DNA of 36,274 bases, taken from Thermodesulfovibrionales bacterium. Lineage in GTDB: Bacteria; Nitrospirota; Thermodesulfovibrionia; Thermodesulfovibrionales; Dissulfurispiraceae. The notes below the pieces were generated by a model, which ran no database searches, was not told where the DNA came from, and worked only from the letters and a program-made list of their open reading frames with translations. The position numbers and the translations under genes were made by a program. Location: the NCBI GenBank assembly GCA_030017995.1, contig JASEGS010000018.1, forward strand, positions 1 through 36,274. The letters run 5' to 3'. Of this stretch, positions 1 through 36,274 are shown piece by piece; the first letter of the stretch is position 1, and each line of letters opens with the position of its first letter.

Positions 1-2
1 TT

Positions 3-327
3 AAGATTATGCAATCGGAGTCCTTCTTACTTCAACTAAAGAAAGGGACAATATCACTATGAACTCCCGACCCATCACTGCCCATTTTGTATCTTGCAGA
101 GAGAATATGGATATGTCGGCTATACTCTTTATATAATGCTCTTCGGAGGAGCGGTAACAGGTATGGGAACAGGCGCATTAATGCCTTTCAGGAAAGTTGG
201 AAGTCTGTGTCAGATCCTTCCATTGATACAGAAGAGGCTTTCCATTGCTTCACTGATTTTCTATCTAATATTTTTTGTGATGGTAACACATGAGATTATT
301 ACATCATCTCTCATCATGGAGAGATGA
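3..327 (+). pseudogene. Frameshifted C-terminal remnant of a small membrane protein with an HHCPFC motif
   Basis: Reading the third frame from base 3 gives a run ending in LLQLKKG. The first frame continues smoothly with QYHYELPTHHCPFCILQ, followed by two hydrophobic stretches and a stop at 325-327. The join lies in the AAAGAAAGGGA tract near 38-50, so one base too many there would explain the break. The 5' end is outside the window. The CPFC pair next to two histidines, followed by membrane segments, suggests a membrane-bound redox or metal-handling protein, but I do not recognise the family. The stop codon lies inside the 302-329 hairpin. It may be a real pseudogene or a one-base sequence error. 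An alternative is a short gene starting at TTG 94, which would lose the conserved-looking HHCPFC segment. Confidence 0.4.
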
Positions 328-329
328 TG
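302..329. terminator. Perfect 11-bp hairpin between convergent genes
   Basis: CATCATCTCTC (302-312) and GAGAGATGATG (319-329) are exact reverse complements around a 6-base loop. The hairpin lies between the end of the plus-strand membrane-protein remnant and the end of the minus-strand UPF0251 gene, where a shared terminator would be expected. No T-run follows on either strand, so it is not a textbook intrinsic terminator. Confidence 0.35.
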
Positions 330-346
330 ACCAGATGTTACAGCTT

Positions 347-646
347 TTAGGTGTATTGCTCTTTTTCGAAGGAGATAGCCTTACATTCTATAATCGCCTT
401 GGTAATCTTCTGTCTTGCGCTTGTTACAAGCCTCTGAATGGTTCCCCGTGATACACCCATGTTTTTGCCTGCCTCATACTGAGTCATCCCTTCAAAGTCA
501 CAGAGCCTCATTGCTTCGAGTTCATCACGATAAAGGATAACCATTTCAAGTTCATCCATAGGTATGCCAACAGGTTTAAATGCCTTGCCTTTTAATTTTT
601 TAAAAGGACATTTGCATTTTCGCGGTTTCTTGTGGCGAGGAGACAT
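347..646 (-). CDS. UPF0251 (DUF134) family DNA-binding protein
   Basis: This 99-residue protein carries the DUF134 pattern: a basic, cysteine-bearing start (CKCPF near residue 11), the PVGIPMDELEMVILYRDELEAMRL-type segment around 25-50, and a sigma-70 region 4-like helix-turn-helix (MTQYEAGKNMGVSRGTIQRL) around 54-73. The family is predicted to bind DNA, but its targets are generally unknown. It lies 30 bases downstream of the acyl-CoA dehydrogenase on the same strand and may be co-transcribed. No clear ribosome-binding site precedes ATG 646. The family assignment is firm and the role is not. Confidence 0.85.
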   Translation of the reverse strand: MSPRHKKPRKCKCPFKKLKGKAFKPVGIPMDELEMVILYRDELEAMRLCDFEGMTQYEAGKNMGVSRGTIQRLVTSARQKITKAIIECKAISFEKEQYT

Positions 647-676
647 GGTATATATAATAGCATTTTATTGCTTCTG

Positions 677-1834
677 TTACTTCTTTCTCGCTGCTTCTCT
701 TATCAAGGACTGCCCGATGACATTCCTCTGGATCTGGTTTGTGCCTTCGTATATCTGGAGAATCTTTGCGTCCCTCATCATTTTCTCTACAGGATATTCC
801 TTCATGTATCCAGCGCCACCCATCACCTGAACTGCATCAACAGTAACTTTCATTGCAACATCTGTGGCAAATGTCTTTGCCATGGCTGTTTCCTTTGATA
901 TGTCTTTTGTGCTGCTGTCGATAAACCTTGAAACAGAATAAACCAGAGAGCGCGCTGCCTCAATTTGTATTGCCATATCTGCGAGCATGTGCTGCACTGC
1001 CTGAAAACTTATTACCGGATGTCCAAACTGATGTCTCTGCCTTGCAAAAGCTACTGCCTCTTCAAATGCGCCATGGGCTACTCCTACACCCTGAGCGCCA
1101 ACGCCTGTCCGTGACTTGTCGAGTGTCTTCATTGCAATGATAAAGCCCATGCCTTCTTTGCCGATAATATTTTCCTTGGGAATGCGGCAGTTGTCAAATA
1201 TGAGCTCTCTGGTTACAGATGCCCTGATGCCCATCTTGTCTTCCTTTTTACCAAATGTGAAGCCGGGTGTGCCCTTTTCCACTATAAAAGCTGAAGCGCC
1301 TCTTGCGCCTTTTGATTTATCGGTTATGGCAATAATTGTATAAATCTCAGCCTCTCCGCCATTGGTTATCCATTGTTTTGTGCCGTTTAATACATATTCA
1401 TTTCCATCGAGCCTTGCAGTGGTCTGAACTCCGCCTGCATCGCTGCCTGCATTTGCTTCTGTGAGGCCGAATGCAACAAGCCTTTTCCCGGATGCTATAT
1501 CTGGCAGATATTTTTTCTTTTGTTCCTCTGAGCCGATGATCAGGATGGGGTATGTGCCGAGGGCATTGGCAGCGTAAGAGGTGGACACCCCGAGGCAGAC
1601 CCTCGATATTTCTTCAACAGCTATGCAAAGCTCAAGACTGCCCTTACCTAATCCACCGTATTCTTCAGGTATAAAAAGGCCAAAGAGGTCTGATTGTGCT
1701 AAAGTCTTCATTATATCCCATGGGAATTCACCTGTTTCGTCAAGTTCAGCCCTTACAGGTTTTACCTTTTCCTCTGCAATCTGTGCAGCGAGTTCCTTGA
1801 TCATCTGCTGCTCTTCTGTAAAAAAATAGTCCAT
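677..1834 (-). CDS. Acyl-CoA dehydrogenase (FAD-dependent)
   Basis: This 385-residue enzyme has normal family length and would oxidise an acyl-CoA to the trans-2-enoyl-CoA, passing electrons to an electron-transfer flavoprotein. Visible hallmarks are LTEANAGSDA (FAD/substrate loop), WITNG, the QVMGGAGYMKEYPVEKMMRD segment, and IYEGTNQIQR near the C-terminus. The glutamate in that last motif (about residue 363) sits at the position of the catalytic base in short-chain and butyryl-CoA dehydrogenases. ATG 1834 is preceded by GGGAGG at good spacing. No ETF or thiolase gene is adjacent, so the chain-length preference (butyryl, branched or other) cannot be set from context. Confidence 0.93.
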   Translation of the reverse strand: MDYFFTEEQQMIKELAAQIAEEKVKPVRAELDETGEFPWDIMKTLAQSDLFGLFIPEEYGGLGKGSLELCIAVEEISRVCLGVSTSYAANALGTYPILIIGSEEQKKKYLPDIASGKRLVAFGLTEANAGSDAGGVQTTARLDGNEYVLNGTKQWITNGGEAEIYTIIAITDKSKGARGASAFIVEKGTPGFTFGKKEDKMGIRASVTRELIFDNCRIPKENIIGKEGMGFIIAMKTLDKSRTGVGAQGVGVAHGAFEEAVAFARQRHQFGHPVISFQAVQHMLADMAIQIEAARSLVYSVSRFIDSSTKDISKETAMAKTFATDVAMKVTVDAVQVMGGAGYMKEYPVEKMMRDAKILQIYEGTNQIQRNVIGQSLIREAARKK

Positions 1835-1858
1835 ATAAATCCTCCCTCTAAAATTTTA

Positions 1859-1921
1859 GACTTATGATTATAGATTTCAGATTTGAAATCATAAATCTGA
1901 AATCATAAATTTGAAATAATT
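1859..1921. repeat. Intergenic heptad-repeat array with internal 12-bp hairpin
   Basis: Nine consecutive 7-base units can be read: GACTTAT, GATTATA, GATTTCA, GATTTGA, AATCATA, AATCTGA, AATCATA, AATTTGA, AATAATT. Within the array, GATTTCAGATTT (1873-1884) and AAATCTGAAATC (1893-1904) are exact reverse complements around an 8-base loop. The array occupies most of the gap between pmbA and the acyl-CoA dehydrogenase gene. It may weaken or end read-through, or may simply be a member of the heptad family seen elsewhere in the window. Confidence 0.6.
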
Positions 1922-1922
1922 T

Positions 1923-3269
1923 TTATCCGCTGATATCAATTTTTTCTATCAAAAGACTTGGAGTGCCTATATTACCATAAAATCTCAGATAGTCACCAGT
2001 CATTACCACATTTCTGAAGAGATTAATAATATTGCCCGAGATTACCGCCTCTTTAACAGGATACTTGATTTCTCCATTCTCGATCCATAGTCCTGAGACC
2101 CCTACAGAAAACTCTCCTGAAATGGGATTGGCTGTATGCATGCCCATAGTTTCAACAATATAAAGACCCCTGTCCACCATTCTTATAAGTCCGTAAAAGT
2201 CAGATGTGTAATCTTTTGAAGCAGGCTCTAAGTAAAGATTTGTCGGACCAACAGATGGAAGTCCGGTAAAACCTCCCCTGACTGCGTTGCCTGTGGAAGA
2301 TATGCCTTCCTTTTTGGCTGTATAGGTGTTATATAAAAAGGTTTTCAAAATCCCTTTTTCGATCAGGGTTTTGCTTGCTGTTGGAACGCCCTCGGCGTCC
2401 ACAGGTCTGCTGCCAAGCCTCTCTGGAAGCAACCCGCTGTCCATGATATTAATCCTTTCACATGCTACCAATTCTCCGGTTTTTCCTGCGAGCATGGATT
2501 TCTTTTTTTGAACGGCTTCGGAAGATAAGGCTGAAGATAGTATTTCCAGAAACTCAGAGGCGACAGAGTTGTCCAGCACAATAAAACCTTTTACTGGAGT
2601 TATTTTCTTTGCGCCGAGCAGTTGAATTGCCTTTTTAGCAGCATTTTTACCTACCTGCTCAAAGGATATGTTTTTGAGGAATCTGCTGCCTTCATAGTCC
2701 CATCCCATTTGGTTTTCATTGTCGTCTTCAGCTACAACTGTAATATAAGCAGAACATGAAGTGGATGAATAATATACATTGACATCACGAGAATTTAGAA
2801 TATATGTATCATTTACACCAAAACTGCCGGATGCTTTTCTGATTTTTTTAATCCGTTTGTCAACATTATAGGCAGAGCTTTCAATGAGCATGACCCTCTG
2901 TATTATTTCGTTTTCAGGAAGCGAAGCCACATCATTGTCGAATATCTCAACCTTTGACGGTACAGCTTTTGATGGGAGGATGAGATAATCATCAGGTTCT
3001 GAATACTTCGCAGCCTCTAAGGCCTTTTCGGCCACCGCTTCGATCTCGCTCAGGTCTGTTGAGTATGAAAATCCGAGACGGTTATTTTTTATGACCCTGA
3101 TACAGTATCCCGTGGTCATTGACGACTCTATAGTATCGATTTTTTGTTCTTTGACCTCTATCGTTAAATTCTTTGATGCGCTGGCATATACTTCTGCTTC
3201 ATCAGCTCCTTTGCTTGTTGCGATCTCGATAAGCCTTGCTGCAAATTCCCTGTTGATCATTAATTCCAT
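1923..3269 (-). CDS. pmbA: TldE/PmbA-type subunit of the TldD/TldE metalloprotease
   Basis: This 448-residue protein is of PmbA length. It shows the family signatures VDAEGVPTASKTLIEKGILK, STGNAVRGG, and NPISGEFSVGVSGLWIENGEI near the C-terminus. There is no HExxxH zinc motif, which separates the TldE/PmbA partner from the catalytic TldD subunit. In E. coli the TldD-TldE heterodimer degrades unfolded peptides and matures microcin B17. The catalytic tldD partner is not in this window. The gene ends 88 bases before the acyl-CoA dehydrogenase start and begins 6 bases after queD, suggesting translation from a shared message. ATG 3260 is an alternative start. Confidence 0.88.
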   Translation of the reverse strand: MELMINREFAARLIEIATSKGADEAEVYASASKNLTIEVKEQKIDTIESSMTTGYCIRVIKNNRLGFSYSTDLSEIEAVAEKALEAAKYSEPDDYLILPSKAVPSKVEIFDNDVASLPENEIIQRVMLIESSAYNVDKRIKKIRKASGSFGVNDTYILNSRDVNVYYSSTSCSAYITVVAEDDNENQMGWDYEGSRFLKNISFEQVGKNAAKKAIQLLGAKKITPVKGFIVLDNSVASEFLEILSSALSSEAVQKKKSMLAGKTGELVACERINIMDSGLLPERLGSRPVDAEGVPTASKTLIEKGILKTFLYNTYTAKKEGISSTGNAVRGGFTGLPSVGPTNLYLEPASKDYTSDFYGLIRMVDRGLYIVETMGMHTANPISGEFSVGVSGLWIENGEIKYPVKEAVISGNIINLFRNVVMTGDYLRFYGNIGTPSLLIEKIDISG

Positions 3270-3275
3270 TTCTCT

Positions 3276-3650
3276 CTATCCTTCGTAATATGTCGCTGAA
3301 GCGGTTTCAGATTCCCAGACTGTCACGGCGGATAATGTCACATCATGGTGGGCTGTTAGTTTTTTCTTTAATGACTCAAATATCCATTTGGCAATATTTT
3401 CAGAAGAAGGGTTTATCTCTGTAAAAGGAAATATTTCATTAAGGCATTTGTGGTCAAGCTGGGACATCAGCTCATTGGCAAATCTTTTAAGCTCGTGGAA
3501 GTCAATGGCAATATCTATTTCATTTAATTTTTCGGTTGTGACATATACTTGAACCTTCCAGTTATGCCCGTGCAGATTTTCACATTTGCCTTTGTATCCC
3601 CTTAGTTGGTGGGCAGATGCAAAACCTGTTTCTATCATTAATTCATACAT
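3276..3650 (-). CDS. queD: 6-carboxytetrahydropterin synthase (QueD/PTPS family)
   Basis: This 124-residue T-fold enzyme converts dihydroneopterin triphosphate to 6-carboxy-tetrahydropterin in queuosine/7-deazaguanine synthesis. The zinc ligands H14, H27 and H29 are visible (SAHQL and LHGHN). The catalytic Cys23 sits in GKCENLHGHN, the spacing typical of QueD. An aspartate-histidine pair follows in QLDHKCLNE, and a late glutamate in VWESETAS. ATG 3650 has a clean GGAGG four bases upstream. No queC, queE or queF is nearby, so a pterin role other than queuosine is not excluded. Confidence 0.9.
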   Translation of the reverse strand: MYELMIETGFASAHQLRGYKGKCENLHGHNWKVQVYVTTEKLNEIDIAIDFHELKRFANELMSQLDHKCLNEIFPFTEINPSSENIAKWIFESLKKKLTAHHDVTLSAVTVWESETASATYYEG

Positions 3651-3690
3651 AAAACCTCCAAGCTTAGTTGAGGAGTCGAGGAGTCCATGA

Positions 3691-4212
3691 TTATGTTTCT
3701 TTTTTGAATACCGCTATATATGGCAGATTCCTGTATTTGTTATCATAATCAAGCCCGTAGCCTACTACAAACTGGTTTGGGATTTCAAAACCCACGTAAT
3801 CCACAGGCACATCCACTATTCTCCGTTCTTTTTTATCGAGCAAGATGCATAATTTCAGGCTCGCCGGCCCCTTTGAAAGAATTCTCTCCCTTAAATAATT
3901 TAAGGATATGCCTGTATCTATGATATCATCTATAAGAAGGACGTGTTTGTCTGTTATATCCTCCCTGATATCGTAATGCATCTTAATCTCTCCTGTTGAT
4001 GTGGATTTCAAATAACTTGACGCTATAATGAAATCCAATGTAACAGGAATCTTGAGCGTCCTTATCAGGTCTGCAAAAAACATAAATGAGCCTTTCAAAA
4101 TGCCTACGGCAATGATTTCCTTGCCGTCATAATCAGCAGATATCTTGTTAGATAGTTCCGTAATCTTTTCCTGTATTTGTTCTGTTGTTAAAAAAAGTTT
4201 GCCTATAATCAT
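3691..4212 (-). CDS. hpt: Hypoxanthine(-guanine) phosphoribosyltransferase
   Basis: This 173-residue protein is the normal size for bacterial Hpt. The PRPP-binding loop VLLIDDIIDTG lies near residues 90-101. The substrate-binding segments GILKGSFMFFADLIR near the start and VDYVGFEIPNQFVVGYGLDYDNKYRNLPYI near the end match HPRT. It salvages hypoxanthine and guanine to IMP and GMP in the cytoplasm. ATG 4212 is preceded by GGAGGG. It appears to be the first gene of the minus-strand run, with a plausible promoter just upstream. Confidence 0.95.
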   Translation of the reverse strand: MIIGKLFLTTEQIQEKITELSNKISADYDGKEIIAVGILKGSFMFFADLIRTLKIPVTLDFIIASSYLKSTSTGEIKMHYDIREDITDKHVLLIDDIIDTGISLNYLRERILSKGPASLKLCILLDKKERRIVDVPVDYVGFEIPNQFVVGYGLDYDNKYRNLPYIAVFKKET

Positions 4213-4242
4213 AAGTCCCTCCGTTATTAACTTGTACTATAT

Positions 4243-4272
4243 ATAATACTTTTATTTTTTAGCTTATCTCAA
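4243..4272 (-). promoter_or_regulatory. Candidate sigma-70-type promoter for hpt
   Basis: Read on the minus strand, TTGAGA (4267-4272) and TATTAT (4243-4248) are separated by 18 bases, placing a start near 4236, about 24 bases upstream of the hpt ATG. Both boxes are close to consensus. The prediction comes from sequence only. Confidence 0.4.
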
Positions 4273-4434
4273 CTAATTAATCCCATAATCAGTAAACGGA
4301 CATTGTCAACATGGGTATCAGGTATGCTGAAAAGCCTTTAATAGAGATACCTTTTAAGGTTAATCCCAATTTATAGAATACGCATTTGAAATATTCTTAA
4401 TAAGGATAATACAATAAAATAATGGTTGTATTAT

Positions 4435-7179
4435 ATGATTAATGTCTTCTATATACCATTTGGCTATGGTAACAGCACAGAATTCTTATTTAAAGAAGCT
4501 GTCAAGTCTGTGTCCGGGTTTGATTATTCCGGCATCCTCTATTTAGCTCCCTCATTAACAAAGGTCAAAGAATCTCAGAAGATATTTCACAAAGTTGCTT
4601 CATGTGAGCCGGCGCATACGGTCAATAAATGCTATATCCCTCCTGAAATGGCCACCATAAGGCAGTATTGTAAAAAGACATACTCTGCTTATGGTGATAA
4701 GAGAGTGATTGAAAGGCGATTGGTTCCTGTAATTATCTCTATGCTTTCTCAAAAAGGACTTGGTTTTTCAGCATTGATAGCAGACTTCATAAGCAACCTC
4801 AAACAACTATTCCCCGGAGATGATATTGATTCTTTGAAACAAAGACTCAGCAATGCCCTGCATGAGCTTAATATCCCGGAGACTGTTTCAGGTGTTGTTA
4901 TGGATTGCATGGATATATTCAGGAAATATCAGGGTTTTATTAATGACAGAGGGCTCATAGATGAAGAGGACTTGATGAATTATATAGGCAAACAAGAAGA
5001 CTCACTATCTGTTGCCAGTTATCGGCTGATGATTTTAGACGGTTTTTATGACATAACACCCTCTGAGAGGAATGTTTTAAGAACCTTGCTCCAGAATTCC
5101 GGTGATGCCCTCATAGCTGTGCCGTACGGAGAGAAGTTTAAGGATTTGGCTGAAGGGCTGATTGATTTTTTAAAAAGTAATTTTGAGATTGAAGAAGCGC
5201 ATCTTTCTTCTTTCTTCAATATCCCTGATGTCTTTGCTTGCTATCCATTCAACAGCATTGAAGAAGAGGTGGAGGGCATTGCCAGGAATATCAAATCTTT
5301 ATATGTATCCGGAAAATTCAGGGATTTGGATGAGATAATAGTTGCATTTCCTGATCTGAGTCAATACTCATCTGTTGTCGAAAGAGTTTTCAGGCGCTAT
5401 GGGATACCATGTGATATTTCTATCAGAAAGCCTATGGTCAGGATGAGACCAATTCTTGACCTTATATGTCTTTTGCATTCAGTTGCAGATGGCTATCCGA
5501 GGCTTAAATTCTCTCAGTTTCTCTCATCCGGCTATTTTGTCAGGATTCCTGACGGGGTAAAGAAATGGATGTCGATTCTTTCCCTGCAATCAGGAATTAT
5601 TTCGGGCAGAAACGCATGGCTCGGTTTCGTATCAGAAGGCTCAGAGATTGTGGATACAAGCGCCCTTAAGGAGCAGGTGGATATACAGGAAGGTTTGAAA
5701 TGGGTTTTTGAGAAACTGGAGCCCCTTGAAAAAATAAGTCATGGAGCGCCTCTCGATGTTCATATTAAAAAGCTGGAGGCTGTCCTCGATGACCTCGGAT
5801 TTTTGGGAGCGCATCAGGACGAGGATATGAAGGATCTCCTGAAAGCAGCGAAGGAGATATTTGAACAAATATCTTTTCTCGTAGGACTGCACAGGTCTCC
5901 TGTTGCTTTGACAGAGTTTATAGAAATACTCGGACATATCTTCAATGCCTCCTATACTGCAGCAGAAGAAAAGGGCGTAAGGGTGATGGATTTCAGCGAG
6001 GCATACGGATTGTCTCCTGAATATATCTATTTCGGAGGATTGACAGACGGGGATATGCCGAAAAGACCCGATACAGACCATCTCCTGCCTGACAGTGTTA
6101 AAAAAAAGCTTGGCTTCCTGAATCTCGATAAGTATATAGATATACAGAAATTCAACTTCTACAAGCTCATATCTTCATGCGGCAAGCTGCATCTTTCTTA
6201 TCCATTGATGGAAGGCGATGATATGTTTTTGCCTTCGTCATTTCTCTATTTCGGACAAGAGATAAAAGAGCGCATACCTGGTGTCTTTTCGATGGATGAG
6301 CTTCTTATTAGAAGCGGCAAAAAGCTGTTTTCTGAACATATATTTGAGATTGAAGCCCGGCCTTCTGCATTTGTTCAGAAGTCCTCTTTTCTCAGAGTTA
6401 CGGACATAGACTCATACAGGACATGCCGCAGGAAATTTTTTATTGAAAGAATACTGAATCTTAGGCCTATGAATGTAAAGGAATACGAGATCGAGGCAGC
6501 AACCCTCGGAACAATAATCCATAAGATAATGGAGCGGCTTATAAAAGAGCCCTTTGATAATATGGATGCCTTAAAGAAAAGGGCAGAGGAGATAATTACA
6601 GAAATCATGAAGGATAAGAGAATAGACGGATACTGGAAGAATCTCATCAAGGATACCTTCATTGAGATTCTGCCTGATATTTATGAAAAGGAGCTTGAGA
6701 TAAGAAACGAGGAATACATCTCAACCGAGGTAGAAAAAACAATCACAGGCGAGCCTATAAAAGGGATAAGGCTTAAAGGGAAGATAGACCGGTTCGATAA
6801 AATAGGGGATTCTGTGCAGATAATAGATTACAAGACAGGTGGCGCAGGGCTCAACTGTAAACAGGTCATGGAGGGCAATGAGAATCTTCAACTGTTTCTT
6901 TACGCTGCAGTAATGAAAAATCAGGGATATAAAGTGGACAGGGTCGGCATATATTCATTGAAGGACATACAGATCAAGTGGTGTCCGCCTAAAAGGACCA
7001 GAAGACAGAAGTCAGAAGACAGAAGTCAGACTATTGATGATTATATAATTGCATCACTGAGGTTTCTTGAGGAGGCTGTAAAAGATTTGCGAAACGGCAA
7101 TTTTACAGCAAAACCGATAAATGACTATATATGCTGGAGCTGTCATGAGCAGGCATTTTGCCCGTATATACAGCAGTAG
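4435..7179 (+). CDS. addB: AddB-like recombination nuclease subunit (PD-(D/E)XK, iron-sulfur)
   Basis: This protein of about 914 residues is the partner of the AddA-like helicase that begins 6 bases after its stop. The C-terminal nuclease is complete: LGTIIHKIME near 690-700, KIDRFD with D785, and IDYKTG with D798 and K800. C664 in the TCRRKFF motif, with C900, C903 and C909 at the end (CxxC-x5-C), matches the iron-sulfur staple of AddB and Cas4-type nucleases. The N-terminus has no GKT Walker A loop, so the subunit probably does not hydrolyse ATP. The pair would process double-strand breaks for RecA loading. ATG 4435 was chosen over TTG 4426; neither has a strong ribosome-binding site. A heptad insert lies at 7000-7027. 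Confidence 0.85.
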   Translation: MINVFYIPFGYGNSTEFLFKEAVKSVSGFDYSGILYLAPSLTKVKESQKIFHKVASCEPAHTVNKCYIPPEMATIRQYCKKTYSAYGDKRVIERRLVPVIISMLSQKGLGFSALIADFISNLKQLFPGDDIDSLKQRLSNALHELNIPETVSGVVMDCMDIFRKYQGFINDRGLIDEEDLMNYIGKQEDSLSVASYRLMILDGFYDITPSERNVLRTLLQNSGDALIAVPYGEKFKDLAEGLIDFLKSNFEIEEAHLSSFFNIPDVFACYPFNSIEEEVEGIARNIKSLYVSGKFRDLDEIIVAFPDLSQYSSVVERVFRRYGIPCDISIRKPMVRMRPILDLICLLHSVADGYPRLKFSQFLSSGYFVRIPDGVKKWMSILSLQSGIISGRNAWLGFVSEGSEIVDTSALKEQVDIQEGLKWVFEKLEPLEKISHGAPLDVHIKKLEAVLDDLGFLGAHQDEDMKDLLKAAKEIFEQISFLVGLHRSPVALTEFIEILGHIFNASYTAAEEKGVRVMDFSEAYGLSPEYIYFGGLTDGDMPKRPDTDHLLPDSVKKKLGFLNLDKYIDIQKFNFYKLISSCGKLHLSYPLMEGDDMFLPSSFLYFGQEIKERIPGVFSMDELLIRSGKKLFSEHIFEIEARPSAFVQKSSFLRVTDIDSYRTCRRKFFIERILNLRPMNVKEYEIEAATLGTIIHKIMERLIKEPFDNMDALKKRAEEIITEIMKDKRIDGYWKNLIKDTFIEILPDIYEKELEIRNEEYISTEVEKTITGEPIKGIRLKGKIDRFDKIGDSVQIIDYKTGGAGLNCKQVMEGNENLQLFLYAAVMKNQGYKVDRVGIYSLKDIQIKWCPPKRTRRQKSEDRSQTIDDYIIASLRFLEEAVKDLRNGNFTAKPINDYICWSCHEQAFCPYIQQ
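7000..7027. repeat. In-frame heptad array in addB
   Basis: Two perfect copies of AGAAGACAGAAGTC stand in tandem, equal to four heptads of the form AGAAG(A/T)C. They encode the hydrophilic stretch RRQKSEDRSQ inside the AddB nuclease domain, between the IDYKTG core and the iron-sulfur cysteines. They look like an insertion in a surface loop. Confidence 0.75.
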
Positions 7180-7185
7180 GAAAGC

Positions 7186-10077
7186 ATGACTGAAAACTAT
7201 CTCGACATAAGCAAAAGCGTAATGATCTCTTCGCCTGCCGGCTCAGGCAAGACAGAGAAGCTTGCGAGGAGATATATTGCCTTGCTCAAAGAAGGCTCCG
7301 ATGTGGAGCGGATACTCGCTATAACCTTCACTGAAAAGGCTGCGGCAGAGATGAAGGAGAGAATTCTGAATATTCTCAAAAAAGAAGACCCTGAGATGTT
7401 TATAAAGGTCAGGGAAAAGATGCCGAGGATGAGAATTTCGACAATTCATTCATTTTGCCTGAAACTTTTAAAGAGATTCTGCATAGAGCTTGAGATGGAT
7501 CCGTCCCTTGAGGTGGTGGATAGCTTTAATGCTGATATTCTCTGGAGCGAGTCGATCTATGAATCTATCCTTGAAGATAATTTATCAGGAGAGGGATTGT
7601 TTCATGAAGTAATAATGGGCAGCGGCATCAAGGGCTGGGATAAGCTCTATGACATGCTCTGCGAACTTCACGCAAAAAGGCCTGCGATAGAGTTTGGAGT
7701 CAGGGATTCTGAGTTTAGAATTCAGGTCTCTGGTGAGAATAATTTTAAAAGAATTTTATCCATATATGCCGGATGTCTTGCGAGATACAGGAGAAAAAAA
7801 CTGGATAGGCATTTTGTTGATTATAATGATCTTGAGCTTATGGCATACGAGGCGATCTCAAAAAATCCTGAATGGCAGAATGTCCTCTATTCATTCGATG
7901 AACATACTGATCATATACTTGTTGATGAGTTTCAGGACACGAGTTTTCTTCAATGGAAGATCATAGACAAACTGACAGAAGAGTGGAGATCAGGGCAGGG
8001 AGCAAAGAGGGAAAGAGGTGTCAGACCCACCATATTTTTAGTCGGAGACGATAAACAGTCGATCTATTCATTCAGGGGAGCGAATGTAAGCATTTTTAAG
8101 AATGCTAAGGAAAAGCTCAACGATTGGCTCAGAGATGAATACCATTTTATAGAGATAAGGAAAAACTATAGGAGCCTGCCTGCTATTATAAATTTTGTGA
8201 ATACGCTTTTTGAAGGGCTGATGCCAAAAGGGCTTTATGACGACTACAAGGTTGAATACACCTCTTTTGAGGCTACGAGGCAAGGGGAGGGCAGTGTAGG
8301 GCTTATTCTCCTTGACAGCATAGGAAACACAAAAGATAACAGAAAGGCAGAGGCCGCTGTCATTGCAAAGAAGATAAAGGAATTAACTAAAAGATATGAA
8401 ATATACGACAATAATTCAAAGAAACCATGTGGCTACGGGGATATGGCAATCCTGCTTAGGAACAGAACGCACCTGTCTGTGTTTGAGGATGCATTGAGAC
8501 GGCAGGGGATTCCTTTTGTCGTTCTGAAGGGTATAGGATTTTATAATGAGCCTGAAGTGAGGATATTGAGGGATGCTCTTTTTTTCCTTATAGACCCAAT
8601 GGATGACTACAGCCTTTTCAGCATTCTGCGCTCTCCACTGTTTTCCATAGGATATGATACTCTGCTGAAAGTGGCAGCAGATACAGCTATTGATGATGTT
8701 CCATATGGTTATTTATTCGAATCGCTGAAAAAATATGCAGCGCAGTCTTCCATTGATCAGCCGCTCTATCACTCCATCGCATCTATCAATAACTGGCTTG
8801 AGATGGCAAAGAGTGTGCCTTATGCAGCGCTGCTCGAGGAGATGCTTTCAGAGTCGCAGGCATGGCAGTATTTTCACGAGAAGCAGAGATATGTAAATGT
8901 GAAAAAATTCATAAGGCTTGTTGAAGAGTTTGAATCAAAGGGTCTTACAAGGCTTGAGATAAGGGAAAAGCTCATTAAGGCTTCTGCAAGGGCTGACGAG
9001 GCTAAGGCTAATGTTAATACAGAGGGCATAGATGCAGTGAAGATAATGACAGTTCATGCATCAAAAGGTCTTCAGTTCCCCGTAGTATTTCTGCCTTGTC
9101 TTGACGAAGAAAGCAGGGCAAAAGGCACGGGCAGAGTCTTTATTGATGAGAATGAAAACGGCATTGTCATAACTTATGAGGAAGATCCTGATGTGAGGAA
9201 GACAATGCCGGCGCTCAAGATTCACGGAGAAAGGATTCAGGATGAAGAGAAGAGACTTTTTTATGTCGCAGCAACAAGGGCAATGGATTACCTCTGTATG
9301 TCCGGGATTTTGAAGGATAATCCGACAGGGAAGCTGGCATATCTTGAGGATGCAGGTTTTGCGATAACAGATTCTGGATTCAGCAATGACCTCAGGATCG
9401 AGAGGGTGAGGGCTGATGATGAGCAGAAACAGAACTTGCACGAGAGGCCAGCTTTTCAAAATGCGGATTTCAGGATACATGAGCCTGCATTCACGAATGA
9501 AATAGTCTTTACAGACGCTCTCGATTACAGGCCGCAGACCTTATGGCTTGATGTCACAGAAGAAATGGAACACATAAGGAAAAAGCACGGGAATGACTGG
9601 GTTGTCCTTGGAAGGGCATTTCACAGGGTATTTGAGGGCATGTCAAAGGGCATTATAACAATGGAAAACCTTGAACATAAAACAGTGTATATACTCAAGA
9701 ATGAAGTCTTATCTGATAACAAACTCCAGAAAATGAAAGACATTATTCTATCGGATGTGGCAAGGCTCGATTTCAGTGGATATCTGAAAGAAATCATAAT
9801 GCTATGTGAAAATTCATATTCTGAGCTTCCGTTTATTCTCGATGCAGGAGACAGGGTTTATAAGGGCAGGATTGACCGGGTGATAATAAAGAATGACACT
9901 GCATTCATCTATGACTACAAGACATATCCTATTGCGGAAGGTGAAATCCCTGATCTTCTGGATAGATATGGGTTTCAGATGAAGATTTACAAAGATGCGG
10001 TTGAAAGGCTTTTTTCTCTGAAGGCAAATGCATTTCTGTTCTTTACACATGAATCAAAACTGGTTCAGGCAAGGTGA
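7186..10077 (+). CDS. addA: AddA-like UvrD-family helicase/nuclease
   Basis: This 963-residue superfamily 1A helicase carries SSPAGSGKT (Walker A, residues 15-23), ITFTEKAAAEMKERI (Ia), LVDEFQDTS (Walker B), LVGDDKQSIYSFRGA (III), KNYRS (IV), VKIMTVHASKGLQFPVVFLP (V) and RLFYVAATRAM (VI). A C-terminal PD-(D/E)XK nuclease follows, with LGRAFH, KGRIDR and YDYKT (D910, K912). It is shorter than Bacillus AddA, but all motifs are present. It should translocate 3' to 5' on single-stranded DNA and cut one strand, working with the AddB-like protein encoded just upstream. A degenerate heptad array sits at 7691-7732. Confidence 0.92.
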   Translation: MTENYLDISKSVMISSPAGSGKTEKLARRYIALLKEGSDVERILAITFTEKAAAEMKERILNILKKEDPEMFIKVREKMPRMRISTIHSFCLKLLKRFCIELEMDPSLEVVDSFNADILWSESIYESILEDNLSGEGLFHEVIMGSGIKGWDKLYDMLCELHAKRPAIEFGVRDSEFRIQVSGENNFKRILSIYAGCLARYRRKKLDRHFVDYNDLELMAYEAISKNPEWQNVLYSFDEHTDHILVDEFQDTSFLQWKIIDKLTEEWRSGQGAKRERGVRPTIFLVGDDKQSIYSFRGANVSIFKNAKEKLNDWLRDEYHFIEIRKNYRSLPAIINFVNTLFEGLMPKGLYDDYKVEYTSFEATRQGEGSVGLILLDSIGNTKDNRKAEAAVIAKKIKELTKRYEIYDNNSKKPCGYGDMAILLRNRTHLSVFEDALRRQGIPFVVLKGIGFYNEPEVRILRDALFFLIDPMDDYSLFSILRSPLFSIGYDTLLKVAADTAIDDVPYGYLFESLKKYAAQSSIDQPLYHSIASINNWLEMAKSVPYAALLEEMLSESQAWQYFHEKQRYVNVKKFIRLVEEFESKGLTRLEIREKLIKASARADEAKANVNTEGIDAVKIMTVHASKGLQFPVVFLPCLDEESRAKGTGRVFIDENENGIVITYEEDPDVRKTMPALKIHGERIQDEEKRLFYVAATRAMDYLCMSGILKDNPTGKLAYLEDAGFAITDSGFSNDLRIERVRADDEQKQNLHERPAFQNADFRIHEPAFTNEIVFTDALDYRPQTLWLDVTEEMEHIRKKHGNDWVVLGRAFHRVFEGMSKGIITMENLEHKTVYILKNEVLSDNKLQKMKDIILSDVARLDFSGYLKEIIMLCENSYSELPFILDAGDRVYKGRIDRVIIKNDTAFIYDYKTYPIAEGEIPDLLDRYGFQMKIYKDAVERLFSLKANAFLFFTHESKLVQAR
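7691..7732. repeat. In-frame degenerate heptad array in addA
   Basis: Six units of 7 bases each end in G: AGTTTGG, AGTCAGG, GATTCTG, AGTTTAG, AATTCAG, GTCTCTG. They encode a polar stretch, EFGVRDSEFRIQVSGE, between helicase motifs. The total of 42 bases is a multiple of both 3 and 7, so its insertion would keep the frame. A shorter two-unit version, GATTCTG GATTCAG, occurs at 9370-9383 in the same gene. Confidence 0.5.
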
Positions 10078-10104
10078 TACCCGATATTTTCTGAGGATAT
10101 GATG

Positions 10105-10110
10105 TATAAT
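10105..10110 (+). promoter_or_regulatory. Candidate -10 box upstream of the slipin gene
   Basis: A perfect TATAAT lies in the 62-base gap after addA, about 30 bases before the slipin ATG, which has a strong AAGGAGG ribosome-binding site. No convincing -35 box lies at the right distance, so the call rests on the -10 box and position alone. Confidence 0.3.
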
Positions 10111-10139
10111 TAAACAGAATAATAGAATAAGGAGGTTTT

Positions 10140-10907
10140 ATGTTTGCGCCATCGTTCATGACGGTTCTTTTTGTAATATTCGTGGTTGTTTATTTTCTCT
10201 CCAGCGCCATTAAGATTTTAAAGGAGTATGAAAGGGGTGTGGTATTCAGGCTCGGGAGGATTATCGATTTGAAGGGGCCCGGTCTCGTAATTATATGGCC
10301 TGTTATCGATAAGCTGGTTAAAGTCAGTTTAAGGACTGTTACTATGGATGTGCCTCCTCAGGATATTATTACAAGGGATAATATTACGGTTAAAGTCAAT
10401 GCGGTTATTTATTTCAGACCGATGGAACCTATTAAGGCGATTACAGAGGTTGAGGATTTTTATTACGCCACATCCCAAATAGCCCAGACTACATTGAGGA
10501 GCATCCTTGGACAGAGCCAGTTGGATGACCTTCTTGCGAAAAGGGAAGAACTGAACGCAGATCTTCAGAAGGTTATTGATGTCCAGACAGAGCCGTGGGG
10601 CGTGAAGGTTTCGGCTGTGGAGGTGAAGAATGTCGATCTTCCTCCAGAAATGCTGAGGGCAATCGCAAAACAGGCTGAGGCAGAGAGGGAGAGAAGGGCG
10701 AAGATAATTCACGCTGAAGGAGAGTTTCAGGCAGCGCAGAAGCTGGCGGATGCAGCCAAGATTATTGCATCGGAGCCTGCAACCTTGCAGCTCAGATACC
10801 TTCAAACGCTTACTGAGATTGCGACAGAGAAAAACTCTACAATTGTTTTCCCGCTTCCTATCGAGATCATAAAACCATTTCTGGATAAGATGGGAAAGCA
10901 ACCATAG
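10140..10907 (+). CDS. Slipin/stomatin-like SPFH membrane protein
   Basis: This 255-residue protein has one N-terminal membrane segment (about residues 6-24). An SPFH domain follows, with the slipin signature [13 protein letters not shown], then [20 protein letters not shown] and [13 protein letters not shown]. The C-terminal helix is rich in Ala, Glu and Arg ([24 protein letters not shown]) and would drive oligomerisation. Bacterial slipins form membrane-bound rings and are commonly paired with NfeD. Here the next gene encodes a VTT-domain protein and no NfeD is present. ATG 10140 is well supported by AAGGAGG four bases upstream. Confidence 0.93.
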
Positions 10908-10956
10908 ACTCCTGATCTTGCAAGTCGTCTTTTTATGATGCGTGCTGAATAGTTGC

Positions 10957-11685
10957 ATGGGCAATAAAATTAAGAATAACATTTGGCTTAAGCCTCTATT
11001 GCTTATAGTCATTGTTGGTGGCCTGACATTTATATTCTATAAAACAGGCTTAATTCATTTTTTTCTCAACAAAAAGAGGTTGCTGGATTTCCTTGATTCC
11101 CTCGGTCCTGTTGCATTCATAGGCTTTATACTCTTGCAGACCGCGCAGGTGGTTGCAGCGCCAATCCCTGGAGAGGTTACAGGACTTTTAGGTGGGTTTT
11201 TATACGGCAAGCTGGTTGGTATTTTTTTGTCTACCATAGGTCTCACGCTCGGTTCTTACCTGGCTTTTGCCCTTTCAAGGAAATTCGGAAGACCTTTTGT
11301 GGACAGATTTGTAAATAAGTCTACGATGGAACGGTTTGATTATCTTCTTCATCACAAAGGAGCGTTTCTTGTCTATCTGCTTTTTCTCATACCCGGGTTC
11401 CCTAAGGACTATCTCTGTTATATCTTAGGCCTTGGGCATCTCTCTACGATGGAGTTTCTTATAATAGGCGGCACAGGAAGGCTTTTCGGCACTATATTGC
11501 TAACTCTCGGAGGAGATTATATCAGGCATAACCAATACGGCAAGTTTTCCATATTAGTTGGCGTAGCTCTTGTTGTTGTATTTATTGCCATGGCTTATAG
11601 GGATAAACTTGAGAGATGGTTCAGGGTGTTGCATATCGCTGACTACAGAAGAAAAAAGTTAAAAAGGAATCAGGGGAAAAATTAA
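10957..11685 (+). CDS. VTT-domain (TVP38/TMEM64, DedA-related) membrane protein
   Basis: This integral membrane protein of about 242 residues has an N-terminal helix (WLKPLLLIVIVGGLTFIFY). The VTT/SNARE-associated core follows: QTAQVVAAPIPGEVTGLLGGFLYG, then GLTLGSYLAFALSRKFGRPFVDRFV, and the helical re-entrant stretch LLFLIPGFPKDYLCYILGLG. Relatives act as lipid scramblases or undecaprenyl-phosphate/phospholipid transporters; the substrate here cannot be assigned. ATG 10957 was chosen; GTG 10942 in the same frame is possible. The stop lies 7 bases from the convergent fabH stop. Confidence 0.85.
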   Translation: MGNKIKNNIWLKPLLLIVIVGGLTFIFYKTGLIHFFLNKKRLLDFLDSLGPVAFIGFILLQTAQVVAAPIPGEVTGLLGGFLYGKLVGIFLSTIGLTLGSYLAFALSRKFGRPFVDRFVNKSTMERFDYLLHHKGAFLVYLLFLIPGFPKDYLCYILGLGHLSTMEFLIIGGTGRLFGTILLTLGGDYIRHNQYGKFSILVGVALVVVFIAMAYRDKLERWFRVLHIADYRRKKLKRNQGKN

Positions 11686-11692
11686 AAAATAG

Positions 11693-12673
11693 TTACCACT
11701 TAATCAGCGCTGATGCCCATGTAAGTCCGCCGCCAAATGCCTCAAGGAGAATGTAGTCGTCTTCTTTAATCCTTCCAGTTCTAACAGCCTCATCGAGGGC
11801 AATGGGAACGGATGCCGCGGATGTGTTTCCATATCTTTCAAGATTGACAACGACTTTGTCCATTGGCAGTCCAAGCCTGTTTGCCGTTGCCTGGATTATT
11901 CTCAAATTGGCTTGATGAGGAATAAGCAGGGAAAGCTGGGAAGGTTTCAGCTTGTTCTCCCTTAATGTCTCTACAACAAGACTTTCCAAAGTTCTTACTG
12001 CTACTTTAAATGTTTCGTTTCCCTTCATCTTTATGAAGTGCAGTTTTTTATTAATGGTTTCCTTAGAGGTTGGATGCTTTGAGCCGCCACCAGGCGTATG
12101 CAAAAGGTTCCACATGCTGCCATCTGAATGGATCTTTGTTGATATTATCCCCCTTTCCCCATCTGTAGCCTCCAGTATTGCTGCTCCGGCTCCGTCTCCG
12201 AACAGGATGCATGTGGTTCTGTCCTCCCAGTCTGTAAACTTTGTAAGGATTTCCGCGCCAACTACAAGAATTCTTTTGTGCATGCCGTTCTTTATATAAG
12301 CATCAGCAACAGAAAGCGCATAAATGAAACCGGAACACGCTGCATTAATATCGAAAGCAGCAGCCATTTTTGCATCGAGTTTGTCCTGAAGTATGCAGGC
12401 TGTGGAAGGTACCGGCATATCTCCAGTTACAGTTGCAACTATTATAAGGTCTATATCCTTTGCTTTGAGGCCGGCTTGTTTAAGCGCATTTTTTGAAGCC
12501 TCATAGGCAAGATCGGATGTAGCCTCACTTTTTCTTGCTATTCTTCTCTCCCTTATCCCTGTTCTCTCAGTAATCCATTCATCGGATGTGTCCACAATTT
12601 TTTCGAGGTCGGAATTAGCGAGTATTCTTTCCGGCGTATATGAGCCGGTTGCGATAATCTTACTCCTTAACAT
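11693..12673 (-). CDS. fabH: Beta-ketoacyl-ACP synthase III
   Basis: This 326-residue KAS III condenses an acyl-CoA with malonyl-ACP to start fatty-acid synthesis. The catalytic triad is visible: Cys113 in NAACSGF, His in LIPHQANLRI and Asn in RYGNTSAAS. DTSDEWITERTGI and FGDGAGAAI are also typical. The start at 12673 (MLRSKIIATGSY) fits the family and overlaps the plsX stop by 14 bases; upstream starts would add 26 unrelated residues. It is the last gene of the yceD-rpmF-plsX-fabH operon, and the overlap suggests translational coupling. Confidence 0.96.
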   Translation of the reverse strand: MLRSKIIATGSYTPERILANSDLEKIVDTSDEWITERTGIRERRIARKSEATSDLAYEASKNALKQAGLKAKDIDLIIVATVTGDMPVPSTACILQDKLDAKMAAAFDINAACSGFIYALSVADAYIKNGMHKRILVVGAEILTKFTDWEDRTTCILFGDGAGAAILEATDGERGIISTKIHSDGSMWNLLHTPGGGSKHPTSKETINKKLHFIKMKGNETFKVAVRTLESLVVETLRENKLKPSQLSLLIPHQANLRIIQATANRLGLPMDKVVVNLERYGNTSAASVPIALDEAVRTGRIKEDDYILLEAFGGGLTWASALIKW

Positions 12674-13688
12674 ATGAGAAGTCCTCTGTGGTTTTATGTA
12701 GCGTATTTGCAATGATTTCATGCACTTTCTTTTTTGCCATCTCTGATGCAACCCTTATGGCGTTTTTTATCGCTCGCGCTGATGAACGGCCATGGCTTAT
12801 TATGCAGGTCCCGTTTATACCTAAAAGGGGCGCACCTCCGTATTCAGAATAGTCCATCCTTTTTTTAAAGTTTTTAAGGGCAGGTTTTATCATCAAATAT
12901 CCGAGCTTCCTTGCGGTTACATTGGCGATTTCCACCTTAAGCATCTTCATGATCGTCTCTGCGAGACCTTCGCTTACTTTCAATACAATATTTCCGATAA
13001 AGCCATCGCAGACTACAACGTCTGCAAGACCGCTAAAAATGTCTTTCCCCTCGATATTTCCTATAAAGTTTATATTTGCCTTTTTTAGATATTTGAATGT
13101 TTCTCTGGTCAGCTCATTACCCTTTGTGTCCTCTTCGCCTATGCTCAAAAGGGCAATTCGCGGCGATGGCATATTAAAGATAGCCTTGCAATAGGCATTC
13201 CCCATAAAGGCAAATTCCAGCAGGTTTTCTGGTTTGCAGTCTACATTGGCGCCTGCATCTAAAAGCAGGAAATAACCCGTCAGGGATGGCATCAGTGTAG
13301 CTATAGCAGGCCTTGCAACATTAGGCAGTTTACCAAGCACAAAAAGTGAAGTTGCCATTGCAACTCCTGAATGGCCTGCGCTGACAGCAGCGTCAGCCTC
13401 GTGGCTTTTAACTAATTCTATTGTCTTGCGGATGGAGGAATCCTTTTTTCGCCTTATTGCAGAAGATGGAGATTCATGCATCTCCACAATTTCCGAGGCA
13501 TGATGTATGGAGATTCTTTCTCGTGGGAATCGTTTGGTCTTAAGGGATTCTATAAGCCTGTTCCTGTCTCCAACGAGGATAACCTCAACGTCATATTCGC
13601 TGACAGCCTCTATTGCCCCTGCTATGGTTACTTCAGGAGCAAAATCACCCCCCATTGCATCAAGGGCAACCTTTAAATTTTCTGGCAT
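12660..13688 (-). CDS. plsX: Phosphate acyltransferase PlsX
   Basis: This 342-residue enzyme makes acyl-phosphate from acyl-ACP for phospholipid synthesis by PlsY. Signatures include VALDAMGGDFAPEVTIAGA at the start, SAGHSGVAMA, LLDAGANVDCKPENL, and EYGGAPLLGINGTCIISHGRS near the end. It starts 2 bases from the rpmF stop and overlaps fabH at its 3' end, giving the classic arrangement that links membrane lipid supply with ribosome production. Confidence 0.96.
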   Translation of the reverse strand: MPENLKVALDAMGGDFAPEVTIAGAIEAVSEYDVEVILVGDRNRLIESLKTKRFPRERISIHHASEIVEMHESPSSAIRRKKDSSIRKTIELVKSHEADAAVSAGHSGVAMATSLFVLGKLPNVARPAIATLMPSLTGYFLLLDAGANVDCKPENLLEFAFMGNAYCKAIFNMPSPRIALLSIGEEDTKGNELTRETFKYLKKANINFIGNIEGKDIFSGLADVVVCDGFIGNIVLKVSEGLAETIMKMLKVEIANVTARKLGYLMIKPALKNFKKRMDYSEYGGAPLLGINGTCIISHGRSSARAIKNAIRVASEMAKKKVHEIIANTLHKTTEDFSYVKE

Positions 13689-13690
13689 GG

Positions 13691-13873
13691 CTATTTGGAG
13701 ACTACTTCAAGGATTTTTTTCCCATTATAAGAGCCGCAGTTAATACAAGCCCTGTGAGGTGGTTTTAGTTCTTTACAATCAGGGCACTCCACAAGGTTAG
13801 GCATCTGGCCTTTCCAGTTTGCCCTTCTTTTATCCCTTCTTGACTTTGAATGGCGATGAGTAGGATTTGCCAT
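13691..13873 (-). CDS. rpmF: Large ribosomal subunit protein bL32
   Basis: This 60-residue basic protein begins MANPTHRHSKSRRDKRRAN, the standard bL32 start. It has a zinc-ribbon form with C30, C33, C43 and C46 (CPDC and CINC), so it is the zinc-binding paralogue type. It sits between yceD and plsX as in many bacteria. An AGGAG-type ribosome-binding site precedes ATG 13873. Confidence 0.97.
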   Translation of the reverse strand: MANPTHRHSKSRRDKRRANWKGQMPNLVECPDCKELKPPHRACINCGSYNGKKILEVVSK

Positions 13874-13908
13874 TGGATTGCTCCTTTCTAAAATATATTT
13901 TATTTAGC

Positions 13909-14424
13909 CTATTCTGATTTTTGTTTTTTTAACAATTGTTCAAGCACAGCCAGACGCTCGTCTATTTCAGAGACCTCACAGTTGCATTTTGTTGTATTCA
14001 AGTCTGCGCCGCATTTTGGGCACAGGCCCTTGCATTCTGCTGAACAAAGCGGCTTCATTGGTATATTCAAAAACAACTGTTCCCTGAGGATGTCATCTGT
14101 ATCAATGATGTCATTTCTGTAAAATCCTGTATCAAGCTCTTCTCCTTTTAATTCGTGGTGCTCTTCCTTAGCAATGTCTTCAGCAGGATGATAAATAACA
14201 TTTATCTGTGTCCGGATATTTGCGCTAATCTGTTTTAAACACCTGCTGCACTGTTGTTCAACTTCACCGTTTATGACTCCCTTTATAAAAACCTCTGAGT
14301 CTCTTTTGTCCAGTCTTAAAAGGGCGGTAACAGGCGTTAATAATTTAACAGACTCAGACGAAATATCCTCTTTTAATTCAAGCTCTATCCCCTCTTCAGG
14401 GATTTCTGAGATTACAACTTTCAT
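13909..14424 (-). CDS. yceD: YceD/DUF177 family protein (23S rRNA accumulation protein)
   Basis: This 171-residue protein has the DUF177 core. A C-x2-C pair (EQQCSRCLKQI) lies near residue 60, and a second cysteine cluster (CSAECKGLCPKCGADLNTTKC) lies near 127-148 and may bind zinc. The position immediately upstream of rpmF is conserved and supports the call. In E. coli YceD affects 23S rRNA levels; the mechanism is not established. Confidence 0.9.
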   Translation of the reverse strand: MKVVISEIPEEGIELELKEDISSESVKLLTPVTALLRLDKRDSEVFIKGVINGEVEQQCSRCLKQISANIRTQINVIYHPAEDIAKEEHHELKGEELDTGFYRNDIIDTDDILREQLFLNIPMKPLCSAECKGLCPKCGADLNTTKCNCEVSEIDERLAVLEQLLKKQKSE

Positions 14425-14540
14425 AGATCATTTAAAATACTTAAACAAGACAATAGGTTAGTTACTATACAGATTTGGCCTAAAATTTGTCAAGGAAACG
14501 AACTCCCTTTGTCAAGCCAATTTATAGAGTCACAGGATTA

Positions 14541-15218
14541 TTACTGTGAAACGACCTCGCCATCTTTTATATGTATAATTCTGGTTGCATGTGCTGCTAT
14601 GTTTTGGTCGTGGGTTATCACTATCACGGTTTTTCCATGTTCATTCATTTTGCCGATCAGGTTCATTATTTCTGTTGCTGTCTTGCTGTCAAGCTGGCCG
14701 GTTGGTTCATCGCATAGGAGCAGCTCAGGGTCATTAACCAGCGCTCTTGCAATTGCAACACGCTGTTGTTGGCCGCCTGATAGCTGGGTGGGTCTGAATT
14801 TAGCCCTTTCCTCCAATCCGACAAGCATCAGGAGTTCTTTTGCGCGTTTTTCAGCATTGCCTTTATCTTTTTCTATATAAAGGGTTGGGAGCAATACATT
14901 TTCCATGACAGTTGCATATGGAAGGAGATAAAAGTTTTGAAATACAAAACCGATATGCTCATTTCTGATGATAGAAAGTTCATCATCTGTGAGGTTAGAG
15001 ATCTCTCTGTCTGCGAGTATATAACGACCTGATGTGGGTATATCAAGGCAGCCTATAAGGTTCATAATGGTTGTCTTTCCAGAGCCTGACGTGCCCATGA
15101 TAGCGACGAACTCACCTGAGTATATAGTTAAGTTTATCCCTCTTAGCACCTCAACTTTTTCGTCGCCCATTGTGTAGGTCTTTTTTATGTCTTCCATCAG
15201 GCATAATATTTTTTTCAC
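14541..15218 (-). CDS. MacB/LolD-type ABC transporter ATPase without a permease partner
   Basis: This 225-residue nucleotide-binding subunit carries Walker A GTSGSGKTT, Q-loop FVFQNFYLLPY, signature LSGGQQQRVAIARAL, Walker B LLLCDEPTGQLD and H-loop VITHD. The family (MacB, LolD, FtsE) powers mechanotransmission-type exporters with an FtsX-like permease. The upstream neighbours are a MacA-like adaptor (4-base overlap) and a TolC-like channel. Directly downstream comes yceD after 116 bases, with no room for the permease. GTG 15218 is the longest start; ATG 15197 (MEDIKKTYTMG) is an alternative and also fits the family. Confidence 0.9.
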   Translation of the reverse strand: MKKILCLMEDIKKTYTMGDEKVEVLRGINLTIYSGEFVAIMGTSGSGKTTIMNLIGCLDIPTSGRYILADREISNLTDDELSIIRNEHIGFVFQNFYLLPYATVMENVLLPTLYIEKDKGNAEKRAKELLMLVGLEERAKFRPTQLSGGQQQRVAIARALVNDPELLLCDEPTGQLDSKTATEIMNLIGKMNEHGKTVIVITHDQNIAAHATRIIHIKDGEVVSQ

Positions 15219-16423
15219 TTCTTATTTTCTTTCTCCTTTTGACCTTCTTTTGCCGATACAGGAAGGATTAGTTTTGTGGCTAACTCGTCTCCCTCTTTAG
15301 CTCCTGATACGATTTCTGTTTTTTCCTCGCCCCTGATGCCTATCTTTAATTCTGTTTTCTGGACAATGTCACGGCCGATTACTTTATAAGCAATCTGTTT
15401 GCCTTTTTCAAATTTTATGGCGGCATTAGGCGCTGTGAGTATACCTGTTTTTTCGTCAAAGATTATTTTTACATGCGCTGTCATTTCTGGTTTGAGATAT
15501 ACAGCATCATCCCCGGCTACCTTAACAATTGCAAGGTAGTAAACTATATTGTCTTTTACTACAGGCTGTGGATATATCTTTTCTATCTTCCCTTTAAAGA
15601 GCTTGTTGGGGAATGTATCAACATAGTATTCAACAAAATGGTTTAGTTTTACCCTGCCAATGTCTGTCTCATCAATATATATCCACATCTCAAGGCGGGT
15701 TGGATCAAGGACTGTAACGAGGTTTGCCACCTGCAGCCCGGCAACTATTGTCTCTCCTTCCTGTGCCGTTACATCTGAAACTATACCGTCTATTGGCGCA
15801 TAAATCTTTGTATATGTAAGCCTTGTTTCCTGCTGTCTCAACTGGGCAGTCTGGTCTTCTACATTTGCCTTTGCTATTTTTATTTGCGTTTTATATTCAT
15901 CTTGAAGTCTTTTGAGATTCGCCTCTGATGCCTCGAACTGACTTTTTGCCTTATCCACTGTGTCCTTGGTTGTAAATTCGTGTTTTAATAGTTCCTTTTC
16001 CCTTTCATAATTTATCCTTGCATATTCGTAGTTCGCATTGGCTTCTCTAATCCGCTCAGGATATGTCAACTCAATCTGGGACAGTGTATGTTGCGCTGAT
16101 GAAAGGGCTGCCTTGTGTTGTTCAATGGTCTTCTGTATTTCTCTGTCGTCAATTAGGGCTATTAATTGTCCGCTCCTGACCCTGTCGCCTATTTTTACAT
16201 TCATCTTTACAATAGTCCCGGTTGTCCTTGCCCCGATTTTTACCACCGCTCCAACCTGCGATTTTGTAATTCCTGTTGCTACAAGCACCCCCCTTATGCT
16301 GCCTTTTTCTACCTTTGCTGTCTCTAAAATTTTTATGCCCGGTTTGCTGAAGAATTTTTTGTATGCGAAAAACCCTGCTGAGATCAGGACAATTGCAATT
16401 ATGAGAACAAGAACTTTCTTCAT
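15215..16423 (-). CDS. MacA-like periplasmic adaptor (membrane fusion protein)
   Basis: This 402-residue protein has an N-terminal membrane anchor (VLVLIIAIVLISAGFFAY) and a lipoyl-like half domain (VKIGARTTGTIVKMNVKIGDRVRSGQLIALID). A long alpha-helical hairpin spans about residues 95-185. The second lipoyl half (IYAPIDGIVSDVTAQEGETIVAG) and beta-barrel/membrane-proximal domains follow. It would bridge the inner-membrane exporter to the TolC-like channel encoded 16 bases upstream. The substrate is unknown; macrolides, lipopeptides and other amphiphiles are known for relatives. Confidence 0.92.
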   Translation of the reverse strand: MKKVLVLIIAIVLISAGFFAYKKFFSKPGIKILETAKVEKGSIRGVLVATGITKSQVGAVVKIGARTTGTIVKMNVKIGDRVRSGQLIALIDDREIQKTIEQHKAALSSAQHTLSQIELTYPERIREANANYEYARINYEREKELLKHEFTTKDTVDKAKSQFEASEANLKRLQDEYKTQIKIAKANVEDQTAQLRQQETRLTYTKIYAPIDGIVSDVTAQEGETIVAGLQVANLVTVLDPTRLEMWIYIDETDIGRVKLNHFVEYYVDTFPNKLFKGKIEKIYPQPVVKDNIVYYLAIVKVAGDDAVYLKPEMTAHVKIIFDEKTGILTAPNAAIKFEKGKQIAYKVIGRDIVQKTELKIGIRGEEKTEIVSGAKEGDELATKLILPVSAKEGQKEKENKK

Positions 16424-16438
16424 GTTTATCCCCTTTGA

Positions 16439-17719
16439 CTAATGAGTAACTGTTGATAGTGATTCTAAAGACCTAACCCCTGCAACCCTTTCCAACTGGG
16501 CTTTTACAAGGGTAATGTTCAGCTTTGAACTTACCAGTTGTTCTCTTGCGATAGAAAGAAGGCTCTCTGCCTGCACGAGGGACAGGATATCTGCCTTTCC
16601 AACTTTATATTCTCCAAAGGCCTGGGAGTAATTATGTTCTGCCTGTTTGAGTTGCTGCTCTGCAACCTTAAGCTTGTTAGAGGCTGTGACTAAATCCTCA
16701 TAGGTCTTGTGGACTTCAAGCAAAAACTGCCTTTTCACTTCGTTTAGCTCTTCTGTTGCAACATTTTTCTCAAATTCAGATGAGCGTTTCTTAAAAAACT
16801 TTCCCAGTTCAAAAATATTCCATGTTGCGACGACCCCTGCGGTTTTTTCTTCTGGAGAGAGGGTATTAATCCTGCTGCCATCTGTTTTTGCGTAGGATGC
16901 AGTAAGCGAAACAACTGGATAAAAGGCGCTGAGGGATAGGGAAATGTTATTTTCCGATATTTTTAATGACTTTTCTGCCTGCTTTATCTCCGGCCTATGA
17001 AACACAATTTCATATAAACGGTTCTTGTCCGGCATCATGACTTCCGTATCTAATGTCCCCTGAATTTCATATTGGCTATCGAGACTTTTACCTATAAGGG
17101 AGTTAAGTTCTGAGAGCGCTTTCTTTGAATCGCCTTCAGCCTGTATAAGATTGAACCTTGCCTGTTCAAGCCTTACAGATGCCTGCAGTACATCTGAGAG
17201 TTTTGCGACGCCGAACTTATACCTTCCCTCTGCCACTTCATAATCCTTTTGCGCGTCTTGAAGCTGCACATTCCTTTGCTTTAGTATTTCTCTTTGTGCG
17301 ACTGCGGTATAAAAAGCGACTTTGACGCTATATTCCAGTTCAATAAGGCTCTTCTGCAATTCTTCCCTGTCCATTTCAAAATTAAGCTTTGCAGTGCTTC
17401 TGTCTGCCTTCCTTTTGCCTCCATCAAAAACAGTATAGGATAAAGTAAGATCAAGTGTTTTTGAGTCATACTCATCTGAAGAAGCGTAATGTCTGTTATA
17501 AGAGGCAGATGCATCTAAGGTCGGCAAGTAGGGCGAGAGAGACGCCTTATATAACTCCCCTGTTGATCTCACCTTAAATGCAGATGCTTTATAAGACGGA
17601 AGGTTTTCCTTTGAGAGTGAGATGGCCTCATCAATGGTCAGAGAGCTGGCTAAGGCAGGGACAGAAACAATACAAATGGCCGCAAAATATATACAGATAA
17701 GCCTTAAAGTTTTTCTCAT
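16439..17719 (-). CDS. TolC-family outer-membrane efflux protein
   Basis: From ATG 17719 this is a protein of about 426 residues with a signal peptide (MRKTLRLICIYFAAICIVSVPALASS). The two-fold repeated outer-membrane efflux architecture follows: LTIDEAISLSKENLPSYKA at the first half, long helices, and the second half ending LSIAREQLVSSKLNITLVKAQLERVAG. A longer start at 17743 would add eight residues before the signal sequence. It is the first member of the tolC-macA-ATPase unit and follows larC by 43 bases. Confidence 0.9.
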   Translation of the reverse strand: MRKTLRLICIYFAAICIVSVPALASSLTIDEAISLSKENLPSYKASAFKVRSTGELYKASLSPYLPTLDASASYNRHYASSDEYDSKTLDLTLSYTVFDGGKRKADRSTAKLNFEMDREELQKSLIELEYSVKVAFYTAVAQREILKQRNVQLQDAQKDYEVAEGRYKFGVAKLSDVLQASVRLEQARFNLIQAEGDSKKALSELNSLIGKSLDSQYEIQGTLDTEVMMPDKNRLYEIVFHRPEIKQAEKSLKISENNISLSLSAFYPVVSLTASYAKTDGSRINTLSPEEKTAGVVATWNIFELGKFFKKRSSEFEKNVATEELNEVKRQFLLEVHKTYEDLVTASNKLKVAEQQLKQAEHNYSQAFGEYKVGKADILSLVQAESLLSIAREQLVSSKLNITLVKAQLERVAGVRSLESLSTVTH

Positions 17720-17762
17720 ATTTAAATAAATTAACACATGCAATAAATTAAACTCAATGAAT

Positions 17763-18938
17763 TCAACAATTCCTCAAGACTTCCTCAGAAAGTTTCTTTA
17801 TGGGTATTTTTGTCTTCTTTGATATAGATTTCAAGTCCTCATACTCAGGCGAGATATTAACCACTGTGTCGCCGAGTTTTGATATTTTTATGCGGACATC
17901 TCCATATCTGGTCTTTATTTTTTTTATCTCCCTACTGAGAATTTTCCTGTGAGCTTCATAGAATCTGACACCGATGGTAGTAGTTTCTTTAAAAAGCATG
18001 TCGGTTAGTGTGTTTAGGCGTTTTTTGTCAGCAATTACGGTAAGCTTTATAGCAGGTCTCCCCTTTTTCATTATGACGTTCTCTATAAAAACATCCAGTG
18101 CGCCTGAGGCGAGTAGTTTTTCCATAACATCTTCGTATATCTGAGGGTTCATGTCATCTATATTTGTTTCAATAACCATGACGTGTCCTTCATCAGGAAT
18201 ATCTTTTCTTTCCCCTATGAAGAGCCTCAGCGTATTCGGCATGGTTTTTATATCCTTATTGCCTGCGCCGTATCCTATCTTATGGACATTCATCTTAGGT
18301 ATAGGAGAGAAAGTGGAATCAAGTCCGGTTATAATGGCTGCCCCTGTGGGTGTGGTCAGCTCAAAAGGTATGTCTGATGCATATACTGGATAACTCTTTA
18401 AAAGTTCTATGGTGGCAGGCGCCGGCACAGGAAGTGCTCCATGGACAGTGTTAATTGTTCCGCTGCCCAAATTGATTGAAGATACATATATTTTCTCTAC
18501 TCCAAGCGCATCAATACCTATAATCGTTCCGAATATGTCCACTATGCAGTCAATACCGCCGAGCTCGTGGAGATGGATTTTTTCAAACGGCTCTCCATGA
18601 ACCCTTGCTTCTGTCTCAAAGAGTCTTTTAAATATGTGCAGACCTCTTTGTTTAATTTTATCTGACAGTGAAGATGCTTTAATTATTTTTTCGATATCTT
18701 TCCATTTTTTAACTTCTGACTTCTGACTTTTAACTTTTGATTTCTGAAGGATTACATCTACCTTTGAAGACGATATCCCAGCCCTATCAACCTTTTTGAG
18801 CGCAAGGTCATAACCTTTTACCGGTATCTTTTTTAATTCCCTTTTGATTATGCCGATATCTGCCCCTGCATCTATAATGGCGCCAAGACACATATCCCCG
18901 CTTATCCCTGAAAAACAGTCGAAATAGGCAATTTTCAT
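17763..18938 (-). CDS. larC: Nickel-pincer cofactor biosynthesis protein LarC (full length)
   Basis: This protein of about 391 residues starts MKIAYFDCFSGISGDM, the standard LarC start. It contains HLHELGGIDCIVDI with histidine ligands, and ETNIDDMNPQIYEDVMEKL in the C-terminal half. LarC inserts nickel by CTP-dependent cyclometallation into the pincer cofactor used by lactate racemase and other LarA-type racemases. In Lactobacillus plantarum the two halves are joined by programmed frameshifting; here they form one continuous reading frame. No larA, larB or larE is in the window. The N-terminal half carries a heptad insert at 18711-18745. ATG 18944 is an alternative start. Confidence 0.92.
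   Translation of the reverse strand: MKIAYFDCFSGISGDMCLGAIIDAGADIGIIKRELKKIPVKGYDLALKKVDRAGISSSKVDVILQKSKVKSQKSEVKKWKDIEKIIKASSLSDKIKQRGLHIFKRLFETEARVHGEPFEKIHLHELGGIDCIVDIFGTIIGIDALGVEKIYVSSINLGSGTINTVHGALPVPAPATIELLKSYPVYASDIPFELTTPTGAAIITGLDSTFSPIPKMNVHKIGYGAGNKDIKTMPNTLRLFIGERKDIPDEGHVMVIETNIDDMNPQIYEDVMEKLLASGALDVFIENVIMKKGRPAIKLTVIADKKRLNTLTDMLFKETTTIGVRFYEAHRKILSREIKKIKTRYGDVRIKISKLGDTVVNISPEYEDLKSISKKTKIPIKKLSEEVLRNC
18711..18745. repeat. In-frame heptad array in larC
   Basis: Five 7-base units on the plus strand: AACTTCT, GACTTCT, GACTTTT, AACTTTT, GATTTCT. In the gene's sense direction they encode QKSKVKSQKSEVKK, a charged stretch between LarC segments. The units are the same heptad as in addB (AGAAGTC in sense). 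Confidence 0.75.
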
Positions 18939-19041
18939 AAACATATTTTACATCTTTGGCGGGGAGAAAGGAATAATTTGATTTTTGAGCTGAATAATTT
19001 GTATCCTGAAAATTAATTTTAGAAATCGGTGGTGTGCGCAA

Positions 19042-19593
19042 ATGGAAGTCGTATCTGAATATAAGGTTAACAATAAAACCCTCAGGCTTGTTTTAGGAGA
19101 CATCACTATGCGGGATGTACACGCAATTGTGAATGCAGCAAACTCGCATCTTCAGCATGGAGGCGGAGTTGCAGGCGCTATTGTGAGAAAGGGCGGGCAA
19201 ATTATTCAGGATGAAAGCAACAGGATAGGTTTTGTGCCTGTTGGGAATGCTGCGATTACCACAGCCGGGAAATTGCCGGCTAAATTTGTCATTCATGCAG
19301 TTGGACCGAGAATGGGAGAGGGAGACGAGGACAAGAAGCTTAAAAATGCAGTGACAAACAGCCTGAAACTCGCATCTGAAAAGGGACTTAAGAGCATATC
19401 TATGCCTGCTATAAGCTCCGGGATATTTGGATTTCCAAAGGACAAATGCGCAAAGATACTCGTTACAGAGTCAAAACGGTTCTTAGATGAAAACAGGTCA
19501 GTATCTCTTGAGATAGTCGAGTTCTGCATCTTTGATGAACAGACACTTAGCCATTTTAAACACGAATTTGATAAACTAACTCCTAACTCTTAA
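19042..19593 (+). CDS. Macro-domain protein (ADP-ribose-binding or hydrolase)
   Basis: This single macro domain of 183 residues has GDIT near 20, IVNAANSHLQHGGGVAGAIVRKGG (the ligand loop with catalytic-type Asn), and MPAISSGIFGFPKDKCA (the phosphate loop). Such domains bind ADP-ribose and many remove it from proteins or convert O-acetyl-ADP-ribose. The gene is divergent from larC and ends in the heptad sequence coding LTPNS. No ADP-ribosyltransferase or sirtuin is adjacent, so its target is open. Confidence 0.92.
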   Translation: MEVVSEYKVNNKTLRLVLGDITMRDVHAIVNAANSHLQHGGGVAGAIVRKGGQIIQDESNRIGFVPVGNAAITTAGKLPAKFVIHAVGPRMGEGDEDKKLKNAVTNSLKLASEKGLKSISMPAISSGIFGFPKDKCAKILVTESKRFLDENRSVSLEIVEFCIFDEQTLSHFKHEFDKLTPNS

Positions 19594-19596
19594 ACT
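19576..19596. repeat. Heptad units forming the end of the macro-domain gene
   Basis: CTAACTC occurs twice in perfect tandem (19576-19589), followed by the degenerate TTAAACT. The units provide the last codons (LTPNS) and stop of the macro-domain gene, 8 bases before the tRNA. The unit equals the CCTAACT heptad in nagA, by rotation. Confidence 0.5.
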
Positions 19597-19604
19597 CTGT
19601 TTTT

Positions 19605-19676
19605 GCCGGGATAGCACAGTGGTAGTGCAGCTGATTCGTAATCAGCAGGTCGAGGGTTCGAATCCCTTTCCCGGCT
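19605..19676 (+). tRNA. tRNA-Thr (anticodon CGU)
   Basis: The cloverleaf is complete: acceptor GCCGGGA/TCCCGGC (19605-19611 with 19669-19675), D stem GCAC/GTGC, anticodon stem GCTGA/TCAGC with loop TTCGTAA and anticodon CGT at 19637-19639, and T arm GAGGG-TTCGAAT-CCCTT. Discriminator base is T. CCA is not encoded, so a tRNA nucleotidyltransferase must add it. It would read threonine codon ACG. Confidence 0.96.
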
Positions 19677-19700
19677 TTTATTATTTTATATGAGGGTGTA

Positions 19701-19886
19701 TTGAAAATCACGGAAATAGCAGATGGATTATTACATGATGTCCATAATATTCAGGACAGGTTTGAAGCTATAACATATGCGCAGCAAAAACTGAAGGCAT
19801 TTAATAATCTTATCGCATTGATAAAGACGTTGAAGCCGTGCCTGCCTTGCTTGATTATGGATTATGGGTTTGAGAAGATCGGATAA
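19701..19886 (+). CDS. Small hypothetical protein with a CLPC motif
   Basis: This 61-residue ORF starts at TTG 19701 with GAGGGTG a few bases upstream. Its N-terminal two-thirds is helical, and CLPC follows near residue 48. I do not recognise the family. It overlaps the longest cinA frame but stops 20 bases before the likely cinA start. It could be real and translated with cinA, or a chance frame. Confidence 0.3.
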   Translation: MKITEIADGLLHDVHNIQDRFEAITYAQQKLKAFNNLIALIKTLKPCLPCLIMDYGFEKIG

Positions 19887-19905
19887 TTTTGTTATAAAAT
19901 ATGAT

Positions 19906-22441
<2,536 letters not shown>

Positions 22442-22489
22442 GAACAATATCTAAGTTTTTGATTTAACAGTGAAATGCTGATGGCCTTC

Positions 22490-22664
22490 ATTATTCATAA
22501 ACTTTGTTATGCGGAAGACAAAGTATTTCCGCTTCATTCTCGAATATCATCCAGCCCTTCTCCGAAACTACGCCAGTCTGCTTAGACATCCATGTCACGC
22601 ATGGGCTGTTGAAGTCGCTCTAACACTTTGTCTTCCGCTTTGGCTATCGTAATTTATGAATAAT
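22490..22664. repeat. 175-bp imperfect inverted repeat with internal hairpins
   Basis: ATTATTCATAAA (22490-22501) and GCGGAAGACAAAGT (22511-22524) have exact reverse complements at 22653-22664 and 22625-22638, so the element folds into one long stem with a small asymmetric bulge. Inside lie CAGCCC/GGGCTG (22552-22557, 22603-22608), GTCT-GCTT-AGAC (22576-22587) and CCATG-TCACG-CATGG (22590-22604). No ORF of note lies within. It sits between convergent ligA and the 46-aa gene. It could be a MITE-like element, a structured RNA or a bidirectional terminator. Confidence 0.65.
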
Positions 22665-22671
22665 TTAGCTT

Positions 22672-22812
22672 TTAGTGGGCGCCGTGTATCAGTATCGGCA
22701 GACATCTTACGCAGACAAGTTTCTCCTCGCCTGAGTGAATACAAGGCAGATACACCCTGTTATTATCGGTTGCACCGCAAACAAAACATTTGATTTCTTT
22801 AGTCTCATTCAT
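22672..22812 (-). CDS. 46-residue CxxC zinc-binding protein
   Basis: Translation from ATG 22812 gives a protein with two knuckles, CFVCG near residues 9-13 and CVRCLP near 34-39, and a further LPCIHSGEE between them. It ends LIHGAH. Two CxxC pairs suggest a zinc ribbon or a thiol-redox site. The start is fused to the DUF1858 stop (TAATG, 1-base overlap) with GGAGG seven bases upstream, so the two are translationally coupled. I know similar tiny proteins next to DUF1858 genes but no assigned function. It is easily missed because it is short. Confidence 0.75.
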   Translation of the reverse strand: MNETKEIKCFVCGATDNNRVYLPCIHSGEEKLVCVRCLPILIHGAH

Positions 22813-23024
22813 TAATTGCCTCCTATTTCGTTAATTTCTTTTACTACCTTCTCAGGATCAATATTGTGCATCATTGCGCCGAAGCTTAAAGATTCAACCT
22901 TTATGCCCGGGCATGTAAAGCATCCATTGCCAAAGTACTTTTCAATGACCTTTCTTGCTTCCGGGTCATTGATTACTTCTCCTATTACGGTATCCTTTGT
23001 TACTTTCTTTTTTGTTGTTTCCAT
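22812..23024 (-). CDS. DUF1858 hybrid-cluster-protein-associated redox disulfide protein
   Basis: This 70-residue protein belongs to the DUF1858 / prismane-associated redox disulfide family. It has TVIGEVINDPEARKVIEKYF, then GNGCFTCPGI with C35 and C38 as a CxxC pair, and PEKVVKEINEI at the end. Members are named for frequent association with the hybrid cluster protein, which handles nitric oxide and hydroxylamine in anaerobes. GGGAGG precedes ATG 23024. The gene is divergent from the four-helix gene at 23190 across two matched palindromes, which supports a nitrosative or redox stress role by inference. Confidence 0.9.
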   Translation of the reverse strand: METTKKKVTKDTVIGEVINDPEARKVIEKYFGNGCFTCPGIKVESLSFGAMMHNIDPEKVVKEINEIGGN

Positions 23025-23067
23025 TTTGTCCTCCCTTTTAAAGTTACGGTGATAAATTATTATTTTT

Positions 23068-23073
23068 AGTTTA
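23068..23073 (-). promoter_or_regulatory. Candidate -10 box for the DUF1858 gene
   Basis: On the minus strand this reads TAAACT, matching TATAAT at four of six positions. Its upstream base lies 29-30 bases from the centre of the 23094-23111 palindrome, mirroring the arrangement on the plus strand. There is no -35 box of its own, as expected if an activator binds there. Confidence 0.35.
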
Positions 23074-23093
23074 CAAAATATCGCTGTTTTATT

Positions 23094-23111
23094 TTATGAT
23101 ACAGGTCATAA
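23094..23111. promoter_or_regulatory. CRP/FNR-type palindromic operator 1
   Basis: TTATGA-TACAGG-TCATAA has exact 6-base half-sites with a 6-base spacer. The geometry is that of CRP/FNR-superfamily sites and differs by one base per half from TTGTGA-N6-TCACAA, the motif known for CRP and for HcpR in Desulfovibrio. It is centred near -41/-42 relative to the likely DUF1858 start. Confidence 0.7.
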
Positions 23112-23116
23112 TGCCT

Positions 23117-23134
23117 TTATGACTTCTATCATAA
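23117..23134. promoter_or_regulatory. CRP/FNR-type palindromic operator 2
   Basis: TTATGA-CTTCTA-TCATAA repeats the half-sites of operator 1 exactly but with a different spacer, 23 bases centre to centre. With the TATTAT box at 23154-23159 the start would fall near 23167, putting this site at about -41.5, the class II activation position. Identical arms with unlike spacers argue for selection on the arms. Confidence 0.75.
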
Positions 23135-23153
23135 CAGAAAGCATCCTGCTTAA

Positions 23154-23159
23154 TATTAT
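23154..23159 (+). promoter_or_regulatory. Candidate -10 box for the four-helix oxidase-like gene
   Basis: TATTAT matches the consensus at five of six positions, and lies 31 bases before the ATG at 23190. No -35 box is evident; operator 2 occupies that region. This pattern is typical of activator-dependent promoters. Confidence 0.45.
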
Positions 23160-23189
23160 GATTTTATAAAACAACCATGAGGAGGAGTA

Positions 23190-23597
23190 ATGGATAAGTT
23201 TGTAAGAAATTTTATTGTGATGAGCATCGCATATCTCGCATTAGCGGCACTTCTTGGCGTCCTAATGCTTGCCAACCCATCTTACCTTTACCTAAAGTTT
23301 GTTCACTCTCATCTTAATCTGTTGGGATGGGTCTCCATGATGATCTACGGTGTTGGCTATCATATCTTGCCCCGTTTTGCAGGGAAAAAACTAAAAAGCG
23401 TGAAGATGGGTGAAATGCAGTTCTATTTAGCTAACATTGGGCTTATCGGTATGTTGTTGTTCTACATGTTTCAAACGGCTAACCCTGATATATCGCTCTA
23501 CAGAGCGCTCTCTGCTGCCTTTGGTCTTGTGGAGGTTCTTTCAATAGCGTTGTTTTTCTATAATATGCTTGCCACACTGCTTTCCAAAGAAGAGTAA
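23190..23597 (+). CDS. Small four-helix heme-copper-oxidase-like/NnrS-like membrane protein
   Basis: This 135-residue protein has four predicted membrane helices (about 8-28, 38-60, 76-96, 104-128). Helix 2 carries H39, H41 and H58 within KFVHSHLNLLGWV and YGVGYHILPRF. This resembles heme-ligand helices of heme-copper oxidase subunit I and of NnrS, but the protein is far too short to be a whole oxidase. GGAGGAG precedes ATG 23190. It is divergent from DUF1858 under shared palindromic sites, so a role in haem-based sensing or detoxification of NO or oxygen is a reasonable inference. The product is often annotated only as cytochrome oxidase subunit I-like. Confidence 0.75.
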   Translation: MDKFVRNFIVMSIAYLALAALLGVLMLANPSYLYLKFVHSHLNLLGWVSMMIYGVGYHILPRFAGKKLKSVKMGEMQFYLANIGLIGMLLFYMFQTANPDISLYRALSAAFGLVEVLSIALFFYNMLATLLSKEE

Positions 23598-23598
23598 A

Positions 23599-23634
23599 AG
23601 GGGGCTATGCCCCCTAAAACCTCTGTCTTTTTTA
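23599..23634 (+). terminator. GC-rich hairpin after the four-helix gene
   Basis: AGGGGGC (23599-23605) pairs with GCCCCCT (23609-23615) around loop TAT, two bases after the stop codon. A T-rich run (TCTTTTTT) begins about 12 bases later, further than usual for an intrinsic terminator, but the stem is strong. Confidence 0.55.
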
Positions 23635-23686
23635 AGTTTTTTATTGTAAAATTCTAATATTAAATCCCACCACATAGGAGGCTGTC

Positions 23687-23914
23687 ATGAAAGAAGAAGA
23701 AATTATAGAGGCTTTAAAGAAGGGAAATGAAGAATTCAGACGCCTTTATCAGGAGCACAGGGAGCTTGACTCCCAGCTTTCAGAGTTAAACAAAAAGGCC
23801 CATCTTACATCTGAAGAAGAATTAGAGGCGCAGAGGATAAAAAAAGAAAAGCTTTACAAAAAAGACAAGATCGCAGAATTAATAAGAGCGTATAAAAAGC
23901 AGTCAATGAATTAA
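23687..23914 (+). CDS. DUF465 (YdcH-like) small coiled-coil protein
   Basis: These 75 residues are almost wholly helical and charged, with the DUF465 pattern FRRLYQEHRELDSQLSELNKKAHLTSEEELEAQRIKKEKLYKKDKIAELI. The family is widespread in Gram-negative bacteria and its function is unknown. ATG 23687 has AGGAGG upstream. It may be co-transcribed with ilvD, which starts about 50 bases downstream. Confidence 0.88.
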   Translation: MKEEEIIEALKKGNEEFRRLYQEHRELDSQLSELNKKAHLTSEEELEAQRIKKEKLYKKDKIAELIRAYKKQSMN

Positions 23915-23965
23915 TATAGCAGCAGAATGGAAGTGAAGTATTCTGTTGGAAGGGATATTATATTT

Positions 23966-25624
23966 ATGACAATGAGAAGTAAAATCATTAAAAGCGGCAT
24001 TGAGAGGGTCCCTCACAGGGCACTCCTTTACGCTACAGGCATTCCGAGAAGCGAGATGGGGAAACCGTTCATAGGCGTCGCTACAAGCTTTACGGACATT
24101 ATCCCCGGGCACATAGGCATGAGGGACATGGAGCGCTTTATCGAAAAGGGTGTTCACACGGGAGGCGGCTATCCTTTCTTTTTCGGCATTCCCGGCATCT
24201 GCGATGGTATTGCAATGGGGCACAGGGGAATGCATTATTCTCTTGCTTCGCGGGAATTGATTGCTGATATGGTTGAGACGATTGCAGAAGCGCACCAGCT
24301 TGATGGCCTTGTGCTTCTTACAAACTGCGATAAGATAACTCCTGGCATGCTTATGGCTGCTGCAAGACTTAATATTCCAAGCATTGTGGTTACCGCAGGC
24401 CATATGCTCTCAGGTCATTACAAAGGCAGGAGGCTTAATCTTACGAGTGATATGTTCGAGGCGGTTGGAAAATACAAAAAGGGACTGATAAAGGCTGATG
24501 AACTTCAGGCCCTTGAGATGTGCGCATGTCCGGGAGCCGGCTCATGTCAGGGTATGTATACTGCAAATACAATGGCTTGCGTTACGGAATCACTCGGGAT
24601 GAGCCTTCCGGGATGCGCAACATCTCCGGCTGCGCTTGCTCAAAAAAGAAGGATTGCATTTGATAGCGGCGTAAAGATAGTGGAGATGATAAAAAAGAAT
24701 GTTACTCCGAGAAAGATAATGACGAGGAAGGCATTTGAAAATGCAATCACAGTTGACCTTGCCCTTGGAGGCTCGACAAATACGGTTTTGCATATACCTG
24801 CAATAGCGCATGAGGCTGGAGTGGAATTGCCCCTTGAGGTCTTCGACCATCTGGGCAGAAAGACCCCTCATATCTCAAACATGATTCCTGGCGGAGAGCA
24901 TTACATGGAAGACCTCGACTATGCAGGAGGAATTCCAGCGGTATTGAAAAGGCTGAAAGATAATCTCAATCCGAATCCGACAGTGTCAGGCAAAAATATT
25001 ATGGAAATTGCCGAAGAAGCGGAGATAATGGATGAAAATGTCATCAGGCCATTGGGTAAGGCTTATCACAAGGAAGGCGGGATCGCAATACTGAAGGGGA
25101 ATCTCGCTCCGGACGGAGCGGTTGTAAAGCAGACTGCGGTGAGCAAAAATATGATGAAATTCGAGGGTAAAGCAAAGGTCTTCGATTCGGAAGAAAACGG
25201 AATGAAGGCGATAATGAACGGTCATATAAAAGCAGGAGACGTTGTCGTTATCAGATATGAAGGCCCTAAGGGCGGTCCGGGCATGAGGGAAATGCTCTCT
25301 CCGACTGCCGCGATAGCAGGCATGGGATTAAGCGAGTCGGTCGCGTTGATAACCGACGGAAGGTTTTCTGGCGGCACACGCGGGCCTTGCATCGGTCATA
25401 TATCTCCAGAGGCTATGGAGGGAGGGCCCTTAGCAATATTGAAAAACGGCGACAAAATCAAGATAGATATTCCGAAGAGAAAGATAGATGTTTTGCTTTC
25501 TGACGATGAGATTAAAAAGAGGCTTTCTCAGTGGGAGAAGCCCGAGCCCAAGATAAAGAAAGGCTATCTTTCAAGATATGCAAAGCTTGTAAGCTCGGCA
25601 GGCAAAGGCGCGATAATGGAGTGA
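23966..25624 (+). CDS. ilvD: Dihydroxy-acid dehydratase IlvD
   Basis: This protein of about 552 residues starts in the normal family place, [25 protein letters not shown]. It makes the 2-keto acids of valine/isoleucine synthesis from dihydroxy acids. Iron-sulfur cysteines lie in [13 protein letters not shown] and [44 protein letters not shown] and [19 protein letters not shown] are also characteristic. A longer frame reaches 23927 but adds residues without family match. The stop is one base from the bioB stop on the other strand. The other ilv genes are not present here. Confidence 0.96.
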
Positions 25625-25625
25625 A

Positions 25626-26585
25626 TTATATTTTCAGCCCATACTTTTCTATTAGCCCGAGGTCGTCTTTGTATGTCCTGCCTGTTGTGGTGAGATAATT
25701 CCCTGTAAGCAGCGAATCCGCTCCTGCCATGAATACCATAGAATTGAATTCTCCCAAGATCTGCATCCTGCCGCCGCAAACTCTTATTTCCTTTTGAGGC
25801 AGGATAAATCTGTAAAGGCTTATGATCTTAAGGGCATCGAAGGGGTGGAGATAATCCATTTCTCCGAGGGATGTGCCTTTGACAGGTATCAGAAAATTTA
25901 TAGGCACGGAATCTACATCCAATTCTTTTACGGCAAAGGCCATATCTATTCTGTCCTGCCATGTCTCTCCAAGTCCGAAGATACCTCCGGAGCAGACAGA
26001 GAGTCCTGCTGATTGGGCTGCGTCAATGGTTTTCAGTTTGTCATAATAGGTGTGTGTCCTGCATATCTCAGGGAAAAATCTCTCTGAGGTTTCTATGTTG
26101 TGATGATAGCGCTCAAGGCCGCTGTTTTTAAGTAATGAGAGTTCATCTTTGTTTATAAGCCCTAATGTTGCGCAGGGCAGGAGGCCGAGTTTTCTGATGT
26201 CGGTTATCATTGCCGATATTTCTTTGATCTCGCTTTTGCCGATTTTTCTTCCGCTTGTTACGATGCAGAATCTTTTTACGCTTGCCTCTTTTGCCTCTTT
26301 TGCTTTTTCGATGACACTATTTTTACTGATGAGAGGATATATTTGTATGCCCGTTTTACTTTTGAAGGACTGCGCACAGTAAGAGCAGTCTTCGGGGCAT
26401 GCGCCTGACTTGGCATTGACTATGGCGCAGAGGTCAATAGAATCGCCTCTGAATGTCGGTCTTATCTTGTTTGCCGCCGCAAAGAGGTCAGGGATGTCGG
26501 AATGCAGGATTTCTGAAATGACAAGGGCTTCGGATTTTGTTATGGATATGCCTGATAAAACTTTATCTTTGAGAGCATTGATCAC
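25626..26585 (-). CDS. bioB: Biotin synthase BioB
   Basis: This 319-residue radical SAM enzyme inserts sulfur into dethiobiotin. The 4Fe-4S motif C63-x3-C67-x2-C70 lies in GACPEDCSYCAQS. The 2Fe-2S-region residues appear as RFCIVTSGR, GLERYHHNIETSERFF and VCGGR. It begins at GTG 26585. It is the last gene of the liv-acyP run, an unusual neighbour for biotin synthesis, and no bioA, bioD or bioF is in the window. Confidence 0.95.
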   Translation of the reverse strand: MINALKDKVLSGISITKSEALVISEILHSDIPDLFAAANKIRPTFRGDSIDLCAIVNAKSGACPEDCSYCAQSFKSKTGIQIYPLISKNSVIEKAKEAKEASVKRFCIVTSGRKIGKSEIKEISAMITDIRKLGLLPCATLGLINKDELSLLKNSGLERYHHNIETSERFFPEICRTHTYYDKLKTIDAAQSAGLSVCSGGIFGLGETWQDRIDMAFAVKELDVDSVPINFLIPVKGTSLGEMDYLHPFDALKIISLYRFILPQKEIRVCGGRMQILGEFNSMVFMAGADSLLTGNYLTTTGRTYKDDLGLIEKYGLKI

Positions 26586-26602
26586 AGGATATTTTCCCGC
26601 CT

Positions 26603-26878
26603 TTAATGCCTTATTATAAAATCGCTGAGGCCTTCAAGGCTCTCTTCCCATATAATATCAATATTCGTAACCCTCGATGCTGGCGGGCCTTGATAGCATT
26701 TCCCGATAGCTTCCTCTATGAGTCCCCTTTCTCCTTCAAAAACAGCCTCGACCCTTCCATCCGGCATATTCCGCACCCATCCCTTCAATCCGAGCGAATC
26801 GGCAGCCTCCTGCGTAAATGCCCTGTACCAAACGCCCTGCACCCTTCCGGCAATATAGATATGCGCCCTTGTTTTCAT
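26603..26878 (-). CDS. acyP: Acylphosphatase
   Basis: At 91 residues this is the normal length. The acyl-phosphate-binding GRVQGVWYR with R19, and GWVRNMPDG with N37, are the catalytic residues of the family. It hydrolyses the carboxyl-phosphate bond of acyl phosphates. ATG 26878 lies one base after the livF stop, and its GGAG ribosome-binding site overlaps the last livF codons. An upstream TTG at 26890 is less likely. Confidence 0.95.
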   Translation of the reverse strand: MKTRAHIYIAGRVQGVWYRAFTQEAADSLGLKGWVRNMPDGRVEAVFEGERGLIEEAIGKCYQGPPASRVTNIDIIWEESLEGLSDFIIRH

Positions 26879-26879
26879 T

Positions 26880-27590
26880 TTACTCTCCAAGGTATGCCTT
26901 TTTCACTTCTTCGTTATGCAATAAATCCCCGCCTCTGCCGTGAAGTTTAATTGCTCCGTTTTCGAGGACATAGCCGCGATTCGAGAGCTTTAATGCAGCC
27001 TTTGCATTCTGCTCAACAAGGAGCACGGTAACTCCTTCATTGTTTATTTCTTTGATCGTTTTGAATATCCTACTCACCATGATAGGCGCAAGTCCAAGTG
27101 AAGGTTCATCAAGGAGAAGGAGTTCGGGATTAGACATCAATGCCCTGCCTATGGCCAGCATCTGCTGCTCTCCTCCGCTAAGTGTCCCTCCCATTTGTTT
27201 TGCACGCTCTTTTAATATCGGAAATAACGCAAAGACCCTTTCTAAATTATTTCTGAGTTCCGACTTCTGAGTTCTGACTTCTGAATAGGCGCCCATTTCG
27301 ATGTTTTCCATTATCGTGAGCCTTGGAAATATCCTTCTCCCTTCAGGAACATGGCAGATGCCTTTTTTAACTATAATGTGAGGAGAGGTATCTTTTATCG
27401 GTTCATCTTTAAAAAGAATATCCCCGGCTTCCGGTTTAAGTATGCCTGATATTGTCATAAGCGTCGTAGTTTTACCCGCTCCATTACTTCCTATAAGGCA
27501 GACAATCTCGCCTTTATACACCTCGATATCTATGCCTCTCAATGCTTTTATCGGGCCGTATGATGTATGGACTGATGATAACTTCAACAT
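26880..27590 (-). CDS. livF: Branched-chain amino acid ABC transporter ATPase LivF
   Basis: This 236-residue ATPase has Walker A GSNGAGKTT, signature LSGGEQQMLAIGRAL, Walker B LLLLDEPSLGLAP and H-loop VEQNAKAALKLSNRGYVLENG, the LivF-type ending. It starts in a TAATG overlap with livG. A heptad array at 27251-27285 encodes SEVRTQKSEL in the helical region. Substrate specificity (leucine-type amino acids, urea, amides) cannot be told from the ATPase. Confidence 0.93.
   Translation of the reverse strand: MLKLSSVHTSYGPIKALRGIDIEVYKGEIVCLIGSNGAGKTTTLMTISGILKPEAGDILFKDEPIKDTSPHIIVKKGICHVPEGRRIFPRLTIMENIEMGAYSEVRTQKSELRNNLERVFALFPILKERAKQMGGTLSGGEQQMLAIGRALMSNPELLLLDEPSLGLAPIMVSRIFKTIKEINNEGVTVLLVEQNAKAALKLSNRGYVLENGAIKLHGRGGDLLHNEEVKKAYLGE
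27251..27285. repeat. In-frame heptad array in livF
   Basis: Five units of TTCTGAx or close relatives: TTCTGAG, TTCCGAC, TTCTGAG, TTCTGAC, TTCTGAA. In sense they read GTCAGAA-type, the same heptad as in addB and larC. They encode SEVRTQKSELR after GAY in livF, where the family usually has a short variable loop. Confidence 0.75.
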
Positions 27591-28357
27591 TAGTGAGACA
27601 TCTCCCTTCCAAGATACGCCTCTATGACCAGAGGATCGTTTTTAATGTCATCGGGCCGTCCTTCCGCAATCTTTACCCCGTGGTCGAGCACTACAATCCA
27701 GTTGGATATGCCCATGACAAGGCGCATATCGTGCTCTATGAGAAGTATCGTTTTCCCGAGTTCCCGAATCTTTTTTATAAGGGTCATTACTTCCGATGTT
27801 TCTGCCGGGTTCATGCCCGCTGTCGGCTCATCGAGGAGAATGAGCTTGGGTTCTGTTGCCATTGCCCTTGCAATCTCAAGCCTGCGCTGGCTTCCGTAAG
27901 GCAGGCTGTCTGCTATATCGCCGGCATACTCTTCAAGCCCCACAAGCTCAAGATACTCAAATGCCTTTTCTCTGATAGTCTGCTCTTTTTTTCTGAAGCC
28001 GTTATTTTTCATTATTGCGCTCATGAGGCCGTATCTCACTCGTGCGTGCTGGGATACCATCACATTTTCCATGACTGTCATTTCGGAAAAGAGCCTGATG
28101 TTCTGAAATGTCCTTGCTATGCCCATTTCAGCCGTTTTATGGGGAGGAAGTTTTGATATGTATTTATCAGTGAATAAAATATTCCCCTTCGTCGGTCTTG
28201 TAATTCCTGTAAGACAGTTAAATAGGGTGGTCTTTCCTGCGCCGTTCGGACCTATTATGCTCACTATGGAGTTGTCTCTTATTTTGAAGCCGACATCCTC
28301 TACAGCCCTTATTCCGCCGAAGCGTTTTGTCAGGTTGCTAACTTCTAAGACGAACAC
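27590..28357 (-). CDS. livG: Branched-chain amino acid ABC transporter ATPase LivG
   Basis: This 255-residue ATPase has Walker A GPNGAGKTTLFNCLTG, the typical LivG AEMGIARTFQNIRLF, and signature YGSQRRLEIARAMA. It also has LILLDEPTAGMNPAE and the IEHDMRLVMGISNWIVVLDHG end. It overlaps livM by 13 bases. It pairs with LivF in the liv-type importer. Confidence 0.94.
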   Translation of the reverse strand: MFVLEVSNLTKRFGGIRAVEDVGFKIRDNSIVSIIGPNGAGKTTLFNCLTGITRPTKGNILFTDKYISKLPPHKTAEMGIARTFQNIRLFSEMTVMENVMVSQHARVRYGLMSAIMKNNGFRKKEQTIREKAFEYLELVGLEEYAGDIADSLPYGSQRRLEIARAMATEPKLILLDEPTAGMNPAETSEVMTLIKKIRELGKTILLIEHDMRLVMGISNWIVVLDHGVKIAEGRPDDIKNDPLVIEAYLGREMSH

Positions 28358-29472
28358 TTTTTATTCCTCCTATAATGGCCTCCCCAAAGGCCTTGAGGCC
28401 TGAACAGCATTAGCAGTACAAGCCCTATGCCCAAAATTAGCATCCTATAATCATGCACTCCGCGTAAAACTTCCGGCAGAAGCGCGAGTATGAACGCGCC
28501 TGCAACTACGCCATAAATATTCCCTATGCCTCCAAGTATGACCATGCTGAGCATTAATACCGATTCCATAAAGGTAAAGCTTTCAGGAGATACGAAGCGC
28601 ATTTTTGCGGCAAAGAGTATTCCCGCGATGCCTGCCCAGAATGTGCCGAAGATAAACGCATACAGTTTGTATTTTGTCGCGTTTATACCCGTTGAAGACG
28701 CCGCGATCTCGTTTTCCCTTATCGCCTTCCATGCCCGTCCTATCCTTGACAGCTCAACGCGTCTGATTATGAAGACAGACAACAGGACAAATACAAATAC
28801 GATATAGTAATAATGCTGCAATTTCCCTAAGGAAAATCCGAACAATGAAGGCGGGGCGATTTCTGTTATGCCGTTCGGACCGTTTGTAAGGCTGTCCCAG
28901 TTGTTCAGCACAAGGCGCACTATCTCTCCAAAGCCCAATGTCACGATAGCAAGATAATCTCCTCTGAGTCGTAGAGCAGGAACGGCTACTATAAGCCCTG
29001 CGATGGCTGCAAACATGGCAGACAGAGGCAGCGAAGGCCAGAAGCCGAGGCCGAATTTTGTATTCGCTATGGCATACGCATAAGCCCCGATAGCGTAATA
29101 GGCCGCAAATCCAAGATTCAGAAGTCCTGCGAATCCTACGATTATATTGAGGCCGAGCGCGAGGAGGATGTAGATGCCCGAGATTATAAGGACATCGAGA
29201 TAATAGTCTTTGAGAAATATTGGAGATACAAGAAATGCGATCATCATGAGAGGAATAATGGAATTTTTGATGGATGAATTTTCTGTTATTATCTGAAGTC
29301 CGGCTTTTATCTTATTGAAACCTTCCGGTATTCTGTATTTACGTAAAAACGAAATCAGCATCAGCCCGGCAGAAACGGTTATAAACATGATGACCGCTGC
29401 CTGTATGCCTTTGAACGGCAGTAACAGCAGCGCTGCAAATAATGGAATGACAATGAGCCTGTTTCCCTTCAC
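28345..29472 (-). CDS. livM: Branched-chain amino acid ABC permease LivM
   Basis: This 375-residue membrane protein has about ten helices, with the LivM signature GLNIIVGFAGLLNLGFAAYYAIGAYAYA. The coupling region RLRGDYLAIVTLGFGEIVRLVLNN follows, and then MRFVSPESFTFMESVLMLSMVILGGIGNIYG. It overlaps livH by 4 bases and livG by 13, so the four genes are tightly coupled. Confidence 0.94.
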   Translation of the reverse strand: MKGNRLIVIPLFAALLLLPFKGIQAAVIMFITVSAGLMLISFLRKYRIPEGFNKIKAGLQIITENSSIKNSIIPLMMIAFLVSPIFLKDYYLDVLIISGIYILLALGLNIIVGFAGLLNLGFAAYYAIGAYAYAIANTKFGLGFWPSLPLSAMFAAIAGLIVAVPALRLRGDYLAIVTLGFGEIVRLVLNNWDSLTNGPNGITEIAPPSLFGFSLGKLQHYYYIVFVFVLLSVFIIRRVELSRIGRAWKAIRENEIAASSTGINATKYKLYAFIFGTFWAGIAGILFAAKMRFVSPESFTFMESVLMLSMVILGGIGNIYGVVAGAFILALLPEVLRGVHDYRMLILGIGLVLLMLFRPQGLWGGHYRRNKKCSS

Positions 29473-30371
29473 ACTTTTTCCTCTGCGGTTTTGCCGAGTA
29501 TGCCGGAAGGTTTTATCAGCAGGATTATGATTAGTATGATAAAGGCGTAGGCATCTTTATATTCGCTTGAGATGTATGCGGCTCCGATACTTTCAACAAG
29601 CCCGAGCACTATGCCTCCGAGCATTGCTCCAGGAATGCTCCCAATGCCTCCGAGGACTGCGGCTGTAAATGCCTTTATGCCGGCGATATATCCTATGTAA
29701 TAATTTACAAGTCCGTAGTATGCAGCCACCATTATGCCGGCGACTGCCGCAAGCCCTGCGCCTATGACAAAGGTTGCGGATATAATGATGTCCACATTTA
29801 TGCCGACGAGAGATGCCATTGTCTTGTCCTGCGCTGTTGCTCTCATGGCCTTGCCAATACGGGTCTTTTGGATAAACAGGTGTAGTAACAGCATAAGCAA
29901 TGCTGATACTGCGATTATGATAGCCTGAAGATATGTCATGTTTACATTTAAAAACTGAAAGCCAGCACTGCTGAATTTATAGGGAAAGACCTTGTCAGTA
30001 GCCCCCTGAGTGAGCATTACATAGTTTTGAAGAAAGATCGAAACTCCGATTGCGCTTATAAGCGGACTCAGCCTTGGAGCGTTTCTGAGAGGTTTATAAG
30101 CTGTTTTCTCCATGGCAAAGCCATAGGCAGAGCAGAATATTATAGTGAGTAGCACTGTTAAAAATAATGCAATCGGAAGACTTGTGGCTGTGAGGCCTGC
30201 TGCGGTGAAAAATGCGAGAAAGATTATTCCTAAATATGCGCCGAGCATGTAAATTTCGCCGTGAGCGAAGTTTATAAGCTCGAGGATGCCATAAACCATG
30301 GTATATCCGAGGGCTATGAGGGCATAAACCCCGCCCAGAGTAAGGCCGTTTATCAATTGCTGGAGCAGCAT
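29469..30371 (-). CDS. livH: Branched-chain amino acid ABC permease LivH
   Basis: This 300-residue permease has the classic start LLQQLINGLTLGGVYALIALGYTMVYGILELINFAHGE and the loop IGKAMRATAQDKTMASLVGIN. AVLGGIGSIPGAMLGGIVLG follows near the end. It is the first gene of livHMGF. No substrate-binding protein gene lies upstream; the next gene is the divergent muramidase, 35 bases away. Confidence 0.94.
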   Translation of the reverse strand: MLLQQLINGLTLGGVYALIALGYTMVYGILELINFAHGEIYMLGAYLGIIFLAFFTAAGLTATSLPIALFLTVLLTIIFCSAYGFAMEKTAYKPLRNAPRLSPLISAIGVSIFLQNYVMLTQGATDKVFPYKFSSAGFQFLNVNMTYLQAIIIAVSALLMLLLHLFIQKTRIGKAMRATAQDKTMASLVGINVDIIISATFVIGAGLAAVAGIMVAAYYGLVNYYIGYIAGIKAFTAAVLGGIGSIPGAMLGGIVLGLVESIGAAYISSEYKDAYAFIILIIILLIKPSGILGKTAEEKV

Positions 30372-30390
30372 AGCAGAAAGTTTAGCAGAA

Positions 30391-30400
30391 ATATTAATAT
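30391..30400. promoter_or_regulatory. Palindromic AT core in the livH/namZ divergent gap
   Basis: ATATTAATAT is self-complementary and lies in the only 35-base gap between the two divergent genes. On the plus strand TAATAT (30395-30400) could be a -10 box, which would place the start at or next to ATG 30407, implying a leaderless message. No -35 box was seen. Confidence 0.25.
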
Positions 30401-30406
30401 ATTGTC

Positions 30407-31579
30407 ATGATTTACACAGGACTCGACCTGCTCGAAAAGGAGTGGCCTAAACAATTAAGAAACGCAAGTGTAGGGCTTGTGGCGCATCCTGCCTCTGTAA
30501 ACCGAAGGCTTGAGCATGCTACGGGCATCGCTTTGAAATCTAAAAAGTTCAAGCTAAAGGTGCTATTTGGCCCCCAGCACGGCATAATGGGCGAGACCCA
30601 GGATAACATGATCGAATGGGAAGGGTTTAAAGATAAAAAGACAGGCCTTCCTGTTTATAGCCTTTACGGAAATGTCAGGAAGCCCGCTTCTGAAATGCTT
30701 AAAGATATTGATGCAATGATTTTCGATCTTCAGGATGTGGGTTCACGCTATTACACATTTATCTGGACAATGGAGCTTTGCATGCAGGCATGTCTTGAAA
30801 ACGGTAAATCCATTGTTATCCTCGACAGGCCTAATCCCATCGGAGGGCATATTACTGAAGGCACAGTCCTTGATCCAAACTATTCGTCATTTGTAGGTAT
30901 GCGCCCATTGCCTGTCAGGCATGGCATGACCATGGGAGAGATAGGCGATTATTTCAAACATGAGTTTTATCCTCCCCTCAATTTTTATGTCATTAAAATG
31001 AATGGATGGAAACGGAGGATGTGGTTTGACAATACGAAATTACCTTGGGTTTTGCCTTCTCCGAATATGCCTACACTCGATACCGCTATCGTCTATCCGG
31101 GCATGTGCCTACTTGAAGGGACGATGCTCAACGAGGGAAGGGGCACTACAAGGCCTTTTGAGATATTCGGAGCGCCATTTATAGAACCTGATGTGCTTGT
31201 GAAAAGGCTTGATGAATTTAAACTGCCAGACGTATTTTTCAGACCAATATATTTTCAGCCTACATTCCAGAAACATGCCGGAAAGCTCTGCGGAGGCGCG
31301 CAAATTCATGTGGCAAACAGGGATAAATTCAAGCCTTTTAAAACAGCCGTTGCGATCATAAAAGCTATTCACGATCTTTATCCAAAAGGCTTCCAATGGA
31401 AACAGCCTCCATATGAATATGAGACCGTAAAAATGCCGATAGACATACTTGCGGGAACGGATAGGCTCAGGAAGGACATAGAAAAAGGCGCATCTCTCAA
31501 CAATATGGAAGAGTGGTGGAGCGAAGAGTGTTCATTATTTGCAAAGGAAAAGAGAAGGCAGTATCTTCTTTATGGATAA
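30407..31579 (+). CDS. namZ: NamZ-type exo-beta-N-acetylmuramidase (DUF1343, GH171), cytoplasmic form
   Basis: This 390-residue DUF1343 protein shows the family core: GLVAHPASVNRRLEHAT, LFGPQHGIMGETQDNM, VYSLYGNVRKP, MIFDLQDVGSRYYTF, ILDRPNPIGG and LPWVLPSPNMPTLDTAIVYPG. It ends with the substrate region EGRGTTRPFE. The Bacillus subtilis homologue is a secreted enzyme that removes non-reducing-end MurNAc. Here the protein begins directly at the domain (MIYTGLDLLEKEW) with no signal peptide, so it should act in the cytoplasm. It overlaps the MurU-AmgK gene by 8 bases (ATGGATAA), which strongly suggests that its product MurNAc is passed to that enzyme. No clear ribosome-binding site precedes the ATG. 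Confidence 0.87.
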   Translation: MIYTGLDLLEKEWPKQLRNASVGLVAHPASVNRRLEHATGIALKSKKFKLKVLFGPQHGIMGETQDNMIEWEGFKDKKTGLPVYSLYGNVRKPASEMLKDIDAMIFDLQDVGSRYYTFIWTMELCMQACLENGKSIVILDRPNPIGGHITEGTVLDPNYSSFVGMRPLPVRHGMTMGEIGDYFKHEFYPPLNFYVIKMNGWKRRMWFDNTKLPWVLPSPNMPTLDTAIVYPGMCLLEGTMLNEGRGTTRPFEIFGAPFIEPDVLVKRLDEFKLPDVFFRPIYFQPTFQKHAGKLCGGAQIHVANRDKFKPFKTAVAIIKAIHDLYPKGFQWKQPPYEYETVKMPIDILAGTDRLRKDIEKGASLNNMEEWWSEECSLFAKEKRRQYLLYG

Positions 31580-33449
31580 AGCATTAAAGATTTTTCTCCC
31601 TGCTGCGGGTCTGGGCGAAAGATTAAGGCCTATTACATATCATATGCCAAAGCCTTTGCTGCCTATGCTCGGTAAGCCGATAATAGAAACCATCATAGAA
31701 AAGTTCTCCCTTGTATCCTTCGGCAAGATAGGCATAAACCTCCACTATAAAGCCGATATGATAAGAGACTGGGCCATGAATTCTGCATTCTCAGAGCGCA
31801 TTGAATTATTCTATGAAGACCCTATACTCGGCACAGGCGGGGCACTGAAAAATGCTGAGAAGTTTCTATCAGACGGATATTTTCTTGTGCACAACTCCGA
31901 CATTGTCTCAAATATTGATTTCTCACTCCTCATAGAAACGCATTTTTCAGAGGGCAATATCGCGACGCTCGCGACTCATGACTATCCTAAATACAACAAT
32001 GTTGTTTTGGATGATAAAGGATATGTCATGGATGTCGAAAATCCAGGGATGTCGATGCCAAATCCCGACACAGAAGGAAAGAAGGTTGCATATACAGGAA
32101 TTGCAGTCTACTCTCCTGAGATTCTGAAGTTTCTGCCAGATGGCGTTTCACATGCTACGGTTGCATGGCTTGCAGCAGCAAAGGCTGGACATAAGGTAAA
32201 GTTCCTCGATTTTACCGGATGCTATTGGAACGACATGGGAACTCCTTCGGCATACGCATTGGCAATAGTGGATGTATTGAGGGCTGACGGAGAGACAATA
32301 TATATTCACGAGGGAATAAGCGATTGCTCGAATATAGAAATGGATGGGTATGTTGCGATAGAAAAGGGTTGCGTGCTCGATAAAAAGTCATCTCTGAGAA
32401 ACTGCATTATCCTTGAGGGCAGGATTGAATCAAAGGCATACGAAAACTGCATAATCGGCCCTGACTTTGAAATACCATTGAACGAAACTGAAATGTTCGG
32501 AGTTGATAAAGACGCCGGAGAAGATAATGGATTAATACTTATAGGCACAGGCGGCTCTGACAGAAAGTATTACAGGGTGAGAAAGGACAGTTCAATGGCT
32601 GTGCTCGTCAGATATAAAAAAGACGATACTGCTTTTCATCGGCATATAGAGTACACCAAATTTTTTAGAAGCCATCAGATACCTGTTCCTGAGTTGTTTG
32701 AAGCTGATCCTCAAAATATGACTGCCATGTTTGAAGACCTCGGCGACCTCTCTCTTTATAGCTGGCTCAAGTGCAGGAGGAGCAAAGAGCAGACAGAGGA
32801 AATGTATCGGAAGGTCCTCGATATTCTTATTCATATTCATGCGATGCCTATGGATAGCCTTCATGAATGTCCTCTGCTTCAGGAAAAAATTTTTGACTAT
32901 GACCACTTCAGATGGGAAACGGATTATTTTATAGAGCGATTTGTGAAAGGAATAAAGAGGGTTGCTATTAAAGGCACATCAGTGCTAAATGACGAACTTC
33001 ACATGCTTGCATCAAAGGCTGGTTCTTTTACAAAGACCATTGTGCACCGCGATTTTCAGTCGCAGAATATAATGATCAAAAATGGTTTGCCGAGGCTGAT
33101 TGATTATCAGGGTGCGCGCATAGGCCCTCCAGCCTACGATGTAGCCTCAATGCTGTGGGATCCTTATCACAGGTTTGAAGGCGATGTGAGGGAGAGGCTT
33201 TTGCAGTATTACATTAACAGAAGGACGCAAGGGGGCAAGATAGAGATAAATGAATTTATGGAATCACTTGTTGTCTGCCGTCTGCAACGGCATATGCAAG
33301 CACTTGGCGCCTATGGTTTCTTGTCTGAGGTAAAAGGCAAAAGATATTTTCTGAAGCATGCAGAGGAGGGACTGAGATTACTAAAAGAAGATGTTCATGC
33401 TTTGCAGTTAGAATATCCTGCATTGAATGCTTTAGTGGCAACGCTTTAG
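31572..33449 (+). CDS. Bifunctional MurU-like uridylyltransferase fused to AmgK-like sugar kinase
   Basis: This single frame has 625 residues. Residues 6-235 form a nucleotidyltransferase: PAAGLGERLRPITYHMPKPL (nucleotide loop and catalytic lysine), GTGGALKNA and HNSDIV (metal aspartate). About 245-305 looks like a short left-handed beta-helix (EMDGYVAIEKGCVL, LRNCIILEG, ENCIIGPDF). From about 320 to 600 is an aminoglycoside-phosphotransferase-like kinase with GGSDRKYYRV, MFEDLGDLSLYSWL, catalytic HRDFQSQNIM and metal site LIDYQGA. In Pseudomonas, AmgK and MurU are separate proteins that turn MurNAc into MurNAc-1-phosphate and then UDP-MurNAc. Context between namZ, nagA and ampG supports that assignment. 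A different hexose specificity (for example GlcNAc or a heptose) is the alternative. Confidence 0.82.
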   Translation: MDKALKIFLPAAGLGERLRPITYHMPKPLLPMLGKPIIETIIEKFSLVSFGKIGINLHYKADMIRDWAMNSAFSERIELFYEDPILGTGGALKNAEKFLSDGYFLVHNSDIVSNIDFSLLIETHFSEGNIATLATHDYPKYNNVVLDDKGYVMDVENPGMSMPNPDTEGKKVAYTGIAVYSPEILKFLPDGVSHATVAWLAAAKAGHKVKFLDFTGCYWNDMGTPSAYALAIVDVLRADGETIYIHEGISDCSNIEMDGYVAIEKGCVLDKKSSLRNCIILEGRIESKAYENCIIGPDFEIPLNETEMFGVDKDAGEDNGLILIGTGGSDRKYYRVRKDSSMAVLVRYKKDDTAFHRHIEYTKFFRSHQIPVPELFEADPQNMTAMFEDLGDLSLYSWLKCRRSKEQTEEMYRKVLDILIHIHAMPMDSLHECPLLQEKIFDYDHFRWETDYFIERFVKGIKRVAIKGTSVLNDELHMLASKAGSFTKTIVHRDFQSQNIMIKNGLPRLIDYQGARIGPPAYDVASMLWDPYHRFEGDVRERLLQYYINRRTQGGKIEINEFMESLVVCRLQRHMQALGAYGFLSEVKGKRYFLKHAEEGLRLLKEDVHALQLEYPALNALVATL

Positions 33450-34322
33450 AAATCTCTCAGGGTTTTCACTTATACATTTCATTATCTGTTCTTTATCGAA
33501 TCCAATCTCAATAAGCCTTTGAGTGGATTCGATGATTGTCATACAGCCTCCGATAAGTTTGTCGTGCCTGTCTTTTATTCCGCATATTTTTGCAGATTGT
33601 GTTGTCTCTTTTACTGTATCTGAGACTATGATTATCCTCTCAGAGTTTTTTACTTTGAAAATCAAATCAATGGTTTCTGAATGCAGATGGAAGGGGTCTG
33701 CAATCACCTCAATATAAATATCCGGATTCATGAGCCCAAAACCAGCTATGCCGGGCTCTCTGTGGTGAAAGCTTCTCATGGCATTGAATAAATGGGTGAT
33801 TCCTTTTGCTCCTGCTTTAAAACCAGCCTCTGCCTCATTATATGCTGCATCAGAATGCCCTATGCTCACAATGATTCCCATATCAGATATTTTTTTTATG
33901 AGCTTAATAGCCCCATCTAATTCAGGTGCAATGGTTATTATTTTTATTATATCTTCAAATCCTTCTAAGAGTTCCATGAGATTCCGCTCTGTTGGCTCTA
34001 TGAATGTCATTGCATTCAGGGCTCCGGACTTTGATGGATTTAAAAAAGGCCCTTCAAGATGAACGCCGATAATAGTTGAGAGTTGAGAGTTAGGAGTTAG
34101 GAGTTCAGAGTTACAACCTACCTTATGAAGCTCCATTGCCTTCTTTACCACTGCCATATTTTCTCGCATCACCTTTATGGTTGCCGGATATACAGTAGGG
34201 ATGATTTCTGAAACCCCATGAGAGCCTTGTATTTCTGCTATTTTGAGGATATGCGCGACATCGGTAGTTCTTGTGTCGTAGCCGCCGATGCCATGGATAT
34301 GTATATCTATGACCTTATGCAT
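33432..34322 (-). CDS. nagA: Minimal N-acetylglucosamine-6-phosphate deacetylase
   Basis: At 296 residues this is well short of the usual 380 or so. The barrel is complete: DIHIHGIGGYDT, metal ligand HLEGPFLN, GHSDAAYNEAEAGFKAGAKGITHLFNAM, HHREPGIAGFG, and the active-site aspartate in VSDTVKE. Missing are the N-terminal and C-terminal pieces that form the beta-sandwich of typical NagA. The start overlaps the ampG stop by 8 bases (ATGCATAA), so the short N-terminus is real in this layout. The 3' end overlaps the MurU-AmgK gene by 18 bases, convergent. A heptad array at 34074-34108 encodes NSELLTPNSQL. Confidence 0.85.
   Translation of the reverse strand: MHKVIDIHIHGIGGYDTRTTDVAHILKIAEIQGSHGVSEIIPTVYPATIKVMRENMAVVKKAMELHKVGCNSELLTPNSQLSTIIGVHLEGPFLNPSKSGALNAMTFIEPTERNLMELLEGFEDIIKIITIAPELDGAIKLIKKISDMGIIVSIGHSDAAYNEAEAGFKAGAKGITHLFNAMRSFHHREPGIAGFGLMNPDIYIEVIADPFHLHSETIDLIFKVKNSERIIIVSDTVKETTQSAKICGIKDRHDKLIGGCMTIIESTQRLIEIGFDKEQIMKCISENPERFLKRCH
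34074..34108. repeat. In-frame heptad array in nagA
   Basis: Five units on the plus strand: AGTTGAG, AGTTGAG, AGTTAGG, AGTTAGG, AGTTCAG. In sense they read CTGAACT, CCTAACT, CTCAACT and code for NSELLTPNSQLS just before GVHLEGPF, in a loop next to the active site. The CCTAACT unit is shared with the macro-domain gene end. Confidence 0.75.
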
Positions 34323-35574
34323 TACGCATATCCTTTAAATTCGCTATGTTGTCCCTCATGCGCCACAGCAGCCATAATCCAGGCAATGCGGCGAGGGCGG
34401 TGATGAAGAAGAATTGCGCCCATCCAAGCGATGCCACGATGAACCCCGACGAGGGGGCAATAAAAATCCTTCCGAGGGAAGCGAGCGATGACAGAAGCGC
34501 GTATTGCGTTGCGCTGTATCGCTGATTGCATATTGTCATGAGCAGCGCAACAAAGGCTGCGGTCCCCATGCCTCCGCTTAAATTTTCAAAAGCCACCGCA
34601 AAAATAAGCATGCCGTAGCTTTTGCCGAGCCACGCCAGAACCATAAATGAGAGATTCGATATTGCCTGTAATACTCCAAAAAATAAAAGTGAGCGGAAAA
34701 GGCCAAGCCGCGCCATCAATGCGCCGCCAAACATGGCTCCAACAATTAAGGAAATAAGACCGAGTCCCTTGTTGATTGTTCCCACGTCTGTCGGCGTGAA
34801 GCCCACGCCTTTTATCAGAAACGCCGTAGTCAGAGTTCCGGCATAGGCGTCTCCGAGTTTGTAAAGGATGATCAAAAGCAGCAGCATTACAGCGCCGCGC
34901 CTTAAAAAATAATCCTTCAACGGCCCCCATATCGCCTCTTGAAGGTTTTTTGGGGGGATGATTTTTTGTTCAGGCTCAGGCCCTAAAAGTGTGGAAATTA
35001 CACCTATGCCCATAATTCCGGCCATGATGAGGTAAGTGTTTCGCCAGCCTATATGGTCGGACATAATAAGCGCCAGCGCTCCTGAAACAAGCATAGCGAT
35101 ACGGTAGCCCATTACGAATACTGCAGCGCCTGAGCCGCGCTCTTTCTCGCGCAGCACATCCGTCCTGTAAGCGTCAATTACAATATCCTGCGATGCTGAG
35201 GAAAAGGCTACTACAAGGGCAAAGGCCGCTATGAGCAGAGGGGCTTGTTTGGGCGAATTAAAGGCCATTGCGGCAATGCCGAGCATTAGCGCTATTTGTG
35301 TTATAAGAATCCAGCCCCTTCGTCTTCCAAGACGGCTTCCTAACTTAGGCACGAACCTGTCCATAAATGGAGACCAGAGGAATTTAAGAGTGTAGGGCAG
35401 CCCGACAAGGGCAAAAATGCCGATAGTCCTTATATCCACGCCGTCCACAGCCATCCATGCCTGCAATGTGCCGCTTGTAAGAGCAAGCGGCAGTCCGGAC
35501 GCAAAGCCAAGGAGCGTAACGGCTGCAATTCGCTTGCTGGTGAATGCCTGAAGATAAGGGGTTAATTTGCTCAA
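34315..35574 (-). CDS. ampG: AmpG-family muropeptide permease (MFS)
   Basis: This 419-residue transporter has about twelve helices and clear AmpG signatures: TLLGFASGLPLALTSGTLQAW at the start, LPYTLKFLWSPFMDR, LGSRLGRRRGWILITQ, and SSASQDIVIDAYRTDVL. AmpG imports GlcNAc-anhydroMurNAc peptides from the periplasm. It begins at TTG 35574 with AAGGA seven bases upstream, since no ATG fits the family start. It is followed by nagA in an 8-base overlap. Together with the convergent namZ and MurU-AmgK genes it forms a salvage island. Confidence 0.9.
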   Translation of the reverse strand: MSKLTPYLQAFTSKRIAAVTLLGFASGLPLALTSGTLQAWMAVDGVDIRTIGIFALVGLPYTLKFLWSPFMDRFVPKLGSRLGRRRGWILITQIALMLGIAAMAFNSPKQAPLLIAAFALVVAFSSASQDIVIDAYRTDVLREKERGSGAAVFVMGYRIAMLVSGALALIMSDHIGWRNTYLIMAGIMGIGVISTLLGPEPEQKIIPPKNLQEAIWGPLKDYFLRRGAVMLLLLIILYKLGDAYAGTLTTAFLIKGVGFTPTDVGTINKGLGLISLIVGAMFGGALMARLGLFRSLLFFGVLQAISNLSFMVLAWLGKSYGMLIFAVAFENLSGGMGTAAFVALLMTICNQRYSATQYALLSSLASLGRIFIAPSSGFIVASLGWAQFFFITALAALPGLWLLWRMRDNIANLKDMRNA

Positions 35575-36220
35575 ATATTATCCTTGATTCTATAAGGTTT
35601 TTCTTGACTATGTAGTTTTTGGTTTCTATAATCTATCATAATGTTGGATAAACATAGAAGACAATTTTGCGGTAGCGCTTTACACCCCAATGCAGAAGCT
35701 AAGCGTTGGCTGTATTATTAAGGACAAAGCATGATTACACAAAATGATTTTGAAACGAAAAGGACACCTGAAGAACTATATGCTTTCGCATTGCATCGCT
35801 ATTAGCAAAGTATCTACGAGATTTAAAGAGGACTTAGCAAAGAATAAGACTTTAGATAAAATCATAAGAAGGATTGAGTCAATTGTCAACAGGCTGTCAA
35901 GACCTGACACGGATGACGGATGCTCGTGGCCGGAAGATATGCGTCCTCAAATAGGCTTCCTCCAATGAGCAATAAGCTTGATGTTATCCGAGATAATTAT
36001 ATTTTATTATGTTTGACATATTATTAGAATGCGCGAATATTTTTACAGACGGCAGGCATCAAAAGTTATGGACAAACGGTATCGGACGAACTACAATATT
36101 CAACAACACGGGCGGGGAACATCACACGAACAAACCGAACCACATTCTGAAGACAACGTTCCCACAGAGAAGAAAACAACAATGTCATACGGACAGTTAC
36201 ACGATATGAGCTGGACAGGG
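35575..36220. other. Gene-poor stretch with no recognised gene
   Basis: About 645 bases separate ampG from the right-hand insertion-sequence-like end. Frames present include one at 35744-35968 (74 residues, a helical RFKEDLAKNKTLDKIIRRIE segment ending in a polar tail) and overlapping frames at 36009-36223, with no family match, no consistent ribosome-binding site and no clear start. A separate 24-residue frame from ATG 35730 (MITQNDFETKRTPEELYAFA) is stopped at TAG. The base and word usage look less ordered than in neighbouring genes. It may hold decayed remnants of mobile or cassette genes. I see no RNA gene. Confidence 0.4.
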
Positions 36221-36274
36221 TGATATTCCCCCGTTTTCACGGACACTCCAGTTAAGTTAGGCTGCCATAGCCTC
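36221..36274 (-). mobile_element. Possible insertion-sequence terminus with the last codons of a transposase
   Basis: Read on the minus strand from the window edge, the codons EAMAA are followed by TAA at 36257-36259, then a segment ending GTCCGTGAAAACGGGGGAAT at 36228-36247 and TGATA/TATCA at 36221-36225. The G-run and TGTCCG motif close behind a stop codon are typical of IS ends of the IS3/IS481 kind. The element continues beyond the window, so neither the family nor its boundaries are certain. Confidence 0.3.

Follow-up and report, generated by a model that had tools for sequence, protein, structure and literature searches.

CRP/FNR-type regulons for nitrosative stress and denitrification have been described in several bacterial groups. 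HcpR recognizes motifs of the forms wTGTGA-N6-TCACAw, TTGAC-N4-GTCAA and GTAAC-N4-GTTAC, with bases 3 and 6 tied to recognition-helix residues 180 and 181 (PMC1274295, Rodionov et al.), and the HcpR1 regulon of Desulfovibrio and Geobacter combines a GA-N6-TC inverted repeat with hcp and nitrosative-stress targets in anaerobes (PMC1274295, PMC5701242). In Bradyrhizobium diazoefficiens, the CRP/FNR regulator NnrR controls norCBQD as well as an adjacent DUF1858 gene, bsl7085, which lies next to nnrR and is 29-fold NnrR-dependent (PMC6710368), and DNR of Pseudomonas and beta-proteobacteria is an NO-responsive CRP/FNR activator of nor genes. The locus described here, from a Thermodesulfovibrionales bacterium (Nitrospirota), belongs to a putative regulon that would functionally resemble those of DNR and NnrR and that has the repeat core and type of target seen with HcpR1. 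However, HcpR1 reads TGTGA-N6-TCACA or TTGAC-N4-GTCAA with an R/P/S-E helix, NnrR reads a FixK-like TTG-N8-CAA box in another phylum and as part of a denitrification cascade, and the DNR motif is TTGAT-N4-ATCAA (PMC1274295); the DNR structure 3dkw ranked only in the middle of the sequence matches (E 2e-12). No paper on such a regulon in Nitrospirota was found in the literature searched, a scope that left out subscription journals and RegPrecise.

The window, that is, the whole stretch of 36,274 nucleotides that was analysed, contains two palindromes with the same arms, TTATGA-N6-TCATAA, and differing spacers, which lie with a start-to-start distance of 23 bases in the gap between a DUF1858 gene and a divergent gene for a four-helix membrane protein (Table 1). 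The initial annotation had described this arrangement, and all of it was verified in the sequence. Each palindrome holds a 16-bp inverted repeat with the TGA-N6-TCA-type core of CRP/FNR class II promoters. Taken as a whole, the analysis makes us fairly confident that this is a divergent promoter pair under a CRP/FNR activator encoded on contig C31 of the same genome, which would act in class II fashion and respond to NO.

Table 1. Features of the divergent module and of the second CRP-like regulator locus.
Feature	Position	Strand	Remarks
46-aa protein, two CxxC pairs	22672..22812	-	from translation; start overlaps DUF1858 stop
DUF1858 / TIGR03980 protein, 70 aa	22812..23024	-	CxxC redox-disulfide domain; profile matches
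Divergent gap, 165 bases	23025..23189		bounded by DUF1858 start (23024, minus strand) and four-helix gene start (23190)
-10 box TAAACT, DUF1858 promoter	23068..23073	-	predicted start ~23061; from sequence and 41 relatives
Palindrome 1, TTATGATACAGGTCATAA	23094..23111	.	core TATGATACAGGTCATA, 23095-23110, centre 23102.5; putative operator, DUF1858 promoter
Palindrome 2, TTATGACTTCTATCATAA	23117..23134	.	core TATGACTTCTATCATA, 23118-23133, centre 23125.5; putative operator, four-helix promoter
-10 box TATTAT, four-helix promoter	23154..23159	+	predicted start ~23166; from sequence and 53 aligned loci
Four-helix membrane protein, 135 aa	23190..23597	+	related to cbb3 oxidase subunit I
C41 CRP-like regulator and divergent octaheme HAO-like cytochrome gene	L030 1437-2123, 2474-3688		own contig C41

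A search with the four-helix protein returned 77 loci, mostly from Nitrospirota, and 71 of these had usable upstream regions. The exact pattern TATGAY-N4-RTCATA is present no more than 300 bases upstream of the four-helix gene in 55 of the 71 (76 sites in all), against 0 for the reversed pattern and a mean of 0.02 for shuffles; the remaining 16 loci have no exact match, several of them containing a version that differs at one base. Compared with the 18-mer as first written, this refined motif keeps the core, has a weak outer T/A and gains a pyrimidine/purine pair after TGA. On the opposite strand, the motif accompanies 41 of 44 divergent DUF1858 genes. These comparisons indicate that the palindromes are real and widely conserved sites, one for each gene. 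In relatives from Planctomycetota/Brocadiales (L140-L143), DUF1858 comes after the four-helix gene on the same strand, and no TATGAY motif was found there wherever the upstream region is readable.

Pattern searches were also run on the genome to which the window belongs (G000, 1.70 Mb, 97% complete). The exact 18-mer occurs only four times in the whole genome (reversed control, 0): twice in this gap and twice in coding DNA, once within an 852-aa ORF and once across the start of a 178-aa ORF. Allowing one mismatch gave 23 matches vs 3 in the control, and most of them fall in coding DNA, so the 18-mer in its first form is a loose proxy; the one-mismatch scan of this genome was set aside as uninformative because coding matches dominate it. 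The refined motif has four matches against 0 in the control, including one upstream of a CGGC-like gene (C4:33350) and a doubtful one 97 bases ahead of a proA-like gene (C30:5817). The initial annotation had allowed for a motif common in coding DNA, and for the loose pattern the outcome here is mixed, the matter being decided by the refined pattern and by the relatives. Its proposed scan for the 18-mer ahead of hcp and NO genes likewise led only to this gap and to coding DNA in this genome, while in relatives the refined sites do precede norCB and hcp.

The promoter layout was derived by aligning 53 sequences on the palindrome only, with no promoter model. From the flank of the palindrome to the -10 box there is little conservation, and on the four-helix side a TATAAT-like box then stands at +29.5 to +34.5 from the centre, followed by an A (70%) at +41.5, the presumed start site. 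On the DUF1858 side a TATACT-like box lies at the same distance (T.90, A.88, T.54, A.71, C.56, T.88 in 41 relatives), again with A at +41.5 (83%), and an alignment of 33 further promoters, with norC, hcp, HAO, HPP and CGGC-like types among them, likewise brings out a -10 box at +29.5/30.5. In the window, the distance from palindrome centre to -10 box is 29.5 bases for palindrome 1 (minus-strand box) and 28.5 bases for palindrome 2 (plus-strand box); with the starts placed by these boxes, the palindromes sit at -41.5 of the DUF1858 promoter and at -40.5 of the four-helix promoter. The claim of -41.5 for each direction is thus exact on the DUF1858 side and one base off on the four-helix side, and -41.5 is the norm of the relatives on both strands. 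That neither promoter has a -35 box of its own and that each has one palindrome, as also proposed initially, is backed by the palindrome-anchored alignments and by a survey of divergent gaps. The predicted layout is a class II geometry at -41.5 lacking a -35 box, and it recurs on both strands in the family.

Nearly all divergent gaps in the relatives have one palindrome per promoter, at distances that range from zero, where a single site is shared, to more than 1 kb; in L096 and L114 a single palindrome is flanked by a -10 box on each side, and the 23-base spacing of the window is found again in L070. Since the spacing varies to this extent, the two palindromes are best read as independent operators, and their interpretation as a cooperative tandem was rejected.

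To define the likely regulon, the refined motif was scanned in 31 genomes of the family, and the context of each site was judged by inspection. In relatives, sites precede norC-norB, hcp, an octaheme HAO-like cytochrome gene and a gene for a RIC-like hemerythrin protein, as well as genes for CBS and HPP-transmembrane proteins, a CGGC-like protein, a cupin and an 82-aa CxxC protein. Pfam families could be assigned to 8 of 10 example target proteins, the CGGC-like and 82-aa CxxC proteins having no Pfam match. NO reductase and nitrosative-repair genes (norCB, RIC-like hemerythrin, hcp) are therefore among the targets in relatives, and together with the HAO-like gene they bear out the earlier suggestion of a nitrosative or redox regulon. 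For hcp, a TATGAY site is present in 7 family relatives, in one of them with a single mismatch, and not in 4 others. The proposed link to hcp does not hold in the genome of the window, where no true hcp is present and the sole prismane-family match is a 660-aa CO-dehydrogenase-like protein; no norB was recognised there either, and the regulon of this organism would consequently be small.

The same genome encodes four cNMP-type domains, and only two of them belong to full-length CRP/FNR proteins, referred to here by their contigs as C31 and C41. The C31 protein (C31:3357-4040) is 228 aa long and has the recognition helix VETTIR, of the VETxIR type with V at residue 180 and E at residue 181. With a cut-off of at least 55% identity, all 20 family genomes with promoter-context sites contain an ortholog of it and the remaining 11 contain none (n = 31; chance 1.2e-8 with kinship ignored), and contrasts between presence and absence of regulator and sites occur inside one genus (G017 vs G018) as well as between neighbouring genera. 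At the level of the order (149 genomes), genomes that have the regulator average 4.39 sites and those that lack it 1.96 (p 5e-9, kinship again ignored); G066, G081, G105 and G132 are regulator-negative at the strict cut-off yet have several motif matches, and their regulators were possibly missed or fragmented. In 38 related loci (e.g., L312-L315), the VETxIR gene and the four-helix gene are directly adjacent and arranged tail to tail, which brings regulator, operator and both targets together in one locus. Autoregulation was rejected, because across 20 regulator loci no exact site was found before the regulator gene itself, and the one exact site at these loci (L256) precedes a neighbouring hemerythrin gene. 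The reader of the palindromes is probably the C31 protein.

Taken together, we hypothesize that a dimeric CRP/FNR-family activator, most likely the C31 protein, controls the divergent promoter pair. One dimer on palindrome 1 would recruit RNA polymerase to the DUF1858 promoter and another on palindrome 2 would recruit it to the four-helix promoter, each substituting, from about -41.5, for the absent -35 element. Orthologs of this activator in relatives probably also control the norCB, hcp, RIC-like hemerythrin, octaheme HAO-like and CBS-HPP genes. Gene content makes nitric oxide, or nitrosative stress, the most likely signal. Sequence comparison establishes the conservation of the sites, their distance to the -10 boxes, the genes next to them, and the linkage and co-occurrence of the regulator; binding by the regulator, activation rather than repression, and the roles of both proteins are what we infer from these data. 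If correct, the proposal assigns to Nitrospirota a putative operator and a probable regulator of nitrosative-stress control, together with the set of genes concerned, and the pairing of helix VETxIR with TATGAY becomes a candidate new specificity in the CRP/FNR recognition code.

Two other candidates for the reader of the palindromes have to be weighed. It is quite improbable that the regulator is simply the HcpR ortholog of this lineage with a shifted motif, as the shared geometry, GA-N6-TC core and targets such as hcp might suggest, because the same genomes contain a separate PETxSR clade with about 30% identity to VETxIR, each clade having support of 100/97 in a tree built without outside HcpR references. 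Several PETxSR members adjoin hcp, and hcp is preceded there by TTGAY-N4-RTCAA, in agreement with HcpR1 of Geobacter (PMC1274295), whereas the motif of our loci, TATGAY-N4-RTCATA, is of neither TGTGA, TTGAC nor GTAAC type. Tree placement and motif thus led us to reject the HcpR identity, and the initial link of the motif to HcpR/CRP was abandoned, given that the HcpR1-type paralogs of the same genomes differ both in helix and in hcp site; the comparison indicates that the VETxIR protein is a parallel regulator with a specificity of its own and with targets that overlap those of HcpR. The CRP-like protein C41 (REVVGR helix) might be considered as well, since the genome encodes just one other full-length CRP/FNR protein and the C41 gene adjoins an N-oxide-type cytochrome gene. 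However, no ortholog of it above 36% identity exists among the family genomes that have the motif, position 180 holds an R as in CRP, from which a TGTGA site would be expected, and the gap that separates it from its divergent HAO-like gene lacks a TATGAY site; C41 was rejected on phyletic grounds and is highly improbable as the reader. The relatives of its octaheme HAO-like neighbour carry the TATGAY motif instead. In the hcp loci L282, L283, L286 and L309, from genomes without a VETxIR regulator, HcpR1-type TTGACTTAAGTCAA palindromes lie ahead of hcp.

The remaining alternatives concern the sites, the mode of action and the signal. The likelihood that the palindromes arose by chance in AT-rich intergenic DNA is virtually nil: one-mismatch forms are indeed scattered through coding DNA of this genome, but conservation far above shuffles and the reversed control, along with conserved promoter spacing, already refutes this reading. 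CRP/FNR proteins are capable of repression, and a repressor model has been proposed for HcpR2 (PMC5701242), yet a repressor is improbable here, the constant spacing of -41.5 without a -35 box, on both strands and at many promoters, being the signature of a class II activator. That the same regulon and regulator respond to another signal, such as oxygen, CO, redox state or nitrite, is unlikely though not negligible. Sequence cannot reveal the signal, and the module itself combines a redox-disulfide domain, DUF1858, with an oxidase-like four-helix protein; on the other side, the recurring norCB, hcp, RIC-like and HAO-like targets point to nitrogen oxides, and no conserved FNR-type Fe-S cysteines were found in the VETxIR clade.

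The proteins of the module may provide further hints to its function. The DUF1858 protein scores 41.5 bits against its Pfam family, above the cut-off of 32.2, and 44.1 bits against TIGR03980 ("hybrid cluster protein-associated redox disulfide domain"), slightly below the cut-off of 44.95. The gene for the 46-aa protein with two CxxC pairs is a conserved third member, found in 47 related loci. The membrane protein with four helices, recognized as such from the beginning, proved to be a short protein related to subunit I of cbb3 oxidase (TIGR00780, E 1.2e-7): it matches CcoN model positions 307-392 and retains an HxH pair, and 76 homologs show no variation at H39, H41 and H58. Unlike CcoN/NorB, it has only 135 aa, four helices and about 80 model positions, with 31 bits against the equivalog cut-off of 583 for full-length CcoN, and is no oxidase by itself. 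Its AlphaFold2 model (pLDDT 86.7) gave weak fold matches to NOR and cbb3, the best at E 0.37, and the fold search returned nothing more specific. It is possible, if doubtful, that Nitrospirota possess a dedicated and previously undescribed module for sensing and handling NO, made up of the regulator, the four-helix HxH protein, the DUF1858 protein and the 46-aa double-CxxC protein. A "quarter" heme-copper oxidase would in that case bind NO or pass NO or electrons to the redox-disulfide proteins. Regulation by the C31 protein would in any case provide a testable physiological context for the DUF1858 partner and for the four-helix HxH protein, both of them small, uncharacterised and strongly conserved families.

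Immediately past the four-helix gene, at 23597-23615, a GC hairpin and the T that follows it resemble a terminator on the minus strand. Between ligA and the module lies a 17-nt inverted repeat (22511-22527 / 22622-22638, 94% complementary), with a second, perfect 12-nt pair outside it (22490-22501 / 22653-22664), and together the two repeat pairs resemble a small element of mobile or repeat type.
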